Shown here piece by piece: positions 1-64,000 of a stretch of 64,000 bases of DNA. Source of the DNA: Psychrobacter sp. NG254 (lineage in GTDB: Bacteria; Pseudomonadota; Gammaproteobacteria; Pseudomonadales; Moraxellaceae); contig NZ_JADHDA010000001.1 of the NCBI RefSeq assembly GCF_015277735.1, forward strand, positions 124,001-188,000, given 5' to 3'. The position numbers were made by a program, and so were the translations under genes. The notes beneath the pieces are model-generated. The model saw only the letters and a program-made list of their open reading frames with translations, was not told the origin of the DNA and searched no databases. How positions within the stretch are numbered: the first letter of the stretch is position 1; each line of letters starts with the position of its first letter.

Positions 1-1134
1 AAAGGTCAGGTATGGGAGGTGATAGAGGCACTGGCTGTGGCGGCGCAGCGCGGGGTCGAGTGTCACATATTAGCCGATAGCGTGGGCAGTCTCAGTTTCA
101 TCAATAGTAAGGCATACCGTACCTTAGAAAAGGCAGGCGTGCTTGTTCATCAGTCGTTGCCAGTAGGGTTGTTTAAAACCTTGTTTAAACGTTCTGATTT
201 GCGCAATCATCGCAAAATGGTGGTCATTGATGAACATATTGGCTATATCGGTAGTTTTAATCTGGTCGATCCGAGGTTTTTTAAACAAAATAAAAATGTC
301 GGTCAATGGATTGATGTGGCGATAAGAACGACCAGTCAGCATCCTATTAGTATCAACACCGCGATGGCTAAAGTGATAGTTACCGATATCGGTGCTGAAA
401 ATAATGATAATTTAGCTGAGCTGAATCTACGCGTCAACAATTACACCCGTAAACTGTATGTGATGAGCCCCACTATTAACGATTTGAACAGCCGAGTAAA
501 AGTGCTGAGCGATGATATGGAGCATCACGATCAGCCAGATATCGGCGCGACCTCGATTGTGATACCGACCATGCCAGTCGTGGATAAGGTTCTCGCGCAG
601 CTGATTCCTTCGGCGCCGCAGCTGACCGCTCATGTCATTTACAACACGTTGGTGACGGTGATTCATCGTGCTAATAAGCGAATTCGTATTACCACGCCTT
701 ATTTTGTCCCTGATGAATCGCTATCGGGGGCGCTAATGATAGCGGCTAAGCGTGGGGTGGAGGTGACGTTGATTGTGCCCGAAAAGGTGGATTCATTTTT
801 GGTACAGCACGCCTCACAGGCCTATTATCAAGAGCTGTTAGATGCTGGCGTGACCATTGCTTTGTTTAAAGGTGGTTTGTTGCATGCCAAAACCGTGGTC
901 ATTGATGATGATTATTGTTTGTTTGGCACGGTCAACATCGATATGCGTAGCTTTTATTTAAATATGGAGGTCAGCTTGGCCATTTATACGCCAGAGATGG
1001 TCGCTCAAGTGGCCTATTGCCAAGACATCTACTTACAAAACTGCCATATTTTGAGTTTGGAGGAGTGGCAGCAGCGCCCAGGGTCAAAACGGTTGTTCGA
1101 TAATGTCGTGCGATTGTTCAGTCCTTTATTGTAG
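1..1134 (+). CDS. cls: Cardiolipin synthase / phospholipase D family protein, 5' end outside window
   Basis: The reading frame is open from base 1, so the N-terminus (membrane anchor and start codon) lies upstream; the GTG at 19 is just an internal codon. Two HKD (PLD) motifs are visible: HRKMVVIDEH followed by GSFN in the first half, and HAKTVVIDDD followed by GTVNID near the C-terminus. This is the paired-domain layout of bacterial cardiolipin synthases, which condense phosphatidylglycerol (or PG with PE) into cardiolipin at the inner membrane. The ending PGSKRLFDNVVRLFSPLL is also typical of Cls. The family is well supported; which Cls paralogue (ClsA, B or C) cannot be decided without the N-terminus. 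Confidence 0.88.
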   Translation, partial: KGQVWEVIEALAVAAQRGVECHILADSVGSLSFINSKAYRTLEKAGVLVHQSLPVGLFKTLFKRSDLRNHRKMVVIDEHIGYIGSFNLVDPRFFKQNKNVGQWIDVAIRTTSQHPISINTAMAKVIVTDIGAENNDNLAELNLRVNNYTRKLYVMSPTINDLNSRVKVLSDDMEHHDQPDIGATSIVIPTMPVVDKVLAQLIPSAPQLTAHVIYNTLVTVIHRANKRIRITTPYFVPDESLSGALMIAAKRGVEVTLIVPEKVDSFLVQHASQAYYQELLDAGVTIALFKGGLLHAKTVVIDDDYCLFGTVNIDMRSFYLNMEVSLAIYTPEMVAQVAYCQDIYLQNCHILSLEEWQQRPGSKRLFDNVVRLFSPLL

Positions 1135-1238
1135 CGCCTGAGATTTTGAGTTAAGGTAATCGGTCAGCAGTGCTCTATTATCGTGATGGACGCATCGCTT
1201 TTATGATCAACTCATTTGCAAAAAGGACAGGCCCATTT

Positions 1239-2765
1239 ATGTCTGCATCGCCCCTAACACCCCTTGATTATATTGCAGTAGGCTACTGGCAAGATTTTTT
1301 AGCTGGGCGCGCCATCGCAGGTGGTATCGCGTATGAAAAAGAGCTACGTGCTTGTGTGTTGGACGAGTCGCTTGAGAGTTTGCAGCGTGTAGATACCTTG
1401 TTGTCTCAGGTACGCCGTGATCTGATCAGAGGAGCGCTATGGGACGAGGCGACACTGCTGGGTGATGAGTATTATCGTAACTTTATGGTATTTTTGGGTA
1501 TTTATGCGGGCCGTGTGTTGGCGTCTCAATGGCAGAATCAGCCGCAGTGGTACGGTCAGTTTGAGCTACGTAAACGCTATCCTAATCTATCATTGATTAA
1601 CGATGATTTTTATCAGCACATGGCAGTGTCCTATGGTGATAATCAGGATGATACCGTGGTAAAATCATTGTTTTTCGTGTTAGAGCCCATCGGTCTGCGC
1701 CTATTTGGGCATATCGATCGTCAGTTTGACTCGGTACAAGGCAATCAGGTAGCGAGCGGCCTATACCAAGCAGTGATTGAAAGACTGCCAAACCTATTAA
1801 GCCAATCTAATGGTACAGCTGTCAATGTAGCTGCACAAAATACTGCTGAAGATAATAATGTAGATGTACACCTGAATACGCATATAAGCATCAGCCAATC
1901 GACTCATACGCATCAGCCCACACAACAGACGCTGAGCAATCATGACAGCAATGAGTTTCAAGAACACATTGCTGTAGAAATCCGCTCGATTGCCGCTAAC
2001 GCCTATGAGGTACTGGCCAGCCAAACGGCTATGGACACAAAACCCCTCATTCAGCCTGAGTTGTCTGAACCAGAGCCAAAACCAGAACGCGCCGTCACTG
2101 ACACTCAGCCTCCTATAAATATAAAGTCGTCGCCAATAGAGCCACTACCAACGAAGCCATCACCCATACTAGACATGTTTGCTCAACTACTCATAGAGCT
2201 GGATGAGATTGAGGTGCCACAAACTGCTGGTCAGGATAACTATCAGCAAGCCTGTAAGGTGCTAGATCAGTTTGAGCAGCATATTGATAAGCAAGACAAG
2301 CCACGTGACCAGATTGTATTTTCAGATAAACATATAGTGGCAAAAACCCAAGCACTACAACAATTACAGTCATCTGTCGAAGCTGGGAATACCGCGGCTA
2401 TGCTGCGCCTTGCGATTTATGAACTGCTTAATGAAGGATTGGTCACGGATAAAAAGGATGCGACAGAGGCAGGGACAGCGTTGGTTAAGCAAGCAGCGAG
2501 CAAAAATGACAGTCGTGCGCAGCGACTCCTCAGTAAGATGTACTATCAAGGGATAGGGGTGGTGCAAGATACTGACAATGGCAAACATTGGTTAGAGCAG
2601 GCGGCAGACAATGGTCACATAGCCGCGGCGAGTCTGGTGCAGCAATGGCAACAAGCAGAAGCTCTAATGATGACACGAAAACAAGAGCAGCACAGTACCA
2701 AGCGTTATCTATGGTTATTTGCTGCGGTGATTGTGGTCGCATTATTGATCATAATTATTGTCTGA
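1239..2765 (+). CDS. Sel1-repeat protein with C-terminal membrane anchor
   Basis: The predicted 508-residue protein has three parts. The N-terminal 200 residues form an unrecognised globular domain rich in Tyr and Trp. A long polar Q, T, P and H rich linker follows, then Sel1/TPR-like helical repeats around NTAAMLRLAIYELLNEG and SRAQRLLSKMYYQGIGV. The protein ends in one membrane segment (YLWLFAAVIVVALLIIIIV), suggesting a tail-anchored topology with the repeats in the cytoplasm. I chose ATG 1239 because AAAAGGACAG sits about 10 bases upstream; the frame also allows ATG 1203 and GTG 1170. Sel1 repeats usually mediate protein-protein contacts; no specific role can be inferred. Confidence 0.7.
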   Translation: MSASPLTPLDYIAVGYWQDFLAGRAIAGGIAYEKELRACVLDESLESLQRVDTLLSQVRRDLIRGALWDEATLLGDEYYRNFMVFLGIYAGRVLASQWQNQPQWYGQFELRKRYPNLSLINDDFYQHMAVSYGDNQDDTVVKSLFFVLEPIGLRLFGHIDRQFDSVQGNQVASGLYQAVIERLPNLLSQSNGTAVNVAAQNTAEDNNVDVHLNTHISISQSTHTHQPTQQTLSNHDSNEFQEHIAVEIRSIAANAYEVLASQTAMDTKPLIQPELSEPEPKPERAVTDTQPPINIKSSPIEPLPTKPSPILDMFAQLLIELDEIEVPQTAGQDNYQQACKVLDQFEQHIDKQDKPRDQIVFSDKHIVAKTQALQQLQSSVEAGNTAAMLRLAIYELLNEGLVTDKKDATEAGTALVKQAASKNDSRAQRLLSKMYYQGIGVVQDTDNGKHWLEQAADNGHIAAASLVQQWQQAEALMMTRKQEQHSTKRYLWLFAAVIVVALLIIIIV

Positions 2766-3026
2766 CTGTTTTTAGGGCATGTTTTATTTAATGCATCTAG
2801 ATGACTGTCGATTTTAAATAAGGCAACTCAACTGATGCGATGTAACTAATCTAATCCAACTGATTTGATTTAACTGGGGCTACTAAATTAATGACATACC
2901 TGAGTTCGGTTATTTTGATCCATTAACTTTTAAAATATTATGGTTACGCGTTAAATTCAGGTAAAATTGGCGCGTTTTTATACTTACTCTCTTATTGCTT
3001 GATCCATTACTAAATTGGGCTGCTTC

Positions 3027-4619
3027 ATGCCATCATCTCATGTACCATCTGATGTTTCTTCAAAATTGACCGACCCATCGTTAGAGACTGGTCAAACCGT
3101 GCACGATACCCCGCTGTATTATCAGGGCTTAATCAGCATAATAAAGCCACTATATCGCCTGCAAGTATGGCGTCGATCTCATAAGCGCGATAACTATCAG
3201 CAAGAAATCGATCAGCGTTTTGGTAAGCAATATCCACCGCGACCAGTGATGCATGGCAGCAGTTATAAAGGCGTTGTTTGGTGTCATGCCGTCTCTTTGG
3301 GTGAGACCAATACAGTCGCGCCTTTGCTAGACATGTTATTGGCGCATGGTTATCAGATATGGCTGACCAATACCACGCAGACCGGTTTTGCCCGTGGTGC
3401 CAGTCGTTTCGCCGTTGAGATTGCTACAGGACAGATGAGTCACAGTTACGTGCCAGTTGATAGTCCCGCAGTGATTGAGACGTTCTTGTCCCATGTACAG
3501 CCTATCGCCGCTTTGTTTGTAGAAACGGAGCTATGGGCAAATATTCTGACCAAATTGTCCGAGCACCGTATTCCAAGCATACTCGTCAATGGGCGATTAT
3601 CGCTGTCTTCTTTTCAAAGTTATCAGAAGATTGGTGCGGTGAGTGCCAGCATGATGAAAAACTTGACGTTGATAATTGCTCAAGACAGTGACTCGGCCAA
3701 ACGCTTCAGGCAACTGGGTGCTCATAGCGCACAAATCCGTGTGGCAGGTTCGCTCAAATGGGTGATTAATACCCCCAAATCTGATGAAGAAACGGCAGAT
3801 AAGAAAATGCCTCTAGCACTGCAAAAATCCAAGCTGGCAGAGGAGTTTGGTACAGCATCTCGACCAGTATGGGTAGCGGCAAGCACCCATGATGGAGAGG
3901 AGGCGATAGCACTGGCATGGCAACAACAGATATTGTCTAGTCCGGCGCTAGCAGAAGCATTATTGATTATCGTGCCGCGACATCCTGAGCGTTTTGAAGC
4001 AGTTGCAACGCTGATCGAAAAGACAGGATTAAAGATGGCAAGGCGTAGTGATACAGGCGTTATCAGTGCGGATACACAAGTTTATCTGGCGGACAGTATG
4101 GGCGAGATGATGACGTGGTACGCTCTGGCAAATGTGGCATTCGTAGGTGGCTCATTGGTCGATGTCGGTGGTCATAACCCTGTTGAGCCTGCGAGTGTCG
4201 CGACACCTGTTGTCATGGGGATATATACCCAGTCTTGTCAAAACGTGGTGGATACATTGTCTGAGGTCGGCGCACTGTATCAGCCAAACAATGACTTGTA
4301 TCGTCCAATTACGGCAGACAATAGCAATCACCAGCAGTCAACCGAGCAGCCTAACGCTATGCCTCATAAAAAATCCTCTCGCAAACGCTCAGCTGATGAC
4401 CATGCACGTCTCTATCAGCAATTGCATAACTGGCTGAGTGACTTGCCCTTATCGATTCAAGCAGGGCAGGCGGGCACGCAAATGACCATGCAGCAGCAAG
4501 CCGTATTGGTTCGGCAGTTTACGATGATCGAAGATGCGATTGAGCAGCGTTTGACTCAGAAGCCAAGCCAAGAGCAACATCTGAGCCAAGAACGGCACCT
4601 AAGCCAAGAGCAATTATGA
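3027..4619 (+). CDS. waaA: 3-deoxy-D-manno-octulosonic acid (Kdo) transferase
   Basis: WaaA adds Kdo from CMP-Kdo to the lipid A precursor at the inner membrane. The conserved HAVSLGET (general-base Glu region) and FVETELWANIL motifs are present, as are the CMP-Kdo-binding part with VPRHPERF and the GGSLVDVGGHNPVEPA loop near the C-terminus. At about 530 residues it is roughly 100 longer than E. coli WaaA. It has about 30 extra polar residues at the N-terminus, a polar insert after the GGHNPVEP region, and a C-terminal tail made of 6-residue repeats. ATG 3027 is preferred over in-frame TTG 3015. The stop overlaps the rsmE start (ATGA), so the two are probably translationally coupled. Confidence 0.92.
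   Translation: MPSSHVPSDVSSKLTDPSLETGQTVHDTPLYYQGLISIIKPLYRLQVWRRSHKRDNYQQEIDQRFGKQYPPRPVMHGSSYKGVVWCHAVSLGETNTVAPLLDMLLAHGYQIWLTNTTQTGFARGASRFAVEIATGQMSHSYVPVDSPAVIETFLSHVQPIAALFVETELWANILTKLSEHRIPSILVNGRLSLSSFQSYQKIGAVSASMMKNLTLIIAQDSDSAKRFRQLGAHSAQIRVAGSLKWVINTPKSDEETADKKMPLALQKSKLAEEFGTASRPVWVAASTHDGEEAIALAWQQQILSSPALAEALLIIVPRHPERFEAVATLIEKTGLKMARRSDTGVISADTQVYLADSMGEMMTWYALANVAFVGGSLVDVGGHNPVEPASVATPVVMGIYTQSCQNVVDTLSEVGALYQPNNDLYRPITADNSNHQQSTEQPNAMPHKKSSRKRSADDHARLYQQLHNWLSDLPLSIQAGQAGTQMTMQQQAVLVRQFTMIEDAIEQRLTQKPSQEQHLSQERHLSQEQL
4566..4616 (+). repeat. Three 18-bp in-frame tandem units at the 3' end of waaA
   Basis: Units beginning AGCCAAGA start at 4566, 4584 and 4602, the last truncated, and encode SQEQHL, SQERHL and SQEQL. 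The array runs up to the ATG of rsmE. Because the unit is a multiple of three, copy-number changes would alter tail length without a frameshift. Confidence 0.75.
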
Positions 4620-5338
4620 ACTGTATCTTATTACCAGTTGAAAATGTCTCATCAGGCGTTGCCCATATCACGGCGCTGACGCAGATCAGTCATGTGCAGA
4701 CAGTGCTGAACGCCGCGGTTGGTGACACACTTAAGATTGGGCAATTGGGTGGTAATCTGGGTACGGCTGTCATCGATAGCATGACGGCTGAATGTATTCA
4801 GCTGATTAATGTAAAGCTAGACATGTGCCCACCAGCCAAACTGGATTTGACAGTTGTTCTAGCACTGCCGCGCCCTAAGGTGCTGCGGCGCTTAATCATG
4901 GATATGACTGCGCTTGGTGTGCGGGATATTATTTTGGTTAACAGCTATCGAACTCAAAAAAGCTATTGGCAAAGCCCTATGCTCGAGCGTCTTGATGAGT
5001 TTGTGTTAGAGGGACTGCAACAAGGGATTGATACCATTGCGCCTACTATCACGTTAGAAAAACGCTTTAAACCCTTTGTAGAGGACAAGCTGGCAAGCTG
5101 GATAAAGGGTAGCGCTATCGCCGCGCATCCTTATGGTGCACAATCGTTTTCGCAGTTTTTACGACAACAGCCTTCACTAGGACTGCCCAGCTTGGTCTGT
5201 ATTGGTGCTGAAGGCGGGTGGATTGATTATGAGATAGCGCTGCTAGCCGCACAGCACTGTGATGCCGTACACATAGGGCCTCGCATATTACGCACAGAAG
5301 CGGCGGTCAATGCTATCTTGGGACAGTGGCTACTATAG
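4616..5338 (+). CDS. rsmE: 16S rRNA (uracil-1498-N3)-methyltransferase
   Basis: A 240-residue SPOUT-fold methyltransferase that methylates N3 of U1498 in the 30S decoding region. Family hallmarks are visible: the N-terminal PUA-like beta domain, then LPRPKVLRRLIMDMTALGV, the NSYRTQKSYWQSP stretch, and the C-terminal knot with IGAEGGW, HIGPRILRTEAA and VNAILGQW. The length is normal. Its ATG overlaps the waaA stop by four bases, indicating one transcript; no terminator is seen between them. High confidence. Confidence 0.95.
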   Translation: MNCILLPVENVSSGVAHITALTQISHVQTVLNAAVGDTLKIGQLGGNLGTAVIDSMTAECIQLINVKLDMCPPAKLDLTVVLALPRPKVLRRLIMDMTALGVRDIILVNSYRTQKSYWQSPMLERLDEFVLEGLQQGIDTIAPTITLEKRFKPFVEDKLASWIKGSAIAAHPYGAQSFSQFLRQQPSLGLPSLVCIGAEGGWIDYEIALLAAQHCDAVHIGPRILRTEAAVNAILGQWLL

Positions 5339-5446
5339 ACTGAAGTATCCAAAGCAAATCTTATTGAGTAATGGCAAAGGCTCAGCCCAAAGAAAGCGTT
5401 GATTAATCAAAATGATGCGTCGATTTGTGGGTTAAATAAATGGATT

Positions 5447-5465
5447 GATAATTAATCTCATTTCC
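5447..5465 (+). promoter_or_regulatory. Possible Fur box upstream of the iron transporter
   Basis: GATAATTAATCTCATTTCC matches the 19-bp Fur consensus GATAATGATAATCATTATC at 13 of 19 positions by hand count, with GATAAT at one end and TCATT in the other half. It lies about 120 bp before the fbpA ATG and fits iron-repressed transcription of a ferric iron importer. It is a single weak match in AT-rich DNA. Confidence 0.35.
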
Positions 5466-5584
5466 ATTAGTATGTGGCTTTGATATGTTACGGTCTTACT
5501 AGCGCTGATCATTGGTGTTTTGGGAGCTGTTTTGTGTCACCATCTATCTTACCTTTTTTTTATAGCACCATTATGGGGAAAACC

Positions 5585-6709
5585 ATGTCATTGAACGCTA
5601 TGAGCGCGACGCTAACGTCTACTAAGCTTATCTTACCTGTTGCCGTATTTGGCATGATGTTGGGTTTGGCGGGTTGTAGCAATTCATCTACCACAGAAGA
5701 AAGCGCAGAGACAGACACCACAGCGGCTGGCACTGAACAAGCTGCTATTGATGATGGTGCTACTAGCGCAGATGGTCAAACCATAACGATTTATTCATCA
5801 CGTAACGAGCAGTTGATTAAGCCATTACTTGATCGTTATACCGAACAGACTGGTGTCAAGATTGAGCTGGTCACAGACCAAACCGGTCCATTGATGGCAC
5901 GTCTAAAAGCTGAAGGCCAGAACACGCCAGCCGATATGCTGTTGACCGTTGATGCTGGTAACTTATGGCAAGCAGCAGAGCAGGGTCTATTGCAGCCTGT
6001 GTCTTCTACCATATTAGAGGCCAACGTGCCTGCAAAATACCGCGATCCAAAAGGTCAGTGGACAGGCTTGTCATTGCGCGCCCGTACTATCTTTTATGAC
6101 CCAAGCAAAGTCAGTGCCGACCAGTTATCTACGTACGCAGATTTGGCCGATCCAAAGTGGAAAGGTAAGTTATGCCTACGTACGTCTAAAAAGGTCTACA
6201 ACCAGTCACTTGTGGCCAGTATGATGGAACATTTGGGCGAAGAAAAAACCGGAGAGATCGTTCGTGGTTGGGTCGATAATCTGGCCACTGACGTGTTCAG
6301 TGATGACGTAGCGATGCTAGAGGCAATTGCTGCTGGTCAATGTGAAGTCGGTATTGCTAACAGCTATTACTATGGTCGCTTGCTTGATGAAAAACCAGAC
6401 TTCCCAGTCAGTATATTTTGGGCAAACCAAGGCACGACTGGCACGCACGTAAATATTTCGGGCGCTGGTGTGGTCGCAGGGTCAGACAATCCAGATGGTA
6501 CATTGAAACTGATTGAATGGTTGTCATCTGATGAAGCGCAAGGTCTTTATGCCAGCTCAGACAAAGAGTTTCCAGTGAAAGAAGGTATTGATGAGTCAGA
6601 GATGCTCAGATCGTGGGGCCCATTTAACAAAGATGACATCAGTGTGCAGAAGTTTGGCGAATTGCAAACCCAAGCGATTCAATTGATGGACAAAGCAGGT
6701 TATAAATAG
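5585..6709 (+). CDS. fbpA: Fe(3+) ABC transporter substrate-binding lipoprotein
   Basis: The protein starts MSLNAMSATLTSTK and carries a hydrophobic signal with lipobox LAGC, so it should be a lipoprotein held at the outer face of the inner membrane rather than a free periplasmic protein. An acidic, T, E and A rich linker leads into the binding domain: TIYSSRNEQLIKPLLDRYTEQTGV, the hinge region TGPLMARLKAEGQNTPADMLLTVD, and the paired-tyrosine region ANSYYYGRL, which provides ferric iron ligands in FbpA/FutA proteins. ATG 5585 follows GGGGA; in-frame ATG 5573 is the alternative. It is first in a substrate-binding protein, permease, ATPase set, which supports ferric iron import. Confidence 0.9.
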   Translation: MSLNAMSATLTSTKLILPVAVFGMMLGLAGCSNSSTTEESAETDTTAAGTEQAAIDDGATSADGQTITIYSSRNEQLIKPLLDRYTEQTGVKIELVTDQTGPLMARLKAEGQNTPADMLLTVDAGNLWQAAEQGLLQPVSSTILEANVPAKYRDPKGQWTGLSLRARTIFYDPSKVSADQLSTYADLADPKWKGKLCLRTSKKVYNQSLVASMMEHLGEEKTGEIVRGWVDNLATDVFSDDVAMLEAIAAGQCEVGIANSYYYGRLLDEKPDFPVSIFWANQGTTGTHVNISGAGVVAGSDNPDGTLKLIEWLSSDEAQGLYASSDKEFPVKEGIDESEMLRSWGPFNKDDISVQKFGELQTQAIQLMDKAGYK

Positions 6710-6726
6710 GCGTCACTACCAATAGT

Positions 6727-6860
6727 ACCAATCTCAAAAACGATAGTAATTGAGAGGTGAGCTTAGATACTAGTCTAGATATTAGCTTAGATACTGGAAC
6801 AGTAAGTTGATAAGTTGACTGGCTAAGTTTGATATGGCTCATCGTGTTTTTGAGGTTGGT
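6727..6860. repeat. Long-range inverted repeat between fbpA and fbpB
   Basis: ACCAATCTCAAAAACGAT (6727-6744) is nearly the reverse complement of ATCGTGTTTTTGAGGTTGGT (6841-6860). The spacer of about 96 bp holds a direct repeat of GCTTAGATACT (6761 and 6785). It could fold in the fbpA-fbpB mRNA as a processing or stability element, or be a decayed mobile miniature element. Function unknown. Confidence 0.5.
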
Positions 6861-6900
6861 ATGACTTAAGGTTGCTATACGTATGACACGGTAATAATTT

Positions 6901-8592
6901 ATGAGCATAACGCCAGACGCGTCTGTACATCAAAGCGATACAGTCGATGCTGCTATTGAGACTACCCGTAATAATAAGCATCAGATAGTCAGTCAAGACC
7001 ATGCCGTGCGTAAACGTATCTTTTCAAAATCAGTCTTAGGGCTGATTTCGTTGTTTATGCTGGTGCCAATTTTGATCGTGCTGCTATCGTGGACACAGCC
7101 TGTCGCTGATATCTGGACGCACATGGCAGAGTATGTACTGCCACAAGTGCTCAAAAATACGGCGATACTATTGTTTATGGTGACCGTTATTGCAGGCACG
7201 GTTGGCACCGGACTTGCTTGGGTAACCAGTATGTACCGGTTTCCTGGGCAGCGGTTTTTTTCGTGGGCGCTGATGCTGCCGCTTGCGATACCGGCTTATG
7301 TGCTGGCATTTGTCACGGTCGGCATTGTTGATTTCAGTGGGCCGTTACAGACAGGGTTACGTGATCTTGGCATCAATACTGCGATTCCCTCCGTACGCAA
7401 TGTATGGGGCGCAGGGCTAGTATTGTCGTTGGCCTTTTATCCTTATGTTTATCTGCTGGCGCGTCAAGCGTTCTTATCACAAGGCAGGCGGGCGATTGAA
7501 GCAGGACAGATGCTGGGTTTAAGCCGCCACCGTGTGTTTTTTCGATTGGCATTACCACAAGCACTGCCGTGGATTATCGGCGGATTGTTATTGGCCAGCA
7601 TGGAGACACTTGCAGACTTTGGCGCAGTGTCAGTCTTCAATGTTGACACTTTTACTACTGCTATCTACAAGGCATGGTTTGGCTTTTTTAGCTTAACCAC
7701 AGCCGCACAGCTTGCCGCATTGTTGATTGGTGTGGTTTTCATTGTGGTATTATTTGAGCAGTATTGGCAAGCCAAGCGTGGCAGCTCAATCACCCAAGGC
7801 AGCAACCAACGTTTTGAGGTCAGTAAACCTGCAAAGATTGCCATGACACTACTGTGTACGTTCATCTTTGCGATTGCTTTTTTGATACCGTTTTTACAAC
7901 TGATTTATTGGACAGCGTTGAATTTCAGGCAAGATTTTGATGCCCGTTATATTGATTTTGTGACCAATAGCCTGATGATTGCTGGTATGACCACGCTGTT
8001 TATTGCCTTTTTGGCGATTATTATTGCGTGGATTAAGCGGCAGTACCCTGATAAATCGACCAAGCTGATGACCACTTTGGCCAACTTAGGTTATGTCGTG
8101 CCGGGGACAGTATTGGCTGTAGGCATCTTTATTCCTATTGCATGGATCGACAATCAAATGATTGCGTTCGGTCTTACCTCACATCAGATACTATCAGGCA
8201 GTGTCGTCGTCATGTTACTTGCCTTATCGACACGTTTTATGACCGTCAGCTTTCAACCAGTGGATCGTCAGCTACAGCGACTAACAGTCAATCAGGAGGC
8301 CGCGGCAAAGCTGCTTAGTGACAGCCCTTATCAGCGCTGGCGTCATGTGATGCTGCCTGTGCTCAGTCCTGGAGTTTTAACGGCATTGCTCATGGGTTTT
8401 GTTGAAGTCATGAAAGAGATGCCGATTACCTTAATGACCAGACGTCAAGGCTGGGACACGCTCGCAGTTCGAGTATTTGAGATGACCAGTGAAGGCATGT
8501 GGGGGCGAGCAGCATTGCCAAGTCTTCTGATCGTATTGGTTGGTCTGCTCCCTGTGTGGATATTGCTGCGTCAAAGTGAGAAGTATGTCTAA
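6901..8592 (+). CDS. fbpB: Fe(3+) ABC transporter permease
   Basis: At 563 residues, with two fused BPD_transp_1 permease halves and about 12 hydrophobic segments, this is the normal architecture of FbpB/SfuB, which forms the whole inner membrane channel in one chain. EAA-type loops that dock the ATPase are visible: EAGQMLGLSRHRVFFRLALPQALP in the first half, and EAAAKLLSDSPYQRWRHVMLPVLSP in the second. The N-terminal 45 residues are polar and cytoplasmic. It starts 191 bp after fbpA, a gap that holds an inverted repeat, so its expression may be partly uncoupled from that of the abundant binding protein. Confidence 0.93.
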   Translation: MSITPDASVHQSDTVDAAIETTRNNKHQIVSQDHAVRKRIFSKSVLGLISLFMLVPILIVLLSWTQPVADIWTHMAEYVLPQVLKNTAILLFMVTVIAGTVGTGLAWVTSMYRFPGQRFFSWALMLPLAIPAYVLAFVTVGIVDFSGPLQTGLRDLGINTAIPSVRNVWGAGLVLSLAFYPYVYLLARQAFLSQGRRAIEAGQMLGLSRHRVFFRLALPQALPWIIGGLLLASMETLADFGAVSVFNVDTFTTAIYKAWFGFFSLTTAAQLAALLIGVVFIVVLFEQYWQAKRGSSITQGSNQRFEVSKPAKIAMTLLCTFIFAIAFLIPFLQLIYWTALNFRQDFDARYIDFVTNSLMIAGMTTLFIAFLAIIIAWIKRQYPDKSTKLMTTLANLGYVVPGTVLAVGIFIPIAWIDNQMIAFGLTSHQILSGSVVVMLLALSTRFMTVSFQPVDRQLQRLTVNQEAAAKLLSDSPYQRWRHVMLPVLSPGVLTALLMGFVEVMKEMPITLMTRRQGWDTLAVRVFEMTSEGMWGRAALPSLLIVLVGLLPVWILLRQSEKYV

Positions 8593-8713
8593 GCAAAGCC
8601 TTTGCGTATCTAGCTTGTTTGTCTAGCACTAGCGCGTCTGTCTCTTTTTTCCTTACTGTATTTTGCACTGTTTTATGTATGGTGTATTCATCAATAGCGA
8701 ACGGGTACCGTCT

Positions 8714-10078
8714 ATGTATACTGATTTAATAAACCCTCCATCAGATGCCAAGTCGATAGAATCACAAATGCCTCTCAATCCTGTGACAAAGTCGCCAGTT
8801 AAGAGACCGCAAAGCCCATCCAAAAATGCCTTGAATCAAACCGATGCCTCATATCAAGACAGTAATCAAAGCAGCAATCAAGATAATAAGAAACACACTC
8901 ACAAACAGACTGAGAAACCTATCGCTACCCATCCATATTTTAGTGTACAGAATCTAGTCGTAGGCTATGACGATACTATCGTCGTCAATGGTCTATCGTT
9001 GATGCTGGAGCAAGGAGAAATTGGCTGCTTCTTGGGCTATAGTGGCTGCGGAAAGACCACTGCATTACGTGCCATTGCAGGGCTAGAACAGAGTCGTGGC
9101 GGCAGCATATACCTAAACAATCAGCGCCTCACTGAACAGACAAAAAACAGCTCATTTACCGTAGCACCTGCCAAACGCGGTATGGGGATGGTGTTCCAAG
9201 ATTATGCGCTGTTCGGTCATTTGAGCGTGGCAAAAAACATCGCCTTTGGCCTAAACAAATGGTCATCTGCTGACAAAAAAGCCCGTGTGGCTGAGATGTT
9301 GAGCCTTGTCGAGCTGACTGAGCATGCTGACAAACGTCCAAATGAGTTATCTGGTGGTCAGCAGCAGCGCGTGGCGTTGGCAAGAGCATTGGCACCAAAG
9401 CCCGAGCTATTGTTGCTCGATGAGCCATTTTCTAATTTAGATGTGGTGCTGCGTGAGTCGTTGGCCATGAGCGTGCGCGATATTCTCAAGCGTACGAATA
9501 CCACTGCGATTTTGGTCACTCATGATCAAAATGAAGCGTTTGCATTAGCAGATAAAGTGGGAGTGATGGATCAGGGAAGGTTAGTCCAGTGGGCAACACC
9601 AAGCGAGCTGTATCACGAGCCTGTCAGTCCGTTTGTCGCGGAGTTTGTCGGTGAAGGCGCTATGATAGACGGCACCATCAAAGAAGGTCATGTCGAGACG
9701 GCGCTGGGCAATATTTATCGGCGTATGGAAGTTTATGGCGAGTCAGGCGAACCAAAGTACTGCGAATACGATTATCCAAACGGCACACCAATCAAAGTAC
9801 TGGTGCGTCCTGATGATATCATTCATGACGATGACAGCACACAAACAGCGTTGGTCGTTGGACGTGTGTTTCGGGGCGCCAACTACTTATATCGGTTGCA
9901 GTTAGATGACGGGCAGACCGTCTTATCGTTGGTTGCCAGCCATCACAATCATGAGATTGGCTCGCATATTGGTATCTTGCCGCTGCTAGAGCACGTGGTG
10001 GTCTTCGACGAAAAAGACATCAATGCCACCACGTGGTCAGAATACGACAGATCTGAAAGAATAGACGAACATAGCTAA
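8714..10078 (+). CDS. fbpC: Fe(3+) ABC transporter ATP-binding protein
   Basis: A canonical ABC ATPase: Walker A GYSGCGKTT, Q-loop VFQDYALF, signature LSGGQQQRVALARAL, Walker B LLLLDEPFSNLD and H-loop VTHDQ. A C-terminal TOBE-like regulatory domain (VLVRPDDIIHDDD onward) matches FbpC/PotA-type ATPases. An extra 65-70 residue polar segment rich in Q, N, S and K precedes the ABC domain. The start is uncertain: ATG 8714 is chosen, but ATG 8675 and TTG 8663 are in frame and no site has a clear ribosome binding site. It completes the fbpABC importer. Confidence 0.9.
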   Translation: MYTDLINPPSDAKSIESQMPLNPVTKSPVKRPQSPSKNALNQTDASYQDSNQSSNQDNKKHTHKQTEKPIATHPYFSVQNLVVGYDDTIVVNGLSLMLEQGEIGCFLGYSGCGKTTALRAIAGLEQSRGGSIYLNNQRLTEQTKNSSFTVAPAKRGMGMVFQDYALFGHLSVAKNIAFGLNKWSSADKKARVAEMLSLVELTEHADKRPNELSGGQQQRVALARALAPKPELLLLDEPFSNLDVVLRESLAMSVRDILKRTNTTAILVTHDQNEAFALADKVGVMDQGRLVQWATPSELYHEPVSPFVAEFVGEGAMIDGTIKEGHVETALGNIYRRMEVYGESGEPKYCEYDYPNGTPIKVLVRPDDIIHDDDSTQTALVVGRVFRGANYLYRLQLDDGQTVLSLVASHHNHEIGSHIGILPLLEHVVVFDEKDINATTWSEYDRSERIDEHS

Positions 10079-10116
10079 TGGCGCTTAATCTTAGTCTATA
10101 AGCCTAGCAGGCTGTT

Positions 10117-11019
10117 CTACTCGTATGCTGAGCGGGTGGCTAATATATGCAAATAGCGACCAAGCCATTTGTACGGCTCTAATTGCGAGTAGCGTAGCTC
10201 CATTCTGATCACAGCTTCTGGGTCGTTATTACCACCGCGCTTGAGTGGTGTATAATCATGAAAGACGCGTAGACCGCTGGTGCGTAGGGTTCGGTATTGA
10301 TGGGCAATGAGCCAAGACTCGACTTCTTCTTTAGCGACAGGATAATTAGGCGTTAGGCTTTTTTGGTTATCAGCTTTGTAGCCAACATTATCTAGTAAGT
10401 TAAAATTGCCCATTATCAGGTTACGATAATCGAAACTCGCAGGATTATAAAAGCACAACGATAGCGCGCCATTATCAGTAAGATGCTGATCGAAAAAGTC
10501 CATGACAGCCGCAGGCTCAGCCAACCACTCTAGTAGCGCATGACAGAGTATCAAATCGAACTTACCTTTCTCATCGCCGTTTACATTATCTGTTAGCTTT
10601 ACTGCAAGATCTTGATACGGGCAAACGTGCCATGTGATATCTAATACTTGATCACTCTTTTCCGCACTGGCTTTTGCTTTTTCTAGCATATTCTCAGAGA
10701 TATCATTGATAATCAGCGTATGACCGAAAGTGGCCAGTTCAACCGAAATCTGAGCCAATCCTGCACCCACATCTAAGATACGCAAAGGCCGACCAAGGTC
10801 TTTGCTCATTTGCGTACAATATTCAAAAATATCACGACGCAGTACTGCCAATCGGATGTCGCCTTTTAAACCACCATACACTTTCTTTTCGAAATGATCC
10901 GCAATGGCATCAAAGCTGCGGTCAGTACGTGTGTCTGCTGATAATACTTCTGCTTGTTCAACTTCTGCTGGTATGGAGTGGTTTGAGTCAGGTTGGCTGT
11001 CTTGAGGTTTAATTGGCAT
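10117..11019 (-). CDS. cmoM: tRNA 5-carboxymethoxyuridine methyltransferase
   Basis: A class I SAM-dependent methyltransferase of 300 residues, with the SAM-binding motif LDVGAG at about 82-87. It resembles E. coli CmoM (formerly SmtA) through the N-terminal FDAIADHFEKKVYGGLKGDIR, the HALLEWLAEP segment, FYNPASFDYRNLIMGNF, and a C-terminal RVFHDY plus LGRYLHILATR. CmoM converts cmo5U34 to mcmo5U34 in the wobble position of certain tRNAs. About 35 extra polar residues precede the domain. It converges on fbpC with only 38 bp between stops and no obvious terminator there. Confidence 0.88.
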   Translation of the reverse strand: MPIKPQDSQPDSNHSIPAEVEQAEVLSADTRTDRSFDAIADHFEKKVYGGLKGDIRLAVLRRDIFEYCTQMSKDLGRPLRILDVGAGLAQISVELATFGHTLIINDISENMLEKAKASAEKSDQVLDITWHVCPYQDLAVKLTDNVNGDEKGKFDLILCHALLEWLAEPAAVMDFFDQHLTDNGALSLCFYNPASFDYRNLIMGNFNLLDNVGYKADNQKSLTPNYPVAKEEVESWLIAHQYRTLRTSGLRVFHDYTPLKRGGNNDPEAVIRMELRYSQLEPYKWLGRYLHILATRSAYE

Positions 11020-11053
11020 AAGGTATTCAGATCAATAATTAAGAGGGTTAGAG

Positions 11054-11161
11054 TATAGTCAGCGAACTACCAAACCGCTACGGTATTATCCTCACTAGAG
11101 GTACTATATGTACAATCTGCGGTCGGCTGCCTTGTCGCTGTTTTAGATTGCTTTGACTATA
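11054..11161. repeat. Dispersed intergenic repeat, copy A (108 bp)
   Basis: This shares its layout with the element at 44360-44467: an end TATAGTCAG, then CGCTACGG (CTGCTACGG in copy B), a GTACTA...TGTAC block, the perfectly shared core GTCGGCTGCCTTGT, a GTTTTAG/ATTTTAG block, and a closing TTTGACTATA or TTTAGCTATA that is inverted relative to the start. Both copies are 108 bp by my boundaries and lie upstream of minus-strand genes. They behave like a non-coding miniature repeat family. Confidence 0.7.
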
Positions 11162-11180
11162 AAAAAATATTTAGTATTAT

Positions 11181-11462
11181 CTAGCGTTTCAAACGTCTGT
11201 TAATGACCCATTTGAAAATAATTTTCGCTAAAACAATAACGACAAATACGACGATAACAAAGACCCACATACCATTGCCTTGTAGGTTTTCTTGGTAGGC
11301 TTTTGCCAAGTATGCTGATAGAGCCATAGCGACTAACAGTGCGCTCCAACGGACATAAGGGACAGCACGATTGTTATGGTTAGGAAAGCTAGTCACATAA
11401 TCGCTGGAAAAGCTATATAGCACCATTGCTAGAATCCAAACAATCGCAAGAATGATATCCAT
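11181..11462 (-). CDS. Small inner-membrane protein of unknown function
   Basis: A 93-residue protein with three hydrophobic stretches: an N-terminal segment (MDIILAIVWILAMVLYSF), a central one (WSALLVAMALSAYLA) and a strong C-terminal one (WVFVIVVFVVIVLAKIIF). It ends in a positively charged tail (NRRLKR), which places that end in the cytoplasm. I do not recognise a family. It is monocistronic, with a dispersed repeat between it and cmoM and an AT-rich leader upstream. Confidence 0.6.
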   Translation of the reverse strand: MDIILAIVWILAMVLYSFSSDYVTSFPNHNNRAVPYVRWSALLVAMALSAYLAKAYQENLQGNGMWVFVIVVFVVIVLAKIIFKWVINRRLKR

Positions 11463-11693
11463 AATAAGAGTAGCCTGTTAAGTCGTTATTTAAGTGATGT
11501 AAAAGATAAGTTAGTGTAGCGGTTAGAAATTTTTTGTCTAGTGTCACCAAAAAAATAGCATCATCGACGTGATTTAAATCATAATATAATCATGAAAAAA
11601 GTCAGTCATTTATTTACACACCCTCTCAAAAAATGGCACTCATTGGATGCTGTTTTTTGAGTTTTTACGCTGTTATATGTCAAAGGATATGAT

Positions 11694-11873
11694 ATGAAAT
11701 CAATCAGCACAGTACTACTAACCGTTATTTTGTCTCTGTCATTTGCGGGTCAAGCGCAAGCACGTAATACACCTTGTTCAGGAAAAATGGGCGGCGTATC
11801 ACATTGTTCAGCAGATGGTAAGTTTGTCTGCAAAAATGGCAAAATCAGTCAATCAAAACAAACGTGTCATTAG
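11694..11873 (+). CDS. YdcA-like small secreted cysteine-rich protein
   Basis: The 59-residue product has an N-terminal signal peptide (hydrophobic VLLTVILSLSFAG, cleavage predicted after AQA at residue 23). The mature part is about 36 residues with four cysteines (28, 38, 46, 58) in the pattern PCSGKMGGVSHC, FVCKNGKISQ, QTC. This strongly resembles E. coli YdcA and related periplasmic miniproteins. The four Cys imply two disulfides formed after export. AAAGGA sits 7-8 bases upstream of the ATG. Function is unknown in any organism as far as I know. Confidence 0.8.
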   Translation: MKSISTVLLTVILSLSFAGQAQARNTPCSGKMGGVSHCSADGKFVCKNGKISQSKQTCH

Positions 11874-12151
11874 TGTTTTTTGGCATGAATTTATTGTGCC
11901 AAATATGACAACTAAGAAGCTGTATTGCTTGATTTTAATGGCAGTCAAAGCCCCCTAAATCAGCAAATTTGTGCTAAAATAGTTTCTTTTATTTACTATC
12001 AAAAATATCATCATTTTCCCAGTATTTTTCACGCTTTATCGTGCTGCTTTGTTCGCCATACAAATTGATTTTTATCAATGTTTATGGGGGACAATAATCT
12101 ATCTATAAAGCCTGCAAAATGAATAACAGGGATATGAATGAAGGAGTGTAT

Positions 12152-14941
12152 ATGAGCGAGTCGGTCAGTCCTATTGGCATCGTAGATGAACTGAAGCAGT
12201 CCTATTTAGACTATGCGATGAGCGTGATTGTCTCGCGTGCACTGCCTGATGTGCGTGATGGGTTCAAACCTGTCCATCGCCGCGTGATGTATGCCATGCA
12301 TGTGCTATCTAATGACTACAATAAGCCATACAAGAAGTCAGCACGTGTGGTCGGTGATGTCATCGGTAAGTACCATCCGCATGGTGACAGCGCAGTATAT
12401 GATGCGATCGTCCGTATGGCGCAGGATTTCAGCTTGCGTTATCCGATGGTTGATGGTCAAGGTAACTTTGGCTCGATCGATGATGATCCTCCGGCAGCCA
12501 TGCGTTATACCGAAGTACGTATGACCAAGCTGACTCACCAAATGCTTGCTGATTTGGACAAAGACACGGTCGATTGGGAAGATAACTATGATGGCTCTGA
12601 GCGCATGCCAAGCGTCATGCCAGCGCGTATTCCTAACCTGTTGGTGAATGGTGCAACGGGTATTGCTGTCGGTATGGCGACCAACATGGCGCCGCATAAC
12701 TTGACCGAAGTGATCAATGCGTGTTTGGCCTATGCCGAAAACCCACAAGTTTCAGCTGAAGAGCTGATGTCACATATTTCAGGTCCTGATTTCCCAACAG
12801 GCGGTATTATCTATGGCCGCGCGGGTATTTTAGATGCTTATCGTACAGGTAAAGGTCGCTTGCACATCCGTGGTCGTTACCATATCGAGCCGATGAGCAA
12901 TGCTGGCGTCAACCGTGATCGCGAGCGTATTGTATTCACCGAAGTGCCGTATCAAGCCAATAAAGCTAAGTTGATTGAACGTATCGCAGAACTCGTACGT
13001 GATAAAAAAATTGAAGGCATTAGCGAGATTCGTGATGAGTCTGATAAAGATGGTATGCGTATCGCCATTGACTTGCGCCGTGGTGAAACTGCTGAAGTTA
13101 TTGTTAATAACTTGTTCTTGCAGACGCCGCTTGAGTCTAGCTTTAGTATCAATATGGTCGCGCTCGATAACGGTCAGCCAAAGATATTGACCTTGCGTCA
13201 GCTCATTGCTGCATTTGTCCGTCATCGTCAAGAAGTGGTGACACGTCGTACGATTTATGAATTGAACAAAGCGCGTGTTCGTGGTCACCTGCTCGAAGGC
13301 TTAACCGTTGCACTGGCTAATATCGACGAAATTATTGCGACCATTAAAGCGTCTGCAAACCGTGGCTTAGCACGTGAAAGCTTGCTAAATAATACGTGGG
13401 GCTCAGGTAGCGTCGTTGCGATGCTTACCGCTGCTGGCAGTCAGTCAGTGCGTCCTGACTATATCGAAGGCGAAGATCCTAAAGCACCGTTTGGTCTAAT
13501 CGAAGGCGAAGAGCGTTATCGCTTGTCTCTTGAACAGGTCAATGCGATTTTGGATATGCAGTTGCATCGTCTGACTGGTCTTGAGCAAGACAAATTAACT
13601 GAAGAATACCAAGACCTATTGCGTGAGATTGCGCATTTAGAATCTATCCTTGGCGACTTTGATAAGTTAATGACCATTATCTCTAATGAGATGATTGAGA
13701 TTCGTGATAACTTTGGTGACGAGCGCCGTACGGACATTATTGACTCACGTACTGACTTTAGCCGTGAAGACCTGATCCCTGAGCAAACGGTCGTGATGAC
13801 AGTGTCGCGTACTGGTTATGCTAAGACTCAGCCAATTGACGATTATGTCGCGCAAAAACGTGGCGGTAAAGGTAAGTCTGCCACGGCGATGAAAGAAGAT
13901 GATGTGATTGATCATTTAGTCGTGACTTCAACGCATTCTACTGTATTGTGCTTCACAGATAGTGGGCGCGTCTTTAGCTTACGTGGTTTTGAAGTGCCGA
14001 TTGCCAGTCGCGGTGCACGTGGTCGTCCACTCGTTAACCTGATTGGCTTAAATGGTGATGAAACCGTTACGACGATATTACCGATTCCGAAAATTGTAGA
14101 GGATACATCGGTCACAGGTGAGATGTCAGACGCAGACATATTAATAGATAGTGATGATGACTCATTAGAAGGCAGCAACCAAGCAGAGCCGCCTTTTGTT
14201 TTCTTTGCAACGGCCAATGGGACGGTGAAACGCGTAGAGCTAAAGCAGTTTGCCAACATCCGCTCGAACGGTCTCATTGCAGTTGGTCTAGAAGACGGCG
14301 ATAAATTGGTCAGCGCTCGTATCACCAGTGGTAGCCAAGAAGTGATGCTATTTGCCTCAAGTGGTAAAGCCATTCGTTTTGATGAAAACGATGCGCGTGC
14401 GATGGGCCGTACTGCTAAAGGCGTCCGTGGTATGCGTCTGGCTACTGACGAATTTATCAAATCATTAGTCGTTATCGAAGATGATGTCCGCGAGATTCTG
14501 ATTGCTTGTGAAAATGGCTTTGGTAAACGTACACTCATTAATGAGTTCAACACCCAAAATCGCGGTGGTGGCGGTGTTATCGCTATCAAAACGAGTGAGC
14601 GTAACGGCGCACTCGTTCGTGCCACCAAAGTTGACCCTGAAGATGACATCATCTTAATCTCTGACAAGGGCACACTGGTACGCACACCAGTTGAACATGT
14701 GGCCAGTTCTGGTCGTAATACTCAGGGTGTTACCTTGATTCGTTTGTCAAAAGATGAAAAGCTGGTCGCTATGGCACGTGTTGAGCATCAAGAAGGTGAC
14801 GATGAGCTTATCGATGCCATGAGAGAAGACGGTACATTTGATGTAGAAGGTCAAGAGCAGATAGATATTGATGCGGCGACTGGCAATACGGCGACCACTG
14901 ACGTTGATGAGGCTATCGATATTGCCAATGACAATGAATGA
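12152..14941 (+). CDS. gyrA: DNA gyrase subunit A
   Basis: The 929-residue breakage-reunion subunit of gyrase, which introduces negative supercoils with GyrB. The catalytic tyrosine is in MRYTEVRM (about Y119). The quinolone-resistance region [17 protein letters not shown] keeps Ser80 and Asp84 (E. coli 83 and 87), so this allele looks quinolone-sensitive. The GyrA box in the C-terminal beta-pinwheel is QKRGGKG rather than the usual QRRGGKG, which still separates gyrase from ParC. The pinwheel carries an acidic insert ([16 protein letters not shown]) and the protein ends in a long acidic tail. ATG 12152 is chosen because AAGGAG lies 7 bases upstream; ATG 12119 would add 11 residues. Confidence 0.97.
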
Positions 14942-15007
14942 GATGGCGAATAACTGTCTCAGCCGTTAGCTTTTTGGTCTGATTTCTTATATGATTGTTC
15001 TAGAAAA

Positions 15008-15043
15008 AGCCTCTGACGTTGTCGTCGGAGGCTTTTATTTTTT
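15008..15043 (+). terminator. Intrinsic terminator of gyrA
   Basis: AAAAGCCTCTGACG pairs with CGTCGGAGGCTTTT around a TTGT loop (14 bp, one G-U pair), followed by an A-interrupted T run. It ends the gyrA transcript about 65 bp after the stop codon. A nearly identical hairpin precedes the second permease gene. Confidence 0.9.
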
Positions 15044-15161
15044 GATTCAAAATTTTCCCAACTTTTATCGTTATTTAACTTTATCGTTAATAGTTTTTAT
15101 CGTCAATAACTGTCATCGCTCATACATTACACATAGGATTTAATTTTTTAAGGCTGTTGCT

Positions 15162-16232
15162 ATGCTCACGACCAATCAAACTTTTCAAGGAACCATCGCT
15201 TCGGTATCATCGAGCTTTTTATTCGCGATGATGTTTTTGTTTGGGCTATTTATGTTGCCTTTGACGGGTACACAAGTGGCATCATGGCGCGTATTGATGA
15301 TGCTACTCAGTTTGGTGATATTGGTCAGTTTGACCAAGCAGTGGCAACATGTGTTTGATTATATAAAGACGCTAAAGACAGTCAAGGAATGGCTAATATT
15401 TATATTGCCAGCGCCGATTTTGGGCGGACAGATTTGGCTATTTATGTGGGCGCCCGTTAATGGGTTTGGGCTGGATGTGACGTTGGGCTATTTTTTGCTG
15501 CCGCTCGTGATGATCGTACTTGGTCGGTTTTTTTATCATGAGTATATGAGTGTATTACAGTGGGTCGCCGCGATATTTGCAGCACTTGGCATCGGTTACG
15601 ATATCATTCAGTATGGCTCGGTCTCTTGGGTGACGATGTTTGTGTGCTTGGGTTATCCACCGTATTATCTGCTTCGTCGCACGCTTTCTGTCCCGCCAAT
15701 TACTGGCTTGTTGTTTGATTTGACACTATTGACGCCAGTGGTGCTTATCCTGCTTTATGTGACTGATGGTTTTAGTGTGGCCGCTGAGGACATAAAATTT
15801 TGGTATTTATTGCCATTGCTGGGTGCCTTTAGTGCGCTTGCGATGTCGTTGACGATGATTGCCAGTAGCAAGCTACCTGTTTCACTGTTTGGTGCGCTAA
15901 GCTACATAGAGCCAATGTTGTTATTTGTGCTTTCTATCACGGTGCTGAGCCAGAGCCATGAAGAAGGCGGCTCGCTCTTTATGTATGGCATGATCACGTT
16001 TGCGCTGCTGGTCATGTTGGCTGATAGTGTGAAAGGCTATCTCATTCGTCAGCGTAACGACCGCTTGCATGGCTATAGAGAACTTCAGATTGGCGGCTTT
16101 CCGCCACGTCGTCACTTTATCAATCAGCGTATCGATGGTGCGCTAACAGCCCATCGTTTTCGCAAGAAACGCCGCTATCAAAAAAAGCTGGTAAAGATAA
16201 AACAAAAAATCGCACAACTTGATATAAAATAA
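15162..16232 (+). CDS. EamA/RarD-type DMT permease, copy 1
   Basis: A 356-residue membrane protein with about ten hydrophobic segments, in the drug/metabolite transporter superfamily. Typical features include the N-terminal half ending near GRFFYHEYMSVLQWVAA, the LGYPPYYLLRR loop, and the late ASSKLPVSLFGALSYIEPMLLF helix pair. The tail is unusually basic (RKKRRYQKKLVKIKQK), predicted cytoplasmic. The substrate cannot be read from sequence. It is closely related to the next gene: same length and same start context (TTTAAGGCTGTTG before the ATG), so the pair arose by tandem duplication. Confidence 0.8.
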   Translation: MLTTNQTFQGTIASVSSSFLFAMMFLFGLFMLPLTGTQVASWRVLMMLLSLVILVSLTKQWQHVFDYIKTLKTVKEWLIFILPAPILGGQIWLFMWAPVNGFGLDVTLGYFLLPLVMIVLGRFFYHEYMSVLQWVAAIFAALGIGYDIIQYGSVSWVTMFVCLGYPPYYLLRRTLSVPPITGLLFDLTLLTPVVLILLYVTDGFSVAAEDIKFWYLLPLLGAFSALAMSLTMIASSKLPVSLFGALSYIEPMLLFVLSITVLSQSHEEGGSLFMYGMITFALLVMLADSVKGYLIRQRNDRLHGYRELQIGGFPPRRHFINQRIDGALTAHRFRKKRRYQKKLVKIKQKIAQLDIK

Positions 16233-16388
16233 GCACTTACGTGCATTAAATGGACTCATGGCAGAAGTTAAGTCAATAGATGAACACTGGCATTGCTTAT
16301 CTGTTTTGACTTTGACATAATGCCCGCCATGATGTAAGTACGATACATTCAAAGCGTTTATCTTAGATTGCGCGACGACCTTATTTGC

Positions 16389-16427
16389 AAAAGCCTCAGA
16401 CGTTCTCGTCTGAGGCTTTTGTTTTTT
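16389..16427 (+). terminator. Intrinsic terminator after permease copy 1
   Basis: AAAAGCCTCAGACG pairs perfectly with CGTCTGAGGCTTTT (14 bp) around TTCT, followed by GTTTTTTT. It is almost the same hairpin as the one after gyrA, as if it was copied together with the downstream gene. Confidence 0.9.
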
Positions 16428-16472
16428 TTAAAAATTGCCAAGGATGTGCCCCAATCTTTAAAGGCTGTTGTG

Positions 16473-17543
16473 ATGCTGACTACTAACCAAACCTCGCAAG
16501 GCACGATCACTGCGGTGGCTGCCAATTTTTTATACTCATTGTTGTTTCTATTTGGTTTACTGCTACAACCATTGTCAGGGACACAAGTCGCTTCGTGGCG
16601 CGTGCTGACGATGTTTTTTAGTCTAGTGCTGCTGGTCACTGTCCTAAAGCAGTGGCAGCATATTTTTGACTATCTAAAAACACTGAAGAACGCAAAAGAG
16701 TGGTTTTTATTTATATTACCCACACCGATTTTAGGTGCGCAAATTTGGATCTTCATGTGGGCGCCCGTCAATGGCTTGGGGCTTGAGGTGACGTTAGGCT
16801 ACTTCTTATATCCGATGATTATGATTGTGGTTGGTCGGTTCTTCTATAATGAAGACATGAGCCTACTCCAATGGGCAGCCATCGGATGCGCAGGCTTTGG
16901 TATCGCTTATGATATCTTTCAATATGGTGCTATTTCTTGGGCGACGTTGTTTGTCTGCTTGGGTTACCCGCCGTATTATTTATTGCGTCGCTATCTAGCC
17001 GTACCACCCATCACAGGTCTTATATCGGACCTTGTGTTGTTATTGCCAGTCGTATTGGTTGCGCTGTATATGAATGGTGGCTTTGAAGTCGCGATAACCA
17101 ACCATAAGCTGTGGTATCTGTTGCCATTGTTAGGCATTATTAGTACCGCTGCCATGTCGTTGACAATGATAGCGAGCCAGAAATTGCCAGTCTCATTGTT
17201 TGGGACATTGTGCTACCTTGAACCGATATTCTTGTTTGTATTTTCGATCGCAATTTTAGATCGCAGCCTACATGATGGTGGTTCTATGCTGATGTATGGC
17301 ATGATTTTTGTCGCGCTGCTGATTATGATTGCAGATAGTGCACTGGGCTATATGGCGCGCAAACGTGAAGATCGCTTACATGGTTACAATGAGCCACAAG
17401 TCGGGAGTTTCCCACCGCGTCGTCGTCTTAAAAATCGCCGTATCAAGGGCGTACTGATTGCGCACCGGTTTCGTCAAATCAAAAAATATCAGCAAAAGAT
17501 AGACAAAATGACGCGTAAAATTGAAGCGTTGCATCTAGAATAA
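16473..17543 (+). CDS. EamA/RarD-type DMT permease, copy 2
   Basis: A tandem paralogue of the preceding permease. Starting at ATG 16473 (MLTTNQTSQGTI) it is also 356 residues. The longer frame from 16368 runs back through the terminator hairpin and is rejected as the start. Shared blocks include GTQVASWRVL, QIW, MWAPVNG, LGYPPYYLLRR, PPITGL and the basic C-terminal tail. The loops and several helices have diverged, suggesting an old duplication with possible substrate divergence. It is preceded by its own copy of the terminator hairpin, so it is probably transcribed separately. Confidence 0.8.
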   Translation: MLTTNQTSQGTITAVAANFLYSLLFLFGLLLQPLSGTQVASWRVLTMFFSLVLLVTVLKQWQHIFDYLKTLKNAKEWFLFILPTPILGAQIWIFMWAPVNGLGLEVTLGYFLYPMIMIVVGRFFYNEDMSLLQWAAIGCAGFGIAYDIFQYGAISWATLFVCLGYPPYYLLRRYLAVPPITGLISDLVLLLPVVLVALYMNGGFEVAITNHKLWYLLPLLGIISTAAMSLTMIASQKLPVSLFGTLCYLEPIFLFVFSIAILDRSLHDGGSMLMYGMIFVALLIMIADSALGYMARKREDRLHGYNEPQVGSFPPRRRLKNRRIKGVLIAHRFRQIKKYQQKIDKMTRKIEALHLE

Positions 17544-17758
17544 TGCTGATGAGGTTAGCGTCCTAGTGGTTGATGGAGATGACTCAGCAGGTATTGTTTT
17601 CGGTAGGGTTCTACAAACTTGCTGTGTCAAAGGGATATAAATTAGGCTATTATCGAGGGCAGTGCTATCACGCTTTATTGGAGGCGAGGCATCCTTTCTA
17701 AGAGACTGTCTCTAAAAAATTAGAGCTGATTTAAAATAATATATGACTAGGACGGTTT

Positions 17759-18427
17759 ATGTTACATCTTCATCATTTAGCAAACTCACGCTCGTTTCGT
17801 ATCATCTGGCTGTTAGAAGAATTGAACGCCGATTATAAACTGACCTGTTATGAGCGCAACAAAGCATATCGTGCGCCTGATAGCCTAAAAAAAGTGCATC
17901 CGATTGGTCATGCTCCGATGCTAGAAGTGGATGATCGCGTACTGATTGAATCAGGTTTTATCATCGAGTATTTGATTAAGCACTATGATAAAGAAAAGCA
18001 GTTCAAACCTGATGATAGTAATGAATCGGCATGGGAAGCCTATACTTTTTGGCTACATTTTGCAGAAGCCTCGTTGATGCCACTATTGGTCATGCGTCTG
18101 GTGTTTACCAAAGTCGTATCCCAATCACCGATGCTCATTAGACCCATTAGCAAAAAAATCCAAGGCCAAGTCGAGAAAAATATGATCGGCAGTGGTTTAG
18201 AAAAAATGCTGGGCATGATGGAGGCGCATTTGAATAAAAACCATTGGTTTGCAGGCAGTGAGTTCAGTGCCGCGGATATTCAGATGCATCTTGCCGTGAT
18301 TGGGGCCAATGCTGGTGCAGGGTTAGACAAGAATAAGTATGCCAATATCCTAAACTGGCTCAAACGCTGTGAAGAGCGAGATGCCTTTAAACTTGCAGAA
18401 AAAAAGGGTGGCCGTCTAAATTTTTAG
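17759..18427 (+). CDS. Glutathione S-transferase family protein
   Basis: A 222-residue GST: the N-terminal thioredoxin-like domain has NSRSFRIIWLLEEL, the cis-Pro region HAPMLEV and ESGFIIEYL (glutathione gamma-glutamyl contact), followed by an all-helical C-terminal domain with FSAADIQM. The Ser in the LANSRSFR segment near the N-terminus is a candidate catalytic residue. Family members conjugate or reduce electrophiles with glutathione; the substrate here is unknown. TAGGACGG precedes the ATG. It ends just before a strong terminator. Confidence 0.88.
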   Translation: MLHLHHLANSRSFRIIWLLEELNADYKLTCYERNKAYRAPDSLKKVHPIGHAPMLEVDDRVLIESGFIIEYLIKHYDKEKQFKPDDSNESAWEAYTFWLHFAEASLMPLLVMRLVFTKVVSQSPMLIRPISKKIQGQVEKNMIGSGLEKMLGMMEAHLNKNHWFAGSEFSAADIQMHLAVIGANAGAGLDKNKYANILNWLKRCEERDAFKLAEKKGGRLNF

Positions 18428-18475
18428 CCAATACTGGTATAATTACTGACCAATGCTCAAGCAGCCATATAAACC

Positions 18476-18510
18476 AAAGGCTTTGTTTATCCATAAACAA
18501 AGCCTTTTTT
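18476..18510 (+). terminator. Intrinsic terminator of the GST gene
   Basis: AAAGGCTTTGTTTAT pairs perfectly with ATAAACAAAGCCTTT around CC, followed by TTT. It lies 48 bp after the GST stop and only 12 bp before the start of the next small gene. Confidence 0.85.
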
Positions 18511-18521
18511 AGGATAGAACA

Positions 18522-18794
18522 ATGACAGACTTAAAAAAATCGCATAATGAAACATCAGAGACAGACAATGATGCAAATCGCATCGCCGTCCATAGCATAG
18601 ATGACAGACAAAAAATCGATAGCCAGCAGGTGTCTATCAAGTCTTGGTCAAAAAAATTACTCGTGGTTATACTATGTGTGGCCAGTTTTTATGGTGGTTG
18701 GAAGTCTTATGAGTCCAATATGGTCAATGAGTGTACGGCGAATGGTGGGCAGATGGTAGACGGTCAAAGAACCATGATATGCCAGTTGTCGTAG
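18522..18794 (+). CDS. Small single-pass membrane protein, hypothetical
   Basis: A 90-residue protein: about 45 polar residues, one membrane segment (LLVVILCVASFYGGW), then a short C-terminal tail with two cysteines (ECTANGGQMV and MICQL) spaced as if to form a disulfide outside the cytoplasm. AGGAT lies just upstream of the ATG. The tail resembles short Cys-bracketed tails in uncharacterised gammaproteobacterial proteins, but I cannot name a family. Confidence 0.6.
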   Translation: MTDLKKSHNETSETDNDANRIAVHSIDDRQKIDSQQVSIKSWSKKLLVVILCVASFYGGWKSYESNMVNECTANGGQMVDGQRTMICQLS

Positions 18795-18931
18795 CTACTG
18801 ATGCTCATAAATATTGCTGACGCTGAGTGATTCCAAATAAAGTAGACACGTTGTCTTATGACCTGCGACTGAGCTAACTTAACACTCACTACATTATTTG
18901 TATATTGAATGGACTATACAAGGTTTAATCT

Positions 18932-20086
18932 ATGCTTAAATTAACCTTTTTAGGCACATCAGCAGGCGTGCCCACCAAACAGCGCAATGTCACCGCATTA
19001 GCCATTGAATGTCTAAACACGCATGGCGCTCAACCAAATGGTCAATCACGAGCTGCCAATCACAATAATCAGAACAAAAAGTCGCGCCCATGGCTACTGA
19101 TAGATTGCGGTGAAGGTACGCAGCAGCAACTGTTACATACCAAGCTCTCTTTGCATCAACTGGTCGCTATCTGCATCACCCATGTGCATGGCGATCACTG
19201 CTATGGCCTGCCAGGGTTATTGGCGAGTGCAGCCATGTCAGGACGCCGTGAGCCATTGACACTCATTGCCCCAAAAGCAATTGCTACACTGCTCGAAGCC
19301 ATTACCTTAACCACGGAATTGTATTTACCCTTTGCTCTAAATTTTGTAGCAATTGAAGAGGTGTTATCTGAGCAAGGTAACACCAATAAGGTTAATATTC
19401 GCTTGAGCGACCAGCATCAGCTTGATATCGATATAACACCACTCTCACATCGGGTTGCTTCTCATGCATTTGGTATCACGCAGACCATCCATCATCGCAC
19501 GCTTGATACGGATAAACTGCTAGCGAAAGGCATCCCTGCAAGCGCACTGTGGGGTAAATTGCAGCAAGGGGAAGACGTTATTACTGAGGATGGGTGCACG
19601 CTTTGTGCAGATGATTATGTCAATGATGACCTATCACGAACGCGAGTAGTGGTGGCTGGTGATAACGATACGCCAGCGTGTCTAATGGCTGCACTGGTTG
19701 ATACGGATTTATTGGTGCATGAAGCAACGTATACACATGAGGTACTGACTAAGATTCAAGCCAAAAATCCAGAGTTTGATCCGATGCATAGCAGTGCGCA
19801 ATTGGTAGGTGACTTTGCAGAGAAGCGCGGTATGAGTAATTTAATTGTGACGCACTTTAGCGCCCGTTATCAGGGTTTTGATAATCCTAATAGCAAGACG
19901 CCAAATATGGCATACATTCGTTTAGATGCTGAGAGCGTTTACAAAGGTAATCTATGGTTAGCGGCAGATTTTGACCAATATATGGTCGATGGCGCAGTTA
20001 ACTCGGTAGGTAATCAAGAGAGCAGTCAAGAGGGCTGTCAAAAGAAAAACCGCGTGCAGTATATCGGCTCTGCACGCAGTGATTAG
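18932..20086 (+). CDS. rnz: Ribonuclease Z
   Basis: A metallo-beta-lactamase fold hydrolase of 384 residues. Visible signatures are FLGTSAGVPTKQRNVTA at the N-terminus, the zinc motif HVHGDH at 84-89 followed by GLPGLL, a VVAGDNDTP segment, HEATYTHE, and a late HFSARY. RNase Z endonucleolytically processes tRNA 3' ends or acts as RNase BN. It is about 70 residues longer than E. coli RNase BN: a polar insert at about 31-52 splits the first strands, and the tail after the last motif is extended. It converges on the DUF815 gene. Confidence 0.9.
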   Translation: MLKLTFLGTSAGVPTKQRNVTALAIECLNTHGAQPNGQSRAANHNNQNKKSRPWLLIDCGEGTQQQLLHTKLSLHQLVAICITHVHGDHCYGLPGLLASAAMSGRREPLTLIAPKAIATLLEAITLTTELYLPFALNFVAIEEVLSEQGNTNKVNIRLSDQHQLDIDITPLSHRVASHAFGITQTIHHRTLDTDKLLAKGIPASALWGKLQQGEDVITEDGCTLCADDYVNDDLSRTRVVVAGDNDTPACLMAALVDTDLLVHEATYTHEVLTKIQAKNPEFDPMHSSAQLVGDFAEKRGMSNLIVTHFSARYQGFDNPNSKTPNMAYIRLDAESVYKGNLWLAADFDQYMVDGAVNSVGNQESSQEGCQKKNRVQYIGSARSD

Positions 20087-20132
20087 ATATGGCTGAGCTT
20101 AGATATAATTTAGCGTTAGATATGGCTTAGCG
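20084..20132. repeat. Three imperfect TAGATAT-type units between rnz and the DUF815 gene
   Basis: The convergent gap holds units starting TAGATATGGCTGAGCT, TAGATATAATTTAGCG and TAGATATGGCTTAGCG, about 16-18 bp each. The first contains the rnz stop codon and the last contains the DUF815 stop on the other strand. No function is evident. Confidence 0.45.
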
Positions 20133-21098
20133 CTTACCGTCTGCAATTTCCAATTGCGTTATACCACTCCAGTATCGACTGAACTGGTAAGCAACTCGTC
20201 CTGAGCGACCACCACGTTCAGAGGCCCAACGTAGCGCATCCTTTTTGATCTTGTCAGGCATGGTCTGACTTTCCAAAGTATTCTTAGCATCACTATCCAT
20301 ATCAGCTGAGATTTTCTGCTGCTCTAAATTTAGGTAATGCTGAACGATATGCAGATAAGTCTGCTGATCCATAGGATGGAAAGTGAGTGATAAACCGAAT
20401 CTATCTGACAATGACACGGTCTCATCAATGGCCTCATAAGGATTGACTTCATCCGTCTGTCCATTGTAAATATCAATATTGTCTTTCATCATTTGCGGTA
20501 GCAGGCGACGGCGATTACTGGTGGCATAGACCAGTAGTTTGTCTTGCTCAGAGTCTAGCGAGCCATCAAGCACGCTCTTTAGTGTACGATAGCTTTCATC
20601 CTGACCATCAAACGCGAGATCATCACAGTATACGATGTAGCGGCAATTAGAATCTGCTGGTAGGGCATTAATGGCAGCGCGAATCTTATCTAATATTTGC
20701 AGATCATCGCGAGCAACCTCAATAATACGCAAGCCTTCACTATGATGGGCTTGAAGCAAGGCGCGAATCAATGATGATTTACCGGCACCGCGTGTCCCTG
20801 ACATTAAGACGTGATTGGCAGGATAACCTTTAATAAACTGACGGGTGTTTTGTACCAGTTTAGACTTTTGCGTATCGATACCATGCAAGTCATCTAAGCT
20901 CAAAAACAAGTTGACTGATAAAGGCTCTAAATTGCCAGTGCGTCCACCAACCCAGCGATAAGCAAGTTGGTTCGGATCGATTTCAATAGTCGGTGTAACC
21001 TGCTCTTTTAAGTACTGACTGAGTAAGTCTAACAACGGTGCGGGTAGGGCATAAGTAGGCTGATTAGATGGCGTGGTTGGGATTATTGGTTGTGACAT
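20127..21098 (-). CDS. DUF815-family AAA-type ATPase
   Basis: A 323-residue ATPase with Walker A GTRGAGKSS, the conserved downstream stretch EVARDDLQIL, a Walker B-like IVYCDDLAFD, and ATSNRRRLLP, followed by SLSDRFGLSLTFHP and the late RGGRSGRVAYQF. This set is characteristic of DUF815 proteins, widespread and of unknown cellular role. ATG 21098 (MSQPIIPTT) is taken as the start; the frame extends 17 codons further without a better site. It is divergent from the kinase-like gene, with about 330 bp of AT-rich DNA between them. Confidence 0.85.
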   Translation of the reverse strand: MSQPIIPTTPSNQPTYALPAPLLDLLSQYLKEQVTPTIEIDPNQLAYRWVGGRTGNLEPLSVNLFLSLDDLHGIDTQKSKLVQNTRQFIKGYPANHVLMSGTRGAGKSSLIRALLQAHHSEGLRIIEVARDDLQILDKIRAAINALPADSNCRYIVYCDDLAFDGQDESYRTLKSVLDGSLDSEQDKLLVYATSNRRRLLPQMMKDNIDIYNGQTDEVNPYEAIDETVSLSDRFGLSLTFHPMDQQTYLHIVQHYLNLEQQKISADMDSDAKNTLESQTMPDKIKKDALRWASERGGRSGRVAYQFSRYWSGITQLEIADGKR

Positions 21099-21432
21099 AG
21101 TGGCTCGAGTATTTAAGGTTGTCTTTAATACCATACCCAAAAATATCATTAACGTGGCTAAACTTTTGGCGCCTACTGAGCGTAGTATTAGGGTGTGTCA
21201 TCAATTAGCACATTAATACATTTAGTGGCCTTAAAATGGCTAAATTTTGCTAAACATTGTCAGAAATTTTGTCAATATGTTCATATTAACGGCAAATTCT
21301 TCCTTGTTTATCTACAATTTTTCTCATTTTAAGTCTCACAGTCTAATTGATAACACGCCCTAGTCAAAATTATTCGCGCTATTATTATTTTTGGAAATGA
21401 TACGAACGGGAAGGCAGTGATCTCACTATATT

Positions 21433-22503
21433 ATGAGAAACAATACCATGGGAAATAGTGCCAGTAATTTATTTACTATACAAGCGTTGCAGAGACAATC
21501 TCAGCAATTATTGCCCATTATTACGCAAGAATTAGTCGCACAACACTTTAGTGAGATAGTACACCAGCGGATTGCTCAGCAAAGCACAGAACAAACACAA
21601 GATGAGCATGCGCAGGTTGTCAAAACACAAGATATTAAAACGCAAAACATCGACAATACTTACTTCCAAGGTCTAACACGTGCCCGACATCCACAGTTTG
21701 GTCAAGTCATAATTAAATGGCAGTTGAGTGCTGACGCTTACCCTATCTCTCCCGATTTAACTCACGAAGCAGAGGTTTTAGCTGCTGTAAATGCTTTATC
21801 AAGAATCAAAAATAATGCAATCGCACCGCTACTATTGGCGCATCATTGCGTAAACGTTCAGATACTAGAACAGCCTTGCAAGCTGGTAATATTAGTCATA
21901 CCTTATTACCCTAATGGTAGCTTAGTGAGTCAGCTGACTGCTTCAAAACATCCGTCATTGACAGCGTCACAAAAACATCATTTCATCATGCAGTCTGCCT
22001 GTTTAATAGCCAATTTGCATCAGGCTGGCTGGCTACATAATGATATTAAACCTAGCAATATTTTGCTAGATTCTTCTTTCGATGATGCCTTGCTAGATAG
22101 TGCGGATACTAGCAGCACAATGCCTAATTTATTATTGACTGATTTTGCCTTGGCTGAGAGGCTTAATGAGCTAAAAGAGGCAAGCCATGCTGGTACACCC
22201 GCATATCTCGCATCTGAGCGCTGGCAAGGTCAGGGTACAACGGTGCAAAGTGATATCTACGCATTTGGGATAACGATGTATGAAATATTGGCGGGCAGGC
22301 GACCATTTCAGGTCAGCGCCAACAGCAATGACAAATTAAAAGCATGGGCGATTCAGCATTGCCAGCAACCTATTCCAAAGTTGTCATCAGAATATAGTCG
22401 TTATCAATGTATGGTCGATAAGGCATTGGCGAAGCGGGTAGAGAGACGGTATCGGAATATGGAAGAGGTACTGATAGATTTAACATTATTAAACAATCGC
22501 TAA
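21433..22503 (+). CDS. Eukaryotic-type Ser/Thr protein kinase
   Basis: A 356-residue protein with a kinase fold. Candidate residues are Lys95 in QVIIKWQ, Glu112 or Glu114, the catalytic loop HNDIKPSNIL with Asp204 and Asn209, DFA (237-239) in place of DFG, the activation segment end GTPAYLASE, and Asp274 in SDIYAFG. The HRD to HND and DFG to DFA changes are unusual, although the metal-binding and catalytic Asp are kept. The first 75 residues are polar and unlike a kinase; there is no membrane segment. A degraded copy of its C-terminal end lies at 23702-23806. Confidence 0.8.
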   Translation: MRNNTMGNSASNLFTIQALQRQSQQLLPIITQELVAQHFSEIVHQRIAQQSTEQTQDEHAQVVKTQDIKTQNIDNTYFQGLTRARHPQFGQVIIKWQLSADAYPISPDLTHEAEVLAAVNALSRIKNNAIAPLLLAHHCVNVQILEQPCKLVILVIPYYPNGSLVSQLTASKHPSLTASQKHHFIMQSACLIANLHQAGWLHNDIKPSNILLDSSFDDALLDSADTSSTMPNLLLTDFALAERLNELKEASHAGTPAYLASERWQGQGTTVQSDIYAFGITMYEILAGRRPFQVSANSNDKLKAWAIQHCQQPIPKLSSEYSRYQCMVDKALAKRVERRYRNMEEVLIDLTLLNNR

Positions 22504-22674
22504 GTTTATTATTTGATTGTCAAAAAGTGATTGTTTGTAGTATTCACATGTTACCCAGTCGTTGTTTTTTATGTTTGAATGGATATTCAGACTCATTTTA
22601 AGCGAAGTCGCTATAAGCTAATTTGGGTTTCCGTATTTCATTACAATATTTTATTACAATACAGTGAGAATATC

Positions 22675-23232
22675 ATGGCTAAAGTACTTATCATTACCGG
22701 TGATTTTGTTGAAGACTATGAAAACATGGTGCCGTTCCAAGCGCTACTAGCGATGGGGCATGAGGTTGATGCGGTCTGCCCAGATAAAGTGGCAGGTGAT
22801 AGCATCGCTACCTCAATACACGACTTTGAAGGTGACCAAACTTATACCGAAAAACGCGGTCATAACTTTGTCCTTAATGCGTCTTTTGACGATATTAATG
22901 TCGCAGATTATGATGCGTTGTATTTACCAGGTGGACGTGCGCCAGAATACTTGCGTTTGAATGCTAAGGTCATTGCAATGATTCAGCATTTCGCAAATAC
23001 TGATAAACCGATTGCATCGGTTTGCCATGGTCCACAAATGCTAACGGCTGCTGGCGTATTAAAGGGTAAAAAAGTATCTGCTTATCCTGCGTGTCAGCCA
23101 GAAATAGAAATGGCTGGCGCTGAGTATGTCAAGTTACCTATGGATGGCGCTATTACAGATGGCCAACTGGTAACGGCGCCTGCATGGCCTGCCCACCCAG
23201 CTATGCTGAAGCAGTTTGTTGCCTTACTATAA
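22675..23232 (+). CDS. DJ-1/PfpI family protein
   Basis: A 185-residue DJ-1/PfpI fold protein: [16 protein letters not shown] carries the conserved Glu13, YLPGGRAPE follows, and the nucleophile elbow ASVCHGPQ gives Cys117-His118. Family members include deglycases or glyoxalases and PfpI-type peptidases; the activity cannot be assigned from sequence. ATG 22675 is chosen because homologues begin right at the first beta strand; the longer frame from 22579 adds 32 unlikely residues. Monocistronic. Confidence 0.87.
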
Positions 23233-23298
23233 GCTTTAATTAGGGTCTGTTGAACATTTTAATATCAAAAAGACCCTAGTATCGAGAGAGGATATTAT

Positions 23299-23697
23299 AT
23301 GTGCCAACTTTTCATCAGGGCTGATGACAGCTTGTGGCGCTCTAAAACCAAATCACTTCGAATTCAGGGCGTTGTCACCTCAATTCGTTTAGAAGTGTTT
23401 TTTTGGGATATATTAGAAGAGTTGTCATTTCGGGATCATATGGCGGTTAATCAGCTGATTACTAAGCTATACCTTGAATCTCTCGATGCTGATCATGATA
23501 TTGGCAATTTCACCTCTTTTTTGAGAGTTTGCTGTTCTCGCTATTTATCCTTAATAGCCGATGGCGATCTTTCTCGCGAAACAGAATTACCTTTAGAAAA
23601 AGTCGATGCAAAAAATATCATTGAACGTGAAACCCTGCGTAAAAAACAACGTAGTGCCTTATTCAATGACAATGAGAAAAATCCATCTGTTCATTAG
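23299..23697 (+). CDS. Ribbon-helix-helix (RHH_4-type) domain protein
   Basis: A 132-residue protein. The first 85 residues fit an RHH_4-like domain: MCQLFIRADDSLWRSKTKSLRI, then VTSIRLEVFFWDILEEL with the strand and first helix, RDHMAVNQLITKLY, and FTSFLRVCCSRYLSL. Such domains bind DNA as dimers, so a small regulator is plausible. The charged C-terminus looks disordered. GAGAGAGGA precedes the ATG. A kinase-gene relic follows immediately after the stop. Confidence 0.75.
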   Translation: MCQLFIRADDSLWRSKTKSLRIQGVVTSIRLEVFFWDILEELSFRDHMAVNQLITKLYLESLDADHDIGNFTSFLRVCCSRYLSLIADGDLSRETELPLEKVDAKNIIERETLRKKQRSALFNDNEKNPSVH

Positions 23698-23701
23698 AAC
23701 A

Positions 23702-23806
23702 TCCCCTAGTTATGCCTATAGCAAGTGTATGAAAGCATTGATGCAGCGGGTAGAGAGGCGCTATCAGAGTATGGATGAGGTGTTGAAGGACTTAGAAAGG
23801 TCATAA
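23702..23806 (+). pseudogene. Relic of a kinase gene 3' end
   Basis: Read in frame, this encodes SPSYAYSKCMKALMQ then RVERRYQSMDEVLKDLERS and a stop. It aligns with the C-terminus of the kinase at 21433-22503 (SSEYSRYQCMVDKALAK, RVERRYRNMEEVLIDL), with about 15 of 20 identical residues in the last block and a two-residue deletion. No start or catalytic part remains. It points to a former second kinase copy or a duplication and deletion around the DJ-1 and RHH genes. Confidence 0.7.
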
Positions 23807-23864
23807 AAGCAGATTAATACATCTGGCGAGTTATTTTATAGTTTTAATGCCAAATTTTAGACGT

Positions 23865-23886
23865 AAAAAAACCTGCTAAAAGCAGG
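23865..23886 (-). terminator. Terminator of the tRNA-Leu gene
   Basis: On the minus strand CCTGCT-TTT-AGCAGG is followed by TTTTTTT, 36 bp beyond the tRNA 3' end. Confidence 0.75.
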
Positions 23887-23921
23887 ATTTGATATTTGGT
23901 CTAAGATGTACTATCCGAAAA

Positions 23922-24006
23922 TGGTGGGGCTGGAGAGACTCGAACTCTCACACCTTGCGGCGCCAGAACCTAAATCTGGTGCGTCTACCAATTCCGCCAC
24001 AGCCCC
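23922..24006 (-). tRNA. tRNA-Leu (anticodon UAG)
   Basis: An 85-nt type II tRNA on the minus strand. The acceptor stem GGGGCTG pairs with CAGCCCC, followed by discriminator A and an encoded CCA. The anticodon stem CCAGA/TCTGG holds the loop TTTAGGT, giving anticodon TAG (reads CUN leucine codons). A long variable arm (GCGCCGCAAGGTGT) and the T-loop GTTCGAGTC are present. Confidence 0.96.
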
Positions 24007-24216
24007 ATTTTCCGTTACTCTATCATTATTAGCGTTTAAACTCAAACACAATATAGACAGTTAACTGATTCGGTAGTGCGTCTCAGTGGTTGGCTATTAT
24101 ATAGAGTTTGAATAGTTTGGCAACCCCTATTTGCAATTATTTTTAATTAATTTACGTTTATTTTCGATTTTTATTTTAAGTAATTGATATTAATAAATAT
24201 TTAATTTAGAGAATTG

Positions 24217-26061
24217 CTACTCTATTTGCTCTTTAGATAGTATCGTTTGGGAAGATAGGTCTAACTGCTGCAACTTACGGGTGAGCGTATTACGTCCCCA
24301 GCCAAGTAAGCTGGCGGCTTCTATCTTTTTGCCGCCGCTATGATTCAGTGCTGCCGTTAATAAGACGCGTTCAAATTCAGGCATTGCTGTCTGTAAAATG
24401 TCTGTTTTGCCGCTGTCTAAAGACTGCTGTGCCCAATCAGCCAATGCTTGTTGCCAATTTTGACCAATAGCAAGCTGAATCGTCTTAGCATCGGTGTTTA
24501 TATTATCAGGATTTATACTATCACTGTTTGGCCATTGGGGACTTTGCGTCGAGGCTTGAGATGACAAGCTGTGGTCTGGTTGATGCCATGCTGCATCGGA
24601 CGGAACATTCTCAAGCAGTTCAGGTGGTAAATCGGTGGCCATGACGGTATCACCAGTCGCCATGACCGTCAGCCACAAGCAGACGTTTTCTAGTTGACGG
24701 ACATTACCGCGCCAGCCAAACGTTTGCATCAGTTGTAACGCAGCAGGATGTAAGTACTTGGGCGTCGTGTTCATCTGCTCAGCCGCACATTGCATGAAAT
24801 AGGTGGCCAATGCAGGAATGTCTTCAGGGCGTGTGCGTAGCGGTGGTAGTGGCAGACGTATGACGTTAAGACGATAAAATAAATCCTCACGGAAACGATT
24901 CTGCTTCACCAATTCTTCTAGGTTTTGATGGGTGGCCGCAATGATGCGGACGTCTACTTTAATGGGCTGCTGACCACCGACGCGATAAAACTCCCCATTG
25001 GCCAGTACCCGAAGCAGTCGCGTCTGCGTGCTAAATGGCATATCGCCAATCTCATCTAAAAATAACGTGCCGCCGTCAGCCTGTTCAAAGCGGCCCTGGC
25101 GAGTGGTGGTTGCACCAGTGAACGCGCCTTTTTCGTGACCAAATAGCTCAGACTCAATCAGATCGTGGGGTATCGCTGCCATATTAAGGGCGATAAAGGG
25201 TTGCTGTTTACGGGGAGAATGCTGGTGCAAGGCGCTGGCAACCAGCTCTTTACCTGTACCAGACTCTCCCGTAATTAGCACCGAAATAGGCGATTGTGCC
25301 AGTCTACCAATGGCGCGAAACACCGTTTGCATGGCAGGTGATTGACCGATGATGCCACTAGGGTTTTTATTGCTTTTGGCATCGGTGGGCGTTCCGGTGT
25401 TGCTTTTGAGGTTCTTAGCAGGGCTGTTAGTAGGATTTCTAGCAAGAGAGTTATCAAGTGTCGTCTTAGGTTTTGCTTGTGTGGTTTTATGAGGCATTGC
25501 CTGAATGTCGGCAGGCACGTTGGCACTTTCTTGGATATTTGTCCCACTTGAATAATGGCTGCTGTCAATATTTGATGACTCGATGTTCGGCTGATAGTTG
25601 ATCGCTTTATAAATCGTTGCGACCGCATCGTCCAAATCAAACGGCTTGGGCAAGTACTCAAATGCACCAGTTTGATAGCTATTAATCGCAGAGGTGAGAT
25701 CCGAATGCGCTGTCATGATGACGATGGGCATGTCAGGGAAGTGCTGATGTACCCAATCACTAAAGGACAAACCATCCATCATTGGCATGCGAATATCGGT
25801 CAATATCACATCTGGTAGCTGGGCAACTAATTCTGGCTGCTTTAAGACATCATTGAGACGGGTCCACGCCGCTTGTGCTTGGGTAAAGCTGATAACGGTC
25901 AGTCCGGCATCCTCAAAGGTATCAGCCAATACCATACGTAATGCGGAATCGTCATCGATCAACCATAACGTTGCAGGTTGGTCACTTGGCATGTTATTTA
26001 CAGTTACCATTGCGGGCTGAGCATTGCTTTTAGGTGTTTGGTTGTCGCTGTATTGAGTCAT
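24217..26061 (-). CDS. ntrC: Nitrogen regulation response regulator NtrC (NR(I))
   Basis: A 614-residue sigma-54 activator. It has a receiver domain with acidic pocket DDD (36-38) and phospho-acceptor Asp89 in LTDIRMP; an AAA+ domain with Walker A GESGTGKE (about 265-272) and the sigma-54 contact loop GAFTGA (312-317); and a C-terminal Fis-type helix-turn-helix ([20 protein letters not shown]). It is about 145 residues longer than E. coli NtrC because of a 30-residue N-terminal extension, a low-complexity linker at about 158-235, and a Ser/Asn-rich stretch before the HTH. With NtrB just upstream it should control glutamine synthetase and nitrogen-scavenging genes. Confidence 0.95.
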
Positions 26062-26144
26062 GTATCGGGCCTAATGAGCAATTATTTATGATAAGTTTGG
26101 GATGAGTTGTCTTATAATTTAGCAGCTTTATGCACAGATGTCGT

Positions 26145-27494
26145 TTATGTTTCGGCTAAAGGTTGATTAAAAGGCAGATATAACGTAAATCGAGTCTGCT
26201 TATCCTGTGATGATCCTGTCGAGCTGACATCGATCATACCATGATGATGGCTGATGATATCTTGGACGATAGACAACCCAAGACCCGTGCCTGCAGCACG
26301 GCTGGTCACCATCGGAAAAAATATCTGTCCAATGAGCGCCGGATCAATCCCTGAACCATTATCCGTGATGGTGATTTGCATCACTTGCTTGTGCTGCTGT
26401 CCTACAATTGTATGCTGAAAAGCAACGCGCGTCTGAATGTGTAGGGTTGGCTGGTAATCAGAGTCTCTGTCGGTTTGCACTGCAGCTGTTTGTGATTCTT
26501 TAGAATTAGAGATTTTGTTCTGTTGCAGCGTTTGCTCAAACTCAGTCATGGACTCACAGGCGTTATTGATTAAGTTTAAAAAAACTTGAATCAGCTGGTC
26601 TTTGTCAGCGGATAGCTCTGGCAACGACAAATCATAATCTCGCTGTAGCACTACTTGCGGATATTGATTCATGACCAGTGTCAACACATGCTCTAGCGGC
26701 TCATGGACGTTTAGCGTCTGCCAGTTTGGCAATTGATTGGAGCCCAGCAGTTGTCCGATAAGATGCGTCAAGCGATCCGTCTCTGAGATGATGATATCGG
26801 TATAGTTACGCAGCTTTTGATTCATCTTTTGCAAGCCATCACTGGTGTCAGCGCTAGGAGTTGATATCGTGCTGATGGTGGTAGGGTATTGATTGATAGT
26901 AGAAGCATCACTGAATTTGATAAATTGCCGCTGCAATAACTGCGCCGCCCCGCGAATACCAGCCAGTGGGTTTTTTATTTCGTGTGCCACTGAGCGTAGC
27001 ATATGGCGAGCAACAGTATACTGCTGCTGTTGACGCTGCTCATCTGATATACGGCTTTGACGATCTTTGCCCCACATCTCAATGATGAAATAGGGCTGCT
27101 GCTCATACACAACTGGTGTCACGCTATAGTCGACCGATAGCGACAAATTACTATTTAATGGCGTTGCAATGATGTGATCGTGATCAATAAAAGGCTGCTG
27201 GTAGTTTTGCGCTTGTGCAAACCGTTCTGTCAGCGAATAGGGTCGCTCCTCAAGCGGCGCATGCTCAGTCTCAAGTAAGGTACTGGCTTTTGGTACCAAT
27301 TCATCAGGTGCCAATAAGGTCAAAATAGACTGGTTAATCAGTCGGCCGCTACTAATGGCCAGCAGTTGCTCAGCTTGGGCGTTTAAGCGGGTGATCGATA
27401 GCTCATCATTCACCCACAAGATAGCGGTAAATAAATGCTGTGAGATAAATGCTAAATCAGGGGTTGTTTTGGTGGTAATAAAATCAGCCGTCAT
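26145..27494 (-). CDS. ntrB: Nitrogen regulation sensor histidine kinase NtrB (NR(II))
   Basis: A 449-residue soluble histidine kinase with no membrane segment: an N-terminal PAS domain (ILWVNDELSITRLNAQAEQLL), an H-box RSVAHEIKNPLAGIRGAAQLL with the phosphorylated His, an N-box LINNACESM, and G-boxes DNGSGIDP and AAGTGLGLSIVQDII. NtrB phosphorylates or dephosphorylates NtrC under PII control. Polar Q, T and S inserts interrupt the dimerisation and ATPase domains. It lies 83 bp upstream of ntrC in the same direction, so the two are likely co-transcribed. Confidence 0.94.
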   Translation of the reverse strand: MTADFITTKTTPDLAFISQHLFTAILWVNDELSITRLNAQAEQLLAISSGRLINQSILTLLAPDELVPKASTLLETEHAPLEERPYSLTERFAQAQNYQQPFIDHDHIIATPLNSNLSLSVDYSVTPVVYEQQPYFIIEMWGKDRQSRISDEQRQQQQYTVARHMLRSVAHEIKNPLAGIRGAAQLLQRQFIKFSDASTINQYPTTISTISTPSADTSDGLQKMNQKLRNYTDIIISETDRLTHLIGQLLGSNQLPNWQTLNVHEPLEHVLTLVMNQYPQVVLQRDYDLSLPELSADKDQLIQVFLNLINNACESMTEFEQTLQQNKISNSKESQTAAVQTDRDSDYQPTLHIQTRVAFQHTIVGQQHKQVMQITITDNGSGIDPALIGQIFFPMVTSRAAGTGLGLSIVQDIISHHHGMIDVSSTGSSQDKQTRFTLYLPFNQPLAET

Positions 27495-27630
27495 GGATAG
27501 TGCCCAAAAAAGTGAGGATGCTTAATATAATATTTAACCATAAATCAAGACTATAGAGCGGCAAAACTGGTGATTTTTGCAAAAAAAACGTACAATGCGC
27601 TCAGCCAATTTATCTCTAGCAAGGTCAGCC

Positions 27631-29214
27631 ATGTCCAAAACTTCTACCGAGTCAGTGAACACGACAACGACAGCCGCTCTATCAGCCACACAAAACGCTG
27701 CGACAGAAACCGTCACTATCTTTAATCCTGCCGCGCCTAGCGTAGTACAAGAGCAGAGCCAGACAGATACCAGCCAACCTTATCACCATAAAGCCAACCA
27801 CAATCAAAATCGTAGTATCGCACAAAGTAGTGATGTTACGACCGCCAATGCGACTGCCACTATGCCAGTCAGTGCGGCGCCAAAGATTGGTTTTGTGTCA
27901 TTGGGTTGCCCAAAAGCACTGGTGGATAGTGAGCGTATCATCACTGAGCTGAGCCGCGATGGTTATCAAGTCGCCAGTGATTATGAAGGTGCCGATTTGG
28001 TCGTGGTCAATACGTGCGGCTTTATCGAGTCAGCAGTACAAGAGTCGCTCGATGCCATCGGCGAGGCCATCAGCAAAAATGGTAAAGTGATTGTCACAGG
28101 TTGTTTGGGCAAAGAAGCGGACAAAATCCGTGCAATGCATCCGGCAGTACTCGCAGTGACTGGCGCGCATGCCTATGACGAAGTCATTACGGCCGTCGCG
28201 CAGCATGTGCCCAAACCAAATCGTAGTAAAGATGCCAATTACGACCCAAAGATAGATTTGATCAATGAGGCGGGTATTAAGCTTACGCCAAGTCATTATG
28301 CCTATCTAAAAATATCAGAAGGCTGTAATCATCGTTGCACGTTCTGCATTATTCCAAGCTTACGTGGTGATTTAGACTCGCGTCCAATTGATAATGTGAT
28401 GAATGAAGCGTTGGCACTCAAAAACGCTGGCGTGAAAGAGCTGCTCATCATCTCGCAAGATACCTCAGCTTACGGGCTGGATCTGAAATATAAAACCAGT
28501 TTTTGGAATGGGATGCCGCTCAAGTCAAAATTTTATGACTTATGCCAAGCCTTGAACGGTCTGGGTATTTGGGTACGTCTGCACTATGTCTATCCATATC
28601 CACACGTAGACAAAGTCGTTGAGCTGATGGGTGAGAAGAAACTCTTGCCTTATTTAGACATTCCGTTTCAGCATGCCAGCCATCGTATCTTAAAAGCGAT
28701 GAAACGCCCTGCGCACAGTGAAAACACTTTAGAGCGTATCAAAGCATGGCGTGCTATCTGCCCTGATATCGTGATTCGTTCGACCTTTGTGGTCGGCTTC
28801 CCTGGTGAGACCGAAGAAGATTTTCAGTGCTTGCTTGATTGGTTGACAGAGGCTCGTCTTGATCGCGTGGGTGCCTTTACCTATTCAGAAGTTGAAGGCG
28901 CTGTTGCCAATGCCTTGCCCGACCATGTACCTGAAGACGTTAAGCAATCTCGCTACGAGCGCTTGATGACGCTTCAGCAAGACATCTCCGCACAAAAACT
29001 GCAAGAAAAAGTCGGCAAAACCCTCATGGTATTGGTCGATGAGATTGATAGAGAAGAAGGTATCGCCATTTGCCGTAGCTATGCGGATGCGCCTGAAATC
29101 GATGGCCATGTCTATGTCGATGACATTACCGATCAGGTCAAAGTGGGTCAGTTTTTGACTGTGACGATTGATGATGCTAGCGAATATGATTTGTTCGGTA
29201 GTTATCAGAGGTAG
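27631..29214 (+). CDS. rimO: Ribosomal protein uS12 methylthiotransferase
   Basis: A radical-SAM methylthiotransferase that modifies Asp89 of ribosomal protein S12. The N-terminal UPF0004 domain starts [17 protein letters not shown], with Cys93 as a cluster ligand and VVNTCGF and TGCLG following. The radical SAM motif [17 protein letters not shown] gives CX3CX2C, and a TRAM domain closes the protein. The first ~80 residues are a T, N, Q and A rich extension absent from E. coli RimO and predicted to be disordered. ATG 27631 follows AAGGT; the frame continues to 27577 without a better start. Divergent from ntrB. Confidence 0.94.
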
Positions 29215-29385
29215 AATACCTGTGTGACAGACACGCAAAAATTGCCCAATGGCGGGCAGTTTTTGCTACAATTAGCGCAATTTAGCCTTTTTAATACGTA
29301 TGCCTATATAGGCGGCGTTGTGGGCAAACTCGATTTGTATTTTACCGATAATGTTCTTTATAATTCAATGATAAAAGGTGACCTC

Positions 29386-30111
29386 ATGTCTGACAAAAAC
29401 CCGCGTTACGCTCGTATCTTGCTAAAACTCTCAGGCGAAGCCTTGGCTGGTAGCAAAGACATGGGTATTGATACCGAAGTGCTCGACAAAATGAGCTTGT
29501 CTATCGCTCATTTACGTGGATTGGGTGTCCAAGTGGGTATCGTGGTCGGCGGTGGTAACTTATATCGCGGTGCCCAATTACAAAAAGAAGGTTTGGTCGG
29601 CCGTGTGACTGGTGACCAAATGGGTATGCTTGCGACTGTGATGAACGGTTTGGCCATGCGTGATGCGCTTGAGCGCCGCAATATCAAAACACGCCTGATG
29701 TCAGCCTTGCCAATCGGTGAAGTGACTGAGAGCTATAGCAGTCGTAATGCGATTCGTTATCTCAAAAACGGTGAGGTTTGTATCTTTGTCGCAGGCACGG
29801 GCAATCCATTCTTTACTACGGATACCGCTGCTTGTTTGCGTGGTATTGAGATTGAAGCTGGCTTGATCCTAAAAGCGACCAAAGTAGATGGCGTTTATGA
29901 CAAAGACCCAAGTCTGCATTCTGACGCGGTCAAGTATGACGGCCTGACCTTTGATGAAGTGTTAGAGCAAAAACTTGGCGTGATGGATTTGACGGCTATT
30001 GCGTTATGCCGTGAGCATAACGTACCGCTACAAGTGTTTGATATGACCAAACCCAATGCCCTATTGAATGTCATCATGGGCGAAAATGAAGGCACCCGTG
30101 TTTTTCATTAA
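29386..30111 (+). CDS. pyrH: Uridylate kinase
   Basis: A 241-residue amino acid kinase-fold UMP kinase that makes UDP for nucleic acid and envelope precursors. It shows [22 protein letters not shown], the [12 protein letters not shown] segment, and [14 protein letters not shown] with [22 protein letters not shown] 29386, preceded by AAGGTG, gives the standard length; the frame runs upstream to 29224 into the non-coding gap after rimO. Followed by frr, as in most bacteria; rpsB and tsf are not in front of it here. Confidence 0.97.
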
Positions 30112-30231
30112 TCAGACAGCACACAGATAAATAAAGAGCAATCATTGGTCAATAGCCAGTTGCTTAGACAATTAAAACCTTACATAGTTAACAATAAAGA
30201 ATTTATCGATAGCGATAAATAAGGACACACA

Positions 30232-30786
30232 ATGATCAAAGAGATTAAGCAAGACGGCGAATCACGCATGCAAAAAACGTTGGAAGCGCTTGAAAGCACT
30301 TTTAGCAAAGTTCGTACAGGTCGTGCCCACCCAGGTATGCTGTCAGGTGTGATGGTCAACTACTACGGTTCTGATACGGCACTTAACCAAGTAGCCAGTG
30401 TCAACGTTGAAGACTCACGCACATTATTGGTTCAGCCATTTGACCGTACGATGGTACAAGCCATTGATAAAGCGATTCGCGAAGCAGATTTGGGTCTAAA
30501 CCCAATGACCGCTGATGTGATTCGTGTACCAATGCCAGCATTGACAGAAGAAACACGCCGCGATATGCAAAAACTTGCGCGCAGTGAAGCAGAGAGCAGC
30601 CGAGTCTCTATCCGTAATATTCGCCGCGACATGATGAACGACATCAAAGACTTGGCAAAAGAGAAAGAGATATCAGAAGATGACGAGCGCCGCGCGAGTG
30701 ATGATATCCAAAAAATCACTGACAAATATATCGAAACCATCGATAGCCGCTTGAGCAAAAAAGAAACTGATTTGATGGCCGTTTAA
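30232..30786 (+). CDS. frr: Ribosome recycling factor
   Basis: A standard-length 184-residue RRF, which with EF-G splits the post-termination ribosome. Diagnostic segments include [30 protein letters not shown], the [11 protein letters not shown] helix, [11 protein letters not shown] and the three-helix bundle core [19 protein letters not shown] provides a good ribosome binding site. It sits 120 bp after pyrH and ends before a weak terminator. Confidence 0.97.
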
Positions 30787-30843
30787 GACGGGCTATTGTG
30801 GTTTATCACAATAACTGGTTAAGCGTCACCCTTAATAGTAGAC

Positions 30844-30872
30844 AGCCAATACTTCATTGCTATTGGCTTTTT
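30844..30872 (+). terminator. Terminator after frr
   Basis: AGCCAATA pairs with TATTGGCT (8 bp) around a 9-nt loop, followed by TTTTT. Confidence 0.6.
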
Positions 30873-31020
30873 ACTATTATATGCACTATATTTTACCTGC
30901 CATAACATATCGATTTTCAGATTTTAATTATGGTAAGTTTGTGAATTGCCCATATCGCACTTTTTAATCGCTGCTATGCACGTTATTATTATTCTACCTT
31001 AACAATAAGCACTCTCGCCT

Positions 31021-31776
31021 ATGTCTACCTCAGCCGCTTTGGCTCCTGCTATTATTCCTCGTCATATCGCCATCATTATGGATGGTAACAACCGCTATGG
31101 TAAAGCCAATGACTTGGGTAAAGGCCAAGGGCATGTGGCTGGCAAAGACGCGTTAGATCCCATCGTTGAGTACTGTGTTGATACAGGTATAGAGGTGCTG
31201 ACCGTATTTGCTTTTTCTAGTGAAAACTGGCAACGTCCACCCAGTGAGGTGGCGTTACTCATGCAGCTATTGGCCTCAACCATCCATGATCAAATGCCTC
31301 GGATGAACGAGTATCGCATTCGCCTGCGTTTTATTGGCGACCGCAGTCAACTCAGTCATGACTTGCAAGTTTTGATGGCAGATGCTGAAGAAAAAACCGC
31401 AGCGTTTGAGGCCATGACCATGGTGATTGCGATCAGTTATGGCGGACAGTGGGATATTGCGCATGCTGCCAAGCGGTTAGCGCAGCAAGTGCAAGCGGGG
31501 ACGCTAAACGCCGAAGATATCAACAAAGAGATGCTAGGTGAGCACGTGCAACTGGCAGACACGCCAGCGGTAGATATGCTGATACGGACTGGCGGTGAGT
31601 ATCGGTTGTCCAATTTTTTATTGTGGCAGTCGGCTTACGCTGAACTCTTTTTTACTCCGACACTATGGCCAAACTTTGCAGCAGAAGAGCTGGCGACGAT
31701 GGTGACAGAGTTTGCCCAGCGTCAACGCCGCTTTGGCAAAACCAGTGAGCAGATAGTCATCGAACAACAGCAATAG
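31021..31776 (+). CDS. uppS: Undecaprenyl diphosphate synthase (cis-prenyltransferase)
   Basis: A 251-residue synthase that condenses farnesyl-PP with eight isopentenyl-PP to make the C55 lipid carrier for peptidoglycan and LPS sugars. It shows IAIIMDGNNRYGKA with catalytic Asp21, FAFSSENWQRP, and the C-terminal IRTGGEYRLSNFLLWQSAYAELFFT. WP followed by Phe and a RQRRFGKT tail are also typical. First gene of the uppS-cdsA-dxr-rseP-bamA cluster. Confidence 0.97.
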   Translation: MSTSAALAPAIIPRHIAIIMDGNNRYGKANDLGKGQGHVAGKDALDPIVEYCVDTGIEVLTVFAFSSENWQRPPSEVALLMQLLASTIHDQMPRMNEYRIRLRFIGDRSQLSHDLQVLMADAEEKTAAFEAMTMVIAISYGGQWDIAHAAKRLAQQVQAGTLNAEDINKEMLGEHVQLADTPAVDMLIRTGGEYRLSNFLLWQSAYAELFFTPTLWPNFAAEELATMVTEFAQRQRRFGKTSEQIVIEQQQ

Positions 31777-31953
31777 TAAAATATTCGTCTTCAAGACGAT
31801 ATCATTTATATGCAGGCGGTGATGAATACTGCTTGCTTGTGATGTGATAAACCGTTTTAATTGGTGTCAATCGCTATCAGTAAGCCATGGTTGATTGGCT
31901 GTTATACTGCATTTTTGACCCTATGTTATTCATTATTATAAGGCTCGATAAGT

Positions 31954-32763
31954 ATGTGGCAACGAATTAAGACGGCTATTGTTCTCGTTATTATCGTTGG
32001 TATTGCAATGTTTGCGAGCCAAACCCCTATTTTATTTGCACCTCTATTGGCCGTTGGCGTGATTATCGCCGCGCACGAGTGGGCCAAATTAATGCCCAAA
32101 TGGCGTCAGCCTGTAGTGTTCGTGCTAATGGTTTTAGTGATAACCCTCATATCGCTGATGTTTAAGGTGACTTGGCTGTTTTGGTGGGTGGCTTCACTCG
32201 TTATATGGCTGATGGCGCTGTCTTGGGTCAGGGTCTTCCCGACACAGACGAGATGGTATGGTAAGCAGCTGGCTCTGATGGGTGTGGTTATCTTGACCGC
32301 GTCAATCACCGCGATGTTTTACCTGTGGCAGCTATCGGCATGGTGGCTACTCTATGTCTTCTTATTGGTCTGGTGTGCAGACAGTGGTGCTTATTTTGTC
32401 GGTCGTAAGCTTGGTCGCCGAAAGATGGCACCCAATGTCTCACCCAATAAGAGCATGGAAGGATTGGCAGGTGGTCTTGTCACAGGTCTACTAGTCGTGA
32501 TTGCGATTAGTGTCTTTAAGCTGCAATTGACAGGTGTGCCACTCATTGCATTTGTCACATTATCAGCGATAACGATTTTGGCTTCTGTACTGGGTGATCT
32601 GTTTGAGTCGATGCTCAAACGCCGCGCTGATGTAAAAGACTCTGGCACGATTTTGCCAGGTCATGGCGGCATACTGGATCGTATTGATTCGCTATTATCA
32701 GCAACACCGATCTTTGCACTGGGTTTTTGGGCGATACAACAGTTTGGCCTAATCGTGGTATAG
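31954..32763 (+). CDS. cdsA: Phosphatidate cytidylyltransferase
   Basis: A 269-residue integral membrane enzyme making CDP-diacylglycerol, the precursor of all phospholipids. It has multiple hydrophobic helices and the CDP-OH signature region near the C-terminus: SPNKSMEGLAGG, SVLGDLFESMLKRRADVKDSG and LPGHGGILDRIDSL with the metal-binding Asp residues. Normal length, between uppS and dxr. Confidence 0.96.
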   Translation: MWQRIKTAIVLVIIVGIAMFASQTPILFAPLLAVGVIIAAHEWAKLMPKWRQPVVFVLMVLVITLISLMFKVTWLFWWVASLVIWLMALSWVRVFPTQTRWYGKQLALMGVVILTASITAMFYLWQLSAWWLLYVFLLVWCADSGAYFVGRKLGRRKMAPNVSPNKSMEGLAGGLVTGLLVVIAISVFKLQLTGVPLIAFVTLSAITILASVLGDLFESMLKRRADVKDSGTILPGHGGILDRIDSLLSATPIFALGFWAIQQFGLIVV

Positions 32764-32899
32764 CGCGATAGGGTAGCGGTCGCTTGCTATTTCATAAGTT
32801 GCCTCTCAATCTGTATCGCTACTCACTAAATTTTTTGATGTTTATCACACCGTATTTATTTTCTTCTTTTATTTATAAGTATCATAGGCACCACTGGTT

Positions 32900-34105
32900 A
32901 TGACGCAACGCATCGCCGTACTAGGCGCGACAGGCTCGATTGGTGATAGCACGTTAGCTATCTTAGCGGCACAGTCGCACCAGTATGAAGTATATGCTTT
33001 ATCAGGCCATCACCGTTTGGACAAATTATTTGCGCTTTGTCAGCAGTTTTTGCCCAAGCGCGTAAGCGTGCCGACAGCAGCGGTCGATGATTTTGCTAAG
33101 CGTCTCAGTAGCGCAGGTCTTGATATCGACGTGGTAGGCGGCGAGCAAGGGCTGATAGAGATTGCGACCGACTCTCAAACCGATACGGTGGTTGCGGCTA
33201 TCGTAGGCGCAGCAGGCTTGCCTTCTACTTTAGCGGCTGCACGTGCAGGCAAGCGTATTCTGCTCGCCAATAAAGAAGCCTTGGTGATGGCAGGGAAGGT
33301 CATGATTGATGCGGTCAAAACGCATCATGCTACCTTGCTGCCACTCGATTCAGAGCACAATGCTATTTTTCAATGTCTGCCATCCGCTATTCAGCAAGAC
33401 AACACCCAAATCCACCAGTCAGAACATGGTGTACGAAAGCTGTGGTTGACGGCGTCAGGTGGTCCATTTTTACAACAGTCTTTTGCTCAAATGCAACAGG
33501 CAAGTGTGGCAGAGGCGGTCAAACATCCCAACTGGTCAATGGGTCAAAAGATATCCGTCGACTCGGCGACGATGATGAATAAGGGGCTTGAGCTGATCGA
33601 AGCCTGTCATTTATTTGATTTGCCCGAAGACAAAATAAATGTGGTCATTCATCCGCAAAGTATCATTCACTCAATGGTAGAATACAGCGATGGCAGCTTT
33701 TTAGCGCAGCTTGGCAGCCCAGATATGAAAACACCCATTGCACATGCGCTTGCCTACCCAAACCGTATCGACAGTGGCTCGCAGCCGCTAGACTTATATG
33801 CGCTCAGTGGTTTGGAGTTTATCGAACCTGATCTACAAAAATTTGCCTGTCTGCGTTTGGCTCGTCAAGCCATGCAAGCAGGGACGCAGGCGACTATTGT
33901 CTTAAATGCAGCCAATGAGGTCGCAGTGGCCGCATTTTTAAATGGACAAGTTCGCTTAACTGACATTGCAAATATCAATGAGCAAGCCTTAACTGATATA
34001 CAGCTGCCACCACTAAGCGCGGCGGCTGATATAGAAGACATATTAGCCATTGATCAGATTGCGCGTCATCTTACTGACAAGTTAGTGATGAAGTTAGTGC
34101 AATGA
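32900..34105 (+). CDS. dxr: 1-deoxy-D-xylulose 5-phosphate reductoisomerase
   Basis: A 401-residue NADPH-dependent enzyme that makes MEP in the non-mevalonate isoprenoid pathway, which ultimately feeds UppS. It has the NADPH-binding GATGSIGDSTL, LANKEALVMAG, the metal/substrate motif LPLDSEHNAIFQ, TASGGPF, KHPNWSMGQKISVDSATMMNKGLE, and HPQSIIHSMVEYSDGS. Normal length. Confidence 0.97.
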   Translation: MTQRIAVLGATGSIGDSTLAILAAQSHQYEVYALSGHHRLDKLFALCQQFLPKRVSVPTAAVDDFAKRLSSAGLDIDVVGGEQGLIEIATDSQTDTVVAAIVGAAGLPSTLAAARAGKRILLANKEALVMAGKVMIDAVKTHHATLLPLDSEHNAIFQCLPSAIQQDNTQIHQSEHGVRKLWLTASGGPFLQQSFAQMQQASVAEAVKHPNWSMGQKISVDSATMMNKGLELIEACHLFDLPEDKINVVIHPQSIIHSMVEYSDGSFLAQLGSPDMKTPIAHALAYPNRIDSGSQPLDLYALSGLEFIEPDLQKFACLRLARQAMQAGTQATIVLNAANEVAVAAFLNGQVRLTDIANINEQALTDIQLPPLSAAADIEDILAIDQIARHLTDKLVMKLVQ

Positions 34106-34141
34106 TAGCCAAATCATAATACGAGTCTTTATTTGAAAAAC

Positions 34142-34254
34142 GACTATAGTCAGTTCAATATAATTTCGATACAAGGAAACCGAGTGCAAGTTATACATTA
34201 GTATGCTTAGCGAGGATGACGATGTAACGGATTTATATAGACTTGACTATAGTC
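34142..34254. mobile_element. MITE-like repeat with 22-bp terminal inverted repeats
   Basis: The 113-bp element opens with GACTATAGTCAGTTCAATATAA (34142-34163) and closes with the imperfect inverted copy TTATATAGACTTGACTATAGTC (34233-34254). The outermost GACTATAGTC is itself a perfect palindrome. It lies in the dxr-rseP gap and contains no gene. From memory, elements with this body (CGATACAAGG, GTATGCTTAGCGAGGATGACGATGTA) recur in Psychrobacter intergenic regions; I see one copy here. Confidence 0.7.
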
Positions 34255-34326
34255 AAAAGACGATGTTCAGCATGCTTAAATACAGCTATTAATAAAGATG
34301 CTAAGAGACAATACTGAGAAACAATC

Positions 34327-35703
34327 ATGACGTTTTTATTAACGATTCTTGCGGCCATATTTGTCTTAGGGCCACTCATTGCCTTACATGAATGGGGTCA
34401 TTACATCGTAGCGAGGCTTTGCGGTGTCAAGGTGCTGACGTATTCTATCGGTTTTGGCCCAAAACTATTTGGCTGGACGAGCAAAAAGAGTGGTATTGAT
34501 TATCGCATCTCCGCGCTACCGCTTGGCGGCTATGTCAAGATGCTCGATGAGCGCGAAGGCGAGGTTGCCAAAGATGAGAAGCATCTGGCCTTTAATCATC
34601 AGCATCCGCTAAAAAAAATTGCGATTACCGCTGCTGGCCCTATCATGAATTTTATCATTGCTATCGCTTTGTTTTGGGTGTTGTTTATGACCCCATCTGA
34701 ACAATTAGCAACCAAAATTGGCAGTGTATTACCAGGCACACCTGCGGCAATCGCACAACTGCCGGCTGGTGATAAAATCGTCGCTATCGACGGGCATGAC
34801 GTTCAGACGTGGGAAGGGATCAACTATCGCCTCGCTGGGCGTATGGGTGAAACGGATAATGTCAGTATCACGCTGCAGTCGGATGCTCAAAGCAAGCCAT
34901 CGACCAAAACCTATCAAGCACCTATAACCGACTTTATGCAGGGCGATGCACAGGGCAAAGATGCCTTGAGCAGTTTTGGGATGCTGCCGTGGCAACCTGA
35001 TATTGCCCCGATTGTCGGCGACTTAACACCTGATGGTGCTGCTAGCCGCCAAGGTCTACAGGTTGGTGATCGTATCACGGCCATCAATGATGAAGCCATC
35101 AAAGACTGGATCAGTGCCACACGTATCATTCGTGATAACCCTGAGACGTTGCTGAATTTTACCGTATTGCGTGATGACAAAGTTGTGCAGTTAGCGATCA
35201 TGCCTCAAGGTAAAAAAGACAATCTGGGCAATGATTATGGGCAAATCGGTGCGATGGTTGAGCAGTCAGAGATCGTCATTCCTGATGCCTATAAAACCAC
35301 GGTAGCTTATGGCCCTGGTGAGTCACTGGTTAAGTCATTTGAAAAGACGGAACAGCTAGCCGTTATGACGGTCAGCTCGATGGGAAAAATGCTGTCAGGT
35401 ATGATTGGTTTGGATAATTTGTCAGGTCCTATTACTATTGCCAAAGTGGCCAAACAGAGCTTTGATATCAGTTGGCAGATGGTCTTGTCTACGGCGGCTT
35501 TAATCAGTTTGAGTCTGGCGGTACTAAACCTGTTACCCATTCCAGTACTGGACGGTGGTCATATCGTTTATCACTTGATTGAGTTAATACGAGGTAAGCC
35601 ACTCTCTGACGGGGTACAGATGGTGGGTCTTAACATCGGGCTAGTCTTACTGGCAGGTTTCATGGTGTTAGCAATTGGTAATGACATCAGCCGGCTGTTT
35701 TAG
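34327..35703 (+). CDS. rseP: Site-2 intramembrane metalloprotease RseP
   Basis: A 458-residue S2P protease that cleaves the anti-sigma factor RseA within the membrane during envelope stress and clears signal peptide remnants. The zinc motif HEWGH is at 21-25 in the first membrane segment. Two tandem PDZ domains follow (around GTPAAIAQLPAGDKIVAIDG and GAASRQGLQVGDRITAIND), and the distal NLLPIPVLDGGH supplies the third metal ligand. It lies directly upstream of bamA, as in most Proteobacteria. Confidence 0.96.
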   Translation: MTFLLTILAAIFVLGPLIALHEWGHYIVARLCGVKVLTYSIGFGPKLFGWTSKKSGIDYRISALPLGGYVKMLDEREGEVAKDEKHLAFNHQHPLKKIAITAAGPIMNFIIAIALFWVLFMTPSEQLATKIGSVLPGTPAAIAQLPAGDKIVAIDGHDVQTWEGINYRLAGRMGETDNVSITLQSDAQSKPSTKTYQAPITDFMQGDAQGKDALSSFGMLPWQPDIAPIVGDLTPDGAASRQGLQVGDRITAINDEAIKDWISATRIIRDNPETLLNFTVLRDDKVVQLAIMPQGKKDNLGNDYGQIGAMVEQSEIVIPDAYKTTVAYGPGESLVKSFEKTEQLAVMTVSSMGKMLSGMIGLDNLSGPITIAKVAKQSFDISWQMVLSTAALISLSLAVLNLLPIPVLDGGHIVYHLIELIRGKPLSDGVQMVGLNIGLVLLAGFMVLAIGNDISRLF

Positions 35704-35964
35704 TCGATTTATCGATAGTATCTTTGATAAAGCACGATATACTAATGGTTTTACGACTGCTGGGCCTCAATTGTTGTTATGATACACGCAATACTTTGTG
35801 TCGCGGTCTCTGTACTAATCGTAATTTTTAGTTTATTTTGTGATGCATTTTATATAAAGTGTTCTGAGTCACCCACACATTGGTTACGACTTTGTGCGAA
35901 ACGGGCTAGACAACATATACTTTTTACCTTAACTTAAGCAATTTTTTATTGACGGATAGTGTTT

Positions 35965-38364
35965 ATGCGTACGCCTTTATTTATGAGCGCGGCTGGGTTG
36001 CCGTTAGTTGTAGCGATGATGAGTATGCCAGTTCATGCTGCAGAATTTGTAGTAACTGACATCGGTTTCAACGGCCTACAACGCCTAACCCCTGATAGCC
36101 TCTATCCGGTCTTACCTATTACGGTAGGAGATACGGTAAATGACAGTCGCTTAGCCGCCAGTATTAAGGCGCTATATGCTACTGAGAATTTTGCCGATAT
36201 TCAAAGCCGTGTCGAAGGCGGTCAGCTAAGGTTTGATGTGGTTGAACGTCCGACCATTACTGAGGTCACTTTTGAGGGCAATAAGCTCATTCCAAAAGAG
36301 GGACTTGAGCAGGGACTGAAAAATGCGGGTCTTTCTGCTGGCGATGTACTAAAGCAGTCTACGCTACAAGGCGTGGCCAACGAATTGCAGCAGCAGTATA
36401 TCAGTCAAGGGTATTACAACAGTAATATTGAAGTAGACCAAACCGTGCTTGATGGCAACCGTGTCAAGCTGGACGTACGCTTTATCGAAGGCAAGCCTTC
36501 TAAAGTGGTCGATATCAATATCATTGGTAACAAGCACTTTAGTGATGAAGAGATTAAAGACGTCTTTGCCGTAAAAGAATCGTCTTGGACACGCCTGCTA
36601 TCAAAGTCTGATCGTTACGCTCAAGAAAAGCTGGCTGCCAGTCTAGAAAACCTAAAAGCCCTATATCAAAACGATGGCTATGTGCGCTTTTCAGTCGATA
36701 ATGCGGTACTAAATATCAGTGAAGATAAAAGTAGTGTGTTTGTCGAAGTCAGTCTGACTGAAGGTGAGCAATATCAGTTTGGTGATGTAAACTTCTTGGG
36801 TAAACCAACGTTTGATACCAATGAGCTAAAAGAGCTGGTAACGTTTGACCCTAATGAAAAATATTCACAAGCCAAACTAGATGCCACGACAGCAGCGCTC
36901 AAAAGTCGCTATGGTAATGAGGGTTATTACTTAGCCCAAGTAAGACCAGTACCTCGTATCAATGACGAGACCAAAATGGTCGATATTGATTACTATATTG
37001 ATCCGGCGCGTCCCATCTATGTTCGCCGTATTAACTTTACGGGCAATATTAAAACTCAAGACGAAGTATTACGCCGTGAGATGCGTCAGTTAGAAGGATC
37101 ACTTGCCTCAAGTGAAAAAATCCAATTGTCACGCACGCGCTTAATGCGTACAGGCTTCTTTAAAGCCGTCAATGTCGATGTGAAGCCAGTTCCTAACCAG
37201 CCAGATCAAGTTGATGTGAGCTATACAGTAGAAGAGCAGCCATCTGGCAGCTCGACCATTGCAGCGGGTTATTCACAGAGTGGCGGTGTGACCTTTCAGT
37301 TGGATCTGACTCAGAATAACTTTATGGGTACCGGTAACCGTGTCAAAGCGGCGTTATCACGTTCAGAAACGCGTGATTCTTATAGTTTGGGCTATACCGA
37401 TCCGTACTTTACAGAAAACGGTGTCTCGCAAGGTCTGAGCGGATACTATCGCAAAACCAAATATGATGATGATAACGTCAGTAATTATGTGACTGACTCA
37501 TATGGTGCGACGCTTAATTACAGTTATCCTGTTGATGAAACCAAGCGTGTGAGTGCGGGTATCAATGTTGATAATACCAAAGTGCGTGGCGGTCGATACT
37601 TGGGAATCTCTAATGTTCAAGAGATTCTAGATGATGGTGGCACACAAACATTTGACGATGATACTGATGGCGTTTCGACATTTAAGAACGACTACCAAAC
37701 CTATAACTTGTTACTTGGCTGGGACTACAGCACGTTAGACCGTCCAGTGTTCCCGACCAAAGGGATGAGTCACGCAGTTGACGCGACCATCGGTCTAGGT
37801 GATGCCAATTACCAAAAACTCGTCTATAGTGGTAACGTATACTACCCATTGTATAAAGGTACCGTCGCTCGTGGTTATACCAAGCTTGGCTATGGTAACG
37901 ACTTGCCGTTCTACGAAAACTTTTATGCTGGAGGCTACGGCTCAGTACGTGGTTACGAGTCATCTACCCTAGGGCCTAAATCACAAGTCTATTATGACGC
38001 GGTCACTGATCCAGATAATCAAACCTTTACCGCAGAAGAGGTCGGTGGTAACGCCCTAGCAACGTTCGGTGCTGAACTGATTTTGCCAATGCCATTTAAA
38101 GGTGATTGGGCAGATCAAGTACGTCCTGTATTGTTTGCTGAAGGTGGTCAGGTATTTGATACCTCTGACAAAGAAGATCGAACTTTCAACGACTCAGATG
38201 TGCCATTACTGACTCAAGACAATGACTTCCGCTATAGTGCGGGTGCGGGTATCACTTGGTATACGCCAATTGGGCCGATATCACTTAGCTATGCCGTACC
38301 TTTCGGGGATAAAGAAGGTGATGAGACTGAAAAAGTCCAATTCCAGATTGGTAATACATTCTAA
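35965..38364 (+). CDS. bamA: Outer membrane protein assembly factor BamA
   Basis: A 799-residue Omp85 protein with a signal peptide (cleavage near PVHAA), five periplasmic POTRA repeats (starting at FVVTDIGFNGLQRL; later VDINIIGNKHF and YVRRINFTGN) and a C-terminal 16-strand barrel. The VRGY motif of loop 6 is present (GSVRGYESSTLGP), and the protein ends in the aromatic QFQIGNTF. It folds and inserts outer membrane proteins. ATG 35965 is preferred over GTG 35959. No skp gene follows, which is unusual. Confidence 0.97.
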   Translation: MRTPLFMSAAGLPLVVAMMSMPVHAAEFVVTDIGFNGLQRLTPDSLYPVLPITVGDTVNDSRLAASIKALYATENFADIQSRVEGGQLRFDVVERPTITEVTFEGNKLIPKEGLEQGLKNAGLSAGDVLKQSTLQGVANELQQQYISQGYYNSNIEVDQTVLDGNRVKLDVRFIEGKPSKVVDINIIGNKHFSDEEIKDVFAVKESSWTRLLSKSDRYAQEKLAASLENLKALYQNDGYVRFSVDNAVLNISEDKSSVFVEVSLTEGEQYQFGDVNFLGKPTFDTNELKELVTFDPNEKYSQAKLDATTAALKSRYGNEGYYLAQVRPVPRINDETKMVDIDYYIDPARPIYVRRINFTGNIKTQDEVLRREMRQLEGSLASSEKIQLSRTRLMRTGFFKAVNVDVKPVPNQPDQVDVSYTVEEQPSGSSTIAAGYSQSGGVTFQLDLTQNNFMGTGNRVKAALSRSETRDSYSLGYTDPYFTENGVSQGLSGYYRKTKYDDDNVSNYVTDSYGATLNYSYPVDETKRVSAGINVDNTKVRGGRYLGISNVQEILDDGGTQTFDDDTDGVSTFKNDYQTYNLLLGWDYSTLDRPVFPTKGMSHAVDATIGLGDANYQKLVYSGNVYYPLYKGTVARGYTKLGYGNDLPFYENFYAGGYGSVRGYESSTLGPKSQVYYDAVTDPDNQTFTAEEVGGNALATFGAELILPMPFKGDWADQVRPVLFAEGGQVFDTSDKEDRTFNDSDVPLLTQDNDFRYSAGAGITWYTPIGPISLSYAVPFGDKEGDETEKVQFQIGNTF

Positions 38365-38437
38365 GAAGTCATCCTTGATTCACGCTGTTTGATTCGGTTC
38401 ATTTACGGGCTCAAACAAAAGATCATCACGTCTAGTA

Positions 38438-38469
38438 GGTCGTCAAAACACATGGTTATTTTGACGACC
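38438..38469 (+). terminator. Hairpin between bamA and lpxD
   Basis: GGTCGTCAAAA pairs perfectly with TTTTGACGACC (11 bp, 10-nt loop). The following GTTTCATTT is only a weak T tract, so it may be an attenuator or mRNA-stabilising hairpin rather than a full terminator. Confidence 0.5.
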
Positions 38470-38504
38470 GTTTCATTTATAACCCTACTTTATTAATAAT
38501 AATT

Positions 38505-39521
38505 ATGATAACGATTGAGCAGCTTATCACTCGAATTGAGCAGCGTCAGCCTGTTGTAAACAAGGCTGAAATATATGCTGAGCAATTGTGTCAACCATTC
38601 ACTAGCGTCGGTAGCCTGACGACTGCTGATCAAAAGCAACTCAGCTTTTTGGCAGACCCGCACTACATCACTAGTTTGGCCAGTAGTCAGGCAGGTGCTG
38701 TATTAGTCACGCAACAATATCGTGACCAAGTACCTGTTAATTCAATCGCTTTAGTCGTTGCCAGCCCTTATTTGGCATATGCTGCTGCCAGTCAGTTGTT
38801 TGCCCGTGAGTCACGGTCTGAAGGCATTCACCCAAGCGCTGTGATTGCTGATAGCGCAGTCATTGGTGAGCAGGTCAGTATTGGGCCTTTTTGCGTAATT
38901 GGTGACAATGTGCAAGTGGGCGCTCGTAGTTCACTCGCAGCTCACGTGGTCATCGAGGCTAATACCAGTATTGGTACGGATTGTGTGATTAAGTCGCAAG
39001 TGGTTATCGGGCACGACTGCAGTATTGGCAGTCATGTGAGGCTGCATGCGGGCGTCAGTATCGGTTCTGAAGGATTTGGGTTTGCACCTACTAAAGATCC
39101 TAGCACCACAGGCTGGGAGCGTATTGCTCAGTTAGGCCGTGTGATCATCGGTGATCATGTTCGAATCGGTAGTCAGAGCTGCGTTGATCGTGGCGCTATT
39201 GACGATACGGTCATCGGCAACCATGTTATTATTGATAATCTGGTACAAGTGGCACATAACGTACGTATCGGTGATGGTACTGCTATCGCTGCTCAAACGG
39301 GTATTGCAGGTAGTACTACTATTGGCAAACGCTGTATCATCGGCGGTGCAGTCGGTATTACAGGACACATCAATATCACCGATGATGTGACTTTGTCTGG
39401 TATGACCATGGCCACCAAATCCATAAAAACCGCTGGATCATATTCCTCTGGCACTGCTGCAATGCCCACTGCCAATTGGCGACGTGCGGCTGTACGCTTT
39501 CGCCAGCTTGGCAATAACTGA
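38505..39521 (+). CDS. lpxD: UDP-3-O-(3-hydroxyacyl)glucosamine N-acyltransferase
   Basis: A 338-residue left-handed beta-helix acyltransferase performing the third step of lipid A synthesis. An N-terminal uridine-binding domain (LSFLADPHYITSL) precedes a long run of hexapeptide repeats (IGEQVSIGPFCVIGDNVQVG and onward). The catalytic region is VVIGHDCSIGS, with SIGSEGFGFAPT and the AQTGIAGSTTIG and GITGHINI turns. Part of lpxD-fabZ-lpxA with short gaps. Confidence 0.96.
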   Translation: MITIEQLITRIEQRQPVVNKAEIYAEQLCQPFTSVGSLTTADQKQLSFLADPHYITSLASSQAGAVLVTQQYRDQVPVNSIALVVASPYLAYAAASQLFARESRSEGIHPSAVIADSAVIGEQVSIGPFCVIGDNVQVGARSSLAAHVVIEANTSIGTDCVIKSQVVIGHDCSIGSHVRLHAGVSIGSEGFGFAPTKDPSTTGWERIAQLGRVIIGDHVRIGSQSCVDRGAIDDTVIGNHVIIDNLVQVAHNVRIGDGTAIAAQTGIAGSTTIGKRCIIGGAVGITGHINITDDVTLSGMTMATKSIKTAGSYSSGTAAMPTANWRRAAVRFRQLGNN

Positions 39522-39571
39522 TTGCCATATAACCCAATAAAAAACTTAAGATACAGCAAGGAAGCATCCTT

Positions 39572-40108
39572 ATGAACAGCAATAACATAGATACCCCAAC
39601 TGACGAAGACATTAAAAGCTTGGCTGAGCAAGGTCTGACGCTGCCATTAACTTACCACACTATTAAGCACTATCTGCCGCATCGCTATCCTTTTATGCTG
39701 GTGGATAGAATTGTGTGTTGCACCCCTGGTGAGTGCATTACTGGTATCAAAAACGTGACGATTAATGAGGAATTCTTCAACGGTCATTTTCCTGACGAGC
39801 CAATCATGCCAGGCGTATTGATGGTAGAAGCCATGGCACAAGTATCAGGTGTGCTTGGGTTTATTAGTGCTGGATTAACCGCAGAAGATGGCTATTTGTA
39901 TCTTTTTGCAGGGGTTGATAAAGTTCGCTTCAAGCGTCGTGTGATTCCGGGTGATCAGCTGATTATTCGTGCCAAAACAGTGATGCAGAGACATGGTATT
40001 TATAAGTTTGATTGTACTGTGCATGTCGAGGACGAGCTGGCCGCTAGTGCTCAAGTTATGATTGCACGTCAAGAGCAGCAAAAGGTCAAAGACGCGAAAG
40101 AGGCTTAA
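39572..40108 (+). CDS. fabZ: 3-hydroxyacyl-ACP dehydratase FabZ
   Basis: A 178-residue hotdog-fold dehydratase of fatty acid synthesis. It has HRYPFMLVDRIV, the catalytic His in FNGHFPDEPIMPGVLMVEAMAQ, and KVRFKRRVIPGDQL. About 25 extra N-terminal residues (NSNNIDTPTDEDIKS) relative to E. coli. AAGGAAG lies upstream of the ATG. Its position between lpxD and lpxA balances fatty acid and lipid A synthesis, which share 3-hydroxyacyl-ACP. Confidence 0.97.
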   Translation: MNSNNIDTPTDEDIKSLAEQGLTLPLTYHTIKHYLPHRYPFMLVDRIVCCTPGECITGIKNVTINEEFFNGHFPDEPIMPGVLMVEAMAQVSGVLGFISAGLTAEDGYLYLFAGVDKVRFKRRVIPGDQLIIRAKTVMQRHGIYKFDCTVHVEDELAASAQVMIARQEQQKVKDAKEA

Positions 40109-40275
40109 TTTTTTAGTAAGCCAAAGTGCATGCAAACTTATATTAGATCGACTACTACAACTAGAATTAGCAGTTATATTTGACAACGCAGCTTATTATT
40201 AGCCTCATGGTTAGGCTAGATGGGTTGTGTTTTGCTTACTATTTACTCGTATTAAATGATACAAGGGTCCACACT

Positions 40276-41055
40276 ATGAGTCAGATTCATCCCACAGCAC
40301 TCATCTCCCCATCTGCGCAGATTGATGAGACTGCTATTATTGGTCCTTATTGTATCGTTGGTGACGAGGTGTCAATTGGTGCACATACGGTGTTACATCG
40401 TCATGTGGTCGTGACTAAGCTGACTCGTATCGGTGAGCACAATCAAATTTATCAATTTGCCAGCATTGGTGAAGATCCTCAGGATCTAAAGTATGCGGGT
40501 GAGCGTACTTGGCTTGAGATTGGCGATCATAATACGATTCGTGAAGCATGCAGCTTACATCGTGGCACTGCTCAAGATGGCGAGCTAACCAAAATTGGCA
40601 GTCACAACTTACTGATGGTCAATACGCATGTGGCACATGACTGCGTGATTGGCGATCACAATGTACTGGCCAATAATGTCGGTGTGGCAGGGCATGTGAC
40701 CATTGGTGATCATACGATTATCGGTGGTAACTCAGGTATTCATCAGTTTTGTACAGTAGATGACTATAGTTTGATTGGCGGTGCCAGTTTAATTCTAAAA
40801 GACGTTGCTGCATTTACGATGGTATCTGGCAATCCGGCAAAAGCGCATGGACTCAATATTGAAGGCATGCGCCGTAAAGGCTGGTCAAAAGAGACCATCA
40901 ATTTTTTACGCGAAGCCTACCGCACAATTTTCAGATCGGGCTTGACGACCGTAAAAGCGCTTGAGGTTCTGAGTAATGAGATGCTGCCAAAAGAGCCAAA
41001 GATTCAGTTGCTCATTGACTCCTTACAGAAGAGTCGCCGCGGCGTAGTGCGCTAA
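40276..41055 (+). CDS. lpxA: UDP-N-acetylglucosamine acyltransferase
   Basis: A 259-residue beta-helix acyltransferase catalysing the first lipid A step. It starts MSQIHPTALISPSAQID; hexapeptide repeats follow; the catalytic His lies in NTHVAHDCVIGDHN; QFASIGEDPQDLKYAGE and REACSLHRGT are diagnostic. The C-terminal helical domain begins near GLNIEGMRRKGWS. ATG 40276 is used; the frame from 40180 would add 32 non-homologous residues. Confidence 0.97.
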   Translation: MSQIHPTALISPSAQIDETAIIGPYCIVGDEVSIGAHTVLHRHVVVTKLTRIGEHNQIYQFASIGEDPQDLKYAGERTWLEIGDHNTIREACSLHRGTAQDGELTKIGSHNLLMVNTHVAHDCVIGDHNVLANNVGVAGHVTIGDHTIIGGNSGIHQFCTVDDYSLIGGASLILKDVAAFTMVSGNPAKAHGLNIEGMRRKGWSKETINFLREAYRTIFRSGLTTVKALEVLSNEMLPKEPKIQLLIDSLQKSRRGVVR

Positions 41056-41147
41056 ACACCTATTTAGGTACTATAAAAGGTAAGCCAAGGTATTGCATTT
41101 CACACTTTTAATGTACCAGACTTTTACCAATGAGAGATGATATTGCT

Positions 41148-41178
41148 AAAGGCCATAACCAATTGTTATGGCCTTTTA
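41148..41178 (+). terminator. Intrinsic terminator after lpxA
   Basis: AAAGGCCATAAC pairs perfectly with GTTATGGCCTTT around CAATT, followed by a short T run. It closes the lpxD-fabZ-lpxA unit. The rest of the 302-bp gap to the symporter gene is AT-rich, with no other feature I can support. Confidence 0.85.
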
Positions 41179-41357
41179 TGTTTATGAGCACTTGACTTTT
41201 TTAGTCGCTTAGCAGAAACTTCACAATTATATATTGTTAGACTCTAGTAACTTATTTTAACCAACCGCTAATCTGTAGTCTCTTTAAGTATCTGTCTTAG
41301 ACTTTCAATGAGTTTGATAGCTTAAAGGGAATTACTATTGAATTTTAGGAGCGTCGC

Positions 41358-42875
41358 ATGGCAGAGCAAAGGGAAAATTGGTCTAGTAGGACGGGGTTTA
41401 TTATCGCCGCTGTCGGTTCAGCTGTAGGATTGGGTAATATATGGCGTTTTCCATATGTGGCTTATGATAATGGTGGTGGTGCATTTATGGTGCCATACCT
41501 GATCGCTTTATTCACGGCAGGTATTCCACTACTGTTTTTAGATTATATTATTGGGCATAAATATCGTTCAGCGCCGCCGCGCGCTTATAAAAAGATGGTG
41601 AAGTCTGCTCAGTTTATCGGATGGTGGCAGACTCTCGTCTCCTTTGTCATTGCCATTTACTATGCTGCCGTCATCGTTTGGGCAGGCAGTTATATGGTGT
41701 TCTCTTTTGGCCAGAAATGGGGAGAGGATACGACAACCTTCTTTGTCAGTGACTTTATCAAACACACAGGGGATCTAAACGCGGTATTTGTACCGCAGAT
41801 GTTTATAGGTCTTATCCTTGTTTGGGCATTGGCGATGTTGATTATGTTTGGCGGTATCCGTAAGGGTGTTGAGCTTGCCAACAAAATCTGTATACCATTA
41901 CTTATTGTACTGTTCGGTATCATGGTATTCAAAGCGCTGAGCTTACCAGGCGCTGCCGTTGGTTTGAACGCATTCTTTGAGCCAAATTGGGAAAAAATGA
42001 AAGATCCTAACGTTTGGCTTGCCGCTTATGGCCATGTGTTTTTCTCACTGTCAGTAGGTTTTGGTATCATGGTTACCTATGCCTCTTACCTTAAAAAGAA
42101 CACAAACCTCACAGGTGCAGGCTTGGTTGTCGGTTTTGCCAACTCTTCTTTTGAGCTTATCGCAGGTATCGGTATCTTTGCTGCCATTGGTTTTATGGCA
42201 GTATCGACAGGCCAAGATGTCGCAGAAGTGGCCAGTGGTGGTGTTGGATTGGCGTTCTTTGTATTCCCAAAAATCATCTCTACGATGGGTGCCAGTGGTG
42301 ATTTCGTTGGTTTCTTATTCTTCGGATCGTTAGTGGTTGCAGGTATCAGCTCTTTGATTAGTATTCTTGAAGTGCCTATTTCTGCCTTCCAAGATAAATT
42401 TGACTGGTCACGCAAGAAAGCCGTTACGGTAATTGGTGGTGTTTGTGCTGCTATATCTATTGTTGCCTTCTCTACCGGCAGCTCGCTGGTATTGGTCGAT
42501 GTGATCGATCATTTCGCCAACAATATCGGTATCGTCGCTGGTGGTCTGCTGTCAATTGTCAGTGTCACTTGGTTTAACCGCCAAAAAATCCCAGGCCTAC
42601 TTGATCATATCAACCGCATTTCTAGTGTCAAACTTGGCGGTGCTTGGGTATTCATGCTAACGGTTATTACACCGACTGTCCTTACGATTGCTTTGGGTCT
42701 AAAGCTGATCGATTTGGTTCGAGAGCCTTATGAGGGATATTCAACCTCTATCCTATTATTCTTTGGTTGGGGCGTTGTGGTATTCTTTGGATTGGGTGCA
42801 TTTATTATGACTCGTATCAAAGGTCGATACGATGATGAGGATGACAAATCACGCTTACTTGATGATGCTCGCTAA
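41358..42875 (+). CDS. Na+-dependent NSS-family symporter (MetP-like)
   Basis: A 505-residue neurotransmitter:sodium symporter family protein with about 12 membrane helices. The unwound first helix, which forms the Na+ and substrate site, is clear: GFIIAAVGSAVGLGNIWRFPY, followed by NGGGAFMVPYL. The GSLVVAGISSLISILEV stretch corresponds to helix 8. Bacterial members import amino acids. The 44-residue gene just downstream encodes a MetS-type small subunit, which points to the MetPS type (methionine/alanine import in Corynebacterium). TAGGAG precedes the ATG. Substrate is inferred, not shown. Confidence 0.9.
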   Translation: MAEQRENWSSRTGFIIAAVGSAVGLGNIWRFPYVAYDNGGGAFMVPYLIALFTAGIPLLFLDYIIGHKYRSAPPRAYKKMVKSAQFIGWWQTLVSFVIAIYYAAVIVWAGSYMVFSFGQKWGEDTTTFFVSDFIKHTGDLNAVFVPQMFIGLILVWALAMLIMFGGIRKGVELANKICIPLLIVLFGIMVFKALSLPGAAVGLNAFFEPNWEKMKDPNVWLAAYGHVFFSLSVGFGIMVTYASYLKKNTNLTGAGLVVGFANSSFELIAGIGIFAAIGFMAVSTGQDVAEVASGGVGLAFFVFPKIISTMGASGDFVGFLFFGSLVVAGISSLISILEVPISAFQDKFDWSRKKAVTVIGGVCAAISIVAFSTGSSLVLVDVIDHFANNIGIVAGGLLSIVSVTWFNRQKIPGLLDHINRISSVKLGGAWVFMLTVITPTVLTIALGLKLIDLVREPYEGYSTSILLFFGWGVVVFFGLGAFIMTRIKGRYDDEDDKSRLLDDAR

Positions 42876-42904
42876 TCAGATTGAAATTTTAATAGGAACT
42901 TATT

Positions 42905-43039
42905 ATGAGTACTTCAGCCATTATTTTTATGATTATTTCGATGCTGCTTATCTGGGGTGGTTTGATTGCCGCAATTTTGCATCTAAGAAAGCATCCTGAC
43001 ATTCCTATGAGTGAATTGCCAGATGATCATATTTATTAG
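42905..43039 (+). CDS. metS: MetS-like small subunit of the NSS symporter
   Basis: A 44-residue protein: one membrane helix (AIIFMIISMLLIWGGLIAAILHL), then the short polar tail RKHPDIPMSELPDDHIY. The WGG...AI helix and the HPD..P tail match the MetS family of tiny subunits required by MetP-type transporters. It lies 29 bp after the symporter stop with AGGAACTT upstream of the ATG, so it is co-transcribed. Genes this short are commonly missed. Confidence 0.85.
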   Translation: MSTSAIIFMIISMLLIWGGLIAAILHLRKHPDIPMSELPDDHIY

Positions 43040-43068
43040 TCTCTAATAGCTAATGAACGTGTGAATAA

Positions 43069-43104
43069 AAAAATGCCAGTCAGGTTTTCCTGACTGGCAT
43101 TTTT
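43069..43104. terminator. Bidirectional terminator between metS and tgt
   Basis: AAAAATGCCAGTCAGG pairs perfectly with CCTGACTGGCATTTTT around TTTT (16 bp). A and T runs on either side make it work for both the plus-strand metPS unit and minus-strand tgt. Confidence 0.92.
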
Positions 43105-43140
43105 GATTTTATATCTTAAAAAATATACATACAGCCATAG

Positions 43141-44340
<1,200 letters not shown>

Positions 44341-44359
44341 TTAGCGGTTTTTTTGGACA

Positions 44360-44467
44360 TATAGTCAGAGAATCACTGAACTGCTACGGCGTTGCCCTCC
44401 CTAAATGTACTACTTGTACCATCTTCAGTCGGCTGCCTTGTACCCATTTTAGCGTTCTTTAGCTATA
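44360..44467. repeat. Dispersed intergenic repeat, copy B (108 bp)
   Basis: The second copy of the element at 11054-11161, with the identical core GTCGGCTGCCTTGT, the CTACGG block, a TGTACTACTTGTAC block and inverted ATAGTC/GCTATA ends. It fills much of the gap between tgt and the SOUL gene. An 80-codon open frame across it (44392-44634) is treated as spurious; nothing else in the gap is recognisable. Confidence 0.7.
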
Positions 44468-44669
44468 GATATTGGATGTCATCGATATACGCTCGATACA
44501 CACTTTGTTCAATACCGCTTTGTCATAACCAAAAAATACAGATAGCACCCCAAAAGACACAGACAGCAAGTGGCGTCATTGATAAAGTACCACTTATACG
44601 GGTGAGGCAATCAGAGTCATCAGAATTATTTTAAGAAGCAGACGTATTTTAAGAAATTAGGGAAATAAT

Positions 44670-45320
44670 ATGAAAAAGACAGGTTATTTATTATTAATGG
44701 GCGGATTACTGTTGATATCAAAAGGGGCGATGGCTGCTGAGCCAGAAGAGCCAGAGTACACTTTATTGACGCAAACAGGCGACTTTGAGCTGCGTCGTTA
44801 TGACGATCAGCTCGTGGCGCAAACGTGGGTGAGTGGTGATCAAGACGCCGCCAGTCGAGAAGGGTTCAAAGTGTTAGCGGATTATATCTTTGGTAATAAT
44901 ACAGCACCAACGGGCGGCAGTAGTAAAATTAGCATGACAGCGCCTGTCACGATGCAGTCTGAGGCCAGTGATGAATCACAAAAAATTGCGATGACAGCAC
45001 CAGTAAGCATGCAGCAGGAGGATGGGAAGTGGCGCGTGCAATTCACTATGCCAAGTCAATATACGATGCAAACGTTACCAAAGCCCAATAATCCAAATGT
45101 TGAGATTATTGAAGTGCCTGCACAGACTTATGGTGTGATTAAATTCTCTTGGCTCGCAGGAGAGGACAAAGTAGCGGAAAAAACCGAAGCGTTGCAGACA
45201 TGGATGCAAGACCAGAATCTGACGCCTACAGGCGAGCCTGAATTAGCACGTTATAACCCACCTTGGACGCTACCATTTTTGCGCCGCAATGAGGTAATGA
45301 TTGCCTACGAGTCAAAATAG
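44670..45320 (+). CDS. SOUL-family heme-binding protein, secreted
   Basis: A 216-residue protein with a signal peptide (hydrophobic YLLLMGGLLLISKGAMA, cleavage near AMAA), so periplasmic. The SOUL domain is recognisable from YTLLTQTGDFELRRYDDQLVAQTWV, FKVLADYIFGNN, the repeated ISMTAPV / IAMTAPV motifs, and late ARYNPPWTLPFLRRNEVMI. Some family members bind heme; the bacterial role is unknown. AGGGAAAT lies upstream of the ATG. Monocistronic, ending at a bidirectional terminator. Confidence 0.87.
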   Translation: MKKTGYLLLMGGLLLISKGAMAAEPEEPEYTLLTQTGDFELRRYDDQLVAQTWVSGDQDAASREGFKVLADYIFGNNTAPTGGSSKISMTAPVTMQSEASDESQKIAMTAPVSMQQEDGKWRVQFTMPSQYTMQTLPKPNNPNVEIIEVPAQTYGVIKFSWLAGEDKVAEKTEALQTWMQDQNLTPTGEPELARYNPPWTLPFLRRNEVMIAYESK

Positions 45321-45406
45321 TAGCCGCAGCTCAAGGATATCATTTTTAATAAGTATGTTATTTATCTGCTTCAACGATTCATAGGTTTATAAAAATTAGC
45401 CCCATA

Positions 45407-45434
45407 AAAAAAGACAGCAATCGCTGTCTTTTTT
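45407..45434. terminator. Bidirectional terminator between the SOUL gene and asd
   Basis: AAAAAAGACAGC pairs perfectly with GCTGTCTTTTTT around AATC. The A and T runs on both arms serve both converging genes. Confidence 0.9.
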
Positions 45435-45459
45435 GTATTCAAGGTTTTGGGTAGCTTGT

Positions 45460-46593
45460 CTAGTTTTTTTGCTCGCGGATGATATTTAGCATACGGCGTA
45501 ATGGTTCAGCTGCGCCCCATAGGAGTTGATCACCGACAGTAAATGCACCTAGATACTCAGGACCCATATTGAGCTTACGCAGGCGACCTAACGCAACAGT
45601 CAAAGTACCAGTAACGGCCACTGGCGTTAAGCGGTTCATGGTGGCTTCTTTGTCATCTTCAACCAAATCCAACCACTCGTTGCCGCTATTTTTCAGCGCC
45701 GCTTCGATTTCTTCTAACGGAATGTCTTTTTTGAGCTTAATGGTTAAGCCTTGTGCATGACAGCGCATGGCACCAACGCGGACACACATACCGTCGATGG
45801 CAATCTTATCAGCTTCAGAATTACCAAGGATTTTGTTGGTCTCAACACCACCTTTCCATTCTTCTTTTGACTGTTTATTCTCTAGTTGAACATCAATATA
45901 AGGAATCAAACTACCTGCTAGTGGCACACCAAAGTACTGAGTAGGAAAGTCTGCTGAACGCTGAGTCTGAGCGATTTTTTTGTCGATCTCAAGAATCGCG
46001 CTAGCAGGGTCAGCCAACTCGTCTTTGACCGCATCATGCAATATGCCCATGCCGCTGATAAGCTCGCGCATGTTGTTGGCACCAGAGCCGCTAGCGGCTT
46101 GGTATGTCATGGCGCTGACCCATTCCACCCAGCCTCTATTAAACAATTCACCGATGGCCATTAGCATCAACGATACGGTACAGTTACCACCAATGAAGTC
46201 TTTTTTACCACTGACTAAGGCACTATCGATGACAGTACGATTGACAGGGTCAAGAATGATGATGCTATCATCTTTCATACGTAGTGTGCTTGCAGCGTCA
46301 ATCCAATAACCACTCCAACCACCATCACGTAGAGGCTGATGCACTTTTGAGGTGTAATCACCACCTTGGCAGGTGATAATCACATCACAAGCAGCAAGTG
46401 CTTCAATATCATGAGCATCCTTTAGTTGACTGGTTTCAATACCCTCGAATGTGGGCGCATTGCCGCCAGCATTACTGGTTGAAAAAAATACAGGTGTGAT
46501 GCCGTTGAAGTCGTTTTCTTCTTGCATACGTTGTATCAATACTGACCCGACCATACCGCGCCAGCCTACCAAGCCTACTGTTAAATTACTCAT
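45460..46593 (-). CDS. asd: Aspartate-semialdehyde dehydrogenase
   Basis: A 377-residue enzyme reducing aspartyl phosphate to the semialdehyde, the branch point to lysine/DAP, methionine and threonine. It starts [17 protein letters not shown] (NADP site); the catalytic Cys is in [28 protein letters not shown] and the C-terminal AEPLRRML are typical of the proteobacterial Asd type. ATG 46593 follows AGGATTGGA; TTG 46602 is less likely. Confidence 0.96.
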
Positions 46594-46996
46594 GAAATCC
46601 AATCCTATTTACAGTTATTTGTTGCATCGTCAACCAGTAACAATGCCGTGAATGGCCTAAAAAAGCAAGACGTTTTGGCCATTATTTGGTCGTTTTTCAT
46701 GCACAATTAACTATGTTCACTATAACTTTAAGTTATTACTGTTAATTGGGATAGCGCTAGCATTGTAATTATTTATTGTCATTGCCATAGTATCGTTATT
46801 CACCAGTAGGCGAAAATTCTATGAAATGCTACAGTAACCTTCACTATCTATAATCAATAGCCAATCTTAGACAAAATATATAGATGACAGCACGAGACTG
46901 AGTATCATTTTTTGCTCCGCTGTTGTTTGTCTTTTAGCTCATGATGTCTGTCGTCATTGGCATTATTATCACTTTAACAAACGGTTAGTAACTACT
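46594..46996. other. Divergent intergenic region, no gene seen
   Basis: About 400 AT-rich bases between divergent asd and the EEP-family gene. It must hold both promoters, but I see no strong paired -35 and -10, no hairpin with a T run and no repeat shared with other parts of the window. Confidence 0.5.
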
Positions 46997-48127
46997 ATGG
47001 ATCTCTCACTCTTCTATTACGGTATACAGTGGTTGGCAGGATTCATCGCATTTGTCACGATTTGGGGCTGGATACCACTTGATAACTGGTGGGTACGTGG
47101 CGTTGAGTTTCCACGTATTCAGATCATGGTGCTTGGCATCGTTGCGTGGATTGGTATGCTAGGGTTTTGGTCAGAGTGGCAGACCGGGCAGTGGGCGCTG
47201 TTTATTGTGCTTAGTATTACTTTGGCGTTTCAATTGAGAATGATACTGCCTTATACCAAATTATGGAAAAAAGAAGTTCAAAAAGCAAAGGACAAATCGG
47301 ACAAGCAAGCACATCATATAAAAATCATGGTATCAAACGTCCTTACCCCTAATGATGACACACAAAAACTGGTGGCGTTGGTTGAGCAAAAACAGCCTGA
47401 TATTTTGATTACTTTAGAAACTGATAAAAAGTGGGAGAAAGCTTTACATCAAATCGAGTCTGACTATCCTTATACGGTAAAAGTGCCGCTTGATAATCTG
47501 TATGGCATGCATCTCTATTCTAAGCTTGAGCTGATAGAGCCTGACATTAAGTATTTGATCATAGATGACATACCCTCCATTCATACGCAAATGCGTCTGC
47601 AAAGTGGTCGAGTGATTTGGTTGTATTGCTTGCATCCTATGCCGCCAAGTCCAACGGAAGCAGATAAATCAACCACTCGCGATGCTGAGCTACTGATGGT
47701 TGGTAAGCACATAAAAGAAAACGATCAAACGGCGATATTGGCAGGTGACTTAAATGATGTGGCATGGTCAAAAACCACTCGCCGTTTTCAGCGCATTTCT
47801 GGATTGCTAGATCCTCGTATTGGTCGACACTTTATCAATACCTTTCATGTCAAATACCCATTTCTACGCTGGGCATTGGATCATATTTTCCATAGTGCTT
47901 GTTTTACGGTAGTAGATATCAAGCGTATGCCATCGATAGGTTCCGATCATTTTCCTGTGATGACAACTTTGCAGTATGAGCCAGAAGAGGCCAGCCAACA
48001 AGAGGGTAATGCCCCTACTGCAGAAGCCAATGATATAAAAGAGACAGATCACAAAATACATGAGGGTAAAAAAGAAGGTAAAAAGGTTTCAGAAGAGCAT
48101 CGGCAAGAGCAACGCCGTTTTGTTTAA
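46997..48127 (+). CDS. Membrane-anchored endonuclease/exonuclease/phosphatase (EEP) family protein
   Basis: A 376-residue protein whose first ~85 residues contain three hydrophobic segments (including VLGIVAWIGMLGFW and ALFIVLSITLAF). An EEP domain follows: MVSNVLTPNDD at its start, DILITLETDKKWE (metal-binding Glu), AILAGDLNDVAW (GD.N motif) and SIGSDHFPVM (SDH motif). The layout is like YafD-type proteins. The substrate (nucleic acid, phospholipid or other phosphodiester) is unknown. The last 40 residues are highly charged and probably disordered. Confidence 0.83.
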   Translation: MDLSLFYYGIQWLAGFIAFVTIWGWIPLDNWWVRGVEFPRIQIMVLGIVAWIGMLGFWSEWQTGQWALFIVLSITLAFQLRMILPYTKLWKKEVQKAKDKSDKQAHHIKIMVSNVLTPNDDTQKLVALVEQKQPDILITLETDKKWEKALHQIESDYPYTVKVPLDNLYGMHLYSKLELIEPDIKYLIIDDIPSIHTQMRLQSGRVIWLYCLHPMPPSPTEADKSTTRDAELLMVGKHIKENDQTAILAGDLNDVAWSKTTRRFQRISGLLDPRIGRHFINTFHVKYPFLRWALDHIFHSACFTVVDIKRMPSIGSDHFPVMTTLQYEPEEASQQEGNAPTAEANDIKETDHKIHEGKKEGKKVSEEHRQEQRRFV

Positions 48128-48176
48128 GATAGGGTATGGCTCGTGCATTGGAAAAGCGTAAAACTTGCCACTGTCA

Positions 48177-48194
48177 CGTAAGCATATGCTTACG
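48177..48194 (+). promoter_or_regulatory. GacA-type upstream activating sequence
   Basis: CGTAAGCATATGCTTACG is a perfect 18-bp palindrome and matches the GacA box TGTAAG-N6-CTTACA except for the outermost base on each side. Its centre lies about 65 bp upstream of the predicted start of the small RNA, which is the spacing known for rsmX/Y/Z promoters in Pseudomonas. Confidence 0.7.
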
Positions 48195-48238
48195 CTAAAT
48201 AAGGTTTTTAGCTTCTATTCCTACCAAATTGATTGACC

Positions 48239-48244
48239 TATAAT
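48239..48244 (+). promoter_or_regulatory. -10 box of the Rsm-like small RNA
   Basis: A perfect TATAAT. No good -35 hexamer lies 16-18 bp upstream (TATTCC at best), which would fit a promoter that depends on the upstream activator. Transcription would start near 48251. Confidence 0.6.
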
Positions 48245-48250
48245 AGCAAC

Positions 48251-48430
48251 CATCAACACAAGGATACGTAAGGATACAGTGTTGAGATGGTACTAATAAA
48301 GCGCAGGTCAGCCCACTGTCTTATATTACTGTTCGCGACTTAGGATGAGTCGACAAGGAAGAAAGATAATAATAATAACGTGAAGTGTAAAAGCTCCGAA
48401 CCAATCGCCCTAGGTTCGGAGCTTTTCTTT
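48251..48430 (+). ncRNA. Rsm/Csr-type small RNA that titrates CsrA (predicted)
   Basis: This predicted RNA of about 180 nt runs from the start implied by TATAAT to the terminator at 48389-48426. It carries AGGA motifs at 48261, 48271, 48342 and 48356. The contexts ACAAGGAUAC, GUAAGGAUAC and ACAAGGAA are close to the CsrA/RsmA consensus (ACARGGAU). The third sits in the 7-nt loop of the hairpin CGACU-UAGGAUG-AGUCG (48336-48352), the classic CsrA-binding presentation. ACAGTG (48276) can pair with CACTGT (48314). There is no convincing open reading frame. With the GacA box upstream, it fits a Gac/Rsm regulatory RNA that sequesters CsrA. It lies between the EEP gene and surA. Confidence 0.7.
48389..48430 (+). 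terminator. Intrinsic terminator of the Rsm-like RNA
   Basis: AAAAGCTCCGAACC pairs perfectly with GGTTCGGAGCTTTT (14 bp, 10-nt loop), followed by CTTT. It is too far (262 bp) from the EEP stop to belong simply to that gene. Confidence 0.88.
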
Positions 48431-48507
48431 GTGCGTAAGTTTTAACTTATAAATAGCTGGTTTAGGCATGCTAGTGTTATATATATTTACCGCGTTATAT
48501 ACTTCGC

Positions 48508-48543
48508 AAAAAAGGGTACATGCATTTGCATATACCCTTTTAT
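48508..48543 (-). terminator. Terminator of surA
   Basis: On the minus strand AAAAGGGTA pairs with TACCCTTTT, with an inner ATGCAAATGCAT pairing in the loop, followed by TT. It lies about 22 bp after the surA stop. Confidence 0.75.
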
Positions 48544-48565
48544 TATTTCAGCGACTCATTGGTTC

Positions 48566-49960
48566 TTAGCCAACTACTTGTACGTATGCACCGGCACGTA
48601 ACTCTTGTAACCAGTCTTCTTTGGCTTGCGGCGCTAGACGTTGATACAACGCTTGACGCGCCATATTGCGACGGTACTGCTCGCTAACATCTTGTTGACG
48701 TGTCTCGTCTACTTTCAAAATATGCCAGCCAAACTGGGTTTTGAAGGGTGCAGAATAATCGCCAACCGTTGTGTTTTTCATCACGGTTTCAAATGGGCCG
48801 ACCATATCTTCTTGGCTTACCCAATCAAGATCCCCACCGCGACCCGCTGACCCTGGATCATCTGAATAGGTCGATGCTAGAGCAGAAAACTCAGCACCAT
48901 TACGCAGTTGCTCATATAAATCATTGATTTTTTGCTCAGCCAGTGCATCCGTCTGTAGTTCATCTACTTTGACCAAGATATGACGAGTATGCCACTGCGG
49001 TATCAGCATTTTATCGCTGGCTTTTTTGTCTGCAAGCTTGATGATGTCGATACCTTCTGGCGTCAATATAGGTTCGCTGACCGTGCCCACATCCAGTTTG
49101 GTGATTTGAGTTGATAGCTCTGTTGGTAGAGAAGCGGCTTTGTGAAAGCCCATATCGCCGCCTTGTAGCGGGATAGGATAGCTGCCTTGGCTCGCTGTAA
49201 CGGCTGCGGCAACATCGACATTGGGTTCAAGCAAACGAGTACGCAATGCTTGTGCGACTTTTAGTGCTTCTTCACGCTGAGCTTCTGATAGGCGGCTATA
49301 GTCGTCTATATAAGGAACGCGCACATGGACTGTTTGATATTCGCTTTGGTTTAAGCGTTTTGCTTCAGGCGAGGCCAAAAAGGCATCAATGTCTTGCTCA
49401 CTGATACGTACTCGACGTGTGATTTGACGCTGTTGTAATTCCTGAATAGCAGTATCTTCAATTAGCTTAGCACGTAGACCAGCATAACTGCCAGGCTGAG
49501 TGGCATCTAGACGTTGCTGCAATGCTGAGATACTACTGAGGCCTTCAGCTTTAGCAATCTGACCAAGTCGCTGATTGATGTCAGCATCGTCAGGTGATAA
49601 GCCGTTACGTTTGACCAGCGACAGCTGTAGCTCACGCAAAATAAGTGCATTTAGCACCTCAGTTTGCAGTTGTGCTGAGTTTGCAATCGGCTCTCCTGCG
49701 GCTTGGGCGCGAGCTTGGGTTTGTGCCACTGCATCGATTAATTCGCTCTTTAAAATAGCGTTGTCGTTGACCAAAGCAATGATACCATCGGTACTGTTGG
49801 CAGGTGTCAAACGGTTGACAGAGCTTTGTTCAGTAGTGGCCGATGCTTTAGCGACGGCAGGCTTTACCGTGGCCGCGTGAGCGCTTAGTGTCAGTGCAAG
49901 ACTGGCACTCATAGATAGCAATACTGCTTGGCTGATCTGACCTAAAGAAAAAAATCTCAT
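48566..49960 (-). CDS. surA: Periplasmic chaperone / peptidyl-prolyl isomerase SurA
   Basis: A 464-residue periplasmic chaperone carrying outer membrane proteins to BamA. It has a signal peptide (cleavage after SAHA), an N-terminal chaperone domain (DGIIALVNDNAILKSEL, then LILRELQLSLVKRNG), a weakly conserved first parvulin domain (YQTVHVRVPYIDDYS), and a second well-conserved one (WHTRHILVKVD to FGWHILKVDETR). ATG 49960 is chosen because GAGGAA lies 5-6 bases upstream. It follows lptD in the same direction, the usual lptD-surA order. Confidence 0.94.
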   Translation of the reverse strand: MRFFSLGQISQAVLLSMSASLALTLSAHAATVKPAVAKASATTEQSSVNRLTPANSTDGIIALVNDNAILKSELIDAVAQTQARAQAAGEPIANSAQLQTEVLNALILRELQLSLVKRNGLSPDDADINQRLGQIAKAEGLSSISALQQRLDATQPGSYAGLRAKLIEDTAIQELQQRQITRRVRISEQDIDAFLASPEAKRLNQSEYQTVHVRVPYIDDYSRLSEAQREEALKVAQALRTRLLEPNVDVAAAVTASQGSYPIPLQGGDMGFHKAASLPTELSTQITKLDVGTVSEPILTPEGIDIIKLADKKASDKMLIPQWHTRHILVKVDELQTDALAEQKINDLYEQLRNGAEFSALASTYSDDPGSAGRGGDLDWVSQEDMVGPFETVMKNTTVGDYSAPFKTQFGWHILKVDETRQQDVSEQYRRNMARQALYQRLAPQAKEDWLQELRAGAYVQVVG

Positions 49961-50124
49961 GAAGTTCCTCATCAATATCATTGTATCGGATAGTAGTCAA
50001 TCAACTCGATCCAATACGCTTAAATAGTAAAATATTTGGCAGCGTTGCCCATCATACATAATAGGGATAGAAATAATGTATTACAAATACCGTTATAAGT
50101 AATGCTGTCTTAGTCTTTTCAAGC

Positions 50125-53100
50125 TTAGTCTTTCCAAGCTGTTTGTACAGGTTCAAACCCTAAAATCTTGTCAGAAAGTAATCTGGTCAAGCGACTACTA
50201 CCGCTACCCAGACCATTCAATCTGATTTCTGCCATGATGGCTTGTGTGGGCTCGTCTTTGACATTTAGGTCATTATAGTAACGGCGACCATACACGGCAA
50301 AACCAAAGCAGCAGTCTTCATAATCGACACCGAACAGTGAATCAAGCATCTTGTTACGATTGTAATCATATTGACCTTGGGCCAATATTCGCCAGCTGTT
50401 ATTGATGGGGAAGACAGCAGACGCAGTAAAGGCAGATAGCGGCAACTGATCTGTGTTTTCATCGCGCTGGCGTTTAACAAAGCCCACATTGAACAAGCTG
50501 TTGTCTGATGGCTGATAGCGCAGCTCAGTTGTCACATAATTCAAATCATAGCTGTTGGTCAGCGCGCCACTGACATCAATCCAAAAATTATTATAAGGTT
50601 GAGTGCTAGTATCCCATACCATTCCAGAAGAAGAAGAGGTAAAGACAGGCTGATCATCATCCAATGTTACACGTCCATCATCCATATAGAACTGCTCAGC
50701 AATGCTACCATCAAAACGTGTCACACCCGTTGCATCGATGTAACGATAGTTGACACCAGGCGTGATAGCATGCAAATCCTGCAAACGATCATGGCCTAAG
50801 AACCAACTGTCTGAAAACAGCTGTTCATAGTTGATAGAAGCAATACGAGTATTAAAGTTAGGGATGTCGTTTTGGTTCTTATAAGGTGAGTAAGTATATT
50901 TTACTCGTGGACTCAGCAGGCGATAGCCACCCATGGTATCGTCAAATGCCCCAAAAGGCGACCCTGCTTGATAGAAATTCAGACCGGCATCGATACTGGC
51001 TTGCGGGACAAATACAGACTGATTACCATCTTCTTCACTCAGATCATTGTCTGCTAAGCTGTCCTCGTCATAAGAGGTATAAAGATGCTGCAAGCTTAAT
51101 TTGGGCTTAACATAACCCCAAGAGGTCTGCATCGGATAGACAGCACTTAGTTTATTATAAATGCGCGCGCCACTTTTTTCGTTTTCAGAGCCATCGTCGA
51201 TAGATTTTTTGAAATAGGCAGAGTCATGTACACCCGTAATATCAAAATTCTTTGCCCACGGTAGTCGGTAATCAAGTTTGAGCTGCGGCAGTCGTGAGTA
51301 CGGTTTGTCTTTGTCTTCTAGTGCTTCACCATTATCAGTAAAAGCGTCTAGCGTCTGAAATGTTTCTACCTTTAGTTCGCCATCGACATAGTCATTGTAA
51401 TAATTAACTCGAGCGCGGCGTGGCAAGTTTATGGTGCTGTCAGATAGACCTAGAGTGTCAAAATCATTCACGTAGTCGGCATCTGATACATAGTTGTATT
51501 CGGCATCACCGCTTAACCGAGGAATGCTTTTTGATGACCAAGAGTGATCATAAAAAAGGCTCTTACGATCTTCGTCGTTATATTCTTTATCATTTGGCAG
51601 ATACGAGCCGTTAAAAATACCTTCGCCGTAGTTCTCTGTCAGATAGCGGAATTCACCTGAGACCATAGGGTTACGGTCAGTATAAATATGCGTGTTGAGC
51701 GTCGCATCATAGTTAGGCGCTAGATTGAAATAGTAAGGAACATCTACCTCAAGACCGCTTTCGCTACTGACACTGGCACTCGGCAATAAAAATCCGCTAC
51801 TGCGACGACTGTCTATCGGAAAGTTAAAATAGGGAAGATAAAAAACGGGTACGTCGGCCACTCGAAAAGTCGTGTTATAGGCTTCACCACGACCGGTATC
51901 TGTATTTAAATCGATACTCTTAGCTTCGAACTGCCATTTACGGTTGGTTGGTGGACACGTACTAAACATGACTTGATCCAGCTCATACTCACTGTCGCTA
52001 GGCTTGTTCAAGTGTTTGGCATAGCCGTGTGCTTGCAAATCAACGCTAGCAAAAGCAACATCGTTTGCGGTAGATTGCCCCGTTTCGGTATTGTAATTTA
52101 GGCTGTCTGCAACCCCAATCAAGCCACCTTGTGAGGCTTTATCGTTCAGGCTTCTTGACGCATTGCCTTTGGCATTACGCTGGTTTTGGGCGTTGCTACG
52201 CTGAGCGGTTTGTCCGATGGCTTTGTCAGTAAACATGACATTGCCTTGTGCCGCCGCAATGCCATTGCTCAAATCAAGCATGACTTTTTCTGCTTCGATA
52301 TGCTGTTTGCCTTGATTGACAATGACATTGCCCGATAGCTCAGCATAGTTAATATTGTTGTAGTAACTATAATCTGACTCTGCAAATAAAGGCGCTTGAT
52401 TGTTAGGGACATCGCTGACATTAGGCGCAGGCTGTCCGTTTGCGCCACCTGTTTCGTTCACTGCCCGCTGATAGTTAGGGTTGCTGGTTGGGTAGACCCA
52501 TTGACCTTCACAGCGCTGTGCACTGTCGACTGAGTGCGGCAATAGCTGCAAGTTCCGACCTACCTGTGGCGTGGTCGTCGCAGTGGGGGTCAATGAATGA
52601 GATACTGATGAATCAGTCACCGCAGTGTTGTCGATGTTATTTAATGTTGAGGCATCAGTGTCCGGCGTCAACTCATAAAATTCTGCCAAGCGCATTAGGC
52701 TGGCTTGAATACTCTCATCATTAAAATCAAGCTTACCATTTTTGCGCGTACGCTTAGTGGTCTCTACAGCAGTAGGCATGACAACGTCATCCATACGGAT
52801 ATCATTGTTTGCTTGAGTACTGGTTATTTGATTGCCGCTCGTTTGATCGTTGAGCTGTGCAGCAGGCTCTACTCTATTGGTAGCAGCTAGCGCATCTGCA
52901 TCATTATTGATACGAGTTATCTCTAACGTATCGTCATTGCCTAGATTGTCATCTGAGGCAGTATCGTCTATTAAAAAGCTATCTTGATCGATACTGGCGT
53001 CAGCTGAGACATCAGAATAGCTGTTGGTACTATCAGTAATCAATGGCTCGGTATTTTGCGTGTCAGCATCGCTGATGGCAGCACTCACAGCTAGACTGGA

Positions 53101-53166
53101 TAAGCCTAGTGCACCGAATAAAATCAAGCGAATGCTTTGGTAAAGCGGAGAATATAACAAGGGCAC
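50125..53166 (-). CDS. lptD: LPS-assembly protein LptD
   Basis: A 1013-residue outer membrane LPS translocon subunit. A signal peptide is followed by about 190 residues of low-complexity D, N, T and S rich sequence not found in E. coli LptD (784 residues). The OstA/LptA-like jellyroll then begins near CEGQWVYPTSNPNYQ (NINYAELSGNVIVNQGKQHIEAEKVMLDL), and the large barrel domain includes PVFYLPYFNFPIDSRRSSGFLLPS. Cysteines needed for the inter-domain disulfides are seen (CEGQW, CPPTN, the CC pair in DYEDCCFGFAVYGRRYY). It starts with GTG 53166 just after AGGT; there is no in-frame ATG nearby. Confidence 0.94.
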   Translation of the reverse strand: MPLLYSPLYQSIRLILFGALGLSSLAVSAAISDADTQNTEPLITDSTNSYSDVSADASIDQDSFLIDDTASDDNLGNDDTLEITRINNDADALAATNRVEPAAQLNDQTSGNQITSTQANNDIRMDDVVMPTAVETTKRTRKNGKLDFNDESIQASLMRLAEFYELTPDTDASTLNNIDNTAVTDSSVSHSLTPTATTTPQVGRNLQLLPHSVDSAQRCEGQWVYPTSNPNYQRAVNETGGANGQPAPNVSDVPNNQAPLFAESDYSYYNNINYAELSGNVIVNQGKQHIEAEKVMLDLSNGIAAAQGNVMFTDKAIGQTAQRSNAQNQRNAKGNASRSLNDKASQGGLIGVADSLNYNTETGQSTANDVAFASVDLQAHGYAKHLNKPSDSEYELDQVMFSTCPPTNRKWQFEAKSIDLNTDTGRGEAYNTTFRVADVPVFYLPYFNFPIDSRRSSGFLLPSASVSSESGLEVDVPYYFNLAPNYDATLNTHIYTDRNPMVSGEFRYLTENYGEGIFNGSYLPNDKEYNDEDRKSLFYDHSWSSKSIPRLSGDAEYNYVSDADYVNDFDTLGLSDSTINLPRRARVNYYNDYVDGELKVETFQTLDAFTDNGEALEDKDKPYSRLPQLKLDYRLPWAKNFDITGVHDSAYFKKSIDDGSENEKSGARIYNKLSAVYPMQTSWGYVKPKLSLQHLYTSYDEDSLADNDLSEEDGNQSVFVPQASIDAGLNFYQAGSPFGAFDDTMGGYRLLSPRVKYTYSPYKNQNDIPNFNTRIASINYEQLFSDSWFLGHDRLQDLHAITPGVNYRYIDATGVTRFDGSIAEQFYMDDGRVTLDDDQPVFTSSSSGMVWDTSTQPYNNFWIDVSGALTNSYDLNYVTTELRYQPSDNSLFNVGFVKRQRDENTDQLPLSAFTASAVFPINNSWRILAQGQYDYNRNKMLDSLFGVDYEDCCFGFAVYGRRYYNDLNVKDEPTQAIMAEIRLNGLGSGSSRLTRLLSDKILGFEPVQTAWKD

Positions 53167-53611
53167 ACCTATGATTGCAGAGCCTATTGGATTGCGTTAC
53201 TGAGCATTGTATTACGACAAACTGTGTTACTGCAGATTACGTTAATAAATGAGTCGCTGTATTATCTAATAATAATAATATCGACAAAGAGTGTCTGACC
53301 GTGTATCGCTGAGAATGAGAAAGCAACCATTGCTCACTGAGCCATGCTATCTCAAGAATATGGGCGTTTTACATATAATGACGACTAATCATAGTCAAAA
53401 AAAACCAAATCAGCTACACTATTTACCAAAATTTGTAATATAGCTGAACTGTTTTTTGCTGAGTACAAAGTTTTGGTTTAGCGCTAGCGCTTGAATCACC
53501 TCTTAATATGACTGTCACCGTTGCTATGACAGCGTAAGATGTCACTATTTTAGCAAGTATTTGCCTGACTTATCACTACTTTAATTATTTATGATTTATA
53601 TTTAACTGGCG
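53167..53611. other. Divergent intergenic region, no gene seen
   Basis: 445 AT-rich bases between lptD and amgK. It contains a short palindrome AGCGCTAGCGCT (53480-53491) and a 7-bp inverted repeat TCAGCTA/TAGCTGA (from about 53410) with a 24-base loop. An ATAGTCAAA near 53390 resembles the border of the dispersed repeats, but no repeat body follows. No gene or terminator can be supported. Confidence 0.5.
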
Positions 53612-54730
53612 ATGCCCATTATGACTGATAAAATCTCTTTAGAAACTGACATGATTGATAACAATCATGAGCGTAATCAGCAATTAAAATATTGGCTGCA
53701 GCAAGTATTTGCAGACAAACCTTTTGTCTTAGACAGTCTACCTGGTGATGCAAGTGCCCGTCGATATCATCGCATTCAGTTTTCAGACAATCAGGAAACA
53801 GCAGATGTGCGTTATATTGTGATGGATTCTGCCGATGAGCAGGATGCCATGCGCCAGTTTATTAATGTTGCAGAGCTGATGTCACCTGCCATCAATGTGC
53901 CGAGCTTTGTCGCACAAGACTTGGATAAAGGGTTTTTGGTGCTACAGGATTTTGGCACAGTAGAGTTCGCTCATTTGCTCACGGATGCGGCACCTGCTCA
54001 GATTAACGACCATTATCAATTGGCTATGCAGACATTGGCTGATCTACAAACGGTGCCAGTTGAGACCGCAAAGTCTCAGCACCAGCTACCAGATTATGAT
54101 GCTGAGTTATTAGATCGCGAGATGAATCTATTTAGCGAGTGGTTCATGCCTTATGTTGGCGTAGAGCCAGAGACAGCAGTGTGGGGTAATCTGAAGTCAG
54201 CGTTAATGACTGATATTTTACAACAGCCACAGGTCATTGTTCATCGCGATTATCACAGTCGCAACTTGATGCAAGACCAAGCAGATATCTCCCGCTTGGG
54301 TGTGATTGACTTTCAGGACGCTGTGATCGGGTCTTATACGTATGATTTGGTCTCATTAGTACGCGATGCGTATGTTGACTGGTCGGAGAGTCAAATATCT
54401 GGATGGGTTGATGACTTTTGGCAGTTGCAACAGCAAAGAGCCATCGCCACCACTGACACAGTAGCCCAGCTCGAAAACGATATGAACGTGATGGGCGTAC
54501 AGCGCCACCTCAAGGTGCTAGGCATATTTATTCGACTATCTGAGCGAGATGGCAAAGACCGCTATTTGGCTGACATCCCTAAAGTGATGCGTGATTTGAT
54601 TACCGAGTTAAACTGGCTGGCCGAACAGGGTAGTCATGAGATAAAACAGGCAGTACTACCGTTTAATCAGTGGCTGCAAAACACAGTTCTACCTGCGTAT
54701 CAAGATAAATTTGAGATTGCCTCGCTATAA
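53612..54730 (+). CDS. amgK: N-acetylmuramate/N-acetylglucosamine kinase AmgK
   Basis: A 372-residue APH-fold sugar kinase that phosphorylates MurNAc (and GlcNAc) at the anomeric position during peptidoglycan recycling. It has DASARRYHRIQF near the N-terminus, the catalytic loop VHRDYHSRNLM with Asp, and the metal-binding IDFQDAVIGSYTYDLVSL. These kinases are easily misnamed aminoglycoside phosphotransferases, but the adjacent murU settles the assignment. ATG 53612 or ATG 53621 could be the start; neither has a strong ribosome binding site. Divergent from lptD. Confidence 0.9.
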   Translation: MPIMTDKISLETDMIDNNHERNQQLKYWLQQVFADKPFVLDSLPGDASARRYHRIQFSDNQETADVRYIVMDSADEQDAMRQFINVAELMSPAINVPSFVAQDLDKGFLVLQDFGTVEFAHLLTDAAPAQINDHYQLAMQTLADLQTVPVETAKSQHQLPDYDAELLDREMNLFSEWFMPYVGVEPETAVWGNLKSALMTDILQQPQVIVHRDYHSRNLMQDQADISRLGVIDFQDAVIGSYTYDLVSLVRDAYVDWSESQISGWVDDFWQLQQQRAIATTDTVAQLENDMNVMGVQRHLKVLGIFIRLSERDGKDRYLADIPKVMRDLITELNWLAEQGSHEIKQAVLPFNQWLQNTVLPAYQDKFEIASL

Positions 54731-54778
54731 GCTGTATCAGAAAAACTGAACATTTAGACAATACAACAAGGAGCGCAT

Positions 54779-55531
54779 ATGTCGAATACTATGTCTACGC
54801 CTAACATTACACAAGCCATGATTTTGGCTGCTGGCAAGGGTACCCGCCTGCGTCCACTGACACTTGAGACCCCTAAGCCGTTGGTTGAAGTTGGCGGACA
54901 GCCACTCATTGTTTGGCACATCAAAGCGCTACAAGCGGCAGGTATTACCGATATTACCATCAATGTGTCATGGCTGGCAGACCAGCTCATAGACACGCTG
55001 GGTGATGGCTCTCAATATGGAGTCACACTGCATTGGTCTGTAGAAGATGATGAACCGCTTGAAACAGCGGGCGGTATTTTTCAGGCATTACAATCAGGTA
55101 AGTTACGAGACGAGCCATTTATTCTTGTCAACTCTGATGTTTGGACGACCTATGATCTTGCTCAGTTGCGAGACTACGAATTAGGTGCTGATCAGCGTGC
55201 GCATCTATTACTGATTGACAACCCAGAACACAATGATGGTGGTGATTTTGCTATCAATAACGGTCTTGCTAGTGAGCAGCCTGTTGGTGATGCAGACAAG
55301 CATACCTTTGCTGGTATCAGTGTCATGTCGCCGAAATTGGTAGAAGGGCTAGTATCAGGTCAGCCTGCCGCGTTGGCACCACTGCTCAAACAAGCCATGC
55401 TTAAGTTTCAGGTTACCGCTGAAGTCATTACCGACAATTGGATAGATGTGGGTACCCTTGAGCGCTTAGCCCAAGTAAACGAATTTATTGAACAAAACAG
55501 TATCGATAATCATCAAGGTCGACCGCGCTAA
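54779..55531 (+). CDS. murU: N-acetylmuramate 1-phosphate uridylyltransferase MurU
   Basis: A 250-residue nucleotidyltransferase producing UDP-MurNAc from MurNAc-1-P, so that recycled sugar re-enters synthesis without MurA (a fosfomycin bypass). It has the signature MILAAGKGTRLRPLTLETPKPLVEVGG, the ETAGGI segment, VNSDVWTTYD (metal-binding Asp) and DNWIDVGTLERL. CAAGGAGCG precedes the ATG. It begins 48 bp after amgK, so the two form an operon. Confidence 0.93.
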   Translation: MSNTMSTPNITQAMILAAGKGTRLRPLTLETPKPLVEVGGQPLIVWHIKALQAAGITDITINVSWLADQLIDTLGDGSQYGVTLHWSVEDDEPLETAGGIFQALQSGKLRDEPFILVNSDVWTTYDLAQLRDYELGADQRAHLLLIDNPEHNDGGDFAINNGLASEQPVGDADKHTFAGISVMSPKLVEGLVSGQPAALAPLLKQAMLKFQVTAEVITDNWIDVGTLERLAQVNEFIEQNSIDNHQGRPR

Positions 55532-55576
55532 AACAAAGAACCCTTCGTAAAACCGCAGTCATAAAAAAGCCGCAAT

Positions 55577-55612
55577 AAAAAAGCAGCGCCAATCAATCGG
55601 CGCTGCTTTTTT
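55577..55612. terminator. Bidirectional terminator after murU
   Basis: AAAAAAGCAGCGCC pairs perfectly with GGCGCTGCTTTTTT (14 bp, 8-nt loop). It serves murU and, on the other strand, the cyd operon. Confidence 0.92.
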
Positions 55613-55664
55613 ATTGCTATCAAATGTAATTATTAAACATTGTTGTTGATTATTAGGCCAACAC

Positions 55665-55781
55665 TTAAACACCCATGGCCAGTTTGATTAACTGTGCAAT
55701 CGTAAATACCACCAAAAATCCAGTTAAATACAAGCCAAAAAACCACGCCCATTGGGACTGTTTTTTACTGAGTTTTTTCAT
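55665..55781 (-). CDS. Small membrane subunit of the quinol oxidase (DUF2474/CydX-like)
   Basis: A 38-residue protein MKKLSKKQSQWAWFFGLY followed by the rest of a single helix (LTGFLVVFTIAQLIKLAMGV). AGGAG lies 6 bases before the ATG, an ideal ribosome binding site. It is 94 bp downstream of cydB on the same strand, exactly where bd-type oxidases carry a one-helix accessory subunit (CydX, or DUF2474 in the CIO type). Trp near the helix start followed by a basic N-terminus fits that group. The family assignment is by position and layout, not by a firm sequence match. Confidence 0.75.
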   Translation of the reverse strand: MKKLSKKQSQWAWFFGLYLTGFLVVFTIAQLIKLAMGV

Positions 55782-55875
55782 ATAGATCTCCTGATTAGCT
55801 TCTGAGATGTGGTCACCACAAGTGAATAATGATAACCACAGTTTCTAGCTGATCTGCGAGGTACCGCCGTTTGCA

Positions 55876-56892
55876 TTAGTACATCGGATTATGATCAGAT
55901 TTACCTTTAAACGTATAGTAGGCAAAGGCGGTATAACTTAAGATAATCGGCAGCATAATAACAGCGCCAATCAACATAAAGGATAGAGACGTATCCGCTG
56001 CAGCGGCCTCATAAATCGTCATTTGATACGGGACAATATAAGGGAACATGGCAAAACAAACGCCAATATATCCCATCAAAAATAACACCACTGTCAATAA
56101 AAATGGACGATATTCACGCTCAGTCTTCAAGTCTTTACGCATGATAAAGAACAACAGCATGACGATGATAGGCATAGGGGCAAGGTAGAGTAGCTCTGGA
56201 AAACCAAACCATCCTTCAAGCGCATCGATATCAGAAAAATACATGAACGTCGTCACTACAATCATCGCAATGACTAAGGCAGTCAGCATCCAGCCAGATA
56301 CGCGGCGAGCCCATACTTGTAGGGTGTGCTCTGTTTTTATGATAAGCCACGTCGAGCCCAGTAATGCGTAGCCGATAATCATTGCAAAGCCGCAAACGAT
56401 AGAGAAAGGCGTTAACCAGTCAAATGGCCCGCCCGTGTACAAGCGATTGCTCGCCTCTAATCCTTGCACCAATGCCCCAAGCATAATGCCTTGAGAGAAG
56501 GTCGCGACCACTGAGCCGACAAAAAAGCAAGTGTCCCACACATGGCGACGTGTCGAGGATTTAAACCGAAACTCAAATGCCACGCCGCGTAGAATAAGAC
56601 CAAATAGCATCGCCGTCACAGGCAAATAGAGACCGGTCATAATGATGCCATAAGCAACAGGAAACGCTGCAAATAGCCCGCCGCCGCCTAATACGAGCCA
56701 CGTCTCATTACCATCCCAAAAAGGGGCAATAGAATTCATGATACGGCTACGGTTTTTGTCTGAGCCGGCAAACGGAAATAAAATCCCGCAGCCCAAGTCA
56801 AACCCGTCAAGCAGTACATAGACAAAGACCGCCAAAGCAATCAATCCGCCCCAGATAAGAGGTAAATCTAATACATCACCGAAGTTAAACAT
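55876..56892 (-). CDS. cydB: Cytochrome bd-type quinol oxidase subunit II (CIO-like)
   Basis: A 338-residue membrane protein with 8-9 helices. It starts FNFGDVLDLPLIWGGLIALAVFVYVLLDGFDLG, with the typical GxLxPF region (GILFPFAGSD), NSIAPFWDGNETWLV, and LRGVAFEFRFK. Its length is close to CioB of Pseudomonas and about 40 residues shorter than E. coli CydB. Its ATG overlaps the cydA stop by one base (TAATG), so translation is coupled. Confidence 0.95.
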   Translation of the reverse strand: MFNFGDVLDLPLIWGGLIALAVFVYVLLDGFDLGCGILFPFAGSDKNRSRIMNSIAPFWDGNETWLVLGGGGLFAAFPVAYGIIMTGLYLPVTAMLFGLILRGVAFEFRFKSSTRRHVWDTCFFVGSVVATFSQGIMLGALVQGLEASNRLYTGGPFDWLTPFSIVCGFAMIIGYALLGSTWLIIKTEHTLQVWARRVSGWMLTALVIAMIVVTTFMYFSDIDALEGWFGFPELLYLAPMPIIVMLLFFIMRKDLKTEREYRPFLLTVVLFLMGYIGVCFAMFPYIVPYQMTIYEAAAADTSLSFMLIGAVIMLPIILSYTAFAYYTFKGKSDHNPMY

Positions 56893-58388
56893 TAGCGTAA
56901 TCCTCCATCGTCGACGTCATTTGCTGGAGCATCTAGGCCCTCTTTTGTACTTTTTTCATGGTTGATATCACCACTTAACGCACGACCTTGACTCTCTGTT
57001 ACTGAGTGCTCATAGAAATTATCCTCAGCAGGATCTGTGTAAGGCTTTGGACCTTGAGCAATCAAGCGCAAGATATAAAAGCTACCTGCACCAAAGACAA
57101 AGATGTACAGCACGATGAATCCAATCAACGTGGTAGCGACTTGCTGCGCAGCGACTGGTGACATACTCTCAGCGGTACGTATAACGCCATAGACCGTCCA
57201 TGGCTGACGACCCGTTTCGGTCACAAACCACCCTGCTAACAATGCAATAAACCCAAGCGGCGTCATCATCATCCATGCACGGTGGAACCAAACACTGTCA
57301 GGATTAAATTGTTGTTTTCTGAAATATTTATAGACGCTAAATAAACCGACTAGCACCATCAACATGCCAATACCAACCATGATACGAAATGCCCAAAATA
57401 CAATAATGACATGTGGTTGATCTTCTGGCGCCCAGTTTTTGAGACCCTTCACTTCACCATCTAATGAATGGGTGAGAATCAAACCAGTCACATAAGGGAT
57501 TTTTACTTCATATTTATTGGTTTGATTTTCTTGGTCAGGAATCGCAAAGAGACGTAATGCGGCACCGCGCTCATCCTCCCAAATACCTTCCATCGCAGCC
57601 ACTTTGGCTGGCTGATGCTCAAGCGTATTCAGACCATGCTCATCACCAATCAGCACCTGTGCTGGTGCCACAAAGATGGCCATAATCATTGCCATACCTA
57701 GCATCACACGACCGTGCTCACGGTGCTCGACGTGTTTTTTGGATTGGATATAGTAGGCACCGATACCGCCAATGACAAAGGCAGTGGTCAAAAAGGCCGC
57801 CGTCATCATATGTGCGTAACGATAAGGGAATGAGGGGTTGAAGATAATTTCAAGCCAGTTGGTCGGATAAAGCAGGCCGTCTGCACCCATCATAAAACCT
57901 TGAGGGGTTTGCATAAAGCTGTTAGCAGCCAAAATCCAAAAGCCTGAAATCAGTGTACCGATAGCAACAATGGCAGTGGCGGCAAAATGCATGCGTTTGC
58001 TCACACGGCCCCAGCCAAATAGCATAATACCTAAGAAGGAGGCTTCTAAGAAAAACGCGGTCAATACTTCATAGGCAAGTAGTGGACCTAAAACGTTACC
58101 GGCTTTGTCAGAGAAGACGGCCCAGTTGGTACCAAACTGGTAAGACATTACCACACCTGACACTACACCTAGACCAAAGACCACGGCAAATATTTTTACC
58201 CAGTGCTTATAGACCTCAGCGTAGATAGGTTTGCCAGTTCTTAACCAACGAAACTCGAGTACAGCAAGCCAGCTGGCAAGACCGATAGAGAATGCAGGAA
58301 AGACAATATGAAACGAGATAACAAAAGCGAATTGGATGCGAGCTAGTGTCAGCGCATCGAGCTGGTCAATCATAAATGTAGCGAACAT
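56892..58388 (-). CDS. cydA: Cytochrome bd-type quinol oxidase subunit I (CIO-like)
   Basis: A 498-residue subunit carrying the hemes. It shows LARIQFAFVISFHIVFPAFSIG with a heme-ligand His, the SYQFGTNW motif, FFLEASFLGIMLFGW with the acidic residue, MQTPQGF, NTLEHQPAKVAAMEG and the late GWFVTETGRQPWTVYG. The overall sequence (for example IIFNPSFPYRYAHM) is closest in my memory to the cyanide-insensitive oxidase CioA, with a short Q-loop. It oxidises ubiquinol and reduces oxygen without pumping, useful at low oxygen or under cyanide and NO stress. The extra C-terminal tail is polar. Start may instead be ATG 58373. Confidence 0.95.
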   Translation of the reverse strand: MFATFMIDQLDALTLARIQFAFVISFHIVFPAFSIGLASWLAVLEFRWLRTGKPIYAEVYKHWVKIFAVVFGLGVVSGVVMSYQFGTNWAVFSDKAGNVLGPLLAYEVLTAFFLEASFLGIMLFGWGRVSKRMHFAATAIVAIGTLISGFWILAANSFMQTPQGFMMGADGLLYPTNWLEIIFNPSFPYRYAHMMTAAFLTTAFVIGGIGAYYIQSKKHVEHREHGRVMLGMAMIMAIFVAPAQVLIGDEHGLNTLEHQPAKVAAMEGIWEDERGAALRLFAIPDQENQTNKYEVKIPYVTGLILTHSLDGEVKGLKNWAPEDQPHVIIVFWAFRIMVGIGMLMVLVGLFSVYKYFRKQQFNPDSVWFHRAWMMMTPLGFIALLAGWFVTETGRQPWTVYGVIRTAESMSPVAAQQVATTLIGFIVLYIFVFGAGSFYILRLIAQGPKPYTDPAEDNFYEHSVTESQGRALSGDINHEKSTKEGLDAPANDVDDGGLR

Positions 58389-58839
58389 AAACGGTTACTC
58401 TCATCTGTTAGCTGAATAGCGCTGCCATCCGTACAACGCTCAAGTAACTGTCCGTAACTGTCCATCGATCAAAGGGGCAAGCATTACGGGCAATGGCTCA
58501 GTGACGTGGGCTTAGCAACGTTGGACATAAATTGCGGCTAAGTTTGCGGCTCACTGTTTAGCTGAATTGAATAATTTATGTCCCTATAAATTCATATATT
58601 ACAGTCATGTGCTATAGATATATTATGCGCTTACCTAGATATACACGCAAGCAACCTAAAAGGTCAGTTGCATACCTAGCAGTCATCGAAAAAAAGCACT
58701 ATCAATGTTGAAAAATAAAATTAACATTATTAAAAACAAAGCATTATGTACCAAGGGCTGCATTATTTAAAAGTGAAAATCTGTGTTGAAAGAGGGCTAG
58801 TTGTATCTCAAAAACCCTCATAAATAACAAAAATCTACA
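58389..58839. other. Intergenic region upstream of cydA, no gene seen
   Basis: About 450 AT-rich bases between the hydrolase gene and cydA, both on the minus strand. It includes a tandem pair GTAACTGTCC at 58444 and 58454. I looked for an FNR/ANR site (TTGAT-N4-ATCAA) and found only half sites, and no terminator with a clear T run. Confidence 0.5.
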
Positions 58840-61341
58840 TCATTCTTGTAGCTGCTTATGAAGGATTCTTCGCAACGTCAAAATAGTTTGCGGATTGGTT
58901 TGAATACTATGTCCACCATTGATAATCGTCTCAGAAGCGGCGCCGTCTAGATGCGCACTGGTATAAGGAACAATACCATCTGACAGACGCTCGGTCAGTG
59001 CTTGACTGATATCCTCGTCGACGGTGACAGCCGCGACTAAGGGTTCAGGCGGCAGTTTGGATTCATCGCTTGAAGTATCAGTAATAGCAGTACTGTCGTC
59101 GATGCTCTCTTTTTCTGTGGCTGCTTGTGATAGGTCAATCTTGGCGCCCTCTGGCTGCGCTTGTGCCAGTCCTTTGGTAATGTCAGCATCATTATTGGCA
59201 ATAATGGAGTGATAAGTAATACGATCATTAATGGCAATGTCTTTGGTTAACGCTATAAAAGAGGATTTGTCACTAAGCTGGCTGGCACCGTTCTGTAAAT
59301 AAAGCGCACCCAATGGATTTTCCGCCAAATCGCCTTGTGTTGCGATGGTCGCCAAATTATCCGTAAACGTTTTTACCAATCCCACTGGCAAATAAACAAT
59401 CCGGCGCAGCGCACGGGTGAACCAGCGATCTGCGTAATCAGTACCGCGAAAAGGTGCTGACAAAAACACTGCCGTGTCTACTTGCGGTAAGATTTGTAGC
59501 TCAAACCGTTTCTTTAGCTCTTCTTCGCCAAAGGACGCTTTTAGCGCATCACGGATTTTCTGTTTTTCATTATTAGAAAGTGTGTCTTGGTCATTGAGCT
59601 TATCTAGGCCGTTGACCAAATTGTCATCGGAGAGCATCATGCGAGCGATGATAGCGCCCATACTGTGACTGACAATGACGCTATTGCGACTGGCACGATT
59701 TTGCCCCTCTGGGTCTGTCTTGTCATACGTGCTATTGATTAGGCGTTGAATCTGATAGCGGTTTTCTAAGATAGGCAAATTGGTTGGATAAAATATCTGC
59801 CACACCTGATAGTTGTCCCGCAGTTTGTCATCATTCAAGATATCGTTGGTCAGATTGACCCAAGTGGCAGGACTAGATGCCAGACCATGCAGCATAATCA
59901 AGACGCGCTTGTCAGGGTCATAAGGTTCGAGCATAAATAGCTTGGGCAGGCGCTCTTCTGGCTGGCGCGTGATGAGATTGAGATAACCCACGCTGTCTAA
60001 CTGGTTCTCTGCTAGCCATAAACCATAACCGGCAGAAAAATTGGCCGCCAGCGGGTAGTCATCATTGAGAATATTGACGGTTTCGGTCTGGTAGGGATTG
60101 TACAAATGAATGTCCAATTGACGACTGTTCAGCACGTCTAGCACGCTGTCACCACTTGGTTTTATTAGCCCAGTCAGCAATAGATGCCCAGTTGGGTAAA
60201 TGCGCGAGCTGGTCTCGCTGTCATTATCCTTGCCATCAGCATTGCTATTGGTGCGCTCATCTTCACTTGCCAATCTGTCTGACAGCGTAGAAACCAACAG
60301 CTGACGAATAGTGGTGGTGTAACGGTCATCTAATGAGGCAACCAAGCTGATGCCTAAGCCTGGACGCTTGCTAATAGAGTTCAGTCCAGAGAGGCGCAAC
60401 TCGTAAGTTGAGACTAAATCTGCGAGTGCCGAGGATTGTTTATTCGCATTTTGTAGATAGTTGTTTTCATTAGGCAGATAGATATCAAGGTTATAGTCAT
60501 CTATGTGTACCTTCATGACTTTGACTTGATCAATCGCTTTACCTTTTAGTGGTGCTCGATTGGCAATAGAGGCTTGATGATTGCTATCACGGTCAGTAGA
60601 TGCAATGGGCAGATGCTCTATTTTTGTATTGCCAAGCAAATTATCTGAATTCTCAGTCGATCGATAGAGCTGCGTAATCACATCATTACTGGCGGCATTA
60701 TAGATATCTTGGGTTTGGATATCGCTATCAGTTGGAATACGAGTCTGACTAGGTGTGCGGCTATCACTCTGTGCTGCGCCCTCAAAATCATGATCTAAGC
60801 TGTCATAAAATAAGTAGGTATAACTCGATTTGACGGCATCAAACAACCGCGCTTGATAAGCGGTTAGACACAGATTGGTGTCTTCTTGCTGGGCTTTGGC
60901 GTCTTCATCGCTTAAAGGCGCATTGGCATAGTAAGGGTCAAGTGGTGGGCGATCGAGGGCACTGCGGCAGCTCTGTGAGTCAGCCAGTTGACGGGCTTTT
61001 GCATAGTGTAACTCTGCAAAAATCGCTAATGCCGGACGATAATGCTTGTTTAAAATACTGTCGGTCAGCTGAGTCAAACATAAGTCAAATTGCTGCAGAC
61101 AGGCTTGCTCATTAAGACCTGCTGATAGTAGAGCGGATGCGGTATCGCTACTCAGTTTGTCGTCAGTGACAATATTGCCACGCTGTGCAGTGATGGTTTT
61201 GGCAGTGGCTTGTTTTTCCACTGAGACGACGCTACAAGCAGGTAGTAGCGTTGTCGCTACTAATAAGAGAACTGCGGTGATGGGCAAAGGGGTTTTGGTA
61301 GCGTGTGTTACTACCTGTTTGCCAAGGCTAGCAAAAATCAT
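58840..61341 (-). CDS. Large alpha/beta-hydrolase lipoprotein
   Basis: An 833-residue protein. A signal sequence with lipobox LLPAC makes it a probable lipoprotein. After about 460 residues of unrecognised sequence comes a lipase-like alpha/beta-hydrolase domain: VLIMLHGLASSPATW (oxyanion region, His near 485) and the nucleophile elbow VIVSHSMGAIIARM with Ser560. A late NGGHSIQTNP could supply the catalytic His. An S, T, D and E rich insert lies before the last motif. The substrate is unknown (lipid, ester or phospholipid). It is monocistronic. Confidence 0.8.
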   Translation of the reverse strand: MIFASLGKQVVTHATKTPLPITAVLLLVATTLLPACSVVSVEKQATAKTITAQRGNIVTDDKLSSDTASALLSAGLNEQACLQQFDLCLTQLTDSILNKHYRPALAIFAELHYAKARQLADSQSCRSALDRPPLDPYYANAPLSDEDAKAQQEDTNLCLTAYQARLFDAVKSSYTYLFYDSLDHDFEGAAQSDSRTPSQTRIPTDSDIQTQDIYNAASNDVITQLYRSTENSDNLLGNTKIEHLPIASTDRDSNHQASIANRAPLKGKAIDQVKVMKVHIDDYNLDIYLPNENNYLQNANKQSSALADLVSTYELRLSGLNSISKRPGLGISLVASLDDRYTTTIRQLLVSTLSDRLASEDERTNSNADGKDNDSETSSRIYPTGHLLLTGLIKPSGDSVLDVLNSRQLDIHLYNPYQTETVNILNDDYPLAANFSAGYGLWLAENQLDSVGYLNLITRQPEERLPKLFMLEPYDPDKRVLIMLHGLASSPATWVNLTNDILNDDKLRDNYQVWQIFYPTNLPILENRYQIQRLINSTYDKTDPEGQNRASRNSVIVSHSMGAIIARMMLSDDNLVNGLDKLNDQDTLSNNEKQKIRDALKASFGEEELKKRFELQILPQVDTAVFLSAPFRGTDYADRWFTRALRRIVYLPVGLVKTFTDNLATIATQGDLAENPLGALYLQNGASQLSDKSSFIALTKDIAINDRITYHSIIANNDADITKGLAQAQPEGAKIDLSQAATEKESIDDSTAITDTSSDESKLPPEPLVAAVTVDEDISQALTERLSDGIVPYTSAHLDGAASETIINGGHSIQTNPQTILTLRRILHKQLQE

Positions 61342-61603
61342 AGGTCAGTCCAATAAACCGTGGTCATGAGTGCGAATAATGAGCGTAATAGCGATATGAA
61401 TGAGTGTAGCGCAACTTTTGCTATTAGAGGATTTTATTTCAGGTGCTATAACGAAGATCTATGTACCAGATAATGTGGTCAAATTAGCGTTATTGATGCT
61501 AAGCATACTTAGGTTTTCAAAGCGCATTTGTATTTGAGAAAAATAACAAAGACTAAATATCTTTGCGAACACCCTATAGTTCTCTGACTATATCGGTAGG
61601 CAC

Positions 61604-61643
61604 AAAAAAGCGCGTTTGCTTTATCAATAAAACAAACGCGCTT
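61604..61643 (-). terminator. Terminator of the TPR-like secreted protein gene
   Basis: On the minus strand AAGCGCGTTTG pairs with CAAACGCGCTT around a loop that itself pairs (TTTA-TTGA-TAAA), followed by TTTT. The remainder of the 61342-61693 gap holds nothing I can identify. Confidence 0.88.
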
Positions 61644-61693
61644 GGTATCTGACAATGACATTACTTATAAACCATTAGTATCCGAAAAACGGA

Positions 61694-62818
61694 TTAGGCA
61701 CCTGGTTTTACGTTGATATTAGGCGCAGCGATATCCCAAATGTAGAATTTACCATCTTCAATCATCTTAATCTGCTCAGGAATGACTTTGTTATCAGGAT
61801 TTTGCCCTTCAAGGCGACGTAGACGCTCTAATGCATTGGCTCTACGATCACTCAATAGATCTGACTGTGCCAAGCTTTGTTCCGCTTCGGTGTAGCCCAA
61901 AGACACAGCGCGATCTAGATATTTCTGTCCTTCTTTGAATCCGCCACCCTCTGACAGCATCATGCCATACAAAAAGTTCGCTTCGGCGCTACTCGGTTGC
62001 AGCTTGATAGCGCGGTCAACATATTGACCCCCGCGCACGGTATAGTCTGACCCTAAGTCAAGATTACGGCCCATACCATTGAGCTTAGCTGCACGTAGCA
62101 ACACCTCGTAAGAGGCTTCTGGTGACTTAGCATACGGCTCAATCCAATCAGCCAATACTTTGATTTTTTCACGCGTGTAATGACGCTGCGTCCGGTTAGG
62201 AAAGTTTGGTGGATAATGACGAGCATTAGGCGATACATCTGCGATGAAATCATCGAGCAAGCTGACATCAAGCTTGTTTGTGCCAAGGCCTTTTTGCTGA
62301 GGAACCAATACGGTAGTAACAAAACTCATGTCTGAGAGTTGTACTTGCGGCGTTGGTATATTAGGCAGCTGACCACTACGTAAGTCGATACCTGGGGCTG
62401 TCATTGGACCTGGCTCATAAACGCGAGTGGTACCGCTCATCACAGGCGCATCATTTGGCATCATCATTTGCGATGCTGGTGGAGTCATCTGTGGCTGTGC
62501 AGCACTGACAACAGCATTGTTTTGCGGTGCATTATTGAACTGCATGTTAGCTGTTGATTGGGCGTTACTCGCAGGTGCAGGTGCAGGTGCAGGTGCAGGT
62601 GCTGATGTGCTTGGCTGAGCTGGGCTAGTGGTCGCGTTAGGACGAGCCAATCGGATCACACGTTTACTTGAGTCCATCGCACTTGGTACGGCCATAGACG
62701 TCGCTGCGGTATCAGTTGCTGCATTGACTGGCGCAGATAGCATCATCGCGCAGGCAGCAGCCAGTGCAGTGAGTGTGGCAATCTTTGGTGACTGGCTGTT
62801 AGAGAGAGTCGCTTTCAT
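61694..62818 (-). CDS. Secreted protein with TPR/Sel1-like repeats
   Basis: A 374-residue protein with a signal peptide (LTALAAACAMMLSAPVNA, cleavage after VNA), so periplasmic. A proline and alanine rich stretch containing a run of AP pairs and a Q/N/M-rich region fill residues 50-150. The C-terminal half has helical repeats: SPEASYEVLLRAAKLNG, VDRAIKLQPSSAEANFLYGMMLSEGGGFKEGQKYLDRAVSLGY and AEQSLAQSDLLSDRRANALERLRRLEG. It probably acts as a periplasmic scaffold; the specific function is unknown. Confidence 0.75.
   Translation of the reverse strand: MKATLSNSQSPKIATLTALAAACAMMLSAPVNAATDTAATSMAVPSAMDSSKRVIRLARPNATTSPAQPSTSAPAPAPAPAPASNAQSTANMQFNNAPQNNAVVSAAQPQMTPPASQMMMPNDAPVMSGTTRVYEPGPMTAPGIDLRSGQLPNIPTPQVQLSDMSFVTTVLVPQQKGLGTNKLDVSLLDDFIADVSPNARHYPPNFPNRTQRHYTREKIKVLADWIEPYAKSPEASYEVLLRAAKLNGMGRNLDLGSDYTVRGGQYVDRAIKLQPSSAEANFLYGMMLSEGGGFKEGQKYLDRAVSLGYTEAEQSLAQSDLLSDRRANALERLRRLEGQNPDNKVIPEQIKMIEDGKFYIWDIAAPNINVKPGA
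62573..62602. repeat. Hexanucleotide microsatellite encoding Ala-Pro
   Basis: Four to five consecutive GGTGCA units (AP-coding on the minus strand) lie inside the secreted TPR-like gene. Slippage would change the run of AP residues in frame. Confidence 0.8.
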
Positions 62819-63027
62819 AAAAAATGTTACCTTATTTGATTTATTTGACGGTTATTTATGCATTGATTGGTAGATTCTTTGGATATGTCTTTACGCTAAA
62901 ATAAGACCATTACAAATACCCTAGCAAATTGAGCGTTAGGCTATCTGTGGTAGGACTGTTAATCATCAATGCGCATCATATCTAATGACATCAGTCACAC
63001 TATTGATGAAAGATACCATATCCACTA

Positions 63028-63672
63028 TTACAAATGATATGCAGTGGCTTTCATACGATTGGCCATCCAGCGCATGGTATGGCGTATCGATGGTGATAAT
63101 GCTGCGCCGCCACTGGCCAAGGCCAGCTCACGATGATGCAACTCCTCGATATCCATCTGTGCCAGTATTTCTTTTGAGCGTGTATCATGCGCGGGCAGTT
63201 GTCCGATATGCTCTTGCAGATGTTCGCTGACCTGTGCCTCTGTTTCTGCGACAAACCCTAAGCTGAACTCATTAGAGATTGCGCCTGCGACAGCACCTAG
63301 CCCGAACGACATGCCGTACCAAAGCGGGGTAAAAATACTGGCATGGCTACCAAGCTCACTCAAGCGAGTCTCACACCACACAAGGTGATCGACTTCTTCT
63401 TCAGCAGAGTGTTGCATGGCCTGTTTGACACCGCTATCTTTGGCAGCGAATGCTTGCCCATGGTACAGACCTTGTGCGCATACTTCGCCAGTATGGTTGA
63501 TACGCATGAGACCTGAGACATGTCTTGCCTCTGTGATAGTCAGCTCAGGAATTTCATCACTACTGACAGGTAGTGGACGAGTGCTAAGGTTTGAATGCGG
63601 CACGACAGCTCGTAAGGCCTTGTCGACGCCAAGTAATAATTGGTCGATTTTAGATAAAGGGCGCAGGGCCAT
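63028..63672 (-). CDS. coq7: 2-polyprenyl-3-methyl-6-methoxy-1,4-benzoquinone monooxygenase (COQ7-type)
   Basis: A 214-residue di-iron ferritin-like hydroxylase for the last ring hydroxylation of ubiquinone, used where UbiF is absent. The iron ligands are visible in RINHTGEVCAQGLYHGQA, HSAEEEVDHLVWCE and MDIEELHHRELA. A CAGGAG ribosome binding site precedes the ATG. It supplies ubiquinone used by oxidases such as the CIO-type enzyme encoded at 55.9-58.4 kb. Confidence 0.94.
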   Translation of the reverse strand: MALRPLSKIDQLLLGVDKALRAVVPHSNLSTRPLPVSSDEIPELTITEARHVSGLMRINHTGEVCAQGLYHGQAFAAKDSGVKQAMQHSAEEEVDHLVWCETRLSELGSHASIFTPLWYGMSFGLGAVAGAISNEFSLGFVAETEAQVSEHLQEHIGQLPAHDTRSKEILAQMDIEELHHRELALASGGAALSPSIRHTMRWMANRMKATAYHL

Positions 63673-63853
63673 GGTTCACTCCTGATGGCGTTGAGCATTA
63701 TCGATAACGTTAGGTATATAGTGCTACAGCTTTAAATCTTAGCAACCAAAGCCAATCAATCCATATCTTTAGGAGAGTTGTTCTGGGTTAAATGGCTCTG
63801 GTCGCTATATATTTAACTTTTTAATAATACAAATTTCAGTGAGGCAATTTTAA

Positions 63854-64000
63854 CTATACAGCGTGCTCATCTTCGGTCTGAATCACCGCGTGTTTAATGT
63901 GCTTATTGAGCTTGATATACAAAAAAGCACCAAAAGCAATATTGAGCAGTCCTGTCACCATAAATAGCTGTGGTAGGCTCAGGCCTAAGGTATTTAAAAT
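63854..64000 (-). CDS. C-terminal end of a membrane transporter (MFS/LplT-like), rest beyond window
   Basis: The frame is open from the window edge to a TAG at 63854-63856. The 48 residues begin ILNTLGLSLPQLFMVTG and continue with LLNIAFGAFLYIKLNKHIKHAV. One membrane helix with a basic then acidic tail fits the last helix of an MFS transporter. The LGLSLPQLF..TGLLN pattern recalls lysophospholipid transporter (LplT) domains and the MFS part of fused Aas-type proteins. Only the end is visible. Confidence 0.5.
   Translation of the reverse strand: MLNTLGLSLPQLFMVTGLLNIAFGAFLYIKLNKHIKHAVIQTEDEHAV

Follow-up and report, generated by a model that had tools for sequence, protein, structure and literature searches.

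The consensus site of GacA is TGTAAGN6CTTACA. Regulatory RNAs of the Rsm/Csr kind are known in Pseudomonas (excerpts of PMC7911923 and PMC2375449), where RsmX, RsmY and RsmZ have a palindromic GacA upstream activating sequence, GGA motifs placed in loops and several genes per genome, and where the palindromic upstream site is required for activation by GacA (PMC7911923, in part). In enterobacteria, CsrB, CsrC and RsmB sequester CsrA by means of GGA hairpins, as the RNA described here presumably does. For Acinetobacter, a member of the same family as Psychrobacter, partner RNAs of GacS/GacA-CsrA have been predicted (excerpts of PMC7366521 and PMC5568370). For Psychrobacter itself, the open-access literature searched holds no report of a Gac/Csr circuit or of such an RNA; the match obtained for Psychrobacter together with CsrA/GacA was a Pseudoalteromonas paper in which Psychrobacter occurs in a reference only, and that obtained with Gac and Rsm was a review on quorum sensing.

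At 48177–48430 of a 64,000-nucleotide stretch of the 3.33-Mb genome of Psychrobacter sp. NG254 (the window, bases 124001–188000 of contig C1) lies what is very probably the gene of an Rsm/Csr-type regulatory RNA of roughly 180 nt, one of three such loci in the genome, whose mechanism we infer. It is located between an EEP-family gene (46997–48127, + strand) and surA (48566–49981, − strand), both named as in a preliminary description of this DNA, and its parts are collected in Table 1. That description had proposed an Rsm/CsrB-type RNA from a palindrome, a TATAAT box, four AGGA motifs, one of them in hairpin P3, and a 14-bp terminator, each of which is where it was said to be (the AGGA motifs start at 48261, 48271, 48342 and 48356); the conservation of these elements, csrA and a gacA candidate support the interpretation. 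It had likewise seen no good −35 element, and a scan for sigma-70 −35/−10 pairs on the + strand of 48000–48700 returned none, the promoter being visible by its −10 match only.

Table 1. Elements of the predicted small RNA gene and its upstream region (positions in the window).
Feature	Position	Strand	Remarks
GacA-box-like palindrome CGTAAGCATATGCTTACG	48177–48194		18 bp, perfect; putative upstream activating sequence
Linker AAATAAGGTTTTTAGCTTCTAT joining palindrome to −10	48197–48218	+	conserved in the genus (alignment read by eye); a role is presumed
−10 box TATAAT	48239–48244	+	53.5 bp from palindrome centre
Predicted sRNA, ~180 nt	48251–48430	+	start placed from the −10 box; conserved block, covariation, model R1
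5' helix P1, UCAACAC/GUGUUGA	48253–48285	+	two CsrA-type sites within
Bulged AAGGA in P1	48260–48264	+	CsrA-type site
Inner hairpin GUA-AGGA-UAC in P1	48268–48277	+	CsrA-type site
Central arm P2, AUGGUA/UACUGU	48287–48332	+	apical C-rich loop GUCAGCCCA at 48307–48315
Hairpin P3, AGGAU in loop	48336–48352	+	CsrA-type site
Unpaired AAGGAA	48355–48360	+	fourth CsrA-type site
Triplet array AAU AAU AAU AAC	48368–48379	+	motif of Hfq distal-face type
Intrinsic terminator, 14-bp stem	48389–48426	+	loop AATCGCCCTA (48403–48412) with GCCC

In the proposed mechanism, phosphorylated GacA would bind the palindrome, which lies about 65 bp ahead of the start, and would activate a promoter that has no −35 element. 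The transcript, which would end at the intrinsic terminator, would offer four GGA sites, of which two are looped in hairpins, one is bulged and one unpaired, to CsrA dimers, and this titration would relieve the repression of the mRNAs that CsrA targets. The two terminator arms (48389–48402 and 48413–48426) pair perfectly and the right arm ends in TTTT, followed by CTTT, which leaves a short and interrupted U-tail. This + strand terminator is absent from the output of the terminator scan, whose loop limit is 8 against a loop of 10 here; its stem was recovered by a repeat search. A 15-nt inverted repeat (AAAAGGGTACATGCA / TGCATATACCCTTTT) at 48510–48541, between the RNA and surA, may terminate surA transcription.

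The traits of the Rsm/Csr class are found together here: a palindromic box, multiple GGA motifs that are looped or unpaired, a −10 box and a terminator without a conserved reading frame, and csrA with gacA and gacS candidates in the genome. Unlike RsmX, RsmY and RsmZ, which have 6–10 GGA sites, the RNA of the window has four; it also differs from them in a constant C-rich terminator loop, in a 5' helix that carries a bulged GGA and a looped one, and in matching no Rfam model. The small number of GGA sites and the absence of a match to the CsrB model likewise set it apart from CsrB, CsrC and RsmB. None of the 4227 families of Rfam release 15 matches within 47000–50000 at E ≤5, and at the Rfam gathering score the window contains one tRNA only. 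A covariance search with the Rsm and CsrB families had been proposed in the preliminary description, which foresaw that such RNAs are poorly detectable by similarity; it found no family at the locus. Genome-wide, the RsmY model gives three weak matches elsewhere (10.1–14.9 bits, cut-off 57), and matches below the cut-off, with none above it, also occur in 13 of 14 control genomes. The RNA is probably a further example of the known Rsm/Csr kind, perhaps with a variant function, and the covariance model R1 built here describes it where Rfam release 15 has no matching family.

Taken singly, the elements are only modestly unlikely. With up to two mismatches, TGTAAGN6CTTACA occurs twice in the window, against 3.06 expected, and GTAAGN6CTTAC with up to one mismatch is not enriched across the genome (58 sites, and 74 with the reversed pattern as control). 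Four AGGA fall within the 135 nt ahead of the terminator, where 0.96 would be expected (P 0.0056 with dinucleotide shuffling, 0.0092 with base shuffling), as do three ANGGA (P 0.058). What lies far beyond chance is the conservation of the locus, together with the fact that the genome holds three copies of the full 16-mer, all of them followed by GGA-rich sequence.

A DNA search with 48128–48460 matches 96 of the 105 genomes of the genus, own included, and its alignments mostly start near the palindrome and stop near the terminator. R1, which was built on 46 sequences drawn from 46 of the 105 genomes later searched, matches in 104 of the 105, again with the own genome included. By these comparisons, 48177–48430 is a small RNA gene conserved, and presumably transcribed, in Psychrobacter. 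The palindrome, the GGA loops and the terminator, whose conservation among relatives the preliminary description had made a check of its proposal, are kept in alignments of 66 and 46 rows. The 66 type-A rows come from 70 extracted sequences, with L045, L046, L047 and L053 excluded on account of a query match limited to the palindrome region or a short stretch. A palindrome-like GTA[AC]GN6[AC][GT]TAC is present in all 66, and its centre is 67 bp from the CAACAC of P1 in 62 rows, 66 bp in one and 68 bp in three. Omitting L044 as well leaves 56 distinct RNAs, 46 of which form alignment A1; five longer RNAs of divergent type and five others were left out of it. Only G092 among the 105 genus genomes has no R1 match. 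Its EEP match (L290, C9) stops after residue 71, near where the retrieved DNA ends, and since the EEP gene is interrupted there, the RNA locus may be lost or unassembled. By eye, the DNA past the break could be part of a mobile element.

Outside the genus, R1 was searched with stricter filters that lose weak matches, and it matches in 7 of 223 genomes of the family (five in g7, two in g15), which may set the RNA apart from those predicted for Acinetobacter. The g7 copies keep the palindrome, a −10-like box, the 5' end AUCAACACAAGGA and the GCCC terminator loop, and by eye the end of the EEP gene also lies upstream of the RNA in the g7 loci L155–L157. The two g15 matches (E 9e-4 and 3e-3) were not counted as members, as the palindrome pattern is absent in L160 and L161. 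Three window-type R1 matches occur in G063 (L162–L164), and the third copy, L164, which has no palindrome by the pattern used, was not counted either.

It is extremely improbable that an inert repeat of intergenic DNA, a DNA uptake repeat or a terminator repeat carries the motifs by accident: although other kinds of terminator hairpin may be repetitive, the terminator core here has a single exact copy in the genome and one further copy with two mismatches, and on this count the repeat was rejected. The position is kept as well, with an EEP-family gene upstream and surA downstream, as in the window, in 46 of the 62 named records that carry the 5' pattern of the RNA. Three non-Psychrobacter records with this pattern (L202, L205 and L231) have neither neighbour gene and were not counted as members; by our own estimate, the number of non-Psychrobacter records is about that expected by chance in 257 Gb.

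The RNA has a covarying structure. Drawn from the sequence and scored on A1, it has standard pairs in 92.9% of 1764 cells, with changes on both sides in 24 of 39 pairs (shuffled mean 11.8) and in 98 cells (shuffled mean 25.2). None of 500 shuffles is as high on any of the five covariation measures and every slid control is lower; related sequences can beat all shuffles on some measures without any structure, and the pair and type counts weigh most. RNAalifold, unaided, recovers P1, the outer central arm, P3 and the terminator, with double changes in 17 of 29 pairs. P1 is paired in 99.7% of cells (double changes in 2 of 7 pairs), the inner GUA-AGGA-UAC helix in 95.6% (2 of 3) and P3 in 98.3% (3 of 5). 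All six outer pairs of P2 show double changes; its inner stem is paired in only 80–84% of cells, and the arm is shorter in some species. The terminator stem is less complete in the 46 relatives: its outermost pair fails to form in 42 of them, the second in 10 and the third in 14. Each of the 46 rows has 3 to 6 GGA before the terminator, and G108 G109 A110 (first-row numbering) of the AAGGAA site are invariant. The minimum-free-energy fold of the window's own sequence lacks the conserved 5' hairpin, which counts against the reading as an Rsm/Csr-type RNA. A kissing interaction of the P3 loop (UAGG) with the terminator loop (CCUA) was rejected because terminator loops with CCCAA (e.g., L038, L043) coexist with an unchanged UAGGAU.

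The same alignment bears on whether the region could be a small mRNA or the leader of a short peptide. Some sequences do have a start codon that opens at least 10 codons, but no such start is common to more than 12 of the 46 aligned sequences, and the changes that have occurred are compensatory for RNA pairs; a peptide, which the lack of conserved start positions led us to reject, is very improbable.

The protein partners expected of an Rsm/Csr-type RNA are encoded as well. As the preliminary description anticipated, both csrA and a gacA gene could be traced, the former in 105 of 105 genomes of the genus, with one match each (own copy at C1:257357), the latter as a candidate in 104 of 105. In the own genome, the candidate GacA (213 aa, C13:188288–188917, L077) has UvrY/SirA/GacA as its best NCBIfam model, at 241.6 bits, below the curated cut-off of 280. 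The best GacA-like match reaches at least 184 bits in 104 of the 105 genomes (partial in G051), and the curated cut-off in none. G086, which is 92% complete, shows no strong gacA match, yet keeps the RNA. The GacS candidate is an open frame of 1189 aa at C7:604597 that matches BarA in three pieces, the best at 382 bits, below the cut-off of 890, and is named here a BarA/GacS-like hybrid kinase. With these genes and three RNA loci, Psychrobacter probably has a complete Gac/Csr circuit.

Three observations go beyond the preliminary description: the three loci of this genome, the constant C-rich terminator loop and the array of AAN triplets. The genome has three exact copies of the 16-mer GTAAGCATATGCTTAC, one in the window, one at C7:291476 and one at C7:495442, with 53.5, 55.5 and 55.5 bp, respectively, from palindrome centre to −10. 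A fourth site (L079) fits GTAAGN6CTTAC but not the full palindrome, and by eye has no GGA array. Between palindrome and −10, the linker is by eye partly common to the sister loci (GTTTACGCGACTTA, GTTAACACCTCTTA) and is perhaps a second promoter element. The second locus, type B (C7:291476, L080:1501–1850), consists of GGA-rich sequence and a terminator; with its G013 relative as query, 103 of 105 genomes match at E ≤0.01, several by short promoter or 5' stretches only. Alignment A2, with 31 of the 45 type-B sequences, is folded by RNAalifold into GGA hairpins with double changes in 31 of 68 pairs, and of the 8 GGA in its consensus, six sit in hairpin loops. Type B resembles CsrB, with a sub-threshold match in the G013 relative only: among six loci of sister or distant type scanned with Rfam, that relative (L047) alone gives a Csr match (CsrB, 21.4 bits, E 0.011, gathering score 71), and L080 and L081 of the own genome match no Csr or Rsm family. 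The third locus, type C (C7:495442, L081:1501–1774), is likewise GGA-rich sequence with a terminator, and its neighbours are presumably a prc-like protease gene and an FKBP-type (SlyD-like) gene. At E ≤0.001, a type-C match is present in 99 of 105 genomes; among the weaker matches, many cover no more than the promoter region, and some fall on the second locus. Since the 45 type-B copies have 6 to 11 GGA each and the 17 distinct type-C copies 6 or 7, against four in the RNA of the window, the latter is the member of the three with the fewest GGA.

These few GGA sites, and the constant C-rich loop, would suit a GacA-controlled RNA that acts by base pairing only and titrates no CsrA; RgsA of Pseudomonas likewise does not relieve RsmA repression. 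The GGA sites are, however, conserved in covarying hairpin loops, and RgsA contains only one GGA, with an upstream motif that bears no relation to the palindrome (PMC2375449, in part). An RNA of this kind is improbable, and one that titrates CsrA is preferred.

A CsrA-titrating RNA may still do more. Of 78 type-A loci examined (L160 and L161 are outside the set), 76 have a recognised terminator, and each of these 76 has GCCC in its loop; the same holds for all 46 rows of A1 with their 29 distinct terminators, though the closing stems beneath the loop vary (GAACC/GGTTC, AAGTCT/AGACTT, AACGCT/AGCGTT and others). The longest AAN run averages 4.37 in the 46 rows against 2.19 in base shuffles, a value reached in 0 of 300, and is longer than in the sister RNAs, where 34 of 45 type-B copies have a longest run of 3 and the 17 type-C copies all have one of 1 or 2. 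In Pseudomonas aeruginosa, AA(R)N motifs of the Hfq distal face have been described and RsmY is stabilised by Hfq (excerpts of PMC8395346). The AAN array likens the RNA to CrcZ and other Hfq-binding RNAs with A-rich triplets; CrcZ differs in having several A-rich motifs, a length of 407 nt and control by CbrB/RpoN (PMC8395346, in part). The constant GCCC loop and the array of AAN triplets make it plausible that the RNA also works with Hfq or by base pairing, and they suggest a second role beyond that of a plain sponge.

Such a bifunctional RNA, whose GGA sites would bind CsrA and whose C-rich loops, with GCCC in the terminator loop and often again in the central arm, would pair with targets while the RNA is bound by Hfq, extends the Rsm/Csr reading; we consider it a tentative and rather doubtful extension. 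The sister loops, taken as a control, vary rather little themselves (CTTGT is in 25 of 25 type-C copies, and type-B loops mostly start with ACA and end with TTGC), although on nearly constant stems. Since the rows are related, the 76 loci stand for fewer than 76 independent cases; the central arm has GCCC in 51 of 65 rows only, and by eye the AAN array is missing in the distant copies L158, L159, L162 and L163. A literature search for C-rich terminator loops found no paper on them. Speculatively, the RNA might even be a two-way switch, a single GacA-activated transcript whose 5' half would titrate CsrA and which, held by Hfq on its AAN array, would pair with G-rich ribosome-binding sites through its constant GCCC terminator loop, an idea that we rate as possible but not as the expected outcome; if it is true, one signal steers both post-transcriptional networks. 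The constant loop raises the testable question of whether base pairing can be a further activity of an Rsm RNA.

Some genomes carry further copies. One locus (L170, G045:C1:420000–423300) has three palindromes with GGA-rich sequence after each, and another (L171, G078:C8:78500–81500) has two palindromes with GGA-rich sequence, of the second type. These multi-copy genomes look like cases of amplification of Rsm genes and would be natural material for studying the dosage of CsrA sponges.
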